64,000 nt of DNA from an uncultured Eggerthellaceae bacterium (GTDB lineage Bacteria > Actinomycetota > Coriobacteriia > Coriobacteriales > Eggerthellaceae): positions 1-64,000 of the forward strand of contig CAKTTY010000005.1 in NCBI GenBank assembly GCA_934617065.1. Reading direction: 5' to 3'. Below are positions 1 to 64,000 of the stretch, piece by piece. Position 1 is the first letter of the stretch. Each line of letters opens with the position of its first letter. Both the position numbers and the translations under genes were made by a program. The notes below the pieces were generated by a model, which was given only the letters and a program-made list of their open reading frames with translations, had not been told where the DNA came from and ran no database searches.

Positions 1-55
1 TGCAGTCCGTGGGAGGATAGGCCGTTCCGCTCATGCAGGGCGTTTCCGTTTTCCG

Positions 56-80
56 AGGGCCCGAGGGGCCCTTTCTTATT
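56..80 (+). terminator. Rho-independent terminator for an upstream gene
   Basis: A 7-bp perfect stem (AGGGCCC/GGGCCCT, loop GAG) is followed by TTTCTTATTT. It probably ends a transcript that enters from outside the window; no coding region can be assigned to bases 1-55. Confidence 0.55.
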
Positions 81-476
81 TGGGGCCATGAGCCCTGCTT
101 CACTCCGTCGGGGCGGCTCCCCTCGGCCGCGCAGCCGCGCGCCGGCCCTGCCCTCCCGCAGCGGGCCCGGGCGGGCTCCGTTGCGTTGTCCGGGAACTAG
201 ATCTCACTCCAATCATTTGTTCTAGCAATGCTTTTCAAAAAACCATAGTGCCGTTGAATCATTGATCGGTTTCCCTATAGAGCAATTTTCCTTATTCTTT
301 TCTGAACTGGCATTATTTCAATTTTTGAATTATCAAAATCTAATTTGATCTGCAATACATTCACGATAACTATTAAAATTTGCTAATATATAGAACCAGA
401 TGGTAATCCGTTGCTCAGGAATCAACGGACTTTTTATATTCTGGATTGCTATTCGCGATCAGCAAAGAGGGGTTAT
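81..476. other. Leading intergenic region with a GC-rich block
   Basis: No gene is supported here. Bases about 105-190 are extremely GC-rich, while about 200-400 are AT-rich, which looks like a composition junction. The AT-rich part holds a possible extended -10 element (TGCTAATAT, about 382-390) upstream of the LysR gene. Confidence 0.4.
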
Positions 477-1412
477 ATGAATCTGGCGCAGTTGTATTAC
501 TTTAGAACGCTTGCTAAATTCGAGCATTATGGCAAAGCTGCTGAGGCGCTCTACATCACTCAACCTTCACTTTCTAACTCTATTAAGAATCTCGAAAAAG
601 AAATCGGTGTTCCGTTTTTTGAGAGGGTGGGGCGCAACGTTCGTCTCACTGAATATGGTGAAGAATTCAACAAGCATATCTGCTGCGCTTTAGATGAAAT
701 CGATAAAGCGGTTGAAATTATGAAGGCCTACAATTCCGGCTTGAGCGGCAGGATTCGCATAGGAACCGTTATTAGTATTCAACGTAATTATCTTCCTCGT
801 TTGCTCAGCTCTTTCAAAGGTGCCTTCGGTGACGATGTTGTCTTTGATATCTACCAGGGAACAACCTCCGAATGCCTTAAAGGCTTAGCTGACGGTAAAT
901 TTGATGTGGTGTTCTGCGGCAAGATGGATCGTTTTGATGATATTGAGTTTGTTCCTCAATTCTCGCAGAACGTTGTGCTCGCAGTTAATTCCCATCATGA
1001 GCTCGCCGATAGAGAGATGGTTTCCCTTAATGATTTGAAGGGGATTACCCTTACCTCTTATCGCAGCCAGTCGTATGCCCATACTATCTTTGAGGGCTTC
1101 TTCCAGCGCTATGGTCTTGACGTTAAACAAGGTTTTAATGACGAGATCAGTGCTGCTACGCTCGTTTCTTCTGATCGTAACGTTGCGGCTATAATTCTTG
1201 AGACGTTGGATGACCTTTCTCTTGAGAATCTCGTGACTATTCCTATCGAAGAACTGCAAGAGCCGTTCCATATTATTTACCTTGGCTACAACAAGAAGTC
1301 ATTCCATTCTCATTTGGTTGAGGAATTTATTAAGTTCACGCAAAAGCATATTAAGTTTCCTGCTGGTGTAATTCCGCTAGAAGAGTGCTATATCAACGAT
1401 AGTGACCTGTAG
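477..1412 (+). CDS. LysR-family transcriptional regulator (first of two paralogues)
   Basis: This 311-residue protein starts at MNLAQLYYF, the typical LysR opening. The reading frame continues 22 codons upstream to 411, but the ATG at 477 follows GAGG and fits the family start. An N-terminal winged helix-turn-helix (about residues 1-60, with ITQPSLSNSIKNLE as the recognition helix) precedes a periplasmic-binding-like effector domain (about 90-300). It is closely similar in layout to the regulator at 8571, and the two bracket the CoA-transferase genes, so it probably controls them in response to a pathway acid or CoA ester. The effector is unknown. A strong terminator follows. Confidence 0.92.
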   Translation: MNLAQLYYFRTLAKFEHYGKAAEALYITQPSLSNSIKNLEKEIGVPFFERVGRNVRLTEYGEEFNKHICCALDEIDKAVEIMKAYNSGLSGRIRIGTVISIQRNYLPRLLSSFKGAFGDDVVFDIYQGTTSECLKGLADGKFDVVFCGKMDRFDDIEFVPQFSQNVVLAVNSHHELADREMVSLNDLKGITLTSYRSQSYAHTIFEGFFQRYGLDVKQGFNDEISAATLVSSDRNVAAIILETLDDLSLENLVTIPIEELQEPFHIIYLGYNKKSFHSHLVEEFIKFTQKHIKFPAGVIPLEECYINDSDL

Positions 1413-1439
1413 AATTCTTACCTATATATAGGTAGAAGC

Positions 1440-1475
1440 AAAAGCCCGTTCCAGTAAATCTGGGACGGGCTTTTG
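1440..1475 (+). terminator. Rho-independent terminator after LysR
   Basis: AAAAGCCCGT pairs with ACGGGCTTTT, with an inner CCAG/CTGG extension and loop TAAAT, and the downstream arm ends in TTTTG. It separates the regulator from the following operon. Confidence 0.85.
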
Positions 1476-2160
1476 TGTATAGGATGGCCTTGGTTTGATG
1501 TGGCATCGTAGTGCAGACCTACAACTATGCAAGTTGTTCGGTCACAAGAGGCACTTCGTTAGACAGGCTGCCTAATTGTAAGCGCTTTTGTTCAAAGGTC
1601 TCGTTTGATAAAAGTTCATCGCATAAGTTGGATCTCTATAGTGCTGCGCTGATTCGACGTGTCTGTTTTCTCCTCAATGTGCATCTTTCTTTCTTATCGT
1701 CATAACTTTGTGCATCTTTTTGGCGTGATTTGCTCGCGTTGCTGAAGTCGTACTAAGTTTTTAGTGATCCTTGTCATGCCGCAAGATGCCCATCAATAAG
1801 TTGCAACAAATGGGTTGCTTGATTTCGATACAGCAAAAGAATGCCTTGTTGCCGTAACGTTAGATTTGCGCTGCGCGCAAAGTGATTCGATGCGAATGAA
1901 TCGCAAATCTTCGATCTATGGTTTTGTCCAAAATCGAACAAATAGCTAGGAAAAACTAGAACGTGTTCTATCAGTTAGGGAAAATCGATAGAACGCACTG
2001 AATATCATTGGGCTTTGCTATTAGAAAGCATTCCGCGGCAATTAGACCCGCTTTCACTTCTGGGCGAATATACAAACAGCTTCGGAAACGAAAGCAAAAG
2101 GTAATTCAAGGGAGACTCACAGGAGTATGGATCCCTTGGCAATACAGAGGAGGGTTTTAA
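1476..2160. other. Long intergenic region upstream of the dehydrogenase operon
   Basis: About 685 bp without a convincing gene. The 64-codon frame at 1511-1705 has no ribosome binding site or recognisable features. The last 200 bp carry an inverted repeat (listed separately) and a GAGGAG ribosome binding site before the SDR gene, so this is probably the promoter and operator region of the catabolic operon. Confidence 0.5.
1965..1994. promoter_or_regulatory. Inverted repeat, candidate LysR operator
   Basis: GTTCTATC at 1965-1972 is repeated inverted as GATAGAAC at 1987-1994, 14 bp apart. It lies about 170 bp upstream of the SDR start. Assignment to LysR is inference from position. Confidence 0.4.
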
Positions 2161-2955
2161 ATGTCCGAGAATTGGTTCGCAAAGCAGCCTAAGGAACATC
2201 TTGCAGGAAAGTGCGCCATCGTAGTTGGTGGCAACTCCGGCATCGGCAAGGCAGCAGCAGAGGCTATCGCTGCAGCTGGTGCTAACATGGTTATCGCTGG
2301 CGTACCTGAGGCAGGTTGCCACGAGGTTGCTGAAGAGCTGAAGGCTCAGGGCACCAAGGCTGTTGGCGTTGCATGCGACGTAACCAGCCAGGAGTCCATC
2401 GACAACGTAATTAAGGTTGCAGAGGAAAACTTCGGCCAGATCGACATCCTCGTAACTTCCGCCGGCATCGCATTGCCCCGTATGAACGCTGTTGACGTTG
2501 CTCCCGAGCAGTGGGACAAGCTGTTCAGCATCAACCTGAAGGGCAACTTCTTCCTGATGACTTCTGTTGCTCGCGCAATGGAGGCAAAGAACATCAAGGG
2601 CAAGATGGTTGTTGTCGCTTCTGCTCGTGGCATCAACTCCATGGAGAACATCGCTCCTTACTGCATCGCTAAGGCTGGCGTTATGGGCATGGTTCGTTCC
2701 TTGGCTGTTGACTTCGCCAAGAAGCAGATCCTGGTTAACGGCATCGCTCCTGGTTATGTTTACACCCCGATGGTTGCAAAGGTATTCGAAGAGCAGCCTC
2801 AGCAGGAAGCATATGTTAAGAGCCGCACTCCTCTGCCCAACTACACCGGTACGCTCGACGAAATGGGCGCTGCAATTCTGCACCTCGTTCTCCCTGTTAC
2901 CGAGTACACCACTGGTCAGACCCTGGTTCTTGATGGTGGCTGGTCCATCCAGTAA
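2161..2955 (+). CDS. Short-chain dehydrogenase/reductase
   Basis: This 264-residue SDR-family oxidoreductase has a nucleotide-binding GGNSGIG motif near residue 22 in place of the usual TGxxxGIG, a DV motif before residue 80, a TSAG variant of NNAG, and the catalytic Ser (VVASARG) plus Tyr-Lys pair in YCIAKAG. The C-terminal TTGQTLVLDGGWSIQ is standard for classical SDRs. It probably oxidises or reduces a hydroxyl/keto group of a small molecule or acyl-CoA. It is first in a run with the zinc dehydrogenase and CoA-transferases. The start follows a strong GAGGAGG-like site. The exact substrate cannot be read from the sequence. Confidence 0.9.
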   Translation: MSENWFAKQPKEHLAGKCAIVVGGNSGIGKAAAEAIAAAGANMVIAGVPEAGCHEVAEELKAQGTKAVGVACDVTSQESIDNVIKVAEENFGQIDILVTSAGIALPRMNAVDVAPEQWDKLFSINLKGNFFLMTSVARAMEAKNIKGKMVVVASARGINSMENIAPYCIAKAGVMGMVRSLAVDFAKKQILVNGIAPGYVYTPMVAKVFEEQPQQEAYVKSRTPLPNYTGTLDEMGAAILHLVLPVTEYTTGQTLVLDGGWSIQ

Positions 2956-3036
2956 CAATGAATTATTGGCCAGCGCTTGATGCGAGGGGCTACAAGCGCT
3001 GGCTTCCTGTTTGAACTCTTCGAAAGGAAGTTACCC

Positions 3037-4092
3037 ATGGAAGGTAAGATGAACGCACTTCTCAAGACCGCCGCTGAGCCGGATGCAATGGAGTACGTAG
3101 AAGATTTCGATATTCCTCAGATCAAGGATGACGAAGTACTGATGGAGATCAAGGCTGTAGGTATCTGCGGCACCGATCACTCTCTCTATCGCTGGAATCC
3201 TGCAATCGCAAATTCCTATCACATCCAGTATCCTGCAATCTTCGGCCATGAGTTCTCTGGTGTAATCGCTGAAGTTGGCAAGAATGCACCTGCAAACCTC
3301 AAGGTTGGTCAGCGTGTAACCGCAAATCCCGTACTGTTCGACAACACTTGCGAGTATTGCGATCGCGGCGAGGTAAACATTTGCGACAACCGTCCGTTCT
3401 ATGGCACCGACCTTCCCGGCGCATTTGCTAAGTACATGGCCATCCGTGCAACCAATATCATTCCGATGCCCGATGATGTTACTTTCACCCAGGGTGCTCT
3501 GCTCGAGCCTCTCTGCGTAGCAATGAACGCTGTAGAGCGTGTAAATCCGCAGATCGGTGAAACCGCAGTTGTAATCGGCCCTGGTGCTATTGGTCTGCTC
3601 ATGGTTGCTCTGTTGAAGCAGGCTCGTGGTATCCGCAAGGTTATCGTAACCGGCCTCGATGCAGACGCTAAGCGTTTCAAGGTTGCAGAGCAGCTCGGCG
3701 CTATCACGGTTAACGGCTCTGAGTGCGACGTTGTTGAGAAGGTCAAGGAACTCACCGGCGGCAAGGGCCCCGAGTGCATCTTCGACGCAGCTGGTCACTG
3801 GACCGTATCCGAGCAGGCTGTTCAGATGGTTGCTAAGGGTGGCCGCATTGGCATTACGGGTCTTCCTGCAAAGCCTTCTTCCATCCCGATGACTGACATC
3901 GCTATGCGTCAGATCAGCATTATCGGCAACCGTGCTTACGAGCGTAAGCATTGGCGTCAGGCTCTGAGCCTGTTGGCTAATGGCTTGGACATCTCCATGA
4001 TCTCCAACATGGTTATTCCTCTGAAGGATTGGCGTAAGGGCATGGAGTTCATCGAGTCTGGCGAAGGCCTGCGCGTAGTTCTGGAGCCGTAA
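3037..4092 (+). CDS. Zinc-dependent medium-chain alcohol dehydrogenase
   Basis: The 351-residue protein shows the GroES-like catalytic domain with GICGTDHSLY (zinc Cys) and GHEFSGVI (zinc His/Glu). A structural zinc cluster follows in CEYCDRGEVNIC, and a Rossmann NAD(P) site is seen at VIGPGAIGLLMVALL. It resembles the threonine/sorbitol dehydrogenase branch. I chose the ATG at 3037, which follows GAAAGGAAG, over the upstream in-frame ATG at 2977, which has no such site; MNALLK at 3049 is another possible start. Its place after the SDR gene and before CoA-transferases suggests an alcohol-to-carbonyl step in the same pathway; the substrate is unknown. Confidence 0.88.
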   Translation: MEGKMNALLKTAAEPDAMEYVEDFDIPQIKDDEVLMEIKAVGICGTDHSLYRWNPAIANSYHIQYPAIFGHEFSGVIAEVGKNAPANLKVGQRVTANPVLFDNTCEYCDRGEVNICDNRPFYGTDLPGAFAKYMAIRATNIIPMPDDVTFTQGALLEPLCVAMNAVERVNPQIGETAVVIGPGAIGLLMVALLKQARGIRKVIVTGLDADAKRFKVAEQLGAITVNGSECDVVEKVKELTGGKGPECIFDAAGHWTVSEQAVQMVAKGGRIGITGLPAKPSSIPMTDIAMRQISIIGNRAYERKHWRQALSLLANGLDISMISNMVIPLKDWRKGMEFIESGEGLRVVLEP

Positions 4093-4130
4093 GAAGAACT
4101 CATTCTTGTTTCATGAAATAACAAGAGACT

Positions 4131-4168
4131 AAAAAGGGTGCTGACACCACGGTGCCGGCACCCTTTTT
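4131..4168 (+). terminator. Rho-independent terminator
   Basis: AAAAAGGGTGC pairs with GGCACCCTTTTT around a partly paired loop. It lies between the zinc dehydrogenase and the first CoA-transferase, so the CoA-transferases may be a separate or partly attenuated transcript. Confidence 0.75.
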
Positions 4169-4218
4169 CGCAAAATTTCGATGTGCTGAAAGGCATATTT
4201 GATCGTTAGGAGAATCCA

Positions 4219-5532
4219 ATGGCAGGATTGCAGGGAGTTAAAGTAATTGAGCTTACCCAGTATGCAGCTGGCCCGGCCGCAGGTCGAGCCCTTGCTGAAA
4301 TGGGTGCTACGGTTATCAAGGTTGAGCCGTTTACGGGTGACGAGCAGCGTACTCAGGGCTTGGCTTGGGGCATGAAGTTCCGCACCGAGTTTGATGACGT
4401 TGCATATGACTGCGGTTCCTTCAACAAGGAATGGACCGCAATCAACTGCAAGAGCCCTGAGGGCCTGGAAGTTATGTATCACCTTCTTGAGACGGCAGAT
4501 ATCTTCCTTACCTCTCTTCGCTCTGGCGCACTGAAGCGCCTTGGCCTTGACTACGAGACGTTGCACGAGAAGTTCCCTCGTTTGGTTTGGGCTCAGAACC
4601 GTGGCTATGGCGAGCACGGCCCCATGAAGGATGCTAAGGGCTTCGATGCAACCGCATTTGCAGCTCGTTCTGGTTTCGTAAGCGCAATTCCCCAGGCAAA
4701 CGCCCATTATGAGCCCGGCAACTCTCCCATCGCTTTTGGCGACTGGAACACGGGTTGTGCACTGACCGCAGGTATTCTGGGCGCTTATGCTGGCGCTCTC
4801 CGCACTGGTGTTGGTGATAAGGTTACGGGCTCTCTGTATCATGTTGGCACTTGGGGCATGACTTCTGCTCTGATTGCTCAGCAGCAGGGTTGCGATTACC
4901 CGAAGGACCGCATGGAGGCAAAGTGCCCCACCAACAATTCTTATGTATCTTCCGACGGCATCTGGTTCCTCATGTGCTTCGGCAACTACAACAAGTATTG
5001 CAAGCTGGTATTCGATACTTTGGAAATGGATCCGAAGTACTACACCGAAGAGCAGTACAACACGCTTGAGGCATTGGCTGACAACGGCAAGTATGTCGAG
5101 GTTGTAGCTGAGATGCATCAGGCATGCAAGAAGTTCACCTACGAAGAGCTCGAGAAGCGCTTCCGTGAGAACGACATTCCGTTCGAGAAGATCCAGACCG
5201 TTTCCGACGTTCTGCAGGATCAGGAAGCATTCGACAACGACCAGCTCCGTTACATGAAGTACGAGAAGCAGGGTCCCTCGAGCCCCTATGGCGAAGAGGA
5301 AGACTACGTAATCACCACCATGCCGTTCCGTCTGGACAGTATTGGTGATCCTGTTCTGCGTCGCTCCCGTCCTACCGGTTACGACACGCGCAAGATCCTC
5401 AACGACTACGGCTATGACGACGCAGCTGTCGACAAGCTTGTCGAGGACGGCGCAGTAATGTGCTACACCGGCGATCCGCTGCCCGCTTCCGTTTTGGAGC
5501 CCAGCTACGGACCGAATTCTAAGAGGGACTAG
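4219..5532 (+). CDS. Family III CoA-transferase, FldA/HadA-like
   Basis: This 437-residue CaiB/BaiF-family enzyme begins VKVIELTQYAAGPAAGR and has the expected catalytic Asp in KGFDATAFAARSG. Family III enzymes move CoA between carboxylic acids through an aspartyl-CoA anhydride. By memory it resembles FldA (cinnamoyl-CoA:phenyllactate) and HadA (2-hydroxyisocaproate) CoA-transferases, including a C-terminal stretch like LEDEQAWANDYL (here LQDQEAFDNDQL). The ribosome binding site AGGAG precedes the ATG. Together with the next gene, 12 bp downstream, it could form a heteromer, as BbsE/BbsF do. The acid substrate is unknown. Confidence 0.9.
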   Translation: MAGLQGVKVIELTQYAAGPAAGRALAEMGATVIKVEPFTGDEQRTQGLAWGMKFRTEFDDVAYDCGSFNKEWTAINCKSPEGLEVMYHLLETADIFLTSLRSGALKRLGLDYETLHEKFPRLVWAQNRGYGEHGPMKDAKGFDATAFAARSGFVSAIPQANAHYEPGNSPIAFGDWNTGCALTAGILGAYAGALRTGVGDKVTGSLYHVGTWGMTSALIAQQQGCDYPKDRMEAKCPTNNSYVSSDGIWFLMCFGNYNKYCKLVFDTLEMDPKYYTEEQYNTLEALADNGKYVEVVAEMHQACKKFTYEELEKRFRENDIPFEKIQTVSDVLQDQEAFDNDQLRYMKYEKQGPSSPYGEEEDYVITTMPFRLDSIGDPVLRRSRPTGYDTRKILNDYGYDDAAVDKLVEDGAVMCYTGDPLPASVLEPSYGPNSKRD

Positions 5533-5544
5533 GAGGATACCGAC

Positions 5545-6774
5545 ATGTCACGAGCAAACACTCCATTTTCTGGACTTACCGTTCTCGACTTTTCCCGTTA
5601 CCTGCCAGGCGGTTATGCAACTCAGGTACTCGCTGACCTTGGTGCAACGGTAATCAAAGTTGAAGACACCGGTCTTGGCGACTTCATGCGTCACGACTAT
5701 CCTACCAAGGGTGGCGGCATCTCCTACTACATCACCGCACTTGGTCGTAACAAGAAGTCGGTTTCGCTGAACCTCAAGAACGAAGAGGTTGTTGATTGGT
5801 TCAAGAAGATGGCCAAGGAAGCCGATGTTATCGTTGAAAGCTTCCGCCCTGGTGTAACCAAGAAGCTTGGCATTGATTACGATACGATCAACGAGATCAA
5901 CCCTCGTATCATTTACTGCTCAATTTCTGGCTATGGCGCCGAGGATCCTCGCTCCAAGAAGGCTCAGCATGACTTGAACATGCAGGCAACGAGTGGTTAC
6001 CTGTCCGTAAACCATGGCTCCACCTCGCCTCTGCATCTGTGCGACCTTTCTTCTGGCATGGTTGCAGGACAGGCTCTTCTTGCAGCTCTGTATGCTCGCG
6101 AGCAGACTGGCAAGGGCACGTACATTGACACTTCGATGTTCGATTGCTTCGTTTGGTGGAACTCGCTTCTTGATTCTCGCTGGTGCTTCAACGACGGTGA
6201 GTGCAAGCGCGACGACCTTGAGTATCCTTCCACCGCTTACAACGTGTACGAGACGGCAGACGGCGGCAAGCTTGCTCTTGGCATGGTTGAATCCAAGTTC
6301 TGGGAGCCCTTCTGCGATGCAATCGGTCATCCTGAAATCAAGGGTGACGGCTTGAAGCGCCGCTGGGAAGCACCTGAGTCATTCAAGATCGTTGAAGAGG
6401 TTATCAAGAGCAAGCCTCTGGCAGAGTGGATGGAATGGCTCGAGGACAAGGACTTCTGCATTGCTAAGGTCAACACCAAGACCGAAGCGGTTGAGCAGAT
6501 TACGCGTGAGAACCCCGAGGCTTTGGCATGGGTTGACTTCCCCCGCGTAGGCCGTGTTCTTCAGACTGGCCTTCCTCATCACCTGTCCACCATCCCGGTT
6601 AACATCGCTGATTTCGAAGAGGCTTCTGTCCTCGGTGGCGATACTGCTGAGTACCTCAAGAAGGTCGGCGCAGACGATGAGACCATCGCACGTCTTAAGG
6701 CAGAGGGCGGCATTCGCCTCGGCGACGATATCGTTCCCGAAGAGGACCGCGCTCCCGTAGCTCCGGTTGAATAA
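5545..6774 (+). CDS. Family III (CaiB/BaiF) CoA-transferase, second copy
   Basis: The 409-residue protein opens LTVLDFSRYLPGGYATQVLADLGA. It has the expected family III Asp in AQHDLNMQATSG and a C-terminal GRVLQTGLPHHLS typical of CaiB-like proteins. It starts 12 bp after the first CoA-transferase with GAGGAT as ribosome binding site, so the two are co-translated. It is clearly diverged from its neighbour rather than a recent duplicate. The pair suggests either a heteromeric transferase or two enzymes that act on different acids of one pathway. A strong terminator follows. Confidence 0.9.
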   Translation: MSRANTPFSGLTVLDFSRYLPGGYATQVLADLGATVIKVEDTGLGDFMRHDYPTKGGGISYYITALGRNKKSVSLNLKNEEVVDWFKKMAKEADVIVESFRPGVTKKLGIDYDTINEINPRIIYCSISGYGAEDPRSKKAQHDLNMQATSGYLSVNHGSTSPLHLCDLSSGMVAGQALLAALYAREQTGKGTYIDTSMFDCFVWWNSLLDSRWCFNDGECKRDDLEYPSTAYNVYETADGGKLALGMVESKFWEPFCDAIGHPEIKGDGLKRRWEAPESFKIVEEVIKSKPLAEWMEWLEDKDFCIAKVNTKTEAVEQITRENPEALAWVDFPRVGRVLQTGLPHHLSTIPVNIADFEEASVLGGDTAEYLKKVGADDETIARLKAEGGIRLGDDIVPEEDRAPVAPVE

Positions 6775-6800
6775 GAACAAACAGTTCAAGCTGCTTTGAT

Positions 6801-6828
6801 GAAAGGCGCCCCTAGTGGGCGCCTTTCT
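6801..6828 (+). terminator. Rho-independent terminator after CoA-transferase pair
   Basis: AAAGGCGCCC and GGGCGCCTTT form a 10-bp perfect stem with a 4-base loop (CTAG-like), followed by TTTCTCGTTG. Confidence 0.85.
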
Positions 6829-7260
6829 CGTTGTTCTGGCGTGTGCGACGTGACGGAAGAATCTCGGTCAAGACGCTGAGTTATGTCGTAGGGGGGGTAC
6901 CCCCTATGGCTTCGTCGATGATTCGCTTTTCGTGGACGTTTCGCCGAACGAGCACCAGCGAAACGAACGGCGACCAGCCTGTGACCGTAATGGGTGATCA
7001 GTCTTGCGTGAAAGCAGGGTAGGGTGGTTCGTTTGCTGGTGCTAAAGCGTTCTGACTGAACATGTTTTACCTGTTTGCTCGCTGAATAACTATTTTCTTG
7101 CGATAAACCAATTATTCAGGCATGACAACTAAAAGCTATTCATTTGCCTTATAGCTTTTTAAGAAAAATGACACCCTTCGAAATTTGAAATATAACCTGT
7201 TCACCGTAAAATAAGACCTGTAAGCAAAAGCTTATGAAACTGCAACGGTTAGGGGGACCA
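6829..7260. promoter_or_regulatory. Intergenic region with two inverted repeats upstream of acyl-CoA dehydrogenase
   Basis: No gene is supported. TGAATAA (7083-7089) is inverted at 7112-7118 (TTATTCA), and AAAAGCTAT (7131-7139) is inverted at 7151-7159 (ATAGCTTTT). There is also a GGGGGTACCCCC palindrome at 6893-6904. The AT-rich last 200 bp are likely the promoter/operator for the dehydrogenase gene, possibly bound by one of the LysR proteins. Confidence 0.4.
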
Positions 7261-8457
7261 ATGAATCCTAAAGCTACCATTACGGATGAGCAGTTCCAGG
7301 CATACCTCAAGCAGATCCGCGAATTGGCAGAGGGCCCATTCGACGAGATGCAGAAAGAGATTGAGGTAACCAATACTTTCCCGGAGAAGTTCTATGAACT
7401 CGCCAAGGAAAACGATCTCTATCGCTTCTATCTTCCCGCAGAGTACGGTGGATGGAACCTCAACGAGCTCGAGATCCTGAAGGTTCAGGAAGAGTTCTCT
7501 CGTGGCCCTGGCGGAATGCGTATGCATCTCCATCATGCTGCTGACATGAACTGGCGTATCCTTGAGGACTACGGCAAGCAGGAGCTGAAGGATCAGCTCA
7601 TGGATAAGTTCCAGGACAAGACTGTTTACTGCAACTTCGCTATTACTGAGAAGACCGGCGGTACGGGCGCAGACCTCCACACCACCGCAGTTAAGCAGCC
7701 CGACGGTTCTTATGTTCTGAACGGCGAGAAGTGGCTCATCTCCCACACTGACTGCTCCGATTACACCTATGTAATCGCAGTAACCGATCAGGAAAGCGAC
7801 AAGGACTCCCGTCTTTCCGCATTCCTCGTACCCAATGATGCACCTGGCTTCGAAATCATCCCTATGCCTCACATGATGGGCTGCAAGGGTGCTGGCCATG
7901 CAGGTTTGAAGTTCACCGACCTCAAGCTTGATCCTATCTACCTGCTCGGTGAAGAGGGCCAGGGCATGGAAGTTGCTATCCACTCCCTGAGCGTTTCCCG
8001 CGTACACATCGCTTGCTCTAACTTGGGCATGGCACAGCGTATGCTCGAGATCTCCCTCAAGCGTGCTGCTGATCGTGTAACCTTCGGTAAGCCGATCATC
8101 AAGCGTCAGGCAATCAAGATGAAGATTGCTAACATGCAGATGATGATTCATGCACTGCGCACCTTGGTTTACGACTTCGCTCGTGACTTCGACATCGACC
8201 AGAACAACGAGTTCATCGACGAGAAGGCTGCAATCTGCAAGCTGTTCTCTATCGACACGGTTCGCCTGGTTTCCGATGAGATGCTCGAGATCTTCGGTGG
8301 CGACGGCTACTTCGAGGATTCTCCTTACGGTCCTACCGAGCGTCTGTATCGCGACTGCCGCGCTATGTGGCTCGAGGAAGGTGCTCCTACCGTTCAGCGC
8401 ATCACCATCGCTCGCGAGTGCGAGAAGCATGGCGGCCGCATCGAGTACCTGCACTAA
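7261..8457 (+). CDS. Acyl-CoA dehydrogenase family protein
   Basis: This 398-residue flavoprotein has an N-terminal helical domain and the FAD-contacting stretch CNFAITEKTGGTGADL. Later come NGEKWLISHTD and the C-terminal FGGDGYFEDSPYGPTERLYRDCRAMWLEEGAPTVQR, written here as separate blocks of one conserved region; the Glu in EEGA sits where the catalytic base usually is. Such enzymes introduce or reduce the alpha-beta double bond of acyl-CoA. The start at 7261 follows AGGGGGACC; an in-frame ATG nine codons earlier lacks a site. The neighbouring CoA-transferases probably supply its CoA ester. No ETF genes are present in the window. Confidence 0.9.
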   Translation: MNPKATITDEQFQAYLKQIRELAEGPFDEMQKEIEVTNTFPEKFYELAKENDLYRFYLPAEYGGWNLNELEILKVQEEFSRGPGGMRMHLHHAADMNWRILEDYGKQELKDQLMDKFQDKTVYCNFAITEKTGGTGADLHTTAVKQPDGSYVLNGEKWLISHTDCSDYTYVIAVTDQESDKDSRLSAFLVPNDAPGFEIIPMPHMMGCKGAGHAGLKFTDLKLDPIYLLGEEGQGMEVAIHSLSVSRVHIACSNLGMAQRMLEISLKRAADRVTFGKPIIKRQAIKMKIANMQMMIHALRTLVYDFARDFDIDQNNEFIDEKAAICKLFSIDTVRLVSDEMLEIFGGDGYFEDSPYGPTERLYRDCRAMWLEEGAPTVQRITIARECEKHGGRIEYLH

Positions 8458-8508
8458 GGCTTCCTGAAAGATTGCGATTGCAAATCTTTTGACAAACCTG
8501 GTCATTTA

Positions 8509-8548
8509 AAGGCCTCCGTCCTATAAACTGGGACGGAGGCCTTTTTTT
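8509..8548 (+). terminator. Rho-independent terminator after acyl-CoA dehydrogenase
   Basis: AAGGCCTCCGTCC pairs with GGACGGAGGCCTT, a 13-bp stem, and is followed by a seven-T run. It insulates the LysR gene that starts 20 bp later. Confidence 0.9.
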
Positions 8549-8570
8549 ATGCGAGGTGTGAGGGGTCGCA

Positions 8571-9500
8571 ATGAATCTATCGCAGTTAAGGTATTTCAGG
8601 AAGCTGGCGCAGGTCCAACATTTTACTCGGGCAGCAGAAGAGCTGTTTATCACTCAGCCTGCTCTCTCTAATTCCATTAAGCAGTTGGAAGGCGAGCTTG
8701 GCATTCCTCTGTTCGAGCAGCACGGTCGTAACGTTAGGCTTACGAAATTCGGTAAGGAATTCAATGAATACGTGTCCGAAGGCCTCGACGTTATAGATAA
8801 GGGAATCCAAGTAGCGCAGGAACATGCGAACAGTCTGTCGGGAACTATCGATATTGGCACAATTTTTACTCTGCAGGCGGACTATCTGCCGGCTCTTTTG
8901 AGGGAGTACCGTTGTCGGTATGGTACTCATGTTGATGTTCGTTTGTATCAGGGGCTAACCCAAAGTTTGGTCGAAAGCCTAACCGATGGAATGTACGACA
9001 TCGTGATCGGTGCGTATGTTGAAAATCGTCCCGATTTGGAATTCGTTCCGGTTTCGGCTCAAGACTTGGTGGCCATTGCCCACGAAGATAGTCCTTGGGC
9101 TAAGAAGGACACCATTTCGCTTGACGAGCTCAAGAACACCGAGATAGTTACCTATCGCCCCGAAACGCCCGTTGGCGCTGAGGTGAAAGAGCTGGTTTCC
9201 GCTCATAACCTTACTGTGCGTCAATGGTGCGACGATGAGATCACCTTGGGAAGTGTGGTCGATGTCGAACCTGAATTAGTGGGCATTTCGCTGAATACGC
9301 TGGGTCTTGCTCCATTCCCTCAGCTGCATACGATTCGAATTAAGGAAGTCGAGCCCGGTTTTCACCCGGTGTATTTGATTTACCGCAAAAACGCTCATAA
9401 GACTCGTGCGGTAGAAAACATCATTTCGCTTGCGGAGAGCCTTCGATGGGATCCAGCAACCGAGACGCTTCGCGAGAAGGGTGCGAAGGCGGATAGCTAA
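8571..9500 (+). CDS. LysR-family transcriptional regulator (second paralogue)
   Basis: The 309-residue protein opens MNLSQLRYFRKLAQVQHFTRAAEELFITQPALSNSIKQLE (blocks shared with the regulator at 477). It keeps the LysR layout: an N-terminal winged helix and a two-lobe effector domain. The similarity over the whole length indicates a duplication flanking the CoA pathway genes, so each copy may control one arm. GAGGGG precedes the start. The downstream FUSC gene begins 94 bp later on the same strand and could be co-transcribed. The effector is unknown. Confidence 0.92.
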   Translation: MNLSQLRYFRKLAQVQHFTRAAEELFITQPALSNSIKQLEGELGIPLFEQHGRNVRLTKFGKEFNEYVSEGLDVIDKGIQVAQEHANSLSGTIDIGTIFTLQADYLPALLREYRCRYGTHVDVRLYQGLTQSLVESLTDGMYDIVIGAYVENRPDLEFVPVSAQDLVAIAHEDSPWAKKDTISLDELKNTEIVTYRPETPVGAEVKELVSAHNLTVRQWCDDEITLGSVVDVEPELVGISLNTLGLAPFPQLHTIRIKEVEPGFHPVYLIYRKNAHKTRAVENIISLAESLRWDPATETLREKGAKADS

Positions 9501-9594
9501 TTGCGGGGTTGAGACCAATTGCCAATCTGCTTTTCCGCGATCATCGGACATGTTTTTGAGAGTCTATAGGTAAGTTGCCCAGAGGGGAGGGCGC

Positions 9595-11406
9595 ATGCTA
9601 GACAGGATTGCCAACGTAGTTCCGTACGTAGCATTTCTTGTTGCGCTCTTTTTCGTGGAACTGCAGTTGTTTGGAGTGGAGGATGCGCTGTTGGGCGTTA
9701 TCTTCCAGTCGTTCGCTCGAACAATGGTTGAATCTGCGGGGCTTTCGTTCATCAACTATCTAAAGCATGCCGCGCTGTTTCTTGTTATGAGCCTTTGCTC
9801 GTCGCTTGCGGGCCTTCACCCTGTGTTGTTGGTGGCTGGTAGCGCGGTGTATATGTTCTGCATTACTTTGATGAATTCCGATGATTACCTCCCTCGAAAT
9901 TTTTTCATGCTGGGTTTGGGCTTTCTGCTGTTGGAGATCTATCCCATTTCTGCGCATGAGATACCGATGCGTATGGTGGCAACGCTGTTTGCTGTTGCCT
10001 GCACCACCGCGTTTATTTATGCCATGCGCCATTTCTCGGCGCAAAGCGAGATAACCCAAGATCGAGGCTTCGTGATGAGGGCATTCGATGACATCGGATT
10101 TCAGCTGATCGATCTTTCGAACCTCGACGTGAGCAAGCTCGATGCCCATAGGGTGTACGACATTACTCGAGAGTATTGCAACAAGGAGTATGGCAACGTC
10201 TTCCGCCAAGGCGGTGTATTGAGTGGGCGGCAGCGGTATACGTTTTCGCTTTTGATATGCGCCGAGCAAATAGCCGACATGATGCACGGCGCCTCACGTA
10301 ACGTGCATTCCATGGAGCAGGCGGAACGTGACTATCTGCTCGATCTATCCGAAGTCTTTCTGGGCTTTGGGCAAGGGCGCATTAAACAGGTTCGCGCCAT
10401 GATATCGGCGCTTCAGGAATTTCTGGATACACATCGGTTGGAAAACCTTGAACACGATACAGCGTGGCGCGCAACGCTCGAGGCGATGATGTACACGTTG
10501 AGCGACAGCAAAGCATCACGTGATAATTCGACGCCGTTTGGATTGGGAATTCGTTATCGGTTGCACTTTATCAAGGACAACTTCAGCCTGAAGAATTCTC
10601 AGCTTAGGTTTTCTATTCAGCTTGGCGTAATCGTTGGAACGTCCTTCGCGGTTTCTGAGCTTATGCTGCTCTATATGGATACGCATTTCGGCGCGTGGAT
10701 TCCCATCACTTCGTTCCTGATGATGAACACGTACCGCGATGAAACAATGAGAATGATGGGCAAGCAGCTTTTGGGCATGCTGGTTGGCATGGCGGTGTTC
10801 GTGGCCGTCACCCATTTCATCCCCGGATCTGTTCGAATATTCTGCGTTCTTGTTATGGGCTATGGCGTCATTTTGATGAACTTCGGTCCAGCAGTTTCTA
10901 TGGCTGCTGGTACGCAGTTGGCGCTTGCTGCCCTATATCCCACCATGTCGCTTGGAGACACGCTGATGATGCGTTTGGTGTTTGTTCTTCTGGGAACCCT
11001 CGTGGTGTTGTCGATCATTTTCGTTTTCTTGCAATCGCGCAGATCGATGACGATTTCTCACAAGATGAGTGAAATGGAACGCGTGGACGAAAGGCTGCTG
11101 GCTCAGATACGAATCGATATCGATCATGGGCAAGCCGACAGCGATCGAAGTATCCAGCTGCTGTACTACCTCCATATGAATGCCTCGATCTTGGGTTCGC
11201 TGGCAAATAAAGTTGACGACACTATGGCTGACGAAGTGAAACGGCTCATTGAAGCGAATTATCAGTTCGCCATGGACGCTGCCCATGCCATTGTGTTCTT
11301 GAACTCCGATATCAAGAAGCAGCGTTTTGCGCACTTGAGAGGAACCACGAGCAAGCTACGGCTTAAGATCGATGACTTAGCGTTGGCCAAAAGCGACACT
11401 GAGTAA
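9595..11406 (+). CDS. FUSC-family inner-membrane protein
   Basis: This 603-residue protein has two clusters of hydrophobic helices (about residues 5-145 and 340-460). Each is followed by a soluble segment, the layout of the FUSC/YccS/aromatic-acid exporter superfamily. The second cluster contains PITSFLMMNTYRDETMRMMGKQLLGMLVG, split here only for description, typical of the FUSC C-terminal membrane half. GAGGGGAGG precedes the ATG. Family members include p-hydroxybenzoate efflux proteins (AaeB), so export of an aromatic or other acid linked to the neighbouring CoA pathway is a reasonable inference but unproven. Confidence 0.75.
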   Translation: MLDRIANVVPYVAFLVALFFVELQLFGVEDALLGVIFQSFARTMVESAGLSFINYLKHAALFLVMSLCSSLAGLHPVLLVAGSAVYMFCITLMNSDDYLPRNFFMLGLGFLLLEIYPISAHEIPMRMVATLFAVACTTAFIYAMRHFSAQSEITQDRGFVMRAFDDIGFQLIDLSNLDVSKLDAHRVYDITREYCNKEYGNVFRQGGVLSGRQRYTFSLLICAEQIADMMHGASRNVHSMEQAERDYLLDLSEVFLGFGQGRIKQVRAMISALQEFLDTHRLENLEHDTAWRATLEAMMYTLSDSKASRDNSTPFGLGIRYRLHFIKDNFSLKNSQLRFSIQLGVIVGTSFAVSELMLLYMDTHFGAWIPITSFLMMNTYRDETMRMMGKQLLGMLVGMAVFVAVTHFIPGSVRIFCVLVMGYGVILMNFGPAVSMAAGTQLALAALYPTMSLGDTLMMRLVFVLLGTLVVLSIIFVFLQSRRSMTISHKMSEMERVDERLLAQIRIDIDHGQADSDRSIQLLYYLHMNASILGSLANKVDDTMADEVKRLIEANYQFAMDAAHAIVFLNSDIKKQRFAHLRGTTSKLRLKIDDLALAKSDTE

Positions 11407-11700
11407 ACGAGCGTTGGCATGGCAGGCAATAGGGCTGGCTGCTGTTGCGTGCTAGGTGGGAATCGAGTCTGATGTTGCATGTCATCAAGGAATAGTGCCG
11501 CGGTTGCTGCATGTGACTTCGTTCTCTGGATAGATTGGCATTGCTTCTTCGTGTGACTGTGCTGTCGGTGGGGCAGCAAACGCTGCTGGAAGCAGCATTT
11601 ATGCAAGGCGTTCGGCGGCCTGAAGAGTGTTTATCTGCGATCGATCCTAGAGAAACAGATGGGATCCTGCCGTGATCCTTCAAATAGGTATAGCAAAATT
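11407..11700. other. Intergenic region between convergent genes
   Basis: Nothing convincing is seen here. Short frames on both strands lack ribosome binding sites and family features. Confidence 0.4.
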
Positions 11701-11747
11701 AAGCCACCTTCCCGCTTCTTGGATAACGACAGGCAGGAAGGTGGCTC
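11701..11747 (-). terminator. Stem-loop between convergent genes, probable terminator
   Basis: AGCCACCTTCC (11702-11712) pairs with GGAAGGTGGCT (11736-11746), an 11-bp perfect stem. On the minus strand it is followed by TTAATTTTG, so it most likely ends the SDR transcript. It could also stop readthrough from the FUSC gene. Confidence 0.6.
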
Positions 11748-11765
11748 ATATATGGGCTTTGGCGT

Positions 11766-12608
11766 CTATTCGTCGATGAAGAGGTTTGAAGCTTCGTTCT
11801 TGTAGGGCTGGATAGATTCAATCATTTTCGTAAGCTTCTTCTCGAATTTCTTAATGGAATCTTTGCCAACGGGCAGCCAGAGGGGAAGAGGGTCCGGCGA
11901 GCTTACCACCTTGTATACAAACTCGGCAGCTTTTTGAGGGTCGCCGTGTTGTTGGTAATTGTGGTCTAGGCAGAACTCTTCCGCGCCGCGAGCCGGCGTG
12001 TTGTCGTATGCATCAAGAGGGGCATTGGGTGTGCGGATGGAGGTTCCGTCGAAGAAGTTAGTGCGGAACATGCCTGGCTCTACTACCATGCTTTCAATGC
12101 CGAAGGGCTTCATTTCCAGCGAAAGCACCTCGCTTACTGCAGCAACGGAAAACTTCGTTGCGTCGTAGAGGGCTCCACCAGGATCGCAGGCAAAACTGGC
12201 CATAGAGCCAATGTTTACTATGCGTCCTGAGCCCTGATTGCGCATATGAGGCAGCACCGCGCGGGTAATGTTCATCATGCCGAATACGTTGGTGTCGAAG
12301 ATGGCACGCGTTTCCTCATCGGTAGTCTCTTCGAGTGATCCGAAGATTCCGTAACCCGCATTATTCACCAAGACATCGATGCGGCCGAATTTCTCAATTA
12401 CCTGATTTATGGCTTCTTTGATTTCGGATTGGTTGGTCACATCGAGCTTTACAGGCAAAAGCTGCTCAGATTCCCCGAAGGCTGCCTGTGCCGCTTCCGG
12501 CTTGCGGGCGCCTGCTGCAACGCGGCAGCCATGATCGAGCGCTGCCTGAGCGAATGCCTTGCCGAATCCTCGGCTTGCGCCGGTGATAAGCCAAACGGGA
12601 GTTTCCAT
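11766..12608 (-). CDS. Short-chain dehydrogenase/reductase
   Basis: The 280-residue protein starts METPVWLITGASRGFGKAF; the start at 12608 follows AAAGGAACAG, while the frame runs 13 codons further up without support. It shows TGASRGFG (cofactor), NNAG, a Ser in VNIGSMAS and YDATKFS (Tyr-Lys), so it is a catalytically complete classical SDR. The pattern resembles unassigned SDRs annotated as oxidoreductases of retinol-dehydrogenase type. It lies 75 bp downstream of the CapA-like gene on the same strand, but shares no evident pathway with it. Confidence 0.88.
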   Translation of the reverse strand: METPVWLITGASRGFGKAFAQAALDHGCRVAAGARKPEAAQAAFGESEQLLPVKLDVTNQSEIKEAINQVIEKFGRIDVLVNNAGYGIFGSLEETTDEETRAIFDTNVFGMMNITRAVLPHMRNQGSGRIVNIGSMASFACDPGGALYDATKFSVAAVSEVLSLEMKPFGIESMVVEPGMFRTNFFDGTSIRTPNAPLDAYDNTPARGAEEFCLDHNYQQHGDPQKAAEFVYKVVSSPDPLPLWLPVGKDSIKKFEKKLTKMIESIQPYKNEASNLFIDE

Positions 12609-12683
12609 TTCTGTTCCTTTCTTCGCGCGTCTGCCTGCGAAGAACAAGAAGCCGGGCAGTCGCTCGTATTCATGCTCTGCGGG

Positions 12684-14165
12684 TTAACTTGACTGCGACA
12701 CCTTATTTGAGAGCGTTGCGATGCTGTCGCTGCTCTTCTTGATTTTAGCTTCAATGCGGTTTTTTTCGTCGCCCGTTGCCGGGGTGGGCTGGTAGTTGTT
12801 TGAGTTGGAAACAGAAGAAATCGAGCAGGGGATAACGTTGATGTTGTCGTCGGTGGCAACATCGTTGCCCGTTACCGTAAACGTTTGCTGGAAGATCATG
12901 CAGTCTTTATCGGATGGGTTGGGGTTGCCGCCGAAGCAGAAGTTGCCCAGGCTGTATACGATGTAGCGGCCGTTGTACTTCTCGTATCCCTGTATTACAT
13001 GGGGGTGGGACCCGATAACAAGATCGGCCCCCTCGTCAACGGCAATGTGCCCCAGCTGAATTTGCGTTTCATCGGGGACCGTTTCCTTTTCGGTGCCCCA
13101 ATGGAAATAGACGGCAACAAGTTGAGCCCCGTTTTCTTTGGCGGTTTTGATGTTCTGCTTGAGTTCGTCTTGAATGTCGAGATGCTTTGCCAGTTCGTAG
13201 GTACCAATGAGGGCAACCTTCACGCCGTTGACATCGCGATAATCGATGCGGTCGTAGCCAAAGGTTCCGATCCCTGCATTTTCCAGCGCGGAAATGGTGT
13301 CAGTGTAGCTTTGCTCGCCGTAGTCACGCGAATGATTGTTGGCGAGCGATGCTGTTTCAACGTTGCCCTTCACGAGAATTTGCGCGTAATCGGCGGGGCC
13401 TTTGAAGGCGAAGGTCTTGTCCTGACGTGTGGAGGAGGTGGTCAGGGTTCCCTCCATGTTCACCACGGTAAGATCGTCGCTTTTGAAGATGTCGGCAACG
13501 TTGGCGAGGAAATAGGATGGGTCGTCGACCGCTTCATATTTAGTATTGAAGCTGGTATCGGAGCTGAAATTAACATCGGTTCCCAAGGTGCAGTCGCCAG
13601 CGAATGTAACCGTAAGCGTAGTGGGCGTTGGCGCCTCATCGGTGGCAGCAGGCGTCTCTTCTTGGGTGTTTTGGCTCGAGCCGCCAAGAGCTCCGACCAG
13701 GGTGGTCACAAGAAAAACAACGACAACGAGGGCCGCTGCTCCACCAACGAAAAAGGGCAGATTGCTGCGCTTCTTCGAGTATTCATGGCGAACGTAGGTG
13801 CTGGTTCCTTGGCGAGGCGTAAGCGTCTGGTAGGAATGTTGCTCGTGGATAGGCGTGCGGCTTGTTCTACGAGAAGACGGAGTGGTTCGGCGGCTGGAAG
13901 CGTGCCGTTGGCTGGGGCGTTGCTGACCTCGTTGCGGTGGCTGTTGCCGACGGCCCTGCTGTTGGCGCGAGCGTGCTGATTGCGCCGATTCGCGTGGATC
14001 GGTACGGAAGGTGTTGCTGTGGGAAGGTTGCGTGAAGGACCCCTCCGAATAATCGGATGCATGGCTTGCCTGTCGGCGAGGCGCGGGGCGTCCGTCTATC
14101 TGGTGGCGCTGCGTAGTGCGATTGCTGCGCGTTTGAGCGCGGCGGTTCGTGTTGCGTTCGTTCAT
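12684..14165 (-). CDS. CapA/PGA-type metallophosphatase-fold membrane protein
   Basis: This 493-residue protein begins with a long Arg/Gln/Ser-rich cytoplasmic tail (about residues 1-120). One membrane helix (FFVGGAAALVVVVFLVTTLV) and a Thr/Glu-rich linker follow, and then an extracellular CapA domain. The domain shows VTFAGDCTLG, SLANNHSRDYG and VIGSHPHVIQGYE, the conserved metal-site blocks of the PGA_cap family. CapA proteins take part in poly-gamma-glutamate or capsule export, but many homologues are unassigned and no capBC genes are nearby. The ATG at 14165 follows AAAAGGAAT. It is transcribed away from the lipoprotein gene at 14350. Confidence 0.82.
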   Translation of the reverse strand: MNERNTNRRAQTRSNRTTQRHQIDGRPAPRRQASHASDYSEGSFTQPSHSNTFRTDPRESAQSARSRQQQGRRQQPPQRGQQRPSQRHASSRRTTPSSRRTSRTPIHEQHSYQTLTPRQGTSTYVRHEYSKKRSNLPFFVGGAAALVVVVFLVTTLVGALGGSSQNTQEETPAATDEAPTPTTLTVTFAGDCTLGTDVNFSSDTSFNTKYEAVDDPSYFLANVADIFKSDDLTVVNMEGTLTTSSTRQDKTFAFKGPADYAQILVKGNVETASLANNHSRDYGEQSYTDTISALENAGIGTFGYDRIDYRDVNGVKVALIGTYELAKHLDIQDELKQNIKTAKENGAQLVAVYFHWGTEKETVPDETQIQLGHIAVDEGADLVIGSHPHVIQGYEKYNGRYIVYSLGNFCFGGNPNPSDKDCMIFQQTFTVTGNDVATDDNINVIPCSISSVSNSNNYQPTPATGDEKNRIEAKIKKSSDSIATLSNKVSQSS

Positions 14166-14349
14166 GGGATTCCTTTTGTTGTGCGATGAGACCATGGTAC
14201 CAAAGCTCGCCATTATCAGGGCGGATGTGAGCTTAGCTTTCCTTGAGTGAATTGTGTGAATGGGGGATGAGGCTCATATACTGGAAGAGATAAGCGGTGC
14301 TTGGCATCAGCGTCGTGTGTGGAATGAAGGAGAGAAGGGGGCGTTGCTC

Positions 14350-16272
14350 ATGGGCGAAGGCTCATTGTTCGCAAAACTGACACGAGCCGCATTGTGCGTA
14401 GTGATCGCGATGGCTCTGGCGTTTTTCCCCTTGGTTCTCTGTTCATGCGACTCGCCCGATCAGAAAACCCACGTTACCGTTTCGGTGTGGGACGACTCTG
14501 TGCTCACTTCAGGGTTTGCTCAGTACGTCGAAGAGCAGAACCCCGATTATGAAATTGAGTGGATCGTGGGGGATGACTCACTTGATTTCTATGACTATCA
14601 GGCAAAACACGGATCGCTGCCCGATGTCATCCTGACGAAGGACTTCAACCGCGTAAGCGCTGAATCGCTGTCTGCTTCGCTCTACGATCTCGGAGAAACG
14701 GATATCGCGGCGTCATATAGTGAAGATACGCTCAGGTCGATCCCCGGCAATTCCGATGCGGTGAAATATTTGCCAGGTGCAAGTGGCTTCGAGGGCATAG
14801 TAATCAATAATTATTTATTCGATTTGTACGGCATTTCCGTTCCGAGTGACAAACAGTCGTTTATTGGGGCATGTAAGTCTTTCTCGGAAAGGGGAGTTGA
14901 ACCGCTTGCTGCAGGCATGGCAGATACCGAAACCTGTTATGAGGTCATGCAGGGGTTCGCCGATGCTTCGCTGGTGTCCGAGACGGAAGATTTTTTGAGC
15001 CAGGTGCTGAAGCGCGATTCGAGCTCGGTTTCCGTAGATGCCTCCTCGTTCCCCGATGCGCTTTCTTATTTGGGCGATCTTATGGCCCAGGGTGTTATCA
15101 GCACCGAAAGTTTCAATGAGACGCCCGATCAAGCCGAGCAGAAATTCTTGGACGGGAAAGCAGCAATGCTGTTCTTGCCCGATGGGCAGGCCTCGTCGTA
15201 TGGCGCCCAGCATAATATGACCGTGAGAGCCCTGCCGTTTTTCGGGGACTCTTCGAGTTGGGCATTTGCCCAGCCGGTATTTATGGGAATGGTCAGCGAT
15301 GTGAAAACCCAAGGGGTTGCCTCTACCGCGAGCGACGAGGTTATACACAAGGCTGCGGTTGATGTGCTTTCGAGCATTATGAGCGTCGATGCCCAAAATT
15401 ATTATCTGGGTCTGTATGGCATAGATAAATTGGTATCTACTTCCGCAGACGATCCGATTCAGCTTCCCGATGCACTTTCCTCTCTTTCGTCGAGCCTGGA
15501 AGAGGGAAGTGTCCGAACGTTTCTGCCTAATCGGCTCGCATCGAATGCGGTCGGCGAAACACTCTCAGATGTTGTAAAGGGAGAGGTTGACGCTGCGGGC
15601 GCCCTTGATGAGGTGGAGGGTCTGTTGAAGGCTGAGCAATCTGAAGATAAAAAGGTGCTCACTTCGTTTTCGGAGGGCGTGAGCGGTCTTTTCGACGACA
15701 CGAAGGGTAACGTTGCTGCTCTGGACATCGCCCAGGTGTCTTTGCAGGTACTGAATACCGATGCATTTGTCGTTTCGCCCCATGCTGCGCGCTGTCCCCT
15801 GTATGCGGGAGATAAGACGGCAACGGATTTGGCCTATTCGGTTGCAAAGATGCCCGTTGCCGTGGTCTCTCTTTCGGGAGATGAGCTTACCGAGTATCTT
15901 TCGCGTTGCGTGGCGGCGGCAAAAAGCCCCTACGATTTGCCCGTTGTAAGCGGGCTGCATCTGGAGATAGCTCAGAAAAACGGCACTTTCCAGCTTGAAT
16001 CGGTGGCGAAGATCACCTCATCAGGCCTGCAATCTGGTGGAACCGACACTTCTTCGGCCAACGAAGGACGAGAATCCACGGTCGATTTACGTTCTGGGGA
16101 TACCTATACCGTGGGCATCTCATCGTTTTCCTGGGAGACGGAACTCTCTGAAGCGGGCGCTTACGACCCTGTTGAACAGAAAGGCTCCCTACAGGATATC
16201 TGGGTAGATGCATTTCGTGATGGCAAGGTTGCCGGCTTGCCTGCCTATCAAGATTACTTTGCTTTTTCCTAG
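14350..16272 (+). CDS. Lipoprotein with solute-binding-like N-terminus and 5'-nucleotidase-C-like C-terminus
   Basis: The 640-residue protein has a signal peptide ending in a lipobox-like LCSC. About 400 residues with the pattern of family 1 extracellular solute-binding proteins follow (VTVSVWDDSVLTSGF, LPDVILTKDFNR, FLDGKAAMLFLPDG). The last 150 residues (VVSPHAARCPLYAG, MPVAVVSLSGDELTEYL, SGLHLEI) resemble the C-terminal domain of 5'-nucleotidases. No permease genes are adjacent, so it may be a sensor or orphan binding protein. I chose ATG 14350, before the signal peptide; the frame extends 30 codons upstream. The domain calls rest on pattern recognition and need a profile search. Confidence 0.6.
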   Translation: MGEGSLFAKLTRAALCVVIAMALAFFPLVLCSCDSPDQKTHVTVSVWDDSVLTSGFAQYVEEQNPDYEIEWIVGDDSLDFYDYQAKHGSLPDVILTKDFNRVSAESLSASLYDLGETDIAASYSEDTLRSIPGNSDAVKYLPGASGFEGIVINNYLFDLYGISVPSDKQSFIGACKSFSERGVEPLAAGMADTETCYEVMQGFADASLVSETEDFLSQVLKRDSSSVSVDASSFPDALSYLGDLMAQGVISTESFNETPDQAEQKFLDGKAAMLFLPDGQASSYGAQHNMTVRALPFFGDSSSWAFAQPVFMGMVSDVKTQGVASTASDEVIHKAAVDVLSSIMSVDAQNYYLGLYGIDKLVSTSADDPIQLPDALSSLSSSLEEGSVRTFLPNRLASNAVGETLSDVVKGEVDAAGALDEVEGLLKAEQSEDKKVLTSFSEGVSGLFDDTKGNVAALDIAQVSLQVLNTDAFVVSPHAARCPLYAGDKTATDLAYSVAKMPVAVVSLSGDELTEYLSRCVAAAKSPYDLPVVSGLHLEIAQKNGTFQLESVAKITSSGLQSGGTDTSSANEGRESTVDLRSGDTYTVGISSFSWETELSEAGAYDPVEQKGSLQDIWVDAFRDGKVAGLPAYQDYFAFS

Positions 16273-16326
16273 GATGCTTTCGGTGTATTCTGACTCTGAT
16301 AAACGTGTAAGAAAGGTAATCAGAGC

Positions 16327-17103
16327 ATGATCATAAAGAAGACCCCCCATCAGATTGAGGAAATGGCTGAAGCGGGCCGCTTGTCAGCTAAGGTTTTGCG
16401 TGAAGTAGGTGCGCGGGTAAAGCCAGGCGTGTCTACTGCCGAACTGGACCGCATCGCCGAGATGATTATCCGCATGGAGGGCGGCATCCCCGCTTTCAAG
16501 GGATATGGCGGATTTCCTGGTAGCATTTGCGCATCAGTGAACGACCAGATCGTTCATGGCATCCCCTCCAATTCCGTCATTCTCCAGGAGGGCGATATCC
16601 TTTCTATTGATACGGGCGCTATCGTGAAAGGATGGGTTGGAGACAACGCTTGGACGTATCCGGTTGGCAAGATCTCTCCCGAAAAGAAGCGTCTGCTCGA
16701 GGTTACCGAACAGTGCATGTGGGCTGGTATCGAGGCCGCTCGCCCCGGCAATCATTTGGGCGATATCGGTCATGCTATCCAAGAGATTGCCGAGCGCGCT
16801 GGCTACGGTGTTGTGCGTGAGTATGTGGGTCATGGCGTGGGTCGCGATATGCATGAAGACCCCAATGTTCCCAACTACGGCCGAAAGCACACTGGTATTA
16901 AGCTTGAGCCGGGCATGGTTATCGCCATTGAGCCTATGATCAATATCGGTACCTATAAAACTAAGGTTATGAGCGATGGTTGGCTTGTCTGCACACGCGA
17001 TGGTAAGCCTTCTGCGCATTTCGAGAAGACCGTTGCTATTACTGAAGATGGCCCCCGTGTTCTGACCACGGAGCCTGATTACCGTCGTCCAGTGAACAAA
17101 TAG
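16327..17103 (+). CDS. map: Type I methionine aminopeptidase
   Basis: This 258-residue enzyme removes the initiator Met from new proteins in the cytosol. The pita-bread fold blocks are present: SIDTGAIVKGWVGDNAWTY contributes the first metal aspartates (IDTG, GDNA), GHGVGRDMHEDPNVPNYG the His region, and IEPMINIG and FEKTVAITEDG the metal glutamates. Length and start (MIIKKTPHQIEEM) are normal for type Ia. The start follows GAAAGGTAATCAGAGC. The gene has no ribosomal neighbours here, unlike the secY-adk-map order of many bacteria, so it may be a second copy. Confidence 0.95.
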   Translation: MIIKKTPHQIEEMAEAGRLSAKVLREVGARVKPGVSTAELDRIAEMIIRMEGGIPAFKGYGGFPGSICASVNDQIVHGIPSNSVILQEGDILSIDTGAIVKGWVGDNAWTYPVGKISPEKKRLLEVTEQCMWAGIEAARPGNHLGDIGHAIQEIAERAGYGVVREYVGHGVGRDMHEDPNVPNYGRKHTGIKLEPGMVIAIEPMINIGTYKTKVMSDGWLVCTRDGKPSAHFEKTVAITEDGPRVLTTEPDYRRPVNK

Positions 17104-17672
17104 CTTCGGCTTGAGGACGAATAGTCCTCATCGGGCGTTCGCTTGGTCGCCTCTTTTGCATCAACTGACATAGCCTTTGATATTATTCGTTCCCCTAAGC
17201 GCCTCTATGGAGGCGCTTTTTTTGTTGCCTGATTGGCTGCGGGCTGCGACGGCGAGCATGCTTGAGGTAAAGGGTTCTAGCGTGCAAAGGGTCTTTGCGC
17301 GGCGGTTGCCTCGTGCGGGCTTGCTTGCCAAAATGCCATGGTGTTTCGGCGCTGTTTCCATATCATTGAGCGCTCTGTTAACTGCCAATCTACCTGCGTT
17401 TTTAGAATAATATGCGAAATATACGCTTTTGACCTGGTGTTTTGTAAATCTCTCATCAGCTTGATGGGCGTTCATGTTAAGCGTGCGTTTCGAGGCTTTT
17501 GACCCTTTGTTAAACAGAGCGCATCGCGCTTGTCGCGGGCAAAAGCGGTTCTAATATGAGCCTGTCGAGTTCAACGAAGAGCTCGAATGTGTGATTGCCC
17601 TCGATGCGAAGCCTCTCTGGAAGGCATTTTGGCGAGTACGGCAATATGAATGGCTCAACGGCGAGTCTCTGG
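17104..17672. other. Intergenic region with terminator and paired GCTTTTGACC repeats
   Basis: No gene is supported. After the map terminator, GCTTTTGACC occurs at 17425-17434 and again at 17495-17504, exactly 70 bp apart. Both contain a TTGACC resembling a -35 element, though no good -10 follows at the right distance. This is likely the promoter region of the permease operon. Confidence 0.4.
17197..17224 (+). terminator. Rho-independent terminator after map
   Basis: AAGCGCCTC and GAGGCGCTT form a 9-bp stem with loop TATG, followed by seven or more T. Confidence 0.9.
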
Positions 17673-17721
17673 CAGCTGCGTAAGTAGCTGGCGCAAGAAT
17701 ATCGATCTTACGCAAAAGGAG
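17673..17721 (+). promoter_or_regulatory. Structured leader of the permease gene, possible pseudoknot
   Basis: CAGCT (17673-17677) pairs with AGCTG (17686-17690). The enclosed loop TGCGTAAG (17677-17684) is itself an 8-bp perfect complement of CTTACGCA (17707-17714), which touches the AAAAGGAG ribosome binding site. The two pairings can exclude each other or form a pseudoknot. Translational or antitermination control is inferred, not shown. Confidence 0.4.
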
Positions 17722-17731
17722 TGATCGCCTT

Positions 17732-19171
17732 ATGACACCGCCAACAGATGCCGCCGTTTTGGGTGGCATAACCGCAGAATCGAAAGAATACTTTGAAAAG
17801 CGTTCCCTTAAGAAGGGCGCCGTAAACTGGGTACTGCTTATGAGCTTGGGCATTGCCTACGTAATATCCGGTGACTTTTCTGGATGGAACTACGGCATAG
17901 GATACGGTGGCTGGTTCGGAATGCTTATCGCATTCTTGGTCATGGGAGCCATGTATTTGTTCATGGTGCTGGGTCTGGCTGAAATGTCTTCTGCTATGCC
18001 CGCAGCTGGTGCTGGCTATGGCTTTGCCCGCCGCGCCATGGGCAAGGTAGGTGGCGCGCTGACCGGGTTCGCCATCTTGATTGAGTATACGATTTGCCCC
18101 GCCGCTATCTCGACGTTTATTGCTGCGTATGTGCATGCGTTGGGCCTGTTCGCCGATATTCCCTCGGTTGCCATCATCGGCTTCTTCTTTATCGTCTTCG
18201 TTGGTATCCACCTTATCGGTGTTGGCGAAGCATTAAAGATCGTATTTGGCATTACCGCTATTGCTATGATTGCCCTTATCGCTTTCGTCGTTGGTATTGC
18301 ACCTCACTTCGAAGTGGCAAATCTCTTCAATATCACCCCTGCTGTAGATGGTGGTACGGCGCTTCTGCCTTTCGGTGCAGCTGGCGTGATCTCTGCTCTC
18401 CCATTTGGCATTTGGCTGTTCCTCGCCGTTGAGGGCGTTCCTCTGGCAGCGGAAGAATCGGCAAACCCAAAGAAGGACATGCCCAAGGGCATTATCGGTG
18501 CAATGCTGACCCTCATGGTTACGGGCGCTTTGGTTCTGTTCCTTACTGCAGGTGGTGCTGGCGCTGAGTTTGCTGGCGCTGCAGCTGCCCCGCTGGTTGA
18601 CGCATTGAACGAAGTTGGCGAAGGTTCTCTTGCGACGTTTGTAAACTACGCTGGTCTTGCTGGCCTGGTCGCTTCGTTCTTCTCGACGGTATTCAGCGGC
18701 TCCCGCCAAGCATTCGCCCTTTCCCGTGCTGGCTATTTGCCTAAGTTCCTTTCCGTCACCGGTTCCCGCAAAACCCCGTTTGTTGCCCTGCTTGTTTTGG
18801 GCACCATCGCCTTTACCTTGGCTGCCGTAGTTCAAGACGGCGACATCCTCCTGAACATGGCAGTATTCGCCGCATGCGTTTCCTACGCAATGATGAATCT
18901 TTCCCACATCATCTTGCGCAAGAAGGAGCCAAGCATGGAGCGCGGCTTCAAGGCCCCTGGCGGAATTGCCCTTACCGGTATCTCTTTCGCTCTTTCCCTG
19001 GTGGCTATTGTTTCGACCTTCACGGTTGATGCCTTTGCTGCAGGCTGCACCCTCGCAGTTCTTGCGGGACTGATGGTGTACTTCTTCGCCTATTCGCGAA
19101 AGCATCTGGTGGGCAATGCACCCGAAGAGGAATTTGCCGCTTTGAAGGCTGCAGAAGCTGAGCTGAGTTAG
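17732..19171 (+). CDS. eat: Ethanolamine-type APC-family permease
   Basis: This 479-residue integral membrane protein has about 12 hydrophobic helices. The N-terminal blocks YFEKRSLKKGAVNWVLLM, YVISGDFSGWNYG and MPAAGAGYGFARRAMG, and then AILIEYTICPAAISTF, match ethanolamine permeases of the Eat group in the amino-acid/polyamine/organocation superfamily. It would bring ethanolamine or a related amino alcohol into the cell. A kinase and a phospho-lyase of fitting type follow on the same strand, which supports the call. A strong AAAAGGAG site overlaps a structured leader. Amino acid transport remains an alternative. Confidence 0.82.
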   Translation: MTPPTDAAVLGGITAESKEYFEKRSLKKGAVNWVLLMSLGIAYVISGDFSGWNYGIGYGGWFGMLIAFLVMGAMYLFMVLGLAEMSSAMPAAGAGYGFARRAMGKVGGALTGFAILIEYTICPAAISTFIAAYVHALGLFADIPSVAIIGFFFIVFVGIHLIGVGEALKIVFGITAIAMIALIAFVVGIAPHFEVANLFNITPAVDGGTALLPFGAAGVISALPFGIWLFLAVEGVPLAAEESANPKKDMPKGIIGAMLTLMVTGALVLFLTAGGAGAEFAGAAAAPLVDALNEVGEGSLATFVNYAGLAGLVASFFSTVFSGSRQAFALSRAGYLPKFLSVTGSRKTPFVALLVLGTIAFTLAAVVQDGDILLNMAVFAACVSYAMMNLSHIILRKKEPSMERGFKAPGGIALTGISFALSLVAIVSTFTVDAFAAGCTLAVLAGLMVYFFAYSRKHLVGNAPEEEFAALKAAEAELS

Positions 19172-19176
19172 ACCGT

Positions 19177-19228
19177 TGCCGCAGGGGCGGTTTGACCCCT
19201 GCGGCACGTATTCCCTGCTGTGAGGGAA
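19177..19228 (+). promoter_or_regulatory. Tandem hairpins between permease and HAD genes
   Basis: TGCCGCAGGGG (19177-19187) pairs with CCCCTGCGGCA (19196-19206), an 11-bp stem without a T run. Four bases later TTCCCT (19211-19216) pairs with AGGGAA (19223-19228) around a six-base loop, GCTGTG. The second hairpin borders the GGAAAGGAG ribosome binding site. The pair could stabilise mRNA ends or be an RNA-binding target. Confidence 0.5.
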
Positions 19229-19238
19229 AGGAGATGCT

Positions 19239-19922
19239 GTGATTGATTCGGTGATTTTCGATTGCGACGGAACGCTGCTTGACTCGATGCCCGCATGGCA
19301 TGCACTGCAGGAGCGATTTGCCCAAAAGGCAGGAATTGCCCTCAACCCTATGCAATTGGTTCGTTTGAATGCGAACACTCTTCCCGAAACAGCAGCCTTT
19401 TTCCATCGGGAATGCGGTTTGGGCGGTTCGGTCGAAGAGGTTCTGGATGATGCCCACCAGATCCTTCTTAGCGAATATCGCAACAACGTTCTGGCCCGAA
19501 ACGGCGCGGTGGAACTTGTCCGCCGGCTGAGCGACGACGGAGTGAAGCTTGCGGTTGCCTCGTCAAGCCCTGTTGACTTCCTTCAAGCGGGCTTGGAGAG
19601 GGCGGGCATATTCGACTTGTTCAATGTGGTTGCCTCTGCGGAAGGCGAGGGCAGGACGAAGAGCGATCCCCAGTTCGGCGCAAGCGTCGCTTTCAGGCTT
19701 GGCGCAAATCCTGCCAACAGCTGGTGCGTTGACGATTCGGCGTATGCATTGGGCGCAATGGCGCAGGCGGGTTTTATGACTTTGGGCATTTACGACTCCG
19801 ATAACGCAGGCACGAAAGAAGATCTGCGTGAAGCAGCCGATAGCTTCATAAACGGTTTCGAAGAATTGGATTACGAGTGCTTTGTGCGCGGCTGGAAAAG
19901 AGAGAGCGTTGCCATCCGTTAA
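19239..19922 (+). CDS. HAD-family phosphatase
   Basis: The 227-residue protein has motif I DCDGTLLDS at the N-terminus, motif II in LAVASSSP, and motif III/IV around the Lys of GEGRTKSDP and VDDSAYALGAM, as in beta-phosphoglucomutase-like HAD hydrolases. It would act on a small phosphorylated metabolite in the cytosol. The GTG start at 19239 follows GGAAAGGAG. It lies between the permease and the phospho-lyase genes, so it may deal with a phosphorylated intermediate or side product of that pathway; its exact role is not evident. Confidence 0.88.
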   Translation: MIDSVIFDCDGTLLDSMPAWHALQERFAQKAGIALNPMQLVRLNANTLPETAAFFHRECGLGGSVEEVLDDAHQILLSEYRNNVLARNGAVELVRRLSDDGVKLAVASSSPVDFLQAGLERAGIFDLFNVVASAEGEGRTKSDPQFGASVAFRLGANPANSWCVDDSAYALGAMAQAGFMTLGIYDSDNAGTKEDLREAADSFINGFEELDYECFVRGWKRESVAIR

Positions 19923-19979
19923 GGGAGGCAAGTGGAAGAGCCAGCACAGGGCTGAATTGACTTAAGTGAGAGGAAGAAA

Positions 19980-21323
19980 ATGGGTTGCAAGAGTGAAGAC
20001 GTTGGCATCCTTGAATCTAATAGCTTCAACGTTGCCAATATTGATTCTTTGGAAGGCGATCTGAAGAGCCTGGTTGAACGCCGAGCGGTGTTGGGCCCTT
20101 GTTATCGCCTGTTTTACCAGAAACCATTGCATTTGGTGCGCGGCAAGGGAACGCGCCTGTTCGACGCCGACGGCACCGAATACCTTGATATGTATAACAA
20201 CATTCCCTCGATGGGCCATAGCAATCCGGCAATCACCGAAGCAGTTACCGATCAGCTGCAGCTGCTGAATACGCATACTCGTTATGTGCATGAGAATATC
20301 CTGGACTATGCCGAGGACTTGCTTTCAACCATGCCCGAGGAAATCGATCGCGTGATGTTTATGTGCTCGGGCTCGGAGGCCAATGACCTGGCGGTACGCT
20401 GCGCTCAGCTTTACACGGGCGGCGAGGGAATCATCGTTACCGGCGAAGCGTATCACGGAAATACCGCCTTGATCTCCGGTCTTTCCCCTTCAATTGGCAA
20501 AAGTGTTGCCATGAGCCAAACCATGCGCATGATTCCTTCTCCTGATACATTCAGGCTGGAAGTTGACGATTTGGGTGCATGGATGTGCGAGCAGATTTCC
20601 ATCCAGATTCAGGACATGCGTCGCCACGGCATCAAGTTTGCTGGCGTGCTGTTCGATAGCATCTTTTCCTCCGACGGCGTTATTCCCGGTACGCCAGGCT
20701 TCTTGAAGCCAGTGGTTGACCTGGTTCACAAAGAGGGCGGCGTGTACATTGCCGATGAAGTGCAGCCAGGGTTCTGCCGTACCGGCGATGCCTTCTGGGG
20801 TTTTGCCCGTTACGATATCGTGCCCGATATCGTAACCATGGGTAAGCCCATGGCGAATGGCATTCCTTGCTCTGCCATGGCCATAAAGAGTGAGGTTCTC
20901 GATGCGTTTGCGCAGGACAACCCCTACTTCAATACGTTTGCTGGAAACCCTGTTTCTATGGCTGCAGCTCAGGCGGTTCTTAACTACATCCGAGAAAACG
21001 ACATCTTGGAGCATACCCGCATCATGGGTGAAAAGCTTCGCGCTGCCGTGAGCGACATCGCAACGCGCCATCCCCAGCTTGCCGATGTACGTGGTGCTGG
21101 CTTGTTCACTGGTGTGGAAGTGGTCCACCCAGGCACGAAGGAAGCCGATCGGACTTTCGCTGTCTCCCTTATCGAAAAGCTGCGTGAAAACCATGTGCTT
21201 ATTTCCCTGTGCGGTCCTTACGGCAATGTGCTGAAGGTCCGTCCGCCGCTGGTGTTTGACGACTCCGATCTCGATATGTTCGCAAGCGCTCTGGAAGCCT
21301 CGCTTTCTCAGCTTGAGGCTTAG
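19980..21323 (+). CDS. Class III PLP enzyme, phosphoethanolamine/phosphohydroxylysine phospho-lyase type
   Basis: This 447-residue fold-type I PLP protein shows GSEANDLAVRCAQ, the PLP Asp in ADEVQPGF and the Schiff-base Lys in TMGKPMANG. Its N-terminal pattern (RLFDADGTEYLDMYNNIPSMGH) matches the AGXT2-like group. That group includes O-phosphoethanolamine phospho-lyase, which gives acetaldehyde, ammonia and phosphate. The next gene encodes an APH-type kinase that could make the phosphorylated substrate, and an ethanolamine-type permease lies upstream. An ordinary omega-aminotransferase is the alternative. GAGAGGAAG precedes the start. Confidence 0.8.
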   Translation: MGCKSEDVGILESNSFNVANIDSLEGDLKSLVERRAVLGPCYRLFYQKPLHLVRGKGTRLFDADGTEYLDMYNNIPSMGHSNPAITEAVTDQLQLLNTHTRYVHENILDYAEDLLSTMPEEIDRVMFMCSGSEANDLAVRCAQLYTGGEGIIVTGEAYHGNTALISGLSPSIGKSVAMSQTMRMIPSPDTFRLEVDDLGAWMCEQISIQIQDMRRHGIKFAGVLFDSIFSSDGVIPGTPGFLKPVVDLVHKEGGVYIADEVQPGFCRTGDAFWGFARYDIVPDIVTMGKPMANGIPCSAMAIKSEVLDAFAQDNPYFNTFAGNPVSMAAAQAVLNYIRENDILEHTRIMGEKLRAAVSDIATRHPQLADVRGAGLFTGVEVVHPGTKEADRTFAVSLIEKLRENHVLISLCGPYGNVLKVRPPLVFDDSDLDMFASALEASLSQLEA

Positions 21324-21372
21324 TGCATGATGTCTGCCCTGTTTTGGTGGGCGAATTGGAAAGGATGCCCTC

Positions 21373-22368
21373 ATGGCTAATAATTTTGAGAACCCCGAAG
21401 TATTTATGGAAGTGGCAAAAGCCGCAGCTGAACACTATGCCGATTCATGTGCGGTGAAGCTCCTTGCGTTTTCCGAGAATGCTACGTATTTGGTGTACGA
21501 CCCCGCAACCGATGAAAAGCTGTTTGTGCTACGTGTGGGGCGCCCTGGCTATCATACGCGCGAAGAATACGAAAGCGAGATAAGCTGGCTTCGCCAGATC
21601 AACGACTATACGCCGCTCAAGGTTGCCAATCCCATTCCCGCAACCGATGGGTCCTATATCCAGGAGATTGAGAAGGACGGGGTAACGTACTTCTGTGTAG
21701 CGACTGAGTTTTTGACGGGCGAAACACTGGAACACGATAACTCTCCGGAAGCGGCTCCTGCCCATTTTCGAACGCTGGGAGAAACGACGGCCTACCTGCA
21801 TCGCCAAACCGAGATTTGGAACGGCACCAAGGACATCAAGCGCTTTCACTGGGATTACGAGAACATGATTGGCGAAAATGCCGTTTGGGGCAATTGGCGC
21901 GATTACCCCGATCTGTACCCAGAAGCGGAAGCGAAGATCGAACGCTGCTGCCAGATCATCAAGGCGCGTTTGGATCGCTATGGCAAAACCGACCTGAATT
22001 ATGGCGTAATCCATGCTGACTTGCGCGATACCAACATCCTGGTTGATGGTGATGTGATCAAGGTTATCGACTTTGACGATTTCGGTTTCGGCTGGCATCT
22101 GCATGATCTGGCAGGTGCGCTGACTTTCATCGAGGATAGGGAAGATGTTCCTGATTTGGTGAATGCTTGGCTTGATGGATATCGCAAGGTTCTTCCCTTT
22201 ACTGATACCGATTTCGTGGAAATCGACACGTTCATTTTGCAGCGCCGTATCCAGATGATGGCTTGGATGGGAAGTCATCAGGATTCCACCCCTGTTCAGG
22301 GATATATGCAGGGGTATATGGAAGGCACCATGAATTTGGTAGAGCGCTACCTGCGTCTATTTGGTTAA
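21373..22368 (+). CDS. APH-family small-molecule kinase (ethanolamine/hydroxylysine type)
   Basis: The 331-residue protein has the aminoglycoside/choline kinase fold. Residues VLRVGRPGYHTREEYESE carry the nucleotide-binding Arg region, YGVIHADLRDTNILV has the catalytic Asp and Asn, and IDFDDFGFGW supplies the metal-binding Asp. Homologous kinases phosphorylate ethanolamine, choline, homoserine or hydroxylysine. Placement 50 bp after the phospho-lyase gene suggests that it makes phosphoethanolamine or phosphohydroxylysine for that enzyme. It is unlikely to be a resistance gene in this setting. The start follows GGAAAGGATG. Confidence 0.8.
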   Translation: MANNFENPEVFMEVAKAAAEHYADSCAVKLLAFSENATYLVYDPATDEKLFVLRVGRPGYHTREEYESEISWLRQINDYTPLKVANPIPATDGSYIQEIEKDGVTYFCVATEFLTGETLEHDNSPEAAPAHFRTLGETTAYLHRQTEIWNGTKDIKRFHWDYENMIGENAVWGNWRDYPDLYPEAEAKIERCCQIIKARLDRYGKTDLNYGVIHADLRDTNILVDGDVIKVIDFDDFGFGWHLHDLAGALTFIEDREDVPDLVNAWLDGYRKVLPFTDTDFVEIDTFILQRRIQMMAWMGSHQDSTPVQGYMQGYMEGTMNLVERYLRLFG

Positions 22369-22483
22369 AACGCAGTCTACTTGGCTGGATTGACCTCTGC
22401 CGTCTTTCAGCACCGAGGATATCCTCTGAAGGCTCTACCGCCTTGCGGCTTACCAATTTATGTGAACGAAAGAGAGAACACTT

Positions 22484-22825
22484 ATGAAGGAAATAGAGAT
22501 CATCATCAACGGCGACAAACTTGAGCGAGTAAAGCGCATCCTGTCCGCCTTCAGCAAGAACGGCATTTTCGTGAGCCAGGGTTTTGGCTATGGTCATCAG
22601 CAAGGCTACCATCAGGTGTACACGCGTGATGACAACCGTGGCGTGAACATGCTCCCCAAGGTTTCGGTCCGCACTGTAGTAGCGGATGACTTGGTTGACC
22701 CGATTGTGAACGAGATGGTTTCGAGCATGGGCAACGCAACCTTTGGAGATGGCAAGATCTTCATAAAAGACGTCGCCGAGGCAATTCGCGTGCGAACCGG
22801 CGAGGTGGGTGATGCGGCTCTGTAG
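22484..22825 (+). CDS. P-II family nitrogen regulator
   Basis: The 113-residue protein aligns along its length with GlnB/GlnK: it opens MKEIEIIINGDKLERVKRIL, has LPKVSVRTVV, and ends FGDGKIFIKDVAEAIRVRTGE. The T-loop (GYGHQQGYHQVYTRDDNRG) keeps the Tyr at the position of E. coli Tyr46. It appears to lack Tyr51, the uridylylation site, and is about one residue longer. P-II proteins sense ATP/ADP and 2-oxoglutarate and adjust nitrogen metabolism. No amtB is nearby; instead it ends a run of genes expected to release ammonia, which is an attractive functional link. Confidence 0.85.
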   Translation: MKEIEIIINGDKLERVKRILSAFSKNGIFVSQGFGYGHQQGYHQVYTRDDNRGVNMLPKVSVRTVVADDLVDPIVNEMVSSMGNATFGDGKIFIKDVAEAIRVRTGEVGDAAL

Positions 22826-22860
22826 CGGAGAGCCCGACGGTCTAAGCCCTAAATGCTACG

Positions 22861-22904
22861 AAGCGGCTCTGCTTGCCTGGTTTTAGGGGGCAAAGCCGCT
22901 TTTG
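22861..22904 (+). terminator. Rho-independent terminator after P-II gene
   Basis: AAGCGGCT (22861-22868) pairs with AGCCGCTT (22894-22901), with an inner TTGCC/GGCAA pairing, and ends TTTTG. The remaining bases up to 23051 show nothing definite. Confidence 0.75.
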
Positions 22905-23051
22905 CGTTGGGGGGCTTGCAGGCTAAGCGAACGTGGTGGTGCCGTGCTTGGTGGTTTCGCGCTCGGGTGGTGGCACGGATGGGACTCCTGCATGTAGAGG
23001 GCGCCCAAGATCCGTTAAGCGCGGACTGGTACACGCCCGCTTGCGGAGCGG

Positions 23052-23621
23052 CTAATGGCTTGCTTCGTAGCCCAAGATAATTGCTTCGGCAACTTCCGCT
23101 AGAGGCTTGCGCGTGTTCATAGAGATCTTCCGCATGCGACCGAATGCCTCTTCTTCTGTTGCTCCCGCTTCGATGAGCAGGCATTTTGCTTTGTCGACAA
23201 GACGTCGCGATTCCATACGTGCTTTTAGCCGATCAAGCTCACCGTGCAGCTGCTCTTCTTGCTTGAAACGGCTGGTGGCAACCTCGATGGCGGCAACCAG
23301 ATCCTTTTCGGCGAAAGGCTTCGTCACATAGCCGAATACGCCCATCTTGGATGCTTCTTTGACCTTGTCCTTCTGCGCGTAAGCGGTAACCATTACAACA
23401 GGGCATAGCTGCGCCTGCGCGATTTCCTGAGCTGCTGCGAATCCATCATCGCCATCCATATGAGCGTCCATAAGCGCGCAATCGGGCGCAAAGGCGAATG
23501 CCTTTTGAACCGCTTCGCTTCCGCTGCGTGCCTCTGCGACAACTTCATAGCCCAGATCTTGCAGGGTTTCCTTCAGGTCCATGCGGATGATCGCTTCGTC
23601 TTCTGCTATTAGGAGCTTCAT
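23052..23621 (-). CDS. ANTAR-domain response regulator
   Basis: This 189-residue protein has an N-terminal receiver domain (LLIAEDEAIIRMDLKETL, phospho-acceptor Asp in CALMDAHMDGDD, Lys in YVTKPF). A short coiled linker leads to a C-terminal ANTAR RNA-binding domain (VDKAKCLLIEAGATEEEAFGRMRKISM). ANTAR regulators such as EutV, NasR and PdtaR bind paired hexaloop hairpins in nascent RNA and prevent termination. Its stop-start overlap with the kinase gene (ATGA) makes a two-component operon. Convergent placement beside an ethanolamine-type operon recalls EutV/EutW; the PdtaR/PdtaS role of actinobacteria is the alternative. Confidence 0.92.
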   Translation of the reverse strand: MKLLIAEDEAIIRMDLKETLQDLGYEVVAEARSGSEAVQKAFAFAPDCALMDAHMDGDDGFAAAQEIAQAQLCPVVMVTAYAQKDKVKEASKMGVFGYVTKPFAEKDLVAAIEVATSRFKQEEQLHGELDRLKARMESRRLVDKAKCLLIEAGATEEEAFGRMRKISMNTRKPLAEVAEAIILGYEASH

Positions 23622-24334
23622 TGTTCCTCTTCTGGTGTTTGGGTCTGTTCGTTAAGGATGGAGTTGGGTATTTCGAAAGTGAAGCATGCTCCAATGGGCG
23701 TTGCCACTTCTTCGAGTTCGCTGCGAAGGTCGTCTTCAACCAGGGTGCGCATGAGGGTCAATCCCATGCTGGTTTGTCCTTGGATAGTGAATCCGCTAGG
23801 TAACCCGCAGCCGTCATCGCTGATGGTTGCGCGCAGTCCTTTTTCGGTCTGCTCGAGACTGATGTTCACGTTTCCTTGTGTTTCTTCGGCAAATCCATGC
23901 TCAAAGGAATTGCACGTGATTTCAGCTATGACAAGCGCCAAGCTTATGGAAACGGATCCGGGAATAAGGCGCGGGGTTCCGGTAACCGTGATGCAAAACT
24001 GACTTGAGTCACCGCACATACTGGTTTTGACCTGCTGTGATACACGCCAAGCAAGTTCGATGACGTCCACCTGCTCCTTGGCTGCCTCGGAGAGCATCTC
24101 GTGCGCTATCGCCATGGAGCGAAGGCGCCCTGCCGCTTCAACCAAGACGCTTCTTGCCTCTTCGGAGGGGCAGCGGCGAATATGCAGGCGCATCAGTGAT
24201 TCGACGGTTTGCAGATTGTTCTTCACTCGATGGTGAACTTCATGGATGAGGGCGTCCTTCACGCGTATCTCACGGGCAAGCGCTTGTTCTCGTCCTTCTG
24301 TGGCGGACCCGTTTGGGCCAGTGCGCTTTTCCAT
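23618..24334 (-). CDS. HisKA_2-type sensor histidine kinase lacking a sensor domain
   Basis: The 238-residue protein begins MEKRTG after AAGGAGG, chosen over an upstream in-frame start at 24460. After about 20 residues it goes straight into the dimerisation domain with the phospho-His in IHEVHHRVKNNLQTVESLM. A HATPase domain follows (CNSFEHGF for the N box, ISDDGCGLPSG, SMGLTLM). This is the kinase type that pairs with ANTAR regulators (EutW, PdtaS). PdtaS carries GAF and PAS domains in front; none are present here, so the signal must come from a partner or through the catalytic part. Confidence 0.88.
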   Translation of the reverse strand: MEKRTGPNGSATEGREQALAREIRVKDALIHEVHHRVKNNLQTVESLMRLHIRRCPSEEARSVLVEAAGRLRSMAIAHEMLSEAAKEQVDVIELAWRVSQQVKTSMCGDSSQFCITVTGTPRLIPGSVSISLALVIAEITCNSFEHGFAEETQGNVNISLEQTEKGLRATISDDGCGLPSGFTIQGQTSMGLTLMRTLVEDDLRSELEEVATPIGACFTFEIPNSILNEQTQTPEEEQ

Positions 24335-24527
24335 GATGAGCCTCCTTCGATGTGCGCATAGTTTCCGCAACCGATTGTAGAAAGGCGGTATTTCGAGTCG
24401 GTTTCTCCGTGGTTTCCAAACGATTTGCTTTTGATACGCAAACTTGAGCGGGTGGGCCAATTAGGCTTGGGCTTCATCTGATTTGCCGGACCGGACCTTA
24501 GGGCACTTGAGTTGGCGCGAAACGAAA

Positions 24528-24590
24528 ATGCCCCGCTTTTGGGTTTCTTCCGGCCCTCAAGGAAGGGCACGGCTACCAAAAGCGGGGCAT
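24528..24590 (-). terminator. Rho-independent terminator after nadK
   Basis: A 15-bp perfect inverted repeat (24528-24542 with 24576-24590, core GCCCCGCTTTTGG) encloses 33 bases. On the minus strand it is followed by TTTTCGTTTCG, so it ends the nadK transcript. Confidence 0.8.
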
Positions 24591-24650
24591 GGTGAGGCGA
24601 AACGGAGCTTGCCTTTGCGCGGCAAGCAGTTCTTGCTATAAGCGTTTCAG

Positions 24651-25535
24651 TTACGAGAAGAACACGCGCGAAGTGCGGCCGTAAAATGATTCTGCCTTAT
24701 AGCGCAGCAGCACAGTGGGCTCTTCGCCCGACTGAACGATAACGCGGCGGATGGGGCGATCGATGGGGATAAGCTCGCCATCGATGAACATGGTTGCTTC
24801 GCGGTTCGCGCTCGAAGGGTCCATCGCGATTTCGACGATATCGGAAGGGCCGGTAACCAGCGCTCGAGAGTGCAGGGAATGGGGCGCGATGGGCACTACC
24901 ACCAGGCCGCTGTAGCCAGGGGCAACCAGCGGGCCGCCTGCGGAAAGGGCGTAAGCGGTAGATCCGGTTGCGGTGGCAACGATAAGACCGTCTCCCTTAA
25001 CGTCGGCAACTTTTTCGCCTGCAACCGTGTAGGCGCAGTCGATGACGCGACCCTGGGCACCACGGGCAAGGGTGAGTTCATTCAGACCGAAAAACTGCTG
25101 CGAGCCCTTCATGGGGGCATCGGGACCGCCATTGGCTCCTTCGTCACCTTCGCAGAAAACATCTATGCGCAAGTTCGTGCGGTATTCGGTGGTCAGCTCG
25201 CCGGCGAGCGCTGCTGCAACCACGGGGATAATGCCGTCTTCGTTGGAGTTGGCCATGAATCCCAGATGGCCGAAGTTCACGCCCAGAATAGGGATGCGGC
25301 GGTATTTGATTTGAGCGGCGGTGCGCAAAATGGTACCGTCGCCGCCTAACACTACGGCAAGATCGAAGTCGTCGATATTTTCGACGCGGCGCTGGAAAAA
25401 CTCGGATGAAGCGCGGAGATCGTCCGTATCGAAAGCGGTGAACTCGACGCCCTGGGAAGCCAGGTACACCTCGAGGAGCAGCGCTGACTCGAGCGCTTTG
25501 GGGTTGTAATTATTGCGAACAATAAGAATGCGCAT
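24651..25535 (-). CDS. nadK: NAD kinase
   Basis: This 294-residue enzyme phosphorylates NAD to NADP in the cytosol. It has the GGDGT motif (LGGDGTILRTAAQ), the conserved NE block (FGLNELTLARG) and DGLIVATATGSTAYALSAGGP, all diagnostic of NadK. Length is normal. AAGGAATAATCT precedes the ATG. It is divergent from murJ with about 60 bp between the starts, so the two promoters overlap or abut. Confidence 0.95.
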   Translation of the reverse strand: MRILIVRNNYNPKALESALLLEVYLASQGVEFTAFDTDDLRASSEFFQRRVENIDDFDLAVVLGGDGTILRTAAQIKYRRIPILGVNFGHLGFMANSNEDGIIPVVAAALAGELTTEYRTNLRIDVFCEGDEGANGGPDAPMKGSQQFFGLNELTLARGAQGRVIDCAYTVAGEKVADVKGDGLIVATATGSTAYALSAGGPLVAPGYSGLVVVPIAPHSLHSRALVTGPSDIVEIAMDPSSANREATMFIDGELIPIDRPIRRVIVQSGEEPTVLLRYKAESFYGRTSRVFFS

Positions 25536-25595
25536 AGATTATTCCTTAGTATGGTTCCCTGGAATCTGAACAATTATAGACAACCTTGAGGACCA

Positions 25596-27224
25596 ATGGC
25601 CAACGACTCTAAAGACAGCATACTTAAAAATACGGGGCTCATTACCCTGTGCACGCTCGGTTCCCGCGTAACGGGGCTTTTGCGCACGTGGGCGATGGCG
25701 TTTGCCCTGGGCAATACGTTGCTCACCTCGGCATATCAGATTGCATACAATATGCCTTCTATGATTTACGAGCTGGCGGCTTCGGGCCTTCTTGCCACAG
25801 CGTTTCTGCCTTTGTACTTGCTCCAGAAAGAAAAGAAGGGTAACGGGGAAGCCTATAAGTTCGCTTCGAATATCCTGACCCTTACCATTGTGCTTTTGGG
25901 CATCCTGGCACTTGCCTGTTCGGTGTTTTCTCCGCTGGTCATCGAAACGCAGACCTTTACCGTCGGTCAAGGCGACTCGAAGACCTTGGCCATCTTCTTC
26001 TTCCGCATCTTTGCTATTCAGATCTTGTTCTACGGTGTCGGCGCGGTTATCACGGGCATCTTGAATGCCGAGCGAACCTACCTTATGCCGTCGTTGGCGC
26101 CGGTTATGAACAATATCGTGGTAACTGTGGTGATGTTTGGCTTCGTGCCGCTTTCGGCTTGGAACGGGGAGTTTGCGCTGTGGTGGCTGGCAATCGGCAC
26201 CTCTTTGGGCGTGTTGTGCCAGTTCGGCATTCAAATTCCCGCATTGGTGAAGCAGGGTTTCCGCTACCATCCTCATATCAATCTGCGTGACCCTATGATC
26301 AAGGAAGCGCTTAAGGTTGCCGGCCCTATGTTCCTCTACATTGCGGGTACGATGATCACCTTCAGTTGTCGCAATGCATTCTCGCTCGAGGCGGCGCCGA
26401 ATGGTCCTTCCACCTTGAACTATGCATGGACGTGGTATCAGCTTCCCTATGGCGTTATTGCTGTTTCGCTTTCCACCACGCTGCTTACTGAGCTGTCCGA
26501 TTGTGCAGCGCGCGGAGACTGGGAGGGCTTCCGAGGCTTCATTCGCTCGGGCTTGCGTTCAACCTTTTTCCTTATTATCCCGTTGGCGTTGTTGGTGGGC
26601 GCCTTGGCTCAGCCGCTGATGCAGCTGTTCCAAGCGGGTGCCTTTACCGCCGACGAGGTTAACAACGTCGGAAGCATCCTTGCCGTGTGGGTTTTGAGCT
26701 TGCCGTTCTATGCGGGGTACATGTATATGTACCGTGTGTTTGCGGCGTTGCGCAGCTTCCTGAAGTTTGCCCTCATCGATTTCGCCGTGCGCTTTGTCCA
26801 AGTGGCGGGATATTGGTATCTGTGTCAGCCCGATGTGCTGGGGCTGGCGGGCATTCCCGTTGCCGACTTGGGATTCTATGCGGTGATGTTCGTGGTGTGC
26901 TCGTTTATCGTGCGCGGCAAGGTTGGAAGCTATGGTAATCGCAGCATTGTGGTCATGGTGGTTAAAACGGTTGTTGCCAGTGTGGTCGGCGCTGTGGCGG
27001 CGGGCTTGCTTGCCAATGGCATGGGCGTGCTTCTTGCCGGTGTTGCCATCAGCGCGGTAGTGAAGGCGGTTGCCATCCTGGCCGTTTCGGGCATTGTGGG
27101 CCTGGTAGTTTCCTTCGGCTTGTGCAAGGTGTTGCGTGTGGAGGAATTCGCCGTGCTCTCGCGTATCGGCAGCAAGTTCGCCGGCAAGCTCGGTCGCGGC
27201 AAGAAGGGCAATCACGCGGCGTAA
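25596..27224 (+). CDS. murJ: Lipid II flippase MurJ (MviN family)
   Basis: The 542-residue membrane protein has around 14 hydrophobic helices. The MOP-superfamily MviN blocks include TLGSRVTGLLRTW at the start, GILNAERTYLMPSLAPVMNN, and LSTTLLTELSDCAARGDWEGF. MurJ moves lipid II across the membrane for peptidoglycan synthesis, so it complements the MraY/MurG steps encoded in the dcw cluster 7 kb away. GAGGACCA precedes the start. Actinobacterial MurJ often carries a long cytoplasmic pseudokinase tail; none is present here. Confidence 0.93.
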   Translation: MANDSKDSILKNTGLITLCTLGSRVTGLLRTWAMAFALGNTLLTSAYQIAYNMPSMIYELAASGLLATAFLPLYLLQKEKKGNGEAYKFASNILTLTIVLLGILALACSVFSPLVIETQTFTVGQGDSKTLAIFFFRIFAIQILFYGVGAVITGILNAERTYLMPSLAPVMNNIVVTVVMFGFVPLSAWNGEFALWWLAIGTSLGVLCQFGIQIPALVKQGFRYHPHINLRDPMIKEALKVAGPMFLYIAGTMITFSCRNAFSLEAAPNGPSTLNYAWTWYQLPYGVIAVSLSTTLLTELSDCAARGDWEGFRGFIRSGLRSTFFLIIPLALLVGALAQPLMQLFQAGAFTADEVNNVGSILAVWVLSLPFYAGYMYMYRVFAALRSFLKFALIDFAVRFVQVAGYWYLCQPDVLGLAGIPVADLGFYAVMFVVCSFIVRGKVGSYGNRSIVVMVVKTVVASVVGAVAAGLLANGMGVLLAGVAISAVVKAVAILAVSGIVGLVVSFGLCKVLRVEEFAVLSRIGSKFAGKLGRGKKGNHAA

Positions 27225-27296
27225 AAACGTCAATGTTACGAATCTGAAAACACTTCGAAACAGGGATTTCGCGCGGTTCGTTCTCGCTAATATAGA

Positions 27297-27338
27297 AAAG
27301 CGTTTGAAAGCAGTTTTGTGCCTTCAAACGCTTTTTTG
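27297..27338 (+). terminator. Rho-independent terminator after murJ
   Basis: AAAAGCGTTTGAA pairs with TTCAAACGCTTTT, a 13-bp stem, followed by TTTG. It stands 33 bp before pyrG. Confidence 0.88.
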
Positions 27339-27361
27339 TTTTCTGGTGTTGGGTTCATTGA

Positions 27362-28972
<1,611 letters not shown>

Positions 28973-28999
28973 CATCGTCTGTTTTCGCTTTGCTATTGC

Positions 29000-29040
29000 G
29001 AGGGCTCGCTTATTTATGCGGGCCCTCCTTTTCTTTTTTC
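29000..29040 (+). terminator. Rho-independent terminator after pyrG
   Basis: GAGGGC pairs with GCCCTC around a 16-base loop, followed by CTTTTCTTTTTT. It overlaps the end of the convergent minus-strand gene. Confidence 0.65.
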
Positions 29041-30497
29041 AGTTCGGCAAGTTCTTTTTTACGTTTTGCACTTAGCAGTTTATCGAGGTCGAGTCCCTCT
29101 TTTCGGCAGCGAGCAAGGAGAGGTGAGCCCCATCCCTTGGATTGAATGTCCTTGTCGAGTGCATGTTTGAGATCGGGCCAACTTGAAAGCCACTTTTTGA
29201 TTCGCTCACTGCCGGTGGTTTTTTGCTCATGGGCAAAGAGCCGCTTGCGTATGGCGTCTATGCTCATTTCCTTTTGGAGGAATAAACGCCTAGCCCATGC
29301 CTTCGATTGTGCCGTTCGTTCGTTGTGGGCTGCCTCACGGCATCGATCGCTGCAGTATCTCTTTTCTATCCCGCGGTGACCGGCTGTTGAAAAGCCTTTG
29401 CCGCAGCGAGCGCAATAATGAATGCGTGCTTGTCCGATCCCTAACGAGAAGTCGTACCATAGCCAGCTCAAATAGCTCCCGAACACGAAGGGGCCTGTCG
29501 ATTCGTCGGTTGAGAAAACATCTACCTGGATATCGTTCATGTGGGCAACAGCGAGTGTCCGACAAAGCAGCCCCAGGATTGGCCGATCTTCTTCGTTGAA
29601 GGAAAGCTCCGTTTCGGTGAGAGTGTGATCGCCCGATCGCTCAGGTTGGGTGGGGACGGCGTTCCTTTTGCCCGTTGCCGCGCTGGCCTCTTCGGCAAGT
29701 TGAGCTCCCGTTTCGATGCTGAGGTCAAACGCTCTCATAAGTACGGAAAAATCACTTGCAGCGGGTTCTTCGGCGAATAGCGCGAGGGCTATTTCGAGCG
29801 TCGATGGAGGATAACCTGTTTCGTTTCCGAGCAGGAAGGCGTAACCGATACGCTCGCCAATCACTTCGCGACGTATAAAGCAGGGGGCGCCAAGCCAATG
29901 GGCGTATGACGCGCTTGTGGGGCGGGAGATCAAATACAGCTCAAATGACTTGCCCTCATTGGCTTGCAGCCTCCAATGGGAAAGGCCCGCTAGGATTTTT
30001 TGGGCGTTGCGCATCGGAAGTGCTCCTGATGCGAGCTCTGCTGCCAATGTCGCGATGTTAGCTGTCAGCGCTGCGGATGCCCAGAGGGATGTGCTCTCTT
30101 CGATGGATTGCAGACGACCTTGCGCACAGAGGTTTACGCAAGATGCCGGTTCGCGTGCGATGAGGGGCCCATGCTTCTTCGCGAAATCGATCAAATCGGC
30201 GGATTTGACGTGTGTTTGCAGGCGCATAGAGCCGTCTGGTTCTATCGCCGAGCCTGCTGATGCGCAGGAAGCGAGCTCGAGCAAAGTCATCGAGGCACCC
30301 GCCGGCTTACGATGTGGATCTTCTGCGCTTCTTGGCGTTCGGTTGGTTTCTGCTTTCGGGGTGAATAGAACTCCAGAAAAGGGTGCGGCTATTTTGCTTT
30401 CCGGCATCTGTTCGCTTCCCTGTGCAGGGCAGGCGTCAAGACCCGTAACCTGCCCAGTTGGGCTTCGGCGCTGAATCAGGGGGTCTGCGGAGATCAC
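29010..30497 (-). CDS. Uncharacterised protein with C-terminal zinc finger
   Basis: This 495-residue protein is not recognised as a whole. Near residue 370 it has a four-cysteine cluster (YCARCGKGFS and KRYCSDRCREAAHN, about 15 residues between the pairs) like the CGNR-type zinc fingers, followed by a basic Lys/Arg-rich tail. The middle (about 100-330) is helical and has no clear motif. A DNA-binding or nucleic-acid role is plausible from the finger and tail only. The GTG start at 30497 follows AAGGAA; a later in-frame ATG (residue 31) is possible. Convergent with pyrG and divergent from the zinc-ribbon genes. Confidence 0.65.
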   Translation of the reverse strand: MISADPLIQRRSPTGQVTGLDACPAQGSEQMPESKIAAPFSGVLFTPKAETNRTPRSAEDPHRKPAGASMTLLELASCASAGSAIEPDGSMRLQTHVKSADLIDFAKKHGPLIAREPASCVNLCAQGRLQSIEESTSLWASAALTANIATLAAELASGALPMRNAQKILAGLSHWRLQANEGKSFELYLISRPTSASYAHWLGAPCFIRREVIGERIGYAFLLGNETGYPPSTLEIALALFAEEPAASDFSVLMRAFDLSIETGAQLAEEASAATGKRNAVPTQPERSGDHTLTETELSFNEEDRPILGLLCRTLAVAHMNDIQVDVFSTDESTGPFVFGSYLSWLWYDFSLGIGQARIHYCARCGKGFSTAGHRGIEKRYCSDRCREAAHNERTAQSKAWARRLFLQKEMSIDAIRKRLFAHEQKTTGSERIKKWLSSWPDLKHALDKDIQSKGWGSPLLARCRKEGLDLDKLLSAKRKKELAELKKEKEGPHK

Positions 30498-30626
30498 GAC
30501 ATTTTCCTTCTGTGAGACTTTTCTGCCGATGTTGAAATTTTTAAACGGTCAAAATTGCTTTTTCGTGTCCACTGCTAAGCGTACTATACAAATCGCTGAA
30601 ATGAGCTACGACGAAGGAGAAAAGCG

Positions 30627-31556
30627 ATGTACTGCGGCGAGTGCGGCAGCAAGATATCAGATGATGCAAAGTTCTGCCCAGCGTGCGGGGCGAAAACGGA
30701 GAGGGCGGCATCTGCGTCTGCCGAGGCTTCTTTCTTTACTGCTGAGGAATTGGCCAAAGAATCCCCTGCGCCCTGGACGGGTTTTGACCATGGGCCCCTT
30801 CAAGCCTCGAGGGCGGGCGGGGCAGATGATCTTGGTGGCCAAATCAAGGCCGTCCGTGCGCGCAGCCGACGCAAAATGCCCCAACTGGTTCTTGTCGTTA
30901 TCGTGATCTTGGCTCTTTCTTCTGCAACAGCGTTTGCTGCTATGTGGGCTTACCGGACTTTCGTTGCGCCTCAGCCTGTCGCTGTCGAACAGGGCAACCC
31001 TGAACCGGCTGACCCTTATGTTGGCCAAAAGGCAGTTTTTGATGATGTGCTTACTCATTACAAAGGCGCATCCGACAACGGCTGGCCGACAACATCGTAC
31101 GATGATGATCTTTCGAACATAAGCGAGGTTCTTTCGGGGAGGATGCTCTATGTTGGCCAAGCCCACCAGACGGATTTCCAGGGTGCAACACTTTCCTATG
31201 CCTACAAAGACCTCAATAGCGATGGAACGCTTGAACTTGTTATTGCGGCGGTAACTGCAAGCGATTACATTCCCGTTGCTGCATATGGAATCCATGATGG
31301 CGCGCCGCAGTCCCTCTTCGAAGGGAAAGGGTGGCAAACATCGACCTGGACTCTGTTTGCGAGCGGCAAGATGTCCCTTAGCGGTGGCGGCCAGTACAGT
31401 GCTGGAGTGACGGTATTTGCCCTGGAGGACGGCATGGCGCAAGAGATTGGGGAATACCAGCTGTCTCGCGGCGATCGGGCTCCCGACATGGGTGAGGCTT
31501 ACCTCCTTTCTGATTTCGAATGGACTCCTTTGACCGACTACCAGCCAACTAAGTGA
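30627..31556 (+). CDS. Zinc-ribbon membrane-anchored protein
   Basis: The 309-residue protein opens with a treble-clef zinc ribbon (MYCGECGSKISDDAKFCPACG). A linker rich in Ala and Arg leads to one membrane helix (LVLVVIVILALSSATAFAAMW). An outside domain of about 190 residues follows, with acidic calcium-like DLNSDGTLELVIAA, a pattern seen in FG-GAP/EF-like repeats. It is not assigned to a pathway. The ribosome binding site GAAGGAG is strong. The next gene has the same ribbon plus helix layout, so the two probably form an operon and act together at the membrane. Confidence 0.72.
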   Translation: MYCGECGSKISDDAKFCPACGAKTERAASASAEASFFTAEELAKESPAPWTGFDHGPLQASRAGGADDLGGQIKAVRARSRRKMPQLVLVVIVILALSSATAFAAMWAYRTFVAPQPVAVEQGNPEPADPYVGQKAVFDDVLTHYKGASDNGWPTTSYDDDLSNISEVLSGRMLYVGQAHQTDFQGATLSYAYKDLNSDGTLELVIAAVTASDYIPVAAYGIHDGAPQSLFEGKGWQTSTWTLFASGKMSLSGGGQYSAGVTVFALEDGMAQEIGEYQLSRGDRAPDMGEAYLLSDFEWTPLTDYQPTK

Positions 31557-31592
31557 TGTGTTTACTTGATATCCCAAATGAAAGGAACAGCT

Positions 31593-32738
31593 ATGTTTTG
31601 CCAGAATTGCGGTGCAAAAGCATCTGACGAATCGCTGCATTGCCCCGAATGCGGTGCCAAAATCGAAGTGCCTATCGAGCTGGGCCCTGGGGTCGACTCG
31701 GCTGCAGGCTACCGCGAAAGTGCAACGAGCCCCTCGGGAGGGACGCCCAATAGCTCGGGCGACGAACCGCGCAAGCGCAAACGGATCACGGTAATTGCCG
31801 TGATGGCCGTTCTGCTTGTGATTGGTTTGGTGTTCGGCGTAAGTGCGTGCCAGGCTAACGATCAGCGTACCGCGAAACACCACGTAACGTTTGCGGTAAA
31901 CGCTGAAGGGTTGGACACTTCTACGGGCACTATGATTCCGCTTTCCGTTAAAGGGACCGATGTAAGCGGCAATTCGGTAGAGGAGTCGTGTTACGTTGGC
32001 AATGATTCCGCCTCGCTGGATCTGGTGGCTGGAACCTATACCTTCGAAGTAACGGCTTCGCCTATTGCTGCCGATGGCACTCTGTATTCCATCGAAGGTG
32101 CCTATGCGGAGGAAACGGTCGGTGAAGATGGAACCCTTTCTCCCGGAGAGGCAATCACCTTGAAGCCCTTACCGGCCGGCAAGACCACTTATAAGCAAAT
32201 CGATGACGCCTATGAAGCCGCAAAGAACGGTGGAGCGGCTAGTGAAGAAGCTGCTAGCAAGCTAAAGGATGCAGCCACCAAGCGCGTCGATGCGGCGAAG
32301 GCGCAGCAGTCTGCTTCCAGCACCTCAAGCCAGGCAAAGAAGAGCGAATCCGCTTCTGGGGGAGACGCTTCTTCGAAGTCCACGACGGATACTGAAGGCA
32401 CCTATTCTGGCATGGTGTACGTATTTGCGAGTGATGCCGAAATGGCAGAGGCGTTAGGTATAGAAAATCCGAACGGACCAAGCTCAATAAAAATTGCCAC
32501 GGCGGTTATGAAGCTCGATAGCGCCAAAACGGTAAAGGCCAAAAACGGCGATGGCTCTGGATCTCGCAGCGGCACGGCTCATTACCTTGTACTGGCGCAC
32601 GGGACGGGCGCAGGTTCCTGGACGCCGTACAACGGCAAACATGTTAGCGTTTCCGCCCCTTCGCTTGCCTGGCCTTCTGACACGAGGATGCCCCTTGGTG
32701 AGCCCGGCGTTGTTGGCGGCGCATCGGTTGTCGGCTAA
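31593..32738 (+). CDS. Zinc-ribbon membrane-anchored protein, second copy
   Basis: The 381-residue protein starts MFCQNCGAKASDESLHCPECG, a four-Cys zinc ribbon. It then has one helix (TVIAVMAVLLVIGLVFGV) and an extracytoplasmic part with an Ig-like beta segment (VTFAVNAEGLDTSTG). A Ser/Ala/Lys-rich stretch and a C-terminal acidic region follow. I chose ATG 31593, after AAAGGAACAG, over an upstream in-frame start. The gene follows the first zinc-ribbon gene by 36 bp. Function is unknown; the outer half differs from its neighbour, so this is a shared anchor with different external domains. Confidence 0.72.
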   Translation: MFCQNCGAKASDESLHCPECGAKIEVPIELGPGVDSAAGYRESATSPSGGTPNSSGDEPRKRKRITVIAVMAVLLVIGLVFGVSACQANDQRTAKHHVTFAVNAEGLDTSTGTMIPLSVKGTDVSGNSVEESCYVGNDSASLDLVAGTYTFEVTASPIAADGTLYSIEGAYAEETVGEDGTLSPGEAITLKPLPAGKTTYKQIDDAYEAAKNGGAASEEAASKLKDAATKRVDAAKAQQSASSTSSQAKKSESASGGDASSKSTTDTEGTYSGMVYVFASDAEMAEALGIENPNGPSSIKIATAVMKLDSAKTVKAKNGDGSGSRSGTAHYLVLAHGTGAGSWTPYNGKHVSVSAPSLAWPSDTRMPLGEPGVVGGASVVG

Positions 32739-32763
32739 CTGCCCGCTAACGCGCTTTCGTTGA

Positions 32764-32820
32764 AAAAGCCCCTCGACCTTTCTGTCTGTTGGATAATGGC
32801 AGGAAGTCGAGGGGCTTTTC
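32764..32820 (+). terminator. Rho-independent terminator after zinc-ribbon genes
   Basis: AAAAGCCCCTCGAC pairs with GTCGAGGGGCTTTT, a 14-bp perfect stem around 28 bases. It lies just upstream of xerD and rules out the far-upstream starts of that frame. Confidence 0.85.
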
Positions 32821-32834
32821 TGCGGAGGCGCTGG

Positions 32835-33725
32835 GTGTTTTACCTTGAGGATTACATAGGCTATTTGGTTGCTGAGCGGGGTGCGTCGCCGGCTACGGTG
32901 AGCGCTTATCGCGGCGATTTGCAAAAGTACTGCCTTTTTCTGGAATCGGATCGTGATGTGTGCGAAGCCTCCCTGGTGCAGCGTAAAGATGTGGCAGCGT
33001 TCGTTGCCGATATGAGCAACCGTGGATTTGCCCCTAGCACCATAGAGCGGCGGCTTTCGGTGGCGAAAGGGTACCATCGTTTCTTGGTGCGCGAGGGCTT
33101 TGCCGATGCCGACCCAACGCAAACGGTGCCCTTGCCCCGCAAGCCCCACGCATTGCCCGACGTGCTGTCCGTTGCCCAGGTGTCGAAGCTCCTCGATAGC
33201 CAGCCGAGCTCGACTCCCATCGAAATGCGCAATGCATGCTTGCTCGAGGTTTTGTATGGCTGTGGTTTGCGCGTAAGCGAACTGGTTGGCCTCGATGTGG
33301 ATCGTGTCTACTTCGATGAAGGCTATCTGCGCGTGTTGGGAAAGGGCTCTAAAGAGCGCATCGTTCCTTTTTCCGGAGTGGCCGTGAAACGAATGCGGGA
33401 ATACCTGGAAGAAGCTCGTCCTGAGTTGCTGGGCAATGCGCAGCATCCTGTTCCTGCGGTGTTCCTGAACGCTCGTGGCGGTAGGCTGACCCGGCAGAGC
33501 GTGCATCGCATTACCGCGAAAGCAGGTATGATCATCGGGGTGGAAAACCTGCACCCTCACACGCTTCGTCATTCGTTTGCCACCCACCTTCTGGAAGGCG
33601 GCGCCGACTTACGTGCCATCCAGGAAATGCTGGGGCATTCCGATATTTCGACCACGCAAATCTATACGCACATTCAAGCAGCCCAGCTGAAAGAAGAGTA
33701 CTTCGCTGCCCACCCGCGTGCCTAA
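32835..33725 (+). CDS. xerD: Tyrosine recombinase XerD-type
   Basis: The 296-residue protein has the N-terminal SAM-like domain (YLEDYIGYLVAERGAS). Its catalytic domain has Arg in GLRVSELVGLD, Lys in GKGSKERIVP, His-x-x-Arg in HTLRHSFATHLL, His in GHSDISTTQ and the nucleophile Tyr in QIYTH. This is the chromosome-dimer resolution recombinase pattern at full normal length. I chose the GTG at 32835 behind GCGGAGG; earlier in-frame codons lie in the terminator. No integrase-type arm domain or phage genes are nearby, so a housekeeping role is likely. Repeats follow it directly. Confidence 0.92.
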   Translation: MFYLEDYIGYLVAERGASPATVSAYRGDLQKYCLFLESDRDVCEASLVQRKDVAAFVADMSNRGFAPSTIERRLSVAKGYHRFLVREGFADADPTQTVPLPRKPHALPDVLSVAQVSKLLDSQPSSTPIEMRNACLLEVLYGCGLRVSELVGLDVDRVYFDEGYLRVLGKGSKERIVPFSGVAVKRMREYLEEARPELLGNAQHPVPAVFLNARGGRLTRQSVHRITAKAGMIIGVENLHPHTLRHSFATHLLEGGADLRAIQEMLGHSDISTTQIYTHIQAAQLKEEYFAAHPRA

Positions 33726-33840
33726 CGCTGCCCGCCCATGGACCCGCCGCCGCTGCTCGCCCATGTGCCCAGCGCCGCCCATCCGCGGGCCTAACACCGC
33801 CCACTTGCAGGCCCAGTACTGCCCGCCATGTGCCCAGCGC
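33715..33840. repeat. Imperfect tandem duplication after xerD
   Basis: Two GC-rich units of about 65-69 bp start at 33715 (overlapping the end of xerD) and 33784. Each holds GCCTAAC, GCCC-rich blocks and the exact 14-mer CATGTGCCCAGCGC (33762-33775 and 33827-33840). The first unit includes the xerD stop codon. Confidence 0.6.
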
Positions 33841-33932
33841 TGCGCTATCGTGTGCTTGCTGAGGACCTGTGGGCTGCCCGGGTCCGTTCGTTGCGGCGGT
33901 TTTCAATTGCAGAAACAAAAATCTGGGTGTTT

Positions 33933-34075
33933 TTGCAACTTTTTTGCGATTAGGGACCCCTTTTCGCCTCTGCAAAGCGAAAACAGGCTGTTGCGAAGCT
34001 GCTCACCTGCGGTTTTACGCTGCCGATCCGCACCTTGGCGCCCTGCGACAATCCCTAATCGCAAAAAAGTTGCAA
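33933..34075. repeat. 143-bp element with 24-bp perfect terminal inverted repeats
   Basis: The arms at 33933-33956 and 34052-34075 are perfect reverse complements (TTGCAAC, six T, GCGATTAGGGA). They enclose 95 bp without an open frame of note. The layout is MITE-like, but no target-site duplication is seen next to the arms, so a large RNA hairpin is the alternative. Confidence 0.65.
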
Positions 34076-34141
34076 TCTAGGTCAATTTTTTGTTTTTGGA
34101 TTCTGGTGCGGGTTCAAAGTAGCATGGTGCCCTTGGTGGGC

Positions 34142-34167
34142 CTCCCACTTTCTCCCCCTTTTGCCCC
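34142..34167 (-). promoter_or_regulatory. MraZ-type box cluster 1 (distal)
   Basis: CTCCCAC and CTCCCCC start 10 bp apart (34142, 34152), with a weaker third copy near 34162. On the minus strand this reads as G-rich GTGGGAG/GGGGGAG repeats, like MraZ operators. Confidence 0.45.
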
Positions 34168-34265
34168 TAAAGCGAGCGAATAGGGCCGCATTGCCCTGAA
34201 ATCGAAGGTTTAATGGCGCGATTTATGGCGAAGATGTAGACGAACACAGGGTGGATGGAAAAATT

Positions 34266-34291
34266 CCCCCACCTTCTCCCACCGTTCCCAA
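34266..34291 (-). promoter_or_regulatory. MraZ-type box cluster 2
   Basis: On the minus strand GTGGG occurs at 34272-34268 and 34282-34278 with 5-bp spacers, matching the GTGGG-N5-GTGGG spacing known for MraZ. A third, imperfect copy lies at 34287-34291. Confidence 0.5.
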
Positions 34292-34376
34292 AACCGATAC
34301 CTAGGGGTGCTTTTTGGCTTATAGGCACAATATATAGTGACGTACTGAGAAATTGTGCGCCTTTCAACAACATTAG

Positions 34377-34405
34377 GTGGGGGAGTAAGGGGGAGAGAGT
34401 GGGAG
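34377..34405 (+). promoter_or_regulatory. MraZ-type box cluster 3 (promoter-proximal)
   Basis: GGGAG occurs at 34381-34385, 34391-34395 and 34401-34405, an exact 10-bp period. It ends 17 bp before the -35 element of the mraZ promoter. MraZ is known to repress its own operon through G-rich direct repeats with this periodicity. Confidence 0.6.
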
Positions 34406-34421
34406 AAAATCCCATTTTGTG

Positions 34422-34450
34422 TTGCGAGGTGGCGAAGCCTGACCTAAAAT
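34422..34450 (+). promoter_or_regulatory. Probable sigma70 promoter of the dcw cluster
   Basis: TTGCGA (34422-34427), a 17-bp spacer and TAAAAT (34445-34450). The mraZ ATG is 37 bp further on. Confidence 0.6.
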
Positions 34451-34486
34451 AGCTCTCACGAGATACCCCCAAGGAAGGAGGGAGGC

Positions 34487-34912
34487 ATGAGCGAACTTCT
34501 TGGCGAATTCAGCCGCAAGCTTGATGCCAAGGGACGTTTGTCTTTGCCTGCCGATTTCCGCAAGGAACTCTCCGACAATCTCAGAATGACGCTGAGCCTT
34601 GATGGCACCTGCCTGTATATCTTCGAAACCGAGGATTTTAACAAGTGGGTAGATAGCCTTTTCGAAGCTCGAGGCGGCTTCAACGTTGGCGATAGCAATA
34701 TGGTCAGACTTAAGTTGAAGCTGAATTCTCGTGCTTCCAAGTGCGAAGTCGACAATGCAGGTCGTATCAACATCTCGCCTTCTTTGCGTGAGACGGTGGG
34801 CTTTGATAAAGACGTGGTCATTGTTGGCAATGGCGATCATATTGAGATTTGGGATGAAGAGCGTTGGAACCAGTTCCTGCTTGATACGGATCTTACCGCC
34901 CTGTGCATGTGA
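34487..34912 (+). CDS. mraZ: Division/cell-wall cluster transcriptional regulator MraZ
   Basis: The 141-residue protein has two SpoVT/AbrB-like swapped-hairpin halves, each with the DxxGR signature: DAKGRLSLPADFRKEL (about residues 14-29) and DNAGRINISPSLRETV (about 87-102). MraZ binds G-rich direct repeats upstream of its own gene and represses the dcw operon. Candidate boxes lie at 34377-34405 and further upstream. AAGGAAGGAGGGAGG precedes the ATG. rsmH follows after 20 bp, the conserved order. Confidence 0.96.
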   Translation: MSELLGEFSRKLDAKGRLSLPADFRKELSDNLRMTLSLDGTCLYIFETEDFNKWVDSLFEARGGFNVGDSNMVRLKLKLNSRASKCEVDNAGRINISPSLRETVGFDKDVVIVGNGDHIEIWDEERWNQFLLDTDLTALCM

Positions 34913-34932
34913 TTGGTTAGGACGCGCGAACG

Positions 34933-35901
34933 ATGACAAGCGAATATCGGCATATTCCCGTTTTGCTCCCTGAGTGCATGAAGTACTTGAAGCTTTCCGA
35001 AGGAAAGACGTACGTAGACGCAACGCTCGGTGGGGCAGGGCATTCCCTTGAAGCCGCAAAGCTCATTGGCTCAACCGGCCATCTGCTAGGCATCGACCAA
35101 GACGACGTGGCACGTGCTGCCGCATCTGAGCGCTTGGCCGCCTTGCCCGACGATGTCCGTCCAGAGGTCGATGTACTCGCCGGCAACTTCGGGGAATTGG
35201 ATTCTCTTCTTGTGTCTGCCCAGATCCCCTCTATCGATGCGATTCTGTTCGACATCGGGGTTTCTTCGGTGCAGATTGACACGCCTTCTCGTGGCTTTTC
35301 CTTTAAGGAAACTGGCCCTCTTGATATGCGGATGGATCCGAGTAACCAAACTTTAACCGCAGCTGAGATCGTCAACACTTATACCGCAGCAGATCTCGCT
35401 CGGGTCATCCGTCATTACTCAGACGAGAAATGGGCTAGTCGCATCGCCGATTTCATCGTGGCGGCTCGCGAAGAGGCGCCACTTACGAGCAGCGAACAGC
35501 TCGTAGATGTCATCAAGGCCGCGGTGCCCGCTTCGGCGCGCCGTGCAGGTGGTCATCCAGCCAAGAGAACATTTCAGGCTTTGCGAATCGAAGTGAACGG
35601 TGAGCTTGATGTGCTGAAAAGCGGACTCGAGTCGGCCGTGCGCTGGCTTGCTCCCGGTGGGCGCATCGCAGTAATCAGTTATCACTCCCTTGAAGATCGC
35701 ATCGTGAAGGATTTTTTCCGCGAGTATTCAAAGGGCTGCACATGTCCGCCCGATTTGCCTGTATGCGTTTGTGGGAACAAGCCGATACTCAAAGTGGTCA
35801 CGCGCAAACCAGTGCTCCCGTCTGAAGAGGAAATTGAGCGTAATCCGCGTTCGCGTAGCGCAAAGCTTCGCGTTGCCGAACGCCTGGACGAAAACGCATA
35901 A
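34933..35901 (+). CDS. rsmH: 16S rRNA (cytosine-N4)-methyltransferase RsmH
   Basis: The 322-residue SAM-dependent enzyme methylates N4 of C1402 in 16S rRNA (E. coli numbering). It has HIPVLLPECMKYL near the start and the SAM-binding DATLGGAGHSLEA. DIGVSSVQIDTPSRGFSF and YHSLEDRIVKDFF also match the MraW family. The C-terminal part shows a CTCPPDLPVCVCG cysteine segment common in this family. It sits between mraZ and the ftsL-like gene as in most bacteria. Confidence 0.97.
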   Translation: MTSEYRHIPVLLPECMKYLKLSEGKTYVDATLGGAGHSLEAAKLIGSTGHLLGIDQDDVARAAASERLAALPDDVRPEVDVLAGNFGELDSLLVSAQIPSIDAILFDIGVSSVQIDTPSRGFSFKETGPLDMRMDPSNQTLTAAEIVNTYTAADLARVIRHYSDEKWASRIADFIVAAREEAPLTSSEQLVDVIKAAVPASARRAGGHPAKRTFQALRIEVNGELDVLKSGLESAVRWLAPGGRIAVISYHSLEDRIVKDFFREYSKGCTCPPDLPVCVCGNKPILKVVTRKPVLPSEEEIERNPRSRSAKLRVAERLDENA

Positions 35902-35945
35902 ATTGATATGTCGAACAATAGGTCGTAAAGCAAGGAGGTAAGCAG

Positions 35946-36416
35946 ATGTCAAGCGCGCCCGCATACCGCTACGATCATGCCGCTACGCGCCCTGCTCGCC
36001 ACCTTGAAAGCGCCCCTTCTGTTCGCGTCGTGCCTGGCCGCAAGCATACGGTATACCCTACGCTTTCCGATGGTGCCGTGTTGGGCATCAAGGCCATCAT
36101 TGCATGTGTAATCGTGTTTTTGGTTATTGGCTTTGTTCGCGTAGGCCTCTCTTCTGCCGCATACGGCATTGCCTCGCAGTCGAGCGACTTGCGCGCTCAG
36201 ATTTCCGATGCGCGTACTACGGGCGAATCGCTCGCCGTGCAGGAGAGCCTTCTTTCCAATCCTAATAACATTCGCACCGAAGCAGGAGAGCGTCTTTCCA
36301 TGACGGCTGCTACGAATTCTTCCACCATGACGCTTTCCGCCGACCCTGTCGCTATCGATTCCGCGGGCAACCTTTCCTTCTCGGAAAGCGTTTCCCGTCT
36401 TGCCTCTGAGGGATAA
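35946..36416 (+). CDS. ftsL: FtsL-like septum protein
   Basis: The 156-residue bitopic protein has a basic N-terminal cytoplasmic part and one membrane helix (IKAIIACVIVFLVIGFVRVGL). A short coiled-coil-like outer segment follows (QSSDLRAQISDARTTGESLAVQESLL), and then a Ser/Thr-rich tail. Sequence conservation of FtsL is poor, so the call rests on topology and on the fixed position between rsmH and ftsI. FtsL works with FtsB/DivIC and FtsQ in the divisome. AAGGAGG precedes the ATG, and ftsI starts 6 bp after its stop. Confidence 0.8.
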   Translation: MSSAPAYRYDHAATRPARHLESAPSVRVVPGRKHTVYPTLSDGAVLGIKAIIACVIVFLVIGFVRVGLSSAAYGIASQSSDLRAQISDARTTGESLAVQESLLSNPNNIRTEAGERLSMTAATNSSTMTLSADPVAIDSAGNLSFSESVSRLASEG

Positions 36417-36422
36417 GCGCTT

Positions 36423-38192
36423 ATGGACGATAGGTCCTCTTCGCGTCGCTCCCAGCGCCAAGGCACAGCTCCTCGATCTCAGCGCCAGCAGCTTCCCGTG
36501 CGCCCTCAGCGTGGTGGTCGCGGCATGCATATGGATATGGACGTATTGAACGGCCGATTGGCAATCTTCTTGATGCTGTTTTGCGCGTTTGCCCTGATCC
36601 TGGCCATACGTCTCTTCGGCTTGATGGTCATCGATGCTCAGGCGAACCTCAATCGTGATTCTTCGCGCGAGGTTACCGTTGACGTTCAGCCGCGTCGCGG
36701 CACCATCTATGACCGCAACGGCACCATCCTCGCAACTACCGTTGATGCTTACAACGTCTTCTGCCATCCCCATATGGTAAGTTCCGACAAGGTAGACCAG
36801 CTGGCTCAGGCGCTTGCCGATACTTTCGGTGGGGAAGTGCAGGATTACAAGAACAAAATCACTACCGATTCCAACTTTGCTTACCTCTATAAAGGTGCCG
36901 ACGAAGATGGCATGAGAAAAATCAAGGATCTGGGTATCGAGGGCGTCGACTTCGAAAAGACCACTAAGCGTGTGTATCCATGCGGCGCAACGGCAAGCCA
37001 GATCATCGGCATTTTGAATTCCGACGGTAAGGCTATTACCGGCTTGGAGCTGTATTACGACGATATCCTGGGCGGCACAGCTGGCCATAAAACCACTGAG
37101 TACAGCAAGGAAGGCGTGCCTGTTCCTGGTTCGGAAAAGGTAACCGCGGAAGTGGTGAACGGTCAGGACATCGTCCTTTCCATTGATGTCGATATGCAGC
37201 AGAAGCTGGAAGAGTCGCTCGCCCTTCGCGTAGAAGAGGTGCAGGGCAAAGGCGGCTCGGCTATTTTGATGGACTCCGCAACTGGTGAAATCTACGCGTG
37301 CTCTTCTTCGCCGACGTTCGATATTACCGATCTGAGCGAGATTAAAGAGGGCGCCACGAACCTTTCGGGTATTTCTTCGGCATATGAACCCGGTTCGATT
37401 ATGAAGCCGCTAACCATGCTCGCCGCATTGCTCGATGGCAAAGTGACGCTTGACTCAACCTATTACTGTCCTGCGGCTCTCAAGGTAGACGACTACACCA
37501 TTACCGACTCCCACGAGCGTCCTTCGGAGGATATGAGCGTATCCACCATCATCGCCGACTCCTCGAATGTCGGTATCTCGCTGGTGGCGAAAGACCTCAC
37601 CTTTACGCGTCTGTACGAATACATTCAGCAATTCCAGCTGTGCGATAAGACGGGCGTTGACTATCCTGGCGAAGCATCGGGCAGCATTGCGCCTAAAAAT
37701 GAATGGTCTACCGTTCAGGGCTACAACATCAGTTTCGGCCAGGGTCTTACCACCACGCCAATAGAAATGGTGCGTTTCTATGGTGCGCTCGCCAACGATG
37801 GCGTGGCCTGCACGCCCCATTTCCTAACTGACGTCCCCAGCGAATCCGAGCGTCGTAGCTATGAAACGGTCCAGATCACCGACAATGCGGGTGCTATCAG
37901 CGATCTTGAATCGATGATGCAGCAGACGGTAGAGCGCGGAACGGCAACCGATGCCCAGATCAAGGGCTATCGCGTTGTGGGCAAGACCGGTACGGCGGAA
38001 ATAGCCTCTGATACCGGCGGTTATAAGAAGGGCATGTACAATCTTTCGTTCATCGGTTATTTGCCCGATACGTCCACGAATCTTGTGTGCTTCGTGGGGG
38101 CTACGGATGTTCCTGGCGAAAGGAAAACGGTAGGGACGTTTCGGGATATAATGGCGTTTGCGATTGATCGCTATAACATCACTCAGAATTGA
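36423..38192 (+). CDS. ftsI: Septal peptidoglycan transpeptidase FtsI (PBP3, class B PBP)
   Basis: The 589-residue protein has a basic N-terminus, one membrane helix (IFLMLFCAFALILAIRLFGL) and a pedestal domain beginning RRGTIYDRNGTILATT. The transpeptidase domain has SIMK (active Ser), SSN and KTGTAEIA. It cross-links septal peptidoglycan outside the membrane together with FtsW, encoded 5.5 kb downstream. No PASTA domain is present at the C-terminus. Confidence 0.95.
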   Translation: MDDRSSSRRSQRQGTAPRSQRQQLPVRPQRGGRGMHMDMDVLNGRLAIFLMLFCAFALILAIRLFGLMVIDAQANLNRDSSREVTVDVQPRRGTIYDRNGTILATTVDAYNVFCHPHMVSSDKVDQLAQALADTFGGEVQDYKNKITTDSNFAYLYKGADEDGMRKIKDLGIEGVDFEKTTKRVYPCGATASQIIGILNSDGKAITGLELYYDDILGGTAGHKTTEYSKEGVPVPGSEKVTAEVVNGQDIVLSIDVDMQQKLEESLALRVEEVQGKGGSAILMDSATGEIYACSSSPTFDITDLSEIKEGATNLSGISSAYEPGSIMKPLTMLAALLDGKVTLDSTYYCPAALKVDDYTITDSHERPSEDMSVSTIIADSSNVGISLVAKDLTFTRLYEYIQQFQLCDKTGVDYPGEASGSIAPKNEWSTVQGYNISFGQGLTTTPIEMVRFYGALANDGVACTPHFLTDVPSESERRSYETVQITDNAGAISDLESMMQQTVERGTATDAQIKGYRVVGKTGTAEIASDTGGYKKGMYNLSFIGYLPDTSTNLVCFVGATDVPGERKTVGTFRDIMAFAIDRYNITQN

Positions 38193-38199
38193 GGTTCTC

Positions 38200-39687
38200 A
38201 TGACTCAGAAGACATGCGGAGAGCTGTTCGAAGGTATTGATTGCACCATCATCGGCAATGCAGACGAACTGGTTTCCGGCATTGCATACCGAAGCGATTG
38301 CGTAAAGCCAGGTGATGCATTCTGCTGCATCGTGGGCTTGAAGAGCGATGGCCACTCCTACGCTCAGGACGCCATCGATCGTGGCGCACGCGTTTTGATT
38401 GTTGAGCGCAAGATCTATCTGGCAGATGCCACCGATATCACGGAGGTCGTGGTAAAGGATTCCCGCAAGGCCATGGCGCGCATGGCATCCCGATTCTACG
38501 GCGAACCCTCCAAGGAATTTTCCTTGGTAGGCGTTACGGGCACCAACGGCAAAACCACTACCACATATCTGGTTGATCATATTGCCCAGCATTTGGGCAA
38601 CCGTACCGGCCTCATTGGCACGGTAGGCATTGAAATCGGTGGCGAGCATCGCCCTTCGAGCCATACCACTCCCGAATCTCCCGACCTGCAAGAGCTGCTT
38701 GCTCAGATGCGCGATGAAGACTGCGGTGTCGTTTCCATGGAGGTAAGCTCCCATGCGCTCGACCTCGACCGCACCTGGGCAACTTCCTTTGCGGTTACTG
38801 CGTTTACGAATCTTACGCAGGACCACCTTGACTACCATAAGACGTTCGAATCGTACTTCGCAGCGAAGGCTCGCCTGTTCTCGAAGGATTACCCTGCCAA
38901 GCGCGTTATCAACATCGAAAGCGCGTGGGGCAAAGAACTTCTGAAGCGTTGTTCGGCAAACGAAGATGCAATCATAACCACAGGCTTCGATGCTTCCGCC
39001 CAGATTCATCCGGTTGCTGTTGAGTATGGCGCCGCTGAAACTACGGTTACGCTTTCCGTGCGTGGTTCGAATATCACCTTTACGTATCCTTTGGTTGGTC
39101 GTTTTAACGTTGAGAACGTCATGACCGCATTTGGCGTCGCCATGCAGCTGGGCTATTTGCCTTCTGCCATTGCCGAAGCACTTCGCGATGCACCGGCTGT
39201 TCCGGGTCGCTTGCAGCGTGTCCGCACCGAGCATGACGGCGGCGTTTCGGTGTACGTTGACTATGCCCACACCCCTGATGCCCTGGAAAACGCCATCGCC
39301 TCGGTTTCCGCATTGGTCGACGACGATCATAAAACCCTGGTCGTGTTCGGCTGTGGCGGCGACCGTGATTCGAGCAAGCGTCCCATTATGGGCAAAGCAG
39401 CGCTGGCTGCCGATTACGCAGTGGTTACTTCCGACAATCCCCGCACCGAGAATCCGCAAACCATCATCGACGACATTCTTGATGGTATGCGCGAAGGCGA
39501 GGGTCGCTTTGACGTTGAGCCCGATCGCCGCAGCGCTATTGCCCGTGCGATTGCCCATGCGTCTGCCGGCGATGCCATTCTTATTGCAGGCAAGGGCCAC
39601 GAGGATTATCAGATCATCGGCACCGAAAAGCATCATTTTGACGATCGCGAGGTAGCGGCCGAAGAACTTGAGAAGGTGTTTGGTTAA
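38200..39687 (+). CDS. murE: UDP-MurNAc-tripeptide synthetase MurE, meso-DAP type
   Basis: The 495-residue ATP-dependent ligase adds the third residue to the peptidoglycan stem. The ATP loop GVTGTNGKTTTTYL is present, as are HTPDALENAI and the specificity motif DNPR (TSDNPRTENPQ), which marks meso-diaminopimelate rather than lysine enzymes. I chose ATG 38200, 7 bp after the ftsI stop; the frame runs earlier into ftsI. The meso-DAP call fits the actinobacterial setting. Confidence 0.96.
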   Translation: MTQKTCGELFEGIDCTIIGNADELVSGIAYRSDCVKPGDAFCCIVGLKSDGHSYAQDAIDRGARVLIVERKIYLADATDITEVVVKDSRKAMARMASRFYGEPSKEFSLVGVTGTNGKTTTTYLVDHIAQHLGNRTGLIGTVGIEIGGEHRPSSHTTPESPDLQELLAQMRDEDCGVVSMEVSSHALDLDRTWATSFAVTAFTNLTQDHLDYHKTFESYFAAKARLFSKDYPAKRVINIESAWGKELLKRCSANEDAIITTGFDASAQIHPVAVEYGAAETTVTLSVRGSNITFTYPLVGRFNVENVMTAFGVAMQLGYLPSAIAEALRDAPAVPGRLQRVRTEHDGGVSVYVDYAHTPDALENAIASVSALVDDDHKTLVVFGCGGDRDSSKRPIMGKAALAADYAVVTSDNPRTENPQTIIDDILDGMREGEGRFDVEPDRRSAIARAIAHASAGDAILIAGKGHEDYQIIGTEKHHFDDREVAAEELEKVFG

Positions 39688-39691
39688 CTCT

Positions 39692-41137
39692 ATGCGTCTT
39701 CCTATTGGCAAAATCGCCGAATACACCTCGGCTGATTACCTGATTGAGCCTCAAAACTTTGAAAAAGAGGCATGCGGCGTAACGTGGGATTCCCGAGAGG
39801 TGAAGCCCGGCTTTGTGTATGTTGCCTTGCCAGGCGAGCGCGTTGATGGCCACGATTTCGTAGAGGGGGCCCTTCGTTCGGGCGCCGTTGCCGCATTGGT
39901 GATGCACGAGCTGCCCGATGCTGTGCTCGAAACTGCGAAAGCAGAAGGAGCCGCCATCCTGCGTGTCGACGAAACGGCTCAGGCATTTACCGCTCTGGCT
40001 CGTGGTTGGCGCGGCCATTTGCAGGGCAAGGTCATCGCACTTACAGGATCGATGGGAAAAACTACGACGAAAAACCTCGTGCGCGATGTTCTTTCCACCA
40101 CTTTCAAGACGGTGGCAACCAAGGCAAACCAGAACAACGAGCTGGGTGTTCCCCGCACGCTGTTGGAGGCCAACGCTGATACCGAGTTCGTTGTTGTCGA
40201 AATGGGTATGCGCGGTTTGGGTCAGCTTGAAGAGCTGTGCGCGTTCGTGAAGCCGGACATTTCGCTTATCACCAATGTGGGCGAATGCCACATGGAGTTA
40301 TTGGGTTCGAAGGAGAACATCGCGCGAGCCAAGGCCGAAGTGCTCGATGCTTTGGGTGACGGTTCGGGCATTGCCGTGCTGAATGCCGCCGACGGATACT
40401 GCGCCAAGCAGCGTGAGTGGGCGAAGCTCGACAAGCGGAACATCAAGACGCTCCTTTATGATGGCTCGGGCGTTTGCTCCAGCGGGCTTCCCGAGGCCGA
40501 GCTTGCCGCTTATGCGACCGACATCCAACTCAACGAAGAGGGCTGTCCTTCGTTTGCCCTCCATCTTCCCGACGGGGTTCATCACTGCGCGTTAGCGTTG
40601 CGCGGCGCCCATAACGCCCACAATGCTTGTGCGGCAGCTGCCCTTGGTTGGGCATGCGGTGTTTCTGCTGATGCGATTGTTGCCGGTCTTGGCTCATCGC
40701 AGGCGGAATCGGGCCGCCAGGAAGTGGTTCGCGCCCAAAGCGGTATCACCGTCATCAACGATGCTTACAACGCCAATCCTGATTCAATGTGCGCTTCGCT
40801 TGCTTTGCTCTGCTCAATGAAAGTTGAGGGCCGTAGGTTTGCGGTGCTGGGCGACATGGGTGAGCTGGGTGATTTCACGCAAGAGGGGCATGAAAAAGCT
40901 GGCTCGTTCGTTGCATCGTCGTCGCTTGATTGTCTTTTGTGCGTTGGCGAGTTGTCTCGCTTCATTGCGCAGGCGGCAATCCGAGATGGTTATCCTGAGC
41001 AACAGGTGCACCAGATGCCCAGCCGCGAAGCGGCGCTTGCCTATTTGAAAGAACATATGACTTCGGGGGATGCGGTCCTGGTAAAGGCATCGCACTCCAT
41101 GGAGCTTGACCGCATTGCTAAGGGGTTGTTGAACTAG
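39692..41137 (+). CDS. murF: UDP-MurNAc-tripeptide:D-Ala-D-Ala ligase MurF
   Basis: The 481-residue ligase adds D-Ala-D-Ala to the stem tripeptide. It has ALTGSMGKTTTKNLV (ATP loop), ANQNNELGVPRTLLEA, and INDAYNANPDSMCASL, a MurF-specific block. The start MRLPIGKIAEYT at 39692 lies just past the murE stop; the frame itself extends upstream to a TTG inside murE. The ribosome binding site is weak, suggesting translational coupling to murE. Confidence 0.95.
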   Translation: MRLPIGKIAEYTSADYLIEPQNFEKEACGVTWDSREVKPGFVYVALPGERVDGHDFVEGALRSGAVAALVMHELPDAVLETAKAEGAAILRVDETAQAFTALARGWRGHLQGKVIALTGSMGKTTTKNLVRDVLSTTFKTVATKANQNNELGVPRTLLEANADTEFVVVEMGMRGLGQLEELCAFVKPDISLITNVGECHMELLGSKENIARAKAEVLDALGDGSGIAVLNAADGYCAKQREWAKLDKRNIKTLLYDGSGVCSSGLPEAELAAYATDIQLNEEGCPSFALHLPDGVHHCALALRGAHNAHNACAAAALGWACGVSADAIVAGLGSSQAESGRQEVVRAQSGITVINDAYNANPDSMCASLALLCSMKVEGRRFAVLGDMGELGDFTQEGHEKAGSFVASSSLDCLLCVGELSRFIAQAAIRDGYPEQQVHQMPSREAALAYLKEHMTSGDAVLVKASHSMELDRIAKGLLN

Positions 41138-41138
41138 C

Positions 41139-42188
41139 ATGCTTTCTTTTACGCAATATCCGACGTTCGTAGTATTTCTGGCTGTTTTCCTTGGCGCGAT
41201 TGTCACCATGGCGTTCATGCCGGTCTTCATTAAGTTCCTGCGCTCGCACCTTATTGGCCAGCAGGTTCGAGCCGATGGTCCGGAGAGCCATTTGGTGAAG
41301 CAGGGTACGCCCACCATGGGCGGCATCATTATGCTCATCGCCGCTACGGTTGTGGTTGCCGTTCTTGCCGAGCCGGTTCCCGAAACGTGGCTCATCATGG
41401 CTGCCGTGTTGGCAACGGGCGCGTTGGGCTTATTTGACGATGCATCGAAGGTTGCCCACGAACGCTCCCTCGGCCTTACGCCAAAAGCAAAGCTCATCGG
41501 TCAGTTCTTTATCTCGACTGCCTTTGTGCTTGCTGCGGTTAACTGGTTGGGGGTTCCTCCCACGGTTGACATTCCGTTTGTCTGCACGCTTGATCTTGGT
41601 GTACTTACTACCACTTTGCCCATACAGGTGCCTGCTGGTGGCGAGTTCGCTATTCCTTGGATCTACCTGATCTTTGCCGATATCCTGCTTATGGGTATGA
41701 GCAACGCAACCAACCTCACCGATGGCCTTGATGGCTTGCTTGGCGGCACCATTATGGTCGTGATGGTGGTAATGGCTGCTATCACGTTCCGTGCCGGCGT
41801 GCTTGATGCCGCTATCATATCTGCAGCAATTGCCGGCTGCTGCATCGGCTTTTTGTGGTTCAACTCGTATCCTGCCGACATATTCATGGGCGATACGGGA
41901 TCTCTTGCTCTTGGTACGGCGCTTGGCTGCTTGGCAATCGTCTCCAAGACGGAAGTGCTTTCACTTATTATCGGCGGCTTGTTCGTTGTGGAAGCCCTTT
42001 CGGTAATCATTCAGGTGCTCTATTTCAAGAAAACGCGCAAACGTCTGTTCCTTATGGCGCCGCTCCATCACCATTTTGAGAAGAAGGGCTGGAGCGAAGT
42101 TAAGGTCGTTATTCGTTTCTGGATTATCTCTGCAGCATTGGCCGGTATTGGATTCTGCCTGTACTTTGCGCAGTCGTTGATGGGATAA
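41139..42188 (+). CDS. mraY: Phospho-MurNAc-pentapeptide transferase MraY
   Basis: This 349-residue membrane enzyme makes lipid I from UDP-MurNAc-pentapeptide and undecaprenyl phosphate. It has about ten hydrophobic helices, the catalytic GLFDDASKVAHERSLGLTPK, NATNLTDGLDGL, and FMGDTGSLALG, and the His cluster MAPLHHHFEKKGW. The ATG lies 2 bp after the murF stop, so translation is coupled. Confidence 0.97.
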   Translation: MLSFTQYPTFVVFLAVFLGAIVTMAFMPVFIKFLRSHLIGQQVRADGPESHLVKQGTPTMGGIIMLIAATVVVAVLAEPVPETWLIMAAVLATGALGLFDDASKVAHERSLGLTPKAKLIGQFFISTAFVLAAVNWLGVPPTVDIPFVCTLDLGVLTTTLPIQVPAGGEFAIPWIYLIFADILLMGMSNATNLTDGLDGLLGGTIMVVMVVMAAITFRAGVLDAAIISAAIAGCCIGFLWFNSYPADIFMGDTGSLALGTALGCLAIVSKTEVLSLIIGGLFVVEALSVIIQVLYFKKTRKRLFLMAPLHHHFEKKGWSEVKVVIRFWIISAALAGIGFCLYFAQSLMG

Positions 42189-42191
42189 AAC

Positions 42192-43661
42192 ATGTCTGTT
42201 TCTTTTGATACCTCCAAAAAACATGCGCTCAATTCTTTGGGCGCTGTCCTAGTTTTGGGCCTGGGCAAGTCGGGTGCCGCCACAGCGCAGTATTGTGCAG
42301 CCCTGCTTGGTTCGCGCGTTTCGAAATTGGTTATCGCGGCAGGCGAAGCCACGGAAAAGAGCCGTGCTGCTGCCGCCGAGTTCGAGGCGAAGGGCGTCAC
42401 GGTGCTCTTCGATACGTATAGCTTTGAAGACTCGTTCGATATATGCATCGCCAGTCCGGGCATTTCCGAGAATTCCGATTTCTATCATGCGGCTCAGGAG
42501 GTTTCGGCAGAGGTTATCAGCGAAGTGGAATTTGCGTGGCGTGAAAGCGCCGCCGATTCCGTATGGGTTGCCATAACAGGCACTAACGGTAAGACCACAA
42601 CTACGGCGATGGCTGCTCATATCCTTACCGCATGCGGAAAGAAGGCCCAGGCGGTAGGCAACATCGGTGACACATGCATCGATGCAGTGGCATCGGGCGA
42701 AGTCGAATGCTACGTTGCCGAGGTTTCCTCGTACCAACTTGCGTCCACAAAGCTCTTCAAGCCCGAGGTCGCCGTGTTGCTGAACATCACGCCCGATCAT
42801 TTGAAATGGCATGGAAGCTTCGAGGCATATGCTCAGGCAAAGCAGAAGATATATGCCAACTGCGATGAGAACTGCACGGTGGTGCTTGATGCCACGAATG
42901 ATGTTGTGCGCTCCTATGTGCGCGAGTTGAAGAAACAGCCTGTCGAACAGCGTAAGTTCGCCTACATTCCGCTGGGTACCTGTCATGGTCTTAACGAGAG
43001 CATGCGTGAAGATGCCTGTGGCTCCGATGCTGCGGCATTCCTTGACAATGGCGTACTCACGGTAGATTTCAAGGGTGTCAAGCATGCCCTTTGTGCTGCT
43101 TCTGAACTTCAGATCAAGGGCGAGCACAATGCATCCAATGCGCTTGCGGCGGCTTCTTGCGCCATCGCGCTGGGCTGCGACGATGCGAAAATCGAGGAGG
43201 GTCTGAAATCCTTTGCTCCCTTGGAGCACCGCATTGAGCCCTGTGGAACCATCGCAGGTGTTCATTGCTACAACGACTCTAAAGCAACTAACGTTGATGC
43301 GACGTTGAAGGCGCTTGCCGCATTTGGCGAAGAGCGTCCCATTGTCTTGCTGGGTGGATGCGATAAGGGCACCGACCTTGCCGATTTGGTGGCTGGCGCC
43401 GAGGCTCATTGCAAGGCAGTAGTGTGTTTTGGCGCGGCGGGCGCTCGCTTCCTTAAGGCATTTGAAAACGCTCAGCTGCCGGTCTACGCTGCAACCAATC
43501 TCGAAGGGGCGCTCGACGAAGCGCTTGAACATGCCCAAGCGGGCGACATCGTAACCCTTTCTCCTGCCTGCTCGTCGTTCGACGAGTTCTCGTGCTTCGA
43601 GGAACGCGGTGAGGTATTTAAGCAGCTGGTAGCTGATCGCACCGCAAAGCGAGGTGCATGA
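42192..43661 (+). CDS. murD: UDP-MurNAc-L-Ala:D-Glu ligase MurD
   Basis: The 489-residue ligase adds D-Glu to UDP-MurNAc-L-Ala in the cytosol. It has VLGLGKSGAATAQYC (N-terminal nucleotide-binding fold), AITGTNGKTTTTAM (ATP loop), NITPDHLKWHGS, EHRIEPCGTIAG and YNDSKATNVDATLKAL, all MurD blocks. It starts 4 bp after mraY and its end abuts ftsW. Confidence 0.96.
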   Translation: MSVSFDTSKKHALNSLGAVLVLGLGKSGAATAQYCAALLGSRVSKLVIAAGEATEKSRAAAAEFEAKGVTVLFDTYSFEDSFDICIASPGISENSDFYHAAQEVSAEVISEVEFAWRESAADSVWVAITGTNGKTTTTAMAAHILTACGKKAQAVGNIGDTCIDAVASGEVECYVAEVSSYQLASTKLFKPEVAVLLNITPDHLKWHGSFEAYAQAKQKIYANCDENCTVVLDATNDVVRSYVRELKKQPVEQRKFAYIPLGTCHGLNESMREDACGSDAAAFLDNGVLTVDFKGVKHALCAASELQIKGEHNASNALAAASCAIALGCDDAKIEEGLKSFAPLEHRIEPCGTIAGVHCYNDSKATNVDATLKALAAFGEERPIVLLGGCDKGTDLADLVAGAEAHCKAVVCFGAAGARFLKAFENAQLPVYAATNLEGALDEALEHAQAGDIVTLSPACSSFDEFSCFEERGEVFKQLVADRTAKRGA

Positions 43662-43668
43662 TCGGTCT

Positions 43669-45060
43669 ATGGCTCGGGAGCGAAATACAGAACAGAAACG
43701 CAGAAAAACGCCCCCGCGATCCCTTTTCCAGAGCGCACCAGCGCAGGTGATGGCCCCTCGACTTATGGTCATCTTGTCTACGCTGGCGCTCTTGGCAATA
43801 GGCTTGGTCATGGTGTACTCATCGTCTTCTATTACCTCGTATGTGGAAGAAGGGGATGCGCTCGGCGAAACCCTGAAGCAGTGCGCCTTCGCCTTGCTGG
43901 GAATAGTGGGCGCTGTTGTTATCGCCCTTTTCGCTAAGCAAGACGCGATGCAGGGAATGCCTGGTGTAATTTTTTGGGCCATTTGTTGCGCGCTCATTCT
44001 TATAACCGCCCTTCTTGGTACGGTGGGCTTGGGAGCGAAGCGTTGGCTTATCATCGGTCCAATCAGTATCCAGATTTCTGAGTTTGCGAAAATCGCTTTT
44101 GTGATGATGGCGGCTCGCATTGCGGCTCAGTATCGTGAAGGCGAGATCGATTCTGGGACTGCTGCCAAACTGGCAATCGGCATGGTCCTTTTACCTCTCG
44201 GCTTCGTGTTTATTGCGCAAAGCGACATGGGAACAACCATGATCTGCTGTATCGGCTTGTTTTCGGTCGTTGTTCTTTCGGGCCTTTCCGGCAGGGCTAC
44301 TGCAGTGTTAGTGGGTCTTGGTATTGTTTTCGGACTTATCGCTGTGCTTTCGAAGAGCTATCGTGCCGACCGTCTGGGAAGCTTCGCTGATCCGTGGGCC
44401 GATGCGCAGGGAACGGGCTACCAGTTGGTCCATTCGTTTAAAGCTCTTGCGTCGGGTGGTTTGCTAGGTGCGGGCATCGGTAACTCTTACGAGAAGTTGC
44501 AGTATCTGCCTGAAGCGGAGACCGACTTCATTTTTGCGATCATCGGTGAAGAGTTGGGCTTGGTCGGCGCGCTTCTGGTTATCATTGCCTTTTTGGTATT
44601 TATGCGTGGCGGCTTCCTCATTGCCAGCCAGGCAAGCACGCCATTCGGCTCTTTGTTGGCAGCGGGCCTTACCGTGATGATCGTGTTCCAGGCTTTTTTG
44701 AACATATCGTGCGTGGTGGGCTTATTCCCTACGACAGGTAAACCCCTGCCCTTCATTTCGTCAGGCGGCTCTTCGTTGCTTTCATCGCTTGCTCTTGTTG
44801 GTGTGCTTCTTTCGATATCCTTTGATTCAAATAACGAAGGAGAGTATCGTCAACGTCGCGATAACTTACAGGTAGTATCTCGCGTTTCGCCAGCCGATCG
44901 ATCTGGTCGAGGCGGACGAAACTCGGAGGGGAGGGACGTACGAGCGCGTCGCTCGTCGTCTTTGGAACGTGACGGATATCCGTCTTTGCATATTGTCAGG
45001 GGAGGCAAGGCTCCGGTATATGCAACAGAGGTTCGCGCAACGCGAACGCAAAGGAGGTAG
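43669..45060 (+). CDS. ftsW: Septal peptidoglycan glycosyltransferase FtsW
   Basis: The 463-residue SEDS-family membrane protein polymerises septal glycan from lipid II with FtsI. It has ten or so helices, the SEDS blocks RWLIIGPISIQISEFAKIA, YRADRLGSFADPWAD, GYQLVHSFKALASGG and GKPLPFISSGGSSLL, and a basic, Arg-rich cytoplasmic C-terminal tail of about 75 residues. An in-frame GTG at 43654 overlaps murD. I prefer the ATG at 43669, 12 bp after GAGGTG. Confidence 0.94.
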   Translation: MARERNTEQKRRKTPPRSLFQSAPAQVMAPRLMVILSTLALLAIGLVMVYSSSSITSYVEEGDALGETLKQCAFALLGIVGAVVIALFAKQDAMQGMPGVIFWAICCALILITALLGTVGLGAKRWLIIGPISIQISEFAKIAFVMMAARIAAQYREGEIDSGTAAKLAIGMVLLPLGFVFIAQSDMGTTMICCIGLFSVVVLSGLSGRATAVLVGLGIVFGLIAVLSKSYRADRLGSFADPWADAQGTGYQLVHSFKALASGGLLGAGIGNSYEKLQYLPEAETDFIFAIIGEELGLVGALLVIIAFLVFMRGGFLIASQASTPFGSLLAAGLTVMIVFQAFLNISCVVGLFPTTGKPLPFISSGGSSLLSSLALVGVLLSISFDSNNEGEYRQRRDNLQVVSRVSPADRSGRGGRNSEGRDVRARRSSSLERDGYPSLHIVRGGKAPVYATEVRATRTQRR

Positions 45061-45065
45061 CACTC

Positions 45066-46175
45066 ATGCGCATAGTGCTTTCAGGCGGTGGCACCGCTGG
45101 TCATATCAACCCTGCACTCGCATTAGCGGAAGTTCTTATCGAGCGCGGCCATGAGGTGATGTATGCAGGCACGCCTAACGGTGTTGAATCGAAGCTGGTT
45201 CCTGCTGCTGGCATTCCCTTTAAGGGGTTCGAGGCGGCGGGCTTTGATCGCAGCCATCCTTTGTCCTTGGCTAAAGGCCTACGCAAGATCTCGAAGTCCT
45301 CAAAGCTGGCAGTGAAGTGGTTTCTGGACATTCGCCCCGATGTGGTTGTGGTATTCGGCGGTTATGTGTGCCTGCCGGTAGCCCAGGCTGCAAAGCGCAT
45401 GGGCATCCCCGTGGTAATCCACGAGCAGAATTCCGTTATGGGCATGGCAAACGACTTCATCTCGAAAGACGCCACTGCCGTATGCCTGACCTACAAGGCT
45501 GCCGGCCATGGCGTTAAAGATCAGTCGAAGGTTTTGGTTACCGGTAACCCCGTGCGTTCTTCTGTGCTTAAGGCAACGCGCGAAGAGGGTCGCGATTATC
45601 TTGGGATCCCTCAAGACGCCACGATGCTCTTGGTATTTGGTGGTAGTTTGGGCGCGCGTCACATCAATACGGCTCTTGTTGCCATGAAGGATCAGCTTCT
45701 GGCTATGGACGACGTGTATGTGGTGCATATTACCGGCCCGAAAGAACTCGATACGGTAACCGAAGCGCTTTCCCTTACCGACGAAGAGAAGAAGCGCTAT
45801 TTCGCTATGGGATATCAGGATCATATGGGCGAAACTCTTGCCGCTGCCGACCTGGTAGTTTCCCGTGCCGGGGCGTCGTCGCTGGCTGAGATCTCGGCGC
45901 GTTGCATCCCTTCGGTGCTCATTCCGTTCCCTTATGCCACCGCCGACCATCAAACGGTTAATGCTTCGGAGTATGTTGGCCGAGGGGCTGCGGTGTTGGT
46001 CGAGGACGACAAGGTCGAAGACCCCGAATTCGCCGATAAGGTATTTGAGCTGCTTCGTAACCCCGAAGAGCGAGCAAAAATGAGTGAAGCGGCTGCCAGC
46101 TTCGAAACCCAGGATGCGGCAAACAAGCTTGGTGACGTAGTCGAACTCGTTGGCTTGGAGCGTAAGAACAAATAG
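45066..46175 (+). CDS. murG: Lipid II synthase MurG (GT-B glycosyltransferase)
   Basis: The 369-residue enzyme adds GlcNAc to lipid I on the inner face of the membrane. It shows the N-terminal GGGTAGHINPALALAE loop, HEQNSVMGMAND, VFGGSLGARHINTAL and, in the C-terminal half, SRAGASSLAEISA and PYATADHQTVNA. AAAGGAGG lies before the ATG. It is followed by an 84-bp gap before murC, long enough to hold an internal promoter. Confidence 0.96.
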   Translation: MRIVLSGGGTAGHINPALALAEVLIERGHEVMYAGTPNGVESKLVPAAGIPFKGFEAAGFDRSHPLSLAKGLRKISKSSKLAVKWFLDIRPDVVVVFGGYVCLPVAQAAKRMGIPVVIHEQNSVMGMANDFISKDATAVCLTYKAAGHGVKDQSKVLVTGNPVRSSVLKATREEGRDYLGIPQDATMLLVFGGSLGARHINTALVAMKDQLLAMDDVYVVHITGPKELDTVTEALSLTDEEKKRYFAMGYQDHMGETLAAADLVVSRAGASSLAEISARCIPSVLIPFPYATADHQTVNASEYVGRGAAVLVEDDKVEDPEFADKVFELLRNPEERAKMSEAAASFETQDAANKLGDVVELVGLERKNK

Positions 46176-46259
46176 CATCTGCCTGCGCAGAAGTTGTGAT
46201 GCTGCGCGGTGTTCAGGGGCATTTCTATACAATGAAGAGCGATCTCAAGGAGGCTATTC

Positions 46260-47678
46260 GTGGCAGAGTATCGCATTAATAAAGTTCATTTCATCGGCAT
46301 TGGCGGAGTTGGCATGAGCGGTATTGCTCGTGTTGCAAAGGAAAAGGGCATGGAAGTGTCCGGTTCCGATCTTCGCGAAAGCCGCTATACCCAGCAGCTG
46401 CGTGAGGCGGGCGTTAAGATCTTTATCGGTCAGAGCGCGTCCAATCTCGAAGGGCTCGATCCCGACGTAGTGGTGGTTTCCACTGCTATTCTTGAAAACA
46501 ACGCTGAGCTTATCGAGGCAAAGAAACGCAACTTGCCTATCTGGCATCGTGCCAAGATGCTGGCTGCGCTGGGCGTTGGGCACGATACGTTGGCTGTTGC
46601 TGGTACGCATGGCAAAACCACCACGTCTTCTATGCTGGCTTCCACTCTTGATGCCATGGGCTTCGATCCCACGTTCCTTATCGGCGGCATCGTTCGTGCC
46701 TACGGTTCGAATGCGCATTGCGGAAAAGGCGAATACTATGTGGTAGAAGCTGACGAGAGCGATAAATCGTTTACGTATCTCGACCCCACTTCAGTGCTTG
46801 TTACCAACATCGAAGCTGACCATCTTGACCACTACAGCGGGTTGGATGAAATCTACCAGCTGTTTGGCGATTTCATGGGCTCGGTTCATGAAGATGGCTG
46901 CTGCGTGGTGTGCGGTGAGGATGCCGGCTTGGTGGAAACCGCTAAGAAAACGGGCAAGAAGGTGCTTACCTACGGTTTCTCCGAGGAATGCGACACAGTT
47001 GTTTCCCAGTACGAAACGCATGGGGTGTCAATCTCCTTTACCGTTACGTTGCCCGATGGCACCGCGCTTCCCTGCAGCATAAAGCAGAACCCCGGTCGTC
47101 ATAACGCGCTCAACGCAGCAGGCGTGCTCACGCTTTTGATGACGCGTGGCGTGGATATGCAGAAGGCTGCAGAGGCTCTTTCTGGATTCATGGGTGTACG
47201 TCGTCGCTTCGATTTGGTCGGAGAGGCCGATGGCGTTACGATCCTCGACGACTATGCCCACCATCCAACCGAAATCGCTGCAACTATCGCTGCAGCTAAA
47301 GAGCTTGATTTCAAACGCGTGTGTGTGGTGTTCCAGCCGCATCGCTATTCGCGCATCCGCCTGTTCACCGAAGTACTGAAAGACGAGTTCGGCAAAGCGT
47401 TTGATCAGGCCGACATGGTGACATTCTTGGACGTCTATCCTGCTGGTGAAACTCCGGTTCCAGGCGTAACAGGCAGGACGTTCATGCAGCCGATCTATGA
47501 CAATCCAAATCACCCCGCCGATCTCAACTATGTGGATCGTCGCATGCAGGTGGTTCCGTTCTTGGCGGAAAAGCTTCAGCCGGGCGACTTGATCATCACA
47601 ATGGGTGCAGGCGATGTGACTTCTGTCGGCCCTGAGCTTTTGGCGGCATTGCAGGAGCGCGAAAAGAGCCGCAAATAA
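46260..47678 (+). CDS. murC: UDP-MurNAc:L-Ala ligase MurC
   Basis: The 472-residue ligase starts with HFIGIGGVGMSGIARVA, typical of MurC. The ATP loop AVAGTHGKTTTSSML, EADESDKSFTYL, RRFDLVGEADGV and DDYAHHPTEIAATI follow. It begins the stem peptide by adding L-Ala. The GTG start follows AAGGAGG, and the stop overlaps the murB start by one base (TAATG). Confidence 0.96.
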   Translation: MAEYRINKVHFIGIGGVGMSGIARVAKEKGMEVSGSDLRESRYTQQLREAGVKIFIGQSASNLEGLDPDVVVVSTAILENNAELIEAKKRNLPIWHRAKMLAALGVGHDTLAVAGTHGKTTTSSMLASTLDAMGFDPTFLIGGIVRAYGSNAHCGKGEYYVVEADESDKSFTYLDPTSVLVTNIEADHLDHYSGLDEIYQLFGDFMGSVHEDGCCVVCGEDAGLVETAKKTGKKVLTYGFSEECDTVVSQYETHGVSISFTVTLPDGTALPCSIKQNPGRHNALNAAGVLTLLMTRGVDMQKAAEALSGFMGVRRRFDLVGEADGVTILDDYAHHPTEIAATIAAAKELDFKRVCVVFQPHRYSRIRLFTEVLKDEFGKAFDQADMVTFLDVYPAGETPVPGVTGRTFMQPIYDNPNHPADLNYVDRRMQVVPFLAEKLQPGDLIITMGAGDVTSVGPELLAALQEREKSRK

Positions 47679-48622
47679 TGGCTGCTCGCCATGCCTCTGA
47701 GTTGGAGCTTCTTCGTTTCGACGATGAGTTCGAGGGAGACATAAGGCTCAACGAGCCTATGGCTCGCCATACCACCTACCGTATCGGTGGGCCTGCTCAT
47801 GCGTACGCCCAAGTGAATAGCATAGCCGCTTTGGCCACTGTGCTGAAAGTGTGCGCCGACGAGGGGCTTTCGTGGTTTGTCTCCGGCAAGGGGTCGAACC
47901 TCCTCGTGTCGGACGAAGGGTATCCGGGCGTGGTTATCGCATTGGCCGGAGAATTTAGGGCGTGGCAGTTCGACGAAGAAGAAGGCACGGTGGTCGTAGG
48001 TGCGGGCACCATGCTTTCCCGCTTGGTGCAGGAGGCCTTCCACCATGGCTTTTCCGGGATGGAATTTGCCGTGGGAACGCCAGGTACGGTAGGAGGGGCC
48101 CTGGTCCAGAACGCGGGTACCGCTCAAGATTGGATTGGCTCGCGCGTCGTTTCGGTCACCACATTCAATGCGGAACGTGGTCTTCGGCGCTATGTTGCTT
48201 CTGAGCTTTCCTGGGGATATCGCTCTTCGTCGTTTTCTTCCGATGAAGTGATCGTCGAATGCGAGCTTCGTTTGCAGAAAGCATTTTCAAGCGCGGTATC
48301 GGAGCGCATGAATTCCTTGCTTTCGCGCAGAAAGGAAAGTCAGCCGCTCGAATATCCAACGTGCGGCAGCGTCTTCATGAATCCAGAAGGCGAATCGGTT
48401 GGCAAGCTCATCGAGGACGCTGGTTTGAAGGGTAAGCGCTGCGGCGATGCTCAGGTGTCCGAAAAGCACGCCAATTTCATTGTGAACAGGGGCAGCGCCA
48501 CAGCGCAAGACGTGGCGACGCTTATCAAAGAAGTGCGACTAGAGGTTAGGAGGCGATATGGCATCGAACTCCAGACGGAGGTCAAGTTCCTCGGGTTCCC
48601 GAGCGGTTTCTTCGAGGAATAG
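47678..48622 (+). CDS. murB: UDP-MurNAc synthesis reductase MurB
   Basis: The 314-residue FAD enzyme reduces UDP-GlcNAc-enolpyruvate to UDP-MurNAc. It has HTTYRIGGPAHAYA, GKGSNLLVSDEG (FAD pyrophosphate region), GTPGTVGGALVQNAG, and CGSVFMNPEGESVGKLIE with the catalytic Ser/Cys area, ending in VSEKHANFIVN and LQTEVKFLG. The start overlaps the murC stop, and its last 65 bp overlap the start of ftsQ. Confidence 0.95.
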   Translation: MAARHASELELLRFDDEFEGDIRLNEPMARHTTYRIGGPAHAYAQVNSIAALATVLKVCADEGLSWFVSGKGSNLLVSDEGYPGVVIALAGEFRAWQFDEEEGTVVVGAGTMLSRLVQEAFHHGFSGMEFAVGTPGTVGGALVQNAGTAQDWIGSRVVSVTTFNAERGLRRYVASELSWGYRSSSFSSDEVIVECELRLQKAFSSAVSERMNSLLSRRKESQPLEYPTCGSVFMNPEGESVGKLIEDAGLKGKRCGDAQVSEKHANFIVNRGSATAQDVATLIKEVRLEVRRRYGIELQTEVKFLGFPSGFFEE

Positions 48623-49679
48623 GGTTTCTACCAGGCCCACTTCGGTAAAGGGTCGCCCCAGCCAGGGTCGCACTTTACGCAGTTCGCAGCGTTCTGGCTA
48701 TGCCTCCGCTCCCGCACCGCGTCCATCGGCGCGAAGGTCTGCCCAAACAAGTGCGCGTAGGCCGTCTTCAGGAAGCGGCGCGCGCTCAGGTCGCGGGAAC
48801 TCCGCTTATCGGCAGAGCGGCGGGTACCGCGATGGCGATTTGCGTTCGGTAAGCGTTTCCGAAGTGCGCAACGCCTCGCGGTACAGCAAAGCGCGCACGG
48901 GATCATCGCGAAAGGTGATGGGGGTTTTCGTCACCATAGCGGTGCTGCTGGGGGTATTCGGCATCGGCGGGTTTGTGCTCTCGAATTCCGGAGCATTTGC
49001 GGTTGAACAGGTTACCGTTTCTGGCGCAGATCATCTTTCCGGCGATGAGCTTACCGAATTGGCCGCGGTACCCGCGGGCTCCACCTTGCTCAATGTCGAC
49101 GCAAATGGCATTGCTACAAGGCTGGCTACTAATCCGTGGGTGAAAAGCGTTTCGGTCGATCGTGTGTTTCCTAACACACTGAATCTAAACATCACTGAGC
49201 GAAGCATTTCCGCAGTGGTTGCCGTAACGGTTGATAGCTCGAATACGGTTGAGCGTTGGGCTCTTTCTTCCGATGGTATGTGGCTTACGAAGATTCCCGA
49301 CGACCGCAACAGTGCCGAAGGCAAGGCTTTGCCTGATTCGGTGTACAACGATGCGGAAAACGCGCTTGAGATCACCGATATCCCGTATGGGTCCACGCCG
49401 GAGGCCGGTTCCTATTGCAACAACTCAAATGTTGAGAACGCGTTGGGGGTAATCGACGGAATGACCACCGAACTGGCGGGCCAGGTTAAAAGCGTGGCAG
49501 CAGCCAGCAGCGATTCAACCACACTCACCTTGCAAAACGGCATCGAAATTGCCTTTGGAGACTCTAACGACATTCGCGACAAAGAGCGCGTGTGCCTGCA
49601 GCTCATGAAAGAGCACGAGGGGAAGATTTCGTATATAAATGTGCGTGTTGTGAATAAACCGGTTTGGCGCTCCGTTTAA
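48558..49679 (+). CDS. ftsQ: Divisome protein FtsQ with long basic N-terminus
   Basis: The 373-residue bitopic protein has a Ser/Arg-rich cytoplasmic tail of about 115 residues, one membrane helix (VMGVFVTIAVLLGVFGIGGFVL) and a POTRA domain (VEQVTVSGADHLSGDELTEL, NPWVKSVSVDRVFPNTLNLN), then the FtsQ beta domain. The ATG at 48558 lies inside murB behind a strong TTAGGAGG site. FtsQ bridges cytoplasmic and outer divisome parts. No ftsA follows before ftsZ. Confidence 0.9.
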   Translation: MASNSRRRSSSSGSRAVSSRNRVSTRPTSVKGRPSQGRTLRSSQRSGYASAPAPRPSARRSAQTSARRPSSGSGARSGRGNSAYRQSGGYRDGDLRSVSVSEVRNASRYSKARTGSSRKVMGVFVTIAVLLGVFGIGGFVLSNSGAFAVEQVTVSGADHLSGDELTELAAVPAGSTLLNVDANGIATRLATNPWVKSVSVDRVFPNTLNLNITERSISAVVAVTVDSSNTVERWALSSDGMWLTKIPDDRNSAEGKALPDSVYNDAENALEITDIPYGSTPEAGSYCNNSNVENALGVIDGMTTELAGQVKSVAAASSDSTTLTLQNGIEIAFGDSNDIRDKERVCLQLMKEHEGKISYINVRVVNKPVWRSV

Positions 49680-49702
49680 CGCCTAGCAGGAAGCTGGTTG
49701 TT

Positions 49703-49730
49703 TTGCAATCAGCAGGCCATTGTGTAAAAT
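49703..49730 (+). promoter_or_regulatory. Probable promoter of ftsZ
   Basis: TTGCAA (49703-49708), a 16-bp spacer and TAAAAT (49725-49730), 71 bp before the ftsZ ATG. Extra promoters directly before ftsZ are common in bacteria. Confidence 0.5.
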
Positions 49731-49801
49731 GATCCAAGTGTCTCCTGGGGCTTTCTGTCCTCGTGGGGCAGCGCTGAAATGAAATCGAAAGCGAGCACAT
49801 A

Positions 49802-50914
49802 ATGCAACAGATTCTTGGCAACGATAATCTTGCGGTTATCAAAGTTGTCGGCGTTGGCGGCGGCGGCACGAATGCCGTAAACCGCATGGTTGAAGCCGGC
49901 ATCAAAGGCGTTGAGTTCATCGCCGTAAATACCGACCGTCAGGCCCTTCTTCTTTCCGATGCTGATAAGACCATCCACATCGGCGAAGAAATTACCCGTG
50001 GCCTGGGCGCAGGCGCCAACCCCGAGGTTGGCTGTCAGGCGGCAGAGGAATCTCGTTCCGAGATTCGCGAAGCTCTTGCCGATGCCGACATGGTTTTCGT
50101 TACCGCAGGTGAAGGCGGCGGCACTGGTACCGGTGCAGCTCCTGTAGTTGCAGAAATCGCTCGCGAGGAAATTGGTGCCCTTACCGTTGGCATCGTAACC
50201 AAGCCCTTTAGCTTCGAAGGTCGTCTTCGTCGCAACCAGGCAGAGCAGGGTATCGACTATCTCTCTCAGAAGGTTGACACCCTCATCGTTATCCCGAACG
50301 ATCGTCTGCTTGAGATCGTGGAAAAGAAGACCAGCATGCTCGATGCATTCCGCATTGCCGACGACACGCTGCGTCAGGGTATTCAGGGCGTTACCGACCT
50401 CATTACCATTCCTGGCCTGATCAACCTTGACTTCGCCGACATCCGCACTGTTATGAAGGACGCGGGTACGGCAATGATGGGCATCGGCCTTGCTTCCGGC
50501 GACTCTCGTGCGTTGGATGCCGCACAGCAGGCAATCAACTCCAACTTGCTGGAAACCTCTATTGCGGGCGCTTCTCGCATCTTGTTCTCCATCGCCGGCG
50601 GTCCCGACTTGGCTCTTTCCGAGGTCGATGAAGCTGCTAAGGTCGTCGAAGCTGTTGCCGACGAAAACGCCAATATCATCTATGGCCAGATCGTTGACGA
50701 AGAACTGGGTGACACCATCCGTATCACGGTTATCGCAACTGGCTTCAAGGCTACGAGCTCTCAGCCCGCTATCGACTTCGGTCGCCGCGATAACGCATTC
50801 GGCTCTTCTACCGCTTCTGCTCAGAAAACCAGCAGCTCTCAGCGCCCGCTGTATCCTTCCGAGCCCCGCTTTGCCGATGAGGATTACATTCCCGATTTCC
50901 TGAAGCGTCAGTAA
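49802..50914 (+). CDS. ftsZ: Cell division GTPase FtsZ
   Basis: The 370-residue tubulin homologue polymerises into the division ring. It has [14 protein letters not shown], the GTP signature [17 protein letters not shown], the T7 loop [11 protein letters not shown] and a short C-terminal linker ending [11 protein letters not shown], the peptide that binds partners. In actinobacteria SepF, encoded 1.8 kb downstream, takes the role of the missing FtsA membrane tether. Confidence 0.98.
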
Positions 50915-50957
50915 ATTACATACTTGCATTGTTTGCTTTCAACGTAAGAAGGCTTTT

Positions 50958-51815
50958 ATGACGACCCTTGTTCTGCCCGACCCTGAGTTGACCAAGGGTC
51001 GTTTTGCGTCCATTTCCGCTTATTCCGACGAAGCGCTTTACGCTGCTACTGGCGTGCGCATTGCATTTACTACGCGCGAAGGCGGCGTGAGCGAAGGACC
51101 GTACGCTTCGCTCAACCTCGGCTCTCATGTGAAGGACGACCTTGTCAGCGTCCAGGAGAATCGCCGTCGCGTTCAACAGGCTTTTGCATGCGAAGACGCG
51201 CCTCTGTTTGTGCCGAATCAGGTTCACGGCGATGTGGTGCTTGGGTTGGGTGATCCTGAAAACATCGACGCGTCTCTTACGCCTGCCCAGGCGCGTGAAT
51301 TGGCGCTACAGGTGCAAGATGGTGCCGATGGGCTGGTGGTGCATGCCTCGAATACAGCAGCTCTCCTGTGCTATGCCGACTGCGTACCCGTTATCATTGT
51401 TTCCCCAACGGGGCGCTTTGCGGTAGTGCATGCGGGTTGGCGCGGGGTGGACAATCTTATTTCCGTGAAGGCGGTGCGCAGTATGGCGTATGCGGACGAA
51501 GCCCTGTTGGGTACCAACGCCGCTTCGACCTACAACGTCTATATTGGTCCGCATATTGGGCCAGAGTGCTTTGAGACGGGCGCCGATGTGCATGCTCGTT
51601 TCGTGTCTCAATTCGGGGAGGCGTGCGCTTTCGACGGTAGCCATATCGATTTGGCGGAAGGCATTCGCATCCAGCTTGATCAGGCGGGCGTAAGTCGTTC
51701 GCGTATCTGCGATTTAGCTAAATGCACGGTATGTGAGAATAGCGAATTCTTCTCATACCGCGGGCAGGGCGGTACCTGCGGACGCCATGGTGCCTTTGCC
51801 GTCAGGACCCGCTAA
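50958..51815 (+). CDS. pgeF: YfiH/PgeF laccase-domain family protein
   Basis: The 285-residue protein has FTTREGGVSEGPYASLNLGSH, CYADCVPVIIVSP and VVHAGWRGV, and NCS-like C-terminal CTVCENSEFFSYRGQGG. These are the metal-binding blocks of the DUF152/YfiH family. Members remove misadded L-Ser in place of L-Ala from UDP-MurNAc or act on purine nucleosides. A place between ftsZ and yggS is common in Gram-positive bacteria, so the peptidoglycan-editing role fits. Confidence 0.9.
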   Translation: MTTLVLPDPELTKGRFASISAYSDEALYAATGVRIAFTTREGGVSEGPYASLNLGSHVKDDLVSVQENRRRVQQAFACEDAPLFVPNQVHGDVVLGLGDPENIDASLTPAQARELALQVQDGADGLVVHASNTAALLCYADCVPVIIVSPTGRFAVVHAGWRGVDNLISVKAVRSMAYADEALLGTNAASTYNVYIGPHIGPECFETGADVHARFVSQFGEACAFDGSHIDLAEGIRIQLDQAGVSRSRICDLAKCTVCENSEFFSYRGQGGTCGRHGAFAVRTR

Positions 51816-51993
51816 CGCCCGATTCAGGCAGGGGGAGTGGTAGCTGGAAGTTCGTGCCGCTGTTTCTTTTGCTTGCAATCGAGGTGGGGATCGCGTCATT
51901 TTTGGTCTTCTGTTGCTGGTTCGTTGCTAAAAATATGTCTGGCAGCATGGTAGGCGCGGTATGCTAAAACGTAAATCGAAAGGAGCGCCCCCT

Positions 51994-52692
51994 ATGAGCA
52001 CGGCAACGAGATATAAGCATGTACGTTCTGAGGTTGACCAGGTTTGCAAGGAGCTTGGTCGCGACCCGGAAGAAGTGTTGCTTCTGGCTGTTTCCAAGAC
52101 GGTAGACGTTGACCAGGTGCAACTGGCTATCGATGCGGGCGCAAGGGCATTTGGCGAAAACCGTCCTGATGAACTGGTTCGCAAGCAAAAAGCCTTTCCT
52201 GATATGGAGTGGCATTTCATTGGTAACATCCAGTCGCGCCGCATTCCTGAAATTGTTTCTGCTGCTACGCTTATCCATTCGGTATGCAAGGAAGCGCATC
52301 TTGCCAAAATCGATGCTGCCGCTGCGGCAATCGGTAAGTGCCAGCGCGTTCTGCTTGAAGTCAACGTTTCGGGCGAGGAAAGCAAAAGCGGCTTTGAACC
52401 CAGCGAGGTTAAGGGCATTATCGAGCGTGCCCGTAGTCTTGAGCATGTTAAAATCGAGGGCCTTATGAGTATGGCGCCGCGTGCTGAAGAAGAGCTCATC
52501 AACATAACGTTTTCTGGCCTTGCTAACTTGGAAAATGAGCTTAATGGCACGTTTTCCCAGGAAGAGGGCACTGCTCGTTTGTCTGCTCTTTCTATGGGCA
52601 TGACCGAAGACTGGCCCGTGGCGTTGCGCTATGGTTCTACCATAGTGAGGATTGGGCGTGCTATTTTCAGCGATTCGTTCGAAAACGTGTAA
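51994..52692 (+). CDS. yggS: YggS/PLPBP-family PLP homeostasis protein
   Basis: The 232-residue TIM-barrel protein binds PLP through Lys in LLAVSKTVD. It shows FGENRPDELVRK, WHFIGNIQSRRI and the C-terminal SMGMTEDWPVALRYGSTIVRIG. It buffers PLP and amino-acid metabolism and has no known catalysis. I chose ATG 51994 behind AAAGGAG; the frame begins 11 codons earlier. It lies in the conserved ftsZ-pgeF-yggS-sepF order. Confidence 0.92.
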   Translation: MSTATRYKHVRSEVDQVCKELGRDPEEVLLLAVSKTVDVDQVQLAIDAGARAFGENRPDELVRKQKAFPDMEWHFIGNIQSRRIPEIVSAATLIHSVCKEAHLAKIDAAAAAIGKCQRVLLEVNVSGEESKSGFEPSEVKGIIERARSLEHVKIEGLMSMAPRAEEELINITFSGLANLENELNGTFSQEEGTARLSALSMGMTEDWPVALRYGSTIVRIGRAIFSDSFENV

Positions 52693-52736
52693 GGCAGCCT
52701 CTTTATTTGTTTGATTGATCAGAAGGGAAGACCATC

Positions 52737-53612
52737 ATGGATTTTCCGCGTCCCTCTATGTCGGCAAGTGAACTGTTCGGCGATTTGAAGGACAAGCTTG
52801 GTTTCGGCGGCGGTCGTTCGGATCGTCGTGACGATTACTACGATGATCCCTACTACGACGAGTATGCCGATTCCGAGCCAGCTCAGGGTTCTTATGATTC
52901 TGGTTACGACCCGGACACCTACGGCGATCCTTATGATCGCCTGGAATACACTACGCGTTCCACGGGCTCTTCTCGTCCTGCAAGTTCGCGATCGAGCCGC
53001 TTCTCTTCGGCTCAGTTGGTAAGCTCGGGCGACATTCGCGCAACTACGAGCGCTTATGGCGTATCCGATGTTGCCGCAAAGCCCACCATGGAGCTTCCCA
53101 GCGTGCCTCATCGCACGGAAGCTGAAGAAAAGGAATCGGTTTCCAAGATTGCTGAAGATTTCAGCATCCCTGCATCATCGTATACCGATTTCGTTTCGCC
53201 CTATAAGCAGAGCTCGTCTGCAAGTGCTTCTTCTTCGGCTGGCCTCGACTCCCTGTTCGCCCCATCTGCGGCTCCCTCCAGCTCTGTTTCTGGTTCGGCT
53301 GATGGTGTCAATGTGAACTCCGCCCATGGTACGAGTCTTGCTCGCGAGATTGTCGTCCTCAAGCCGGCGTCATATGAAGACGTATCCTCGATTGCTCAAT
53401 CGGTTCGTGCGGGCAAGATCGTGGTGCTGTATCTTCGCCAAACCGACCCGGCTCTTTCCAAGCGCGTACTTGATTTTTCGTTCGGCGTTGCTTCTGCCCT
53501 CACTGCGCAGGTTGATTGCCTTGCCGAGAAGACGTTCGTGGTCCTTCAGGGCAAAGAACTCACGCTCGAAGAGAAGCATAACCTGGCTAAACAGGGCGTG
53601 TTGAAGTCGTAG
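52737..53612 (+). CDS. sepF: Cell division protein SepF
   Basis: The 291-residue protein has the N-terminal membrane-binding segment MSASELFGDLKDKLGF. A long acidic and Ser-rich linker (about residues 25-195) leads to the C-terminal SepF domain (VVLKPASYEDVSSIAQSVRAG, LDFSFGVASALTAQ). SepF tethers FtsZ to the membrane. It is longer than the usual 150-220 residues because of the linker. yggT and divIVA follow, as in other actinobacteria. Confidence 0.92.
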   Translation: MDFPRPSMSASELFGDLKDKLGFGGGRSDRRDDYYDDPYYDEYADSEPAQGSYDSGYDPDTYGDPYDRLEYTTRSTGSSRPASSRSSRFSSAQLVSSGDIRATTSAYGVSDVAAKPTMELPSVPHRTEAEEKESVSKIAEDFSIPASSYTDFVSPYKQSSSASASSSAGLDSLFAPSAAPSSSVSGSADGVNVNSAHGTSLAREIVVLKPASYEDVSSIAQSVRAGKIVVLYLRQTDPALSKRVLDFSFGVASALTAQVDCLAEKTFVVLQGKELTLEEKHNLAKQGVLKS

Positions 53613-53655
53613 TCTTTCATAAGGTGCCCATTGCGAGCATAAGGAGTTTTAGTAC

Positions 53656-53922
53656 ATGATCAGCATGCTTTTGGTCAGCTTGGCCGATGCATACAGTTTT
53701 GTGATCTTCGTGTATGTGATGATGTCCTGGATCCCCATGGGTGGGGGCATCGTTACCGATGTTTACCATGCGCTGGGAAAGATCTGCGATCCGTTCCTTG
53801 ACCTGTTCAGGCGCTTTATTCCCCCTATTGGAGGAATGGTGGACGTTAGCCCAATCGTGGCATTGCTTGTGTTACAGTTTGGGGTACGTCTGATAGTAAA
53901 TTTTTTAGCTGTACTTATCTAA
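53656..53922 (+). CDS. yggT: YggT-family membrane protein
   Basis: The 88-residue protein has two hydrophobic helices around SWIPMGGGIVTDVYHALGKICDPFLDLFRRFIPP; the helix-PFLDLFRRFIPPIGG-helix core is the YggT signature. It follows sepF by 43 bp and precedes divIVA, the usual place. The biochemical role is unknown; homologues are linked to cell shape and osmotic tolerance. Confidence 0.9.
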   Translation: MISMLLVSLADAYSFVIFVYVMMSWIPMGGGIVTDVYHALGKICDPFLDLFRRFIPPIGGMVDVSPIVALLVLQFGVRLIVNFLAVLI

Positions 53923-53959
53923 CGCAGCTGTTTGAATAGCCAGATAAGGGGAGTTTTCT

Positions 53960-54808
53960 ATGGCCATCACCTCTTCCGACATCCAAAATCAGAGCTTCAA
54001 GATCGAGCGTCGCGGTTACGACGTTGACGAAGTAGATGTATTTCTCGAGCGCGTTGCTTCCGAAATCGATGACCTGAACGACGAAATTGCTCGTTTGCGC
54101 GTCCAGGTCAAAGAGGCGGCTTCTGCTTCTCGCACCGAGGTCATCTCCGAGCGTCCGGTTGCTGCGTCTGACGAAGAGTCTAAGCCTGCAGGCATCGACC
54201 CTGCCTTGGTCGCCGAGAAAGACGCCATGATCGCCGAACTCGAGGCGAAACTGCGTGACCGCAAGAGTGACGATACCGCTATTGCACAGGCTCTTATTGT
54301 TGCTCAGCGCACTGCCGATGAAATTGTTTCCAAGGCTAAGGCCGATGCTGGGCAGACCCGCCAGAACGCCGAAGATGAAGGCCGCCGCATCCTCGAGAAG
54401 GCCAATGCCGAGAAGCAGAAGGTCATCGATCATATCAATGAGCTTTCTTCCAGCCGCGAAAAGGTTCGCGAGCAGTACCAGGATATGTTGAAGGAATTCA
54501 TCGGCTCTGCAACCCAGCGTCTTGCCGAAATCGGTGGCGAGGTTACTGCCGGTATCGACATTCCTGCCGAATTGCTTGAAATGACTACGTTTGATGCTGC
54601 AAGCTCCGCTGGCACTCAGCAGAAAGTTGAGGCTGAAAAGCCCGCTGCTTCCACTTGGGAACCCAGCCCTGCTGTAGCAACCTACACTACGCCTACGGTA
54701 ACGCCTGGAGCCTCCGCTCCTGCAGCGCCGAAGCCTTCAGCCGCATCGAAGGATTTCTCCGGTTATGGCGATGCAGACGACACCTTCTCGTTTGACGATA
54801 TGGACTAG
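53960..54808 (+). CDS. divIVA: DivIVA-domain protein
   Basis: The 282-residue protein opens ITSSDIQNQSFKIERRGYDVDEVDVFLERVASEID (in two blocks here, DIQNQSFKIERRGYD and VDEVDVFLERVASEI), the membrane-curvature-binding DivIVA start. A coiled coil interrupted by an acidic linker (about 45-190) and a Pro/Ala-rich tail ending in YGDADDTFSFDD follow. DivIVA recruits pole and septum proteins. It ends the dcw cluster and is followed by a strong terminator. Confidence 0.92.
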   Translation: MAITSSDIQNQSFKIERRGYDVDEVDVFLERVASEIDDLNDEIARLRVQVKEAASASRTEVISERPVAASDEESKPAGIDPALVAEKDAMIAELEAKLRDRKSDDTAIAQALIVAQRTADEIVSKAKADAGQTRQNAEDEGRRILEKANAEKQKVIDHINELSSSREKVREQYQDMLKEFIGSATQRLAEIGGEVTAGIDIPAELLEMTTFDAASSAGTQQKVEAEKPAASTWEPSPAVATYTTPTVTPGASAPAAPKPSAASKDFSGYGDADDTFSFDDMD

Positions 54809-54810
54809 CA

Positions 54811-54840
54811 GAAAGGCTCGCTTACAGCGAGCCTTTCGTT
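54811..54840 (+). terminator. Rho-independent terminator after divIVA
   Basis: GAAAGGCTCGC and GCGAGCCTTTC form an 11-bp stem with loop TTACA, followed by GTTCGTTTG. It closes the dcw transcript. Confidence 0.88.
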
Positions 54841-54853
54841 CGTTTGAGACGCT

Positions 54854-54925
54854 ATGACGCTGCGCAGTTTGGTTGCGCCGTCCTAACGGACAGCGCAAGT
54901 CATGCGAAGTGCAATGACGCTGCGC
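54854..54925. repeat. Direct repeats 60 bp apart
   Basis: ATGACGCTGCGC is present at 54854-54865 and again at 54914-54925, exactly 60 bp apart. The second copy runs into the large inverted repeat. Confidence 0.4.
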
Positions 54926-55024
54926 GGCGTTCTGACGGCACAGGAAAATTTCAAAGCCCATGGGGCGGCGCATTAGGCCAGCCCCATGGGCTTTTCAATT
55001 TCCCTGCACTCGTCAGAACGCCGC
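54924..55024. repeat. Large palindromic hairpin, 101 bp
   Basis: The outer 14-bp arm GCGGCGTTCTGACG (54924-54937) pairs with 55011-55024, and the inner 14-bp arm AAAGCCCATGGGGC (54953-54966) pairs with 54981-54994. Partial pairing occurs between them (AAAATTTC/CAATTTCC). It lies between convergent genes and may be a REP-like element or a bidirectional transcription block. Confidence 0.6.
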
Positions 55025-55060
55025 TCGCTGATTTACTGGCGCATGCCCGGACTTTTGATA

Positions 55061-55086
55061 AACGCCCCTTTGGGCGTTTCGTTTTG
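55061..55086 (+). terminator. Short stem-loop, probable terminator
   Basis: AACGCCC pairs with GGGCGTT (loop CTTT-like), followed by TCGTTTTGG. It is a second stop for plus-strand readthrough before the convergent lipoprotein gene. Confidence 0.5.
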
Positions 55087-55147
55087 GCAAACAAAAAGTG
55101 AACAGGGGAAGCTGCTCACTTTTTGAAGTAGATGGTTTCGGTGTAGG

Positions 55148-56737
55148 CTATGCGTCGGCCTTAGCCGTTACCACGAACGTGGTAGATGCGGGCATGTTGC
55201 TGGCGTTGCCGCAGAAGGCACCTTGCTTTTCAGTGTAGTCACGCAGAGCGGAAACCAAGTCGAGCTTGCCGTTGATGCTGCCACGCATTTCCGAAATGGC
55301 GGTTTTCACACCTTCGCTCATGGCTTGCGTTCCCTGGTTGAGTTTGCTTGATGCCGCTGTGATCTTTTCGGTTGCCTCGCCTAGCTGCTGGTAGCCAGCT
55401 TGAATCTTGGTAAGTCCCTCACTGATGCTGGAAAGTCCTTGGGTTAGCTGGGCTGAGGCATCGCTTGCTTTGCTGAGGGCGGCGCTTGCGGAAGCGGTTG
55501 CCTGCTGGGCTGCGGCAAGGTTCGTCTTGGCGTCTGCGGTTGCCTGCTCCAATGCGGTAATCTGAGTTACGGTCATGCCTTCAGTGTCGATGGCCTCGAG
55601 TTCCGCAACGGCGGCTGCTGCCTTGTCTTGAGCTGCTTTGGCCTGCTCCAGCTGTTGGGAGGAAGTGCTGATAAGTTTGCCGATACCTTCAGATCCCCCA
55701 GAGAGTTTGCCTAGGCCATCGGTTGCATTGGGGAAGGCGCTGTTGAGCTTAGCCTGCCCTTCACTGATGCCAGAAAGGGCCTGGCTCACTCCTTGCATAC
55801 CTTGGCTCAGCTGCTCGGTTGCCTCCTGAATGGAAGATACCTGGCCAAACGCATCGTCCAGATTGGAATCAAGGCTGTCGGTGGTGCTTTCGTCAATCAT
55901 GCCCAGCGTTTGATTGGTTGCCATGGTGGTGATGTCGGGCATATCGAATCCGACAACATCGGCAGTGATGGTAACGCTTTCGGGGAGTTCCATCATATCG
56001 TCGAGTTCAAGCGATTTTGCAAGGCCGGGCATTGCCATGCCCATTGCGATGAACGAACCGTCCTGGTCCATTACCTTGCCGTTATCAACTTTTACATTAT
56101 TAGCGTGTTCGGCATCGAACGATACCAGCGATACCATGGCGTAGGGCTCCTTCGCCGTATGCGAAGTGCTGCCCGCATTCACTGTGACAGAAGTATTGTT
56201 CTGATATTCCAGGGAGATCTCAAGCTGGCCGGTCGCATTTTTTAGTGCAGAAGGGTCCACTGTTTTGCCGTTGAGCTTGCAAGAATAGGAAATGGAAAAG
56301 GGAAGTTCTTTGTCGGTGATGCCGGAGTAGTGTACATCTTTGCCGTTGGTGATCCAATCAAGTTTCGTACCATCTTGCGTGAAGGTGATCTTGTCGTCAT
56401 CGGTGGCAATTGCCTGTAGGCTCGATTCGTCTGAAATCACATCGAGTCCTTCGGGGTTCTTAAGCCATTCATCTACAGCAATGCTCTTGAACTCACCGGA
56501 AAGCGCGGTGGTTACCTTCACGGTTTCGGCCTTTTCATAAGCCGACCCATGGGCTGTTATGGAATCCCGTTGCTGCTCTTCGTTGGGTTGCTCTTGGGTA
56601 GCTGTTGCAGAGGCATCGTTTTCGTTGTTTTGCGAGTTGCTGCTACAGCCGGTGAGGAATCCGCAGCCGAACAATGCAAGACAGGAGAGAAGACAGCAGG
56701 TTGCAGCAAGGCGCTTTATTCGATGTATTGCAGTCAT
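55148..56737 (-). CDS. Coiled-coil lipoprotein of the YhgE/Pip-associated type
   Basis: The 529-residue protein has a signal peptide with lipobox LTGC (before SSNSQ). A beta-rich domain (about 60-290: EFKSIAVDEWLKNPEGLDV, GQLEISLEYQNN) is followed by a long helical repeat region rich in Gln, Ala, Ser and Gly (about 320-480), such as GMQGVSQALSGISEGQAKL, as in YhgE/Pip proteins. No C-terminal membrane helix is present, so it is the secreted partner of the membrane protein encoded just upstream. Its role is unknown; export or phage-infection-protein-like functions are known for the family. Confidence 0.75.
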   Translation of the reverse strand: MTAIHRIKRLAATCCLLSCLALFGCGFLTGCSSNSQNNENDASATATQEQPNEEQQRDSITAHGSAYEKAETVKVTTALSGEFKSIAVDEWLKNPEGLDVISDESSLQAIATDDDKITFTQDGTKLDWITNGKDVHYSGITDKELPFSISYSCKLNGKTVDPSALKNATGQLEISLEYQNNTSVTVNAGSTSHTAKEPYAMVSLVSFDAEHANNVKVDNGKVMDQDGSFIAMGMAMPGLAKSLELDDMMELPESVTITADVVGFDMPDITTMATNQTLGMIDESTTDSLDSNLDDAFGQVSSIQEATEQLSQGMQGVSQALSGISEGQAKLNSAFPNATDGLGKLSGGSEGIGKLISTSSQQLEQAKAAQDKAAAAVAELEAIDTEGMTVTQITALEQATADAKTNLAAAQQATASASAALSKASDASAQLTQGLSSISEGLTKIQAGYQQLGEATEKITAASSKLNQGTQAMSEGVKTAISEMRGSINGKLDLVSALRDYTEKQGAFCGNASNMPASTTFVVTAKADA

Positions 56738-56792
56738 AGTCGGTACCTTTCGGAATAATCAGTTCGTTCGATTAAGAGTTCGCCGCGGTGTG

Positions 56793-57926
56793 CTATTTGC
56801 CAGCTTCCCCCCGTTTCGTCAAAAGCGTCGCGACTATAAGAGCAAAGGCGCCTACGGTGCCGAAGCCCGCCAGAGGCAGAAGGTCGGCGCTGCTTGGCAT
56901 ATGTCCGAAGTAGGTGATGGTGCGCACGCCGTTGCCAATGTGCGCCTGCGGAGCCCAGGAGCATACCCAATCGCCCCAGAAAGAAGGAAGCATCTCGGGT
57001 GCCAGCATGGCGGTGCCCATACCTAGGGCGAAGGTTCCTACGGAAACCAATGCGCCCAAGGGGAAGCAGGCATCGCAGAGGGCAACGAAGCACAGCATGC
57101 AGCAGAAGCATGCGAACCAGATGAACAGATATATTTGTCCGGCAGGAAGGGAAAGCCCGCCTGCAACGGTGTCGATGAACAATGCCAAGCCTGCCATGAT
57201 GGCGGAAAGAACCAGAACGAATACTGCCTGTGCAGCGGCCGCAAGCTGCATATTCTTCTTGCGCGACCCTGTAGCATCTTTGTGCCAAAAAATCAGGGAA
57301 GTGACGATGGAGCCGATCATGCTAAGCATGAACAGCGGCATAACCAGCATCTGCACCGCCATGGTTTCTGACATCATGCCATTGCCGATATTGGCATCGT
57401 TTGCCATTTCGATGTTTACCGTAATGCCCTTTTTCAGCATGGCTGCGGTGAGGGTGGTCTGCATGGTCGTTGCCATTTGGGGGTTCTTGCCTTTGTTTAG
57501 GTATACGGTAAGCTCGGGCGCATTGCTCAGCCCCACGGCAGAACTCATCTGCTGGGAGGTGAAATTGGCGGGTATCACGATGCCGCCATAGTATTCATTG
57601 TTAGCAAGCGCTTCTTTGAGTTCCTCTTCACTGGAAAGCTGCGTCCAGCTTACGGCGTCGGAAAACGAGTTGCTTGGCGATTCGCCTTCATCGTCGCTGC
57701 CACCCAATGAGGTTTCGCCAGAAACCAGGTTATCGGCCATGGCTTTGCCGATGTTGCTGTCGCCAGCAATAGTTACGGCCCCTTTGTCTAGGTTAACGAT
57801 GGCGAAGGGCACGTTTTGCGGATTTGCGCGAAGCATGGGAGCAACTGCCAGACTTAAAATGCAGCACAGCACAATGCCAATGCCAACAGGCGCGATAATC
57901 GCTTTCTTGCCCAGTTTTTCGAACAT
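56793..57926 (-). CDS. YhgE/Pip or ABC-2-type membrane protein
   Basis: The 377-residue protein has an N-terminal helix (KKAIIAPVGIGIVLCCILSLAV), an outer segment with VPFAIVNLDKGAVTIAGD, the YhgE/Pip signature region, and then five or six helices in the C-terminal half. The fold matches ABC-2-type export subunits without an ATPase gene nearby. ATG 57926 follows AAGGAGGGCC. It is transcribed with the lipoprotein gene, and is divergent from the TetR gene with two operators between them. Confidence 0.82.
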   Translation of the reverse strand: MFEKLGKKAIIAPVGIGIVLCCILSLAVAPMLRANPQNVPFAIVNLDKGAVTIAGDSNIGKAMADNLVSGETSLGGSDDEGESPSNSFSDAVSWTQLSSEEELKEALANNEYYGGIVIPANFTSQQMSSAVGLSNAPELTVYLNKGKNPQMATTMQTTLTAAMLKKGITVNIEMANDANIGNGMMSETMAVQMLVMPLFMLSMIGSIVTSLIFWHKDATGSRKKNMQLAAAAQAVFVLVLSAIMAGLALFIDTVAGGLSLPAGQIYLFIWFACFCCMLCFVALCDACFPLGALVSVGTFALGMGTAMLAPEMLPSFWGDWVCSWAPQAHIGNGVRTITYFGHMPSSADLLPLAGFGTVGAFALIVATLLTKRGEAGK

Positions 57927-57969
57927 AGGCCCTCCTTGGGAACGTCGAAATCGGTACATTTCCATGCTA

Positions 57970-58018
57970 ATTAGATAGAATGTCTAATAAAATGGTTAAA
58001 TTAGAATGAGCTTCTAAT
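57970..58018. promoter_or_regulatory. Twin TetR operators
   Basis: Two 19-bp palindromes of the same design, ATTAGA-N7-TCTAAT, lie at 57970-57988 and 58000-58018, 30 bp apart start to start (three helical turns). They lie between the divergent TetR and YhgE genes, 44 bp and 16 bp from the start codons. Binding by the TetR protein is inferred from position. Confidence 0.75.
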
Positions 58019-58033
58019 TATTGGGAGGAAATA

Positions 58034-58618
58034 ATGGCGCGTCCAAGGAAAGATCAAACGGGTCCTTCGGCGGTTGAGCGCATCAGGGAAGCGTTTTGGG
58101 CCCTGCTTGAGGAAAAACCCTATTCATCGATAACGGTAAAACTCATAACCAAACGTGCGGGTGTGAACCACAATACCTTCTACTACCATTTCCAGAACAT
58201 TGAGGATATGGCGCTGCGTTTTTTCGAGGACAACATTCCTGCACGCTTGATTGGCGTAATGGCGGAAGTTTCTATGGGTAAGCCCGTGGATGTGCAGGCT
58301 ATCGCGAATGAGCCAGGAATCGATTTGCACTACAAGCGAGTCCGATTGGCGCTTCGTAGCGGTTCGATTGATCTGGCGAAGCAGGGAAGGCAGCGACTCA
58401 TCGGTCACTGGCTGCAGCAAACGGGGCTGGCTGAAAGCGACCTTTCACGTGCTGATCGAGCACGCATTGGCTACATCTGGGGTGGCGTAACTGCAGTGAT
58501 AAGCAGCGATGACGCGCCAACGGTGGAAGATTACCTTGAGCTTCTGCAGACCGGAATAGTGGATGGGGTGGGCCAGCTTATCCATCGCATTGGCGAAGAG
58601 CATGGGATAGGTTTGTAG
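58034..58618 (+). CDS. TetR-family transcriptional regulator
   Basis: The 194-residue protein has the TetR helix-turn-helix (YSSITVKLITKRAGVNHNTFYYHFQNIEDM, about residues 33-63, in two blocks) and an all-helical C-terminal ligand-binding part. It is divergent from the YhgE pair, with twin palindromes between, so it most likely represses that operon and itself. GGGAGGAAATA precedes the ATG. The ligand is unknown. Confidence 0.92.
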   Translation: MARPRKDQTGPSAVERIREAFWALLEEKPYSSITVKLITKRAGVNHNTFYYHFQNIEDMALRFFEDNIPARLIGVMAEVSMGKPVDVQAIANEPGIDLHYKRVRLALRSGSIDLAKQGRQRLIGHWLQQTGLAESDLSRADRARIGYIWGGVTAVISSDDAPTVEDYLELLQTGIVDGVGQLIHRIGEEHGIGL

Positions 58619-58750
58619 CAAGGGGCCAGGTAGTAATTGGCTCCAATGAGTTTTCCGCTTACGCTTTGATATGGACTTTGGACGGCTTTCGAGCAACGGA
58701 AAGGGCTTCGTGTGCTATTGCTTTGCTGGGGTTACAGTGAAAGGGGACGC

Positions 58751-59983
58751 ATGAAGTTTTCTGATAGCGTTGTTATGTTTGATTATGCCAAATTTCCGAT
58801 TCTCGGAAATTTGGCAACTGGGGCAGTGATCGGATTGGATTCTGCCGAAGAGCGTGTTTGCAGAGATGCGTTCGAGGCTGGGTCTAAGGAACTATCTACG
58901 GACGATTTTTCTCATGAGTTCTGTAGCGCTTTGAGCGAAGGGAAATTCTTTCGAGAAGAGCACGATGAAAATCTATCAAGATCAGCATATCTTCATGTGA
59001 CACAAAGATGCAATTTGAATTGCGTCGGGTGCTATTCCGTGAATTCGAAACGTAATGCTTCGCCCGATCTCCCTCTTGCGGATATCGAAGTCATTCTTAC
59101 GAAATTGAAGGGACTGAATGTCGATAGCCTGGTTATTTCAGGCGGGGAACCCTTTTTGCGGAAAGACTTGCCCGATATTGTTTCTTTTGCAAAGACGAAG
59201 GGTATAAGGAGCGTTTCCGTAATAACGAATGGAACTAGCATAAAGAGAGAGATCCTCCAAAGGTTGGCTGGTGCTGTGGATAGAATTGCTGTTTCGTTTG
59301 ATGGCTCTTCTGCTAGTTCCGAATCGTATATCCGTGGATATCAGCGGTTTGCTGATCTGAAAAAGAGCATCCTTGCGATTGAAGAAGAAGGGATAAACGC
59401 TCATATCATAGCGACGATTCACGCTTTTAATATTCAGGATATTCCTTCATATTTTGAGTTAGCTCGCTCTTTGAATGTTGGCATCAATTTTAGTTTGCTG
59501 TCATGTGCTGCTGATGATAAGCATTCGAAGAGGCTTATTCCCGACGATAATGCACTTGAGCGCTTGGCTGAAATCTTGATAGAGAACGCCGATCAAAATG
59601 CACTTTCTTGTGGCTTTAATTTGAACGGTTCTATTTCGGCAAGGGGTTGGTGCGGTGCCGGCCGAACCTGCTTAAGCGTATCCCATGAGGGGCTCCTGTA
59701 TCCCTGTCATATGTTGCAGTTTGATGGCTATACCATTGCGAACTTGTTGAAGGATAGCCTTGCGGACGTCGAAGAAAAAATTGATAATTCGCCCTTTTCG
59801 ACTCTGGACGTTGAATCAATTTCAGGATGCTCGAATTGCGGCATGAAGTATTTATGCGGCGGAGGCTGCCGTGCCCGTTCATTGTATGCCTATGGTGACG
59901 TCCGATCCTGTGACCCGTATTGTGCCTTAGCCAAAAAATTTTATGGTCTGCTTGGCGATTTGCTAAGAAGATCCTATGCGTAA
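58751..59983 (+). CDS. Radical SAM/SPASM peptide-maturase-like protein
   Basis: The 410-residue protein has an N-terminal region of about 75 residues that may be a RiPP recognition-like domain. The radical SAM core has CNLNCVGC (Cys87, 91, 94, the CxxxCxxC 4Fe-4S site), GGEPFLRKDL and SVSVITNGTS. The C-terminal SPASM domain has WCGAGRTC, YPCHMLQF, CSNCGMKYLCGGGC and CDPYC for two more clusters. SPASM enzymes include sactipeptide and ranthipeptide thioether synthases. I chose ATG 58751, behind AAGGGGA, over an earlier start. A Cys-containing 40-residue peptide follows, the likely substrate. Confidence 0.88.
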   Translation: MKFSDSVVMFDYAKFPILGNLATGAVIGLDSAEERVCRDAFEAGSKELSTDDFSHEFCSALSEGKFFREEHDENLSRSAYLHVTQRCNLNCVGCYSVNSKRNASPDLPLADIEVILTKLKGLNVDSLVISGGEPFLRKDLPDIVSFAKTKGIRSVSVITNGTSIKREILQRLAGAVDRIAVSFDGSSASSESYIRGYQRFADLKKSILAIEEEGINAHIIATIHAFNIQDIPSYFELARSLNVGINFSLLSCAADDKHSKRLIPDDNALERLAEILIENADQNALSCGFNLNGSISARGWCGAGRTCLSVSHEGLLYPCHMLQFDGYTIANLLKDSLADVEEKIDNSPFSTLDVESISGCSNCGMKYLCGGGCRARSLYAYGDVRSCDPYCALAKKFYGLLGDLLRRSYA

Positions 59984-60087
59984 CCGATTGATTCCTACCG
60001 TTAACATGAACAATTATGGACATAGCTTATTGGTGATAGTAAGCAATAATTAGTTAATCGCTTTTATTAATTAATTAAGGAGATAGA

Positions 60088-60210
60088 ATGCTTTTTTATT
60101 CCATTCCAAATCAACAAGTTTCAAGTTGCTTGAATATAGGGCTTCCTAATGGCTGCGTGACCATTGGCCTTCAAAGTTTGCCTCTCAAAAAGCCGAAGTT
60201 GGATTGCTGA
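60088..60210 (+). CDS. Small Cys-containing peptide, candidate radical SAM RiPP precursor
   Basis: A 40-residue open frame too short for most gene finders, behind a good AAGGAGATAGA site. It has three Cys (14, 23, 40) and a duplicated motif: CLNIGL at residues 14-19 and CVTIGL at 23-28, separated by PNG. The tail is basic (KKPK). It starts 104 bp after the radical SAM gene and ends 19 bp before the DUF2975 gene. The repeated CxxIGL suggests two equal modification sites, such as thioether crosslinks. I recognise no known family; translation and modification are unproven. Confidence 0.6.
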   Translation: MLFYSIPNQQVSSCLNIGLPNGCVTIGLQSLPLKKPKLDC

Positions 60211-60229
60211 TAACGGAAGGAAGACATAG

Positions 60230-60775
60230 TTGTTTGGGGAATCAAACGAAGCAAGGGCTTCTTTACTTCGCCTGGAGAATATCGCAAAGCCATTGTATGT
60301 TGCCTTGCGAGTCGTTATGGCGACATTCATCATTGGATGGAGTTTGCTCTTTGCCGCATTTTTCGTTTCCTTGGTAACCTCAGAAGTTGGTTTGTATGAC
60401 TTGGTCTGTCATCTTCTTTACGCTGTTCCTGTTGCGGTGTCTGCTTTCATAAACATTTATATCCTTTACGTAATTGGAAGTATTTGCGATTCGATACGCC
60501 ATGGGAGCAGCCCGTTCACTATGCATACTTCTCGGCAAATTAAAGTAGTAAGTTTTTTGCTGCTTGCCAGTTTTGTCCTTCAGGCGGTTGTCTCTGTGAT
60601 TCCTTTTGATGGTTATTCTCTTGGCGTTATGCGAATTGGCTTGGCGAAGCAAGGGGATGGAGTGGTGGCGGATCTGAGCATTTCGACCTTGGTGGCTTCG
60701 GCTATTGGCTTTGTTCTGTCATATGTGTTTAAATACGGAGCATTGTTGCAGCGGTTGTCGGACGATACAGTTTAG
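60230..60775 (+). CDS. DUF2975-like membrane protein
   Basis: The 181-residue protein has four hydrophobic helices (about 22-45, 60-85, 105-125, 145-170), with RHGSSPFTMHTSRQIK between helices 2 and 3, the DUF2975 pattern. The start is TTG behind GGAAGGAAG, unusual in this window. It is followed after 9 bp by a small XRE-type regulator, the normal DUF2975 partner. It could serve immunity, sensing or regulation for the nearby peptide, or be unrelated. Confidence 0.72.
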   Translation: MFGESNEARASLLRLENIAKPLYVALRVVMATFIIGWSLLFAAFFVSLVTSEVGLYDLVCHLLYAVPVAVSAFINIYILYVIGSICDSIRHGSSPFTMHTSRQIKVVSFLLLASFVLQAVVSVIPFDGYSLGVMRIGLAKQGDGVVADLSISTLVASAIGFVLSYVFKYGALLQRLSDDTV

Positions 60776-60784
60776 GGGCATGTT

Positions 60785-61054
60785 TTGGCTATAGTGTTCA
60801 ACTTGGACAAATTGCTTGCCTCGAGAAAGATGCAATCCGTAGAGCTGGCAGAGAAGCTTGAATGCACAGTTCAGACGGTATCGAGGATAAAAAACGGGAA
60901 AATTCGTGCGTTAAGAATCGACAGTCTTGATAGGATTTGTGAGGTTTTCGATTGCCAACCTGGTGATTTACTTGAGTATCTTAGCGATGAAGAGGCTGAA
61001 AAAAGATACGGTGAGACCTTTTTGGAGGAGTATAAAAAATATCATAGTCAATAG
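60785..61054 (+). CDS. Small XRE-type (YozG-like) transcriptional regulator
   Basis: The 89-residue protein is nearly all a Cro/CI helix-turn-helix: LASRKMQSVELAEKLECTVQTVSRIKNGKIR and SLDRICEVFDCQPGDLLEY, shown as two blocks. A short charged tail follows. A TTG start. It pairs with the DUF2975 membrane protein in a known two-gene arrangement. It could control the peptide genes on either side. A strong terminator follows. Confidence 0.88.
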   Translation: MAIVFNLDKLLASRKMQSVELAEKLECTVQTVSRIKNGKIRALRIDSLDRICEVFDCQPGDLLEYLSDEEAEKRYGETFLEEYKKYHSQ

Positions 61055-61073
61055 ATCTTATTGCGCTTGATGA

Positions 61074-61107
61074 TGGGCACTGGAATTCACCAGCGCCCAT
61101 TTTTTAT
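61074..61107 (+). terminator. Rho-independent terminator after the XRE regulator gene
   Basis: TGGGC-A-CTGG pairs with CCAG-C-GCCCA (one mismatch) around AATTCA, followed by TTTTTTATG. It separates the radical SAM locus from the lanthipeptide locus. Confidence 0.8.
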
Positions 61108-61178
61108 GTTCAAAAACCGCTTACCGTTCAGGTCAACCGCCTATCATCGGTTTCTCTCTAAGTACTAGTAAATAATGC

Positions 61179-61217
61179 TTAACTTTAAGAAGTTAAAAGA
61201 AACAGTTAACTTCTTAA
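61179..61217. promoter_or_regulatory. Inverted-repeat operator upstream of lanKC
   Basis: TTAAGAAGTTAA (61185-61196) is repeated inverted as TTAACTTCTTAA (61206-61217), 9 bp apart, 21 bp centre to centre. A further TTAACTT at 61179-61185 makes a nested palindrome. It lies 28 bp before the lanKC start and probably binds a dimeric regulator, which may be the XRE protein or one outside the window. Confidence 0.6.
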
Positions 61218-61244
61218 TATATTATTTCCATTAGGGAGGCTATT

Positions 61245-63818
61245 ATGAGGCATGGTTACCAAAACTTAACCAATTACAGAATGCTTCATATTGCCAAGGA
61301 TTCGCCATTTTTCGAAGAGTATGCTCAGGCGAAAAATACAGAGTCTTTTTCTTGCGAAGTCCCTTCGGATTGGGCGTGTCAGTTTGATTCAACCTGGAGG
61401 TATTTATTTCCCGCAAAGGTGAACTTGCCTGATCAGGGATGGAAGATCCACCTAAGCTCATGTCCCACGGAAGCTCAATTGCTGCTCGATATTGTAGGTG
61501 GCTTTTTAGTCAAGAAGAGAGTTGCTTTCAAGCATTTGGCATCGTATGGGAGCTTTCTGAGACTGAACGGTAAGAATGCAAATAGGTCCTCTTCGGGCAA
61601 ATTTATAACAATCTATCCAGGGTCAGTTGGTGACTTCCTTGCTCTTTTGGAAGAGCTAGAAGGTCTTTTGGGAAATTTCCATGGTCCCTATGTGCTGTCT
61701 GACATCAGGTACAAGGAAGCTCCGGTTTTCTTCCGCTACGGTGGTTTTCGATATCTTTTGGAAGAAGATGGAAAGGGTGTCTCCAGGCTGGCAATACGAA
61801 GACCGGATGGCTCTCTGACTGAAGATCAGAGAAAGCCATTCTTCGTCTTGCCTGATTTTGTTTCCGTCCCCTTTGGCATAAAGAAACAGGTCGATGCCCG
61901 TATCAACCCATCAGATGAATTTGAGCTTCTTTTTGCTCCTTATTCAATTTTGGAAAGCCTGCATTTCAGCAATGCGGGTGGGGTTTATCGTGGGGTTAAT
62001 CTCAAGACTGGTTGCGAGATTGTGGTCAAAGAGGCTCGGTCGTATGCTGGCTATTCTTCTCCCGATTGCGATGCGGTGCGACGTTTAAGGCATGAGCGGT
62101 CGATGCTCATCAGACTGCAGGGAATTGAGGGGATTCCCTCTTACTACTCGTATAAGACAGTTTGCGGACACGAATTCCTGGTCGAGGAATATTGTGCCGG
62201 GGTCACTTTGCAGTCTTGGGTTGCCAGTAATTACCCTTTTCGTCTTGGAGAGGACGATGCTCTTCGCTATTCCGAGAGAGCCTTGGTAATTGCTCGACAA
62301 ATGTTGGGCCTCTTGGACGCAGTTCATAGCGCGGGCGTTGCCTTGATGGATGTTAATCCAAAAAACTTTATCGTTGATAAAAATCTTGCAGTAAGCCTTA
62401 TCGATTTTGAGGCATGTAGCGATATCGATGGGGCTGATTCGGCGAGCTTGGGGATGCCTGGTTTTTCTCCGCTCTGCAAATGCGCCAATAAAGAGAGGGA
62501 CGAATTCGGCTTGGCATGTGTTTTGTCCTATCTCTTTTGGCCTTCTTGGAGTAGCTCTTTCTCTCCACGCTCTCTTTATGAGCGGCTTCCTCTCATAGAT
62601 AAGCATTTTCCATCTTCAGTTAAGGACATGCTCGAAGAGCAATTGTCTTGTATGACTTCCCGTGTATTTGATTCCCCGTTTGGCTTGGTGCCGGTTGGGA
62701 GTGAAAAAATCGATTCGTGTAGCTTTGCACAGCGTTTGGCTGCAGGAATCGCAAAATCGAGAAGACCCGATGATTCGGAGGGCCGTCTCTATCCTGGTGA
62801 TGCTACGCAATTCTTGCATGGGCCTTTAGGTCGATTAGACATAGAGACTGGCGCTGCGGGCGTTGCTCTCATGCTTGGTCGTTTTGGGCTTGATGTTTCC
62901 TCTGATGTTGAATGGATTACGACGAAGCTTTTGAAAAGCGAAATCTCTTTGCATTTTCATGGACTGCTTCGTGGAACAGTGGGAATAGCAAGCGTTTTTT
63001 CGCAGCTTGGATATTGTGAAAAGGCAATAGGTCTGCTTCCTCTTTCTTTACCGCATGGTCCCTCTGATGATATTTCGATAAGAAGCGGAATTGCCGGAAC
63101 GGTTCTTTCTCTCTTGCAAATCAATTCAGATTGCGGCTGTCCCCAGGTGAGAAAACTCCTTGGAGAATCTGCTGATTTTTTGCGAGATTCCGTATTGAAG
63201 AATCTCGAACCAGTAAGTGATGGCGCGGAAACCGGGAATGCTGTTGGACTGTTCGATGGCTGGTCTGGTGCGGCGTTGGCTTGCCATGAGTTGGCTGCAT
63301 GCTTTGTCGAGCAATCGGCTGAGTGGAATCGCTTGGCTAACGTTTGCCTCGAACGCGAACTTTCGGGACTCGATGTAAAACCTGATGGCTCTTTGTCAGT
63401 TGATTATTCGGGAATTGATTTCGGGTACTTATCTGAGGGCATTGCGGGTATTGGGGTTTCACTTGCCTTATGCAATGGGGATGGATATGCAAATGAGCTT
63501 AAAACTATTTCTTCTTCGCTCAAAGAATACGTTGCCCTGAACGGTGGCTTGTTCCATGGACTATTAGGCAAAGCAGCGGCACTTCTCTGCATTGATGGGG
63601 AGGAAAACGCTGATGTTATTTCAGCAATGGCGAGGAACGTGATAGGGGAGTTTTGCTTTCGGGAGCAAAGCCAAGATTTCGAGGGGCCAATTTGGGCCTT
63701 GGGAAATGGTGGTTCTTGCTTATCGGTTGATTATTCAACTGGTTCCGCTGGGCTGATTGGATTTCTCCTGTCTTCGGTCGAGCATCCTTTTGGATGGTTT
63801 CCCGTTTCTCTTCATTGA
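61245..63818 (+). CDS. lanKC: Class III lanthipeptide synthetase (LanKC)
   Basis: The 857-residue three-domain protein makes labionin/lanthionine rings. The N-terminal lyase part (about 1-230) shows GWKIHLSS, FKHLASYGSF and GKFITIYPG. The kinase (about 235-500) has GGVYRG (245-250), Lys262 in VVKEAR, catalytic Asp369 and Asn374 in LMDVNPKNF, and DFE (387-389) in place of DFG. The C-terminal LanC-like domain (about 520-857) has FHGLLGK where zinc cyclases have CHG and no WCYG, so zinc ligands are absent, which points to class III rather than IV. GGGAGG precedes the ATG. A SapB-like precursor gene follows. Confidence 0.92.
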   Translation: MRHGYQNLTNYRMLHIAKDSPFFEEYAQAKNTESFSCEVPSDWACQFDSTWRYLFPAKVNLPDQGWKIHLSSCPTEAQLLLDIVGGFLVKKRVAFKHLASYGSFLRLNGKNANRSSSGKFITIYPGSVGDFLALLEELEGLLGNFHGPYVLSDIRYKEAPVFFRYGGFRYLLEEDGKGVSRLAIRRPDGSLTEDQRKPFFVLPDFVSVPFGIKKQVDARINPSDEFELLFAPYSILESLHFSNAGGVYRGVNLKTGCEIVVKEARSYAGYSSPDCDAVRRLRHERSMLIRLQGIEGIPSYYSYKTVCGHEFLVEEYCAGVTLQSWVASNYPFRLGEDDALRYSERALVIARQMLGLLDAVHSAGVALMDVNPKNFIVDKNLAVSLIDFEACSDIDGADSASLGMPGFSPLCKCANKERDEFGLACVLSYLFWPSWSSSFSPRSLYERLPLIDKHFPSSVKDMLEEQLSCMTSRVFDSPFGLVPVGSEKIDSCSFAQRLAAGIAKSRRPDDSEGRLYPGDATQFLHGPLGRLDIETGAAGVALMLGRFGLDVSSDVEWITTKLLKSEISLHFHGLLRGTVGIASVFSQLGYCEKAIGLLPLSLPHGPSDDISIRSGIAGTVLSLLQINSDCGCPQVRKLLGESADFLRDSVLKNLEPVSDGAETGNAVGLFDGWSGAALACHELAACFVEQSAEWNRLANVCLERELSGLDVKPDGSLSVDYSGIDFGYLSEGIAGIGVSLALCNGDGYANELKTISSSLKEYVALNGGLFHGLLGKAAALLCIDGEENADVISAMARNVIGEFCFREQSQDFEGPIWALGNGGSCLSVDYSTGSAGLIGFLLSSVEHPFGWFPVSLH

Positions 63819-63857
63819 TATAAACATGCGCACAAATCAAGGAAGGAGGTGAAGGAA

Positions 63858-63980
63858 ATGGGTTCTATGTTGGATCTTCAGTCGCTCGAAGCCTCTAGCG
63901 ATGCGATCGATCCTAGGGCATCTGGAGCTAGCTTTATGTGCAATGGCGATAACAGCTCTGTGAGCCTTTGGTGCGGCTAA
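63858..63980 (+). CDS. lanA: Class III lanthipeptide precursor, SapB-like
   Basis: A 40-residue peptide behind a strong GGAAGGAGG site, 39 bp after lanKC. The leader carries MLDLQSLE (residues 4-11), the LxLQ-type motif that LanKC enzymes bind. The core has two SxxSxxC labionin motifs: SGASFMC (residues 22-28) and SSVSLWC (33-39), separated by NGDN, and ends in Gly. The spacing and the CNGDNSSVSLWC block recall SapB/AmfS. The mature product would hold two labionin or lanthionine-type rings. The short sequence is too small for default gene finders. The rest of the locus lies beyond the window. Confidence 0.88.
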   Translation: MGSMLDLQSLEASSDAIDPRASGASFMCNGDNSSVSLWCG

Positions 63981-64000
63981 GCAAAGATAGCGCCGGGCAT

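Follow-up and report, generated by a model that had tools for sequence, protein, structure and literature searches.

The closest described systems to the gene pair considered here are those of SapB (RamS/RamC) and AmfS in Streptomyces, and of ThurKC/ThurA in Bacillus thuringiensis (PDB 8sap). SapB and AmfS come from filamentous hosts and combine a leader motif and two consecutive rings with a LanKC-type synthetase. Their ring motifs are spaced Sx2Sx3C (PMC13380574, PMC7268733), an arrangement that leads in some peptides to a labionin and in others to a lanthionine formed by the first Ser (PMC7268733). The leader motif of class III precursors is LxLQ, and 55% of such precursors are unannotated, so they are easily missed in annotation (PMC7268733). 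For ThurKC, a ThurA product with 11 dehydrations has been described, and D771, R519 and D657 of the synthetase are required for labionin (PMC10604976). In the available text of PMC4289311, Eggerthella lenta is mentioned only for NHLP clusters, and that of PMC9903846 reports no class III cluster in Coriobacteriia. A literature search on class III lanthipeptides and LanKC in Eggerthella, Eggerthellaceae, Coriobacteriia and the human microbiome found no paper on the present system among open-licence papers, which is a weak form of absence.

The window, meaning the whole 64-kb stretch of DNA that was analysed, ends with two forward-strand genes, lanKC (61245–63818) and lanA (63858–63980), that very likely form a class III lanthipeptide biosynthetic cluster. 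The 40-residue candidate precursor encoded by lanA runs from an ATG to a stop codon, which is included in the coordinates, and 39 bases separate it from the end of lanKC directly upstream. A strong ribosome binding site (AAGGAGGTGA, 63843–63852) lies five bases 5’ of the ATG; an alternative GTG start is possible three codons upstream, at 63849. The putative leader (residues 1–21, 63858–63920) contains MLDLQ, and the core that follows has two ring motifs, each exactly SxxSxxC: SGASFMC (S22-x2-S25-x2-C28, 63921–63941) and SSVSLWC (S33-x2-S36-x2-C39, 63954–63974). An LxLQ leader joined to a Ser/Cys core is what is expected of a class III precursor. The frame, its ribosome binding site, MLDLQ, the two ring motifs and the LanKC gene upstream had been described in the first-pass annotation of this DNA, and the sequence bears them out. 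The same annotation had looked for a product with four dehydrations, which is not the upper limit, because the core has five Ser, with S34 sitting within the second motif.

A census was made of all frames of 20–120 aa with ATG, GTG or TTG starts on both strands of the window (848 frames). lanA alone has two SxxSxxC motifs. LxLQ is present in 18 frames and at least one SxxSxxC in 19, while the two occur together in lanA and in one other frame, at about 47146. Three precursor models match lanA (RamS, lanthi_III_b and SapB_AmfS), all under their curated cut-offs, and near-identical peptides are present, without a name, in the public protein set (P0125 and others).

The 857-aa LanKC consists of lyase, kinase and LanC-like cyclase regions. 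It passes the class III model NF038151 (611 bits, cut-off 575) and fails the class IV LanL model (321.5 bits, cut-off 650). RamC_N and Pkinase match above cut-off, and Pfam LANC_like taken alone is just under it (21.7 bits, cut-off 23.2); PADLOC matches fall mostly within the kinase region. Residues 37–854 align to the ThurKC structure 8sap (E 4.9e-96), and the two proteins share the whole synthetase architecture and most catalytic residues, though ThurKC (P0081) is only 30% identical. With residues numbered as in the ThurKC paper (PMC10604976), all eight lyase residues are identical (K65, H67, K94, K108, K117, D152, R163 and R191), as are Arg275 and Glu384 of the DFE motif, and the cyclase residues S608, R610, D667, S726 and F770 are kept. 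Not common to both are D771, R519 and D657, which are H, T and A in the window protein, and Trp302 of the leader pocket, which is Cys. Because the nearest eight LanKC relatives aligned also deviate from ThurKC at these four positions, the deviation may concern ring type; it does not separate lanthionine from labionin. The LanC zinc-ligand positions are Ser730, Phe770 and His771, so that two of the three ligands are missing. The class III score, the 8sap match and the motif census uphold the original proposal of a class III lanthipeptide precursor beside its LanKC.

Relatives of LanKC were examined at the best 80 of 580 confirmed loci. In a tree of 60 rows (quick method, midpoint root, RamC and AmfT themselves absent), the window LanKC groups with P0001–P0003 and then P0004, inside a group of 15 rows (P0001–P0013, P0015 and the window). 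This group adjoins Plantibacter, Microbacterium azadirachtae, P0014, P0016 and P0017, and six Streptomycetaceae rows lie apart from the window protein. Candidate precursors were found by motif beside 62 of these best 80 of 580 loci, with one best candidate counted per locus. Among the candidates, two Sx2Sx2C motifs without Sx2Sx3C occur only in Microbacterium, and the Plantibacter core is nearly the same as that of Microbacterium. The Trp in the second ring motif, singled out in the first-pass annotation, is unremarkable, since WLWC, MWC and IWC are seen in further candidates from actinobacteria.

The Microbacterium azadirachtae (L025) and Plantibacter sp. (L024) loci encode LanKC proteins 39–40% identical to that of the window and, like the window, have one candidate precursor directly downstream. 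Their cores (GSGISIWCDGNNSGISISCG and GSGISMWCDGDNRGISISCG) each share 10 of 20 residues with the window core (ASGASFMCNGDNSSVSLWCG); with the six S/S/C positions set aside, the agreement is 5 of 14 for Plantibacter (shuffle p 0.007) and 4 of 14 for Microbacterium (shuffle p 0.04). In the Plantibacter core, but not in that of the window, ring 2 is without its first Ser. In both loci the precursor is followed by an ABC ATPase, a permease and an ABC exporter, and the upstream genes resemble, by eye, a two-component system, where the window has an HTH gene instead. By these sequence comparisons the nearest named kin of the window pair, among the best 80 of 580 loci, are Microbacteriaceae. That family is not known to be filamentous in the manner of Streptomyces, so a class III lanthipeptide gene in a non-filamentous host is not strange in itself.

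The first-pass annotation took the host to be a gut-type actinobacterium, and the host group fits. The window MurD matches a cluster of 2831 members at 97% identity, and its farther named matches include a Coriobacteriia bacterium (68%), Raoultibacter (60–64%) and an Eggerthellaceae bacterium (61–62%). The organism is accordingly placed in the Eggerthellaceae or a family close to it, and the ‘gut’ habitat is read from this taxonomic group. The LanKC cluster P0001, 98% identical to the window LanKC, has 3242 member sequences. Because this is about as large as the MurD cluster, lanKC seems to be usual within its own species.

Outside that species such genes are rare. RamC_N was found in none of the 138 family genomes examined (92 of them well complete) and in one of 396 class genomes (a sample). 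That one, G226, was also the only match to a LanKC profile among 395 order genomes, through a shorter, different protein; no full-length LanKC was found with the profile in these 395, 264 of which have a completeness of 90% or more and a contamination of 5% or less. The family, class and order sets overlap, and a LanKC remnant in G001, described below, is too short for these searches to find. A first contig scan with a single protein as query gave no match. The G226 protein (same order, other family) was rejected as a LanKC: it has 417 aa, with RamC_N and kinase regions and no LanC-like match. At its locus (L104, 7685–12622) a prolyl-oligopeptidase-like gene, ABC transporter genes and an 85-aa frame weakly similar to the NHLP type lie nearby, and the whole may be an unusual class III-like system of that order. 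Other LanKC matches in relatives, the G001 remnant excepted, cover fewer than 200 residues in or near the kinase region and were taken as ordinary kinases.

A protein search with the lanA peptide returned 16 related clusters with 204 member sequences. One of these, P0122, is identical to lanA at 40 of 40 residues. The contigs of P0122 and of the LanKC P0002 agree in length (2920) and in source, and the N-terminal extension of P0122 can be encoded in a frame overlapping the C-terminus of P0002 by 37 bases. The extension fits this one of the eight LanKC ends tried; the other seven, including that of the window, do not fit. P0122 very probably lies beside P0002. A second extended precursor, P0124, had no fit among the eight ends. 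P0002 and the window LanKC are 78% identical (671/857), and if the pairing is right, the chance of a 40-aa peptide staying unchanged at the LanKC rate of divergence is 5.6e-5. Because an identical peptide very probably adjoins a LanKC of only 78% identity, the lanA peptide seems to be translated and constrained, the P0122–P0002 pair being the strongest sign of this, if correctly paired.

A frameshift in close relatives had been named at the outset as a result that would speak against the gene, and this occurs in part. Both exact SxxSxxC motifs are kept in 144 of the 204 members (among them P0123, which has no stop codon), but 53 have a frameshift in or before the core, 42 of these in cluster P0133, and seven have one motif broken by substitution or in-frame deletion; these are database counts rather than independent strains, and the frameshifts were read from peptides, so some may be sequencing errors. 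P0133, P0131 and P0132 are recurring variants whose reading frame appears to shift behind the first ring motif; the most frequent of them has 42 members. Given the 53 frameshifted members and the seven others with a broken motif, the product may be missing from many strains.

Upstream of lanKC, on the same strand, lie genes for a radical SAM/SPASM protein (58712–59983, Radical_SAM and SPASM over cut-off), a 181-aa protein that is hydrophobic by eye (60230–60775, no family match in profile searches) and, beside it, a small Cro/C1-type HTH protein, a possible regulator (60785–61054, HTH_26 at 72.3 bits, over cut-off). Four genomes of the genus were examined (G001–G004, 1.5–1.6 Mb, one 99% complete and the others 63–81%). 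The one closest to the window, G001, has 31% of sampled 31-letter words in common with it, and the 181-aa and HTH proteins of G001 are 77% and 95.5% identical to those of the window. The G001 DNA matches the window up to 58678 and again from 59891, ending at 61378; it lacks the radical SAM gene except for the 3’ end, LanKC from about codon 46 on, and the whole precursor. The G001 assembly is 80% complete and has other split genes nearby, and the deletions lie inside one 110-kb contig. In G001, each of the two membrane-protein genes that correspond to window 55148–57965 is broken into two frames (L021, 8931–11745), which means decay or assembly errors there too.

Past the deletion, G001 has the reading MPGNCGKGVILRCRP directly before an ABC ATPase gene (about 245 aa, start uncertain). 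The ATPase and the following 438-aa permease (FtsX match under cut-off) are open, and are followed by a 126-aa fragment that resembles part of an ABC membrane domain (match under cut-off), then by RNase P RNA, a thiamine pyrophosphokinase (TPK) gene, a TPP riboswitch and a thiC-like gene. A conserved element of ca. 330 bases before the TPK gene is the RNase P RNA, which in G001 (L021 16543–16880) marks the distal edge of the island. In G002 and G004 a DivIVA-like gene, the RNase P element and TPK follow one another, and no frame there resembles an island gene; G003 has the TetR gene and the two membrane genes, with nothing like the RiPP genes. Because the island is absent from G002–G004, its gain, or its sole retention, is placed in the lineage that the window and G001 share, with partial loss in G001.

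The first-pass annotation had pointed to the DNA just past 64000 as a place for transporter and further precursor genes. Transporters are probably there: a reading like MPGNCGKGVILRCRP follows the precursor in read-through variants (MPGNCRKGVILRCQP in P0123), as it precedes the ATPase in G001. A second precursor between lanA and the ATPase was rejected, because P0123 and P0130 run into the reading that stands directly before the ATPase start in G001. Shared descent of these transporters with those of Microbacterium was not supported either. The G001 ATPase is 38% identical to that of Microbacterium versus 47–52% at six places in the family or order (L107–L111 and L114; L112 is at 38%). The permeases (642 aa, against 438 aa in G001) gave no match at E 0.01, and the exporter fragment is 22% identical to the Microbacterium exporter over 116 residues (E 0.46). 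A promoter scan was uninformative, with one site, on the other strand, versus 6.8 expected.

Directly behind the radical SAM gene lies a frame (60088–60210) for 40 aa, three of them Cys, that has a good ribosome binding site; the two possibly form a second RiPP pair. The frame is disrupted by single-base indels in G001. Relatives of the radical SAM protein (36–44% identity) are present in 37 of the 138 family genomes, and no peptide like that of 60088–60210 was found beside six of them. The island radical SAM protein may be a separate system or a tailoring enzyme.

The likeness to SapB that was first proposed for lanA holds loosely, in the leader motif, the two rings and the type of LanKC, but not in the strict sense. 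A true morphogenetic surfactant of the SapB/AmfS family, if it had passed into a non-filamentous host to serve surface or biofilm behaviour there, would account for the LDLQ leader, the two-ring core and a RamS score only 1.1 bits short of its cut-off (23.2 against 24.3). Yet both lanA motifs are Sx2Sx2C rather than Sx2Sx3C, lanA reaches 17.7 of the 25 bits that the SapB_AmfS model (NF033212) requires, and LanKC stands apart from the Streptomycetaceae synthetases in a tree without RamC and AmfT. The host group is not known to be filamentous or mycelial. This origin is improbable, and ‘SapB’ should be dropped from the name of the system.

A relic, in which LanKC and precursor are intact in the window genome and no longer under selection, is also unlikely. 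The loss of LanKC, precursor and radical SAM gene from G001 and the share of frameshifted precursors would fit such a history, but the 857 codons of LanKC are open with catalytic residues kept, the precursor is unchanged across the 22% divergence between the window LanKC and P0002, most database members retain both exact motifs, and the LanKC and MurD clusters are of similar size in the database. Least probable is a hybrid peptide, with the radical SAM enzyme also acting on the LanKC product. The two genes are on the same strand, 1.3 kb apart, and both are lost in G001. However, since relatives of the radical SAM gene occur in 37 of 138 family genomes and RamC_N in none, such genes exist without LanKC, and the three-Cys frame at 60088–60210 is a possible substrate of its own. 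The lanKC–lanA pair is probably real and working as a class III lanthipeptide system.

In such a system, LanKC would bind the LDLQ leader of the 40-aa precursor, phosphorylate core Ser residues and then eliminate the phosphate to give dehydroalanine, as in known LanKC chemistry. The metal-independent cyclase domain would join Cys28 and Cys39 to dehydrated Ser, with two small lanthionine or labionin rings, S22/S25–C28 and S33/S36–C39, as the predicted outcome; labionin tolerates two to five residues between the second Ser and the Cys. The leader would be removed by a protease. No protease gene was seen at the lanKC–lanA locus, and actinobacterial class III clusters are usually without one (PMC7268733). 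ABC transporters encoded just past 64000 would export the product and/or protect the producer.

For a secreted product from a decaying island, competition or signalling is tentatively suggested as a likelier role than morphogenesis, at somewhat less than even confidence, because G001 lost synthetase and peptide and kept ATPase and permease open, and because frameshifted alleles are common. More speculative is interference between closely related gut Eggerthellaceae-like bacteria, in which the ATPase–permease pair would be a self-protection kept after loss of the weapon. In G001 this transporter pair did outlast the synthetase, the peptide and, it seems, the larger part of the exporter. An immunity function of the pair would predict this; that young remnants were kept by chance is an equally simple explanation.

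With this locus, a complete class III lanthipeptide gene pair is recorded for an order where such pairs are almost absent; the type of molecule is known, and its place in the tree is new. If the interference reading is true, producers, frameshifted non-producers and an immunity-only sister lineage would coexist. The intact, frameshifted and transporter-only states together allow an ordinary test of function.
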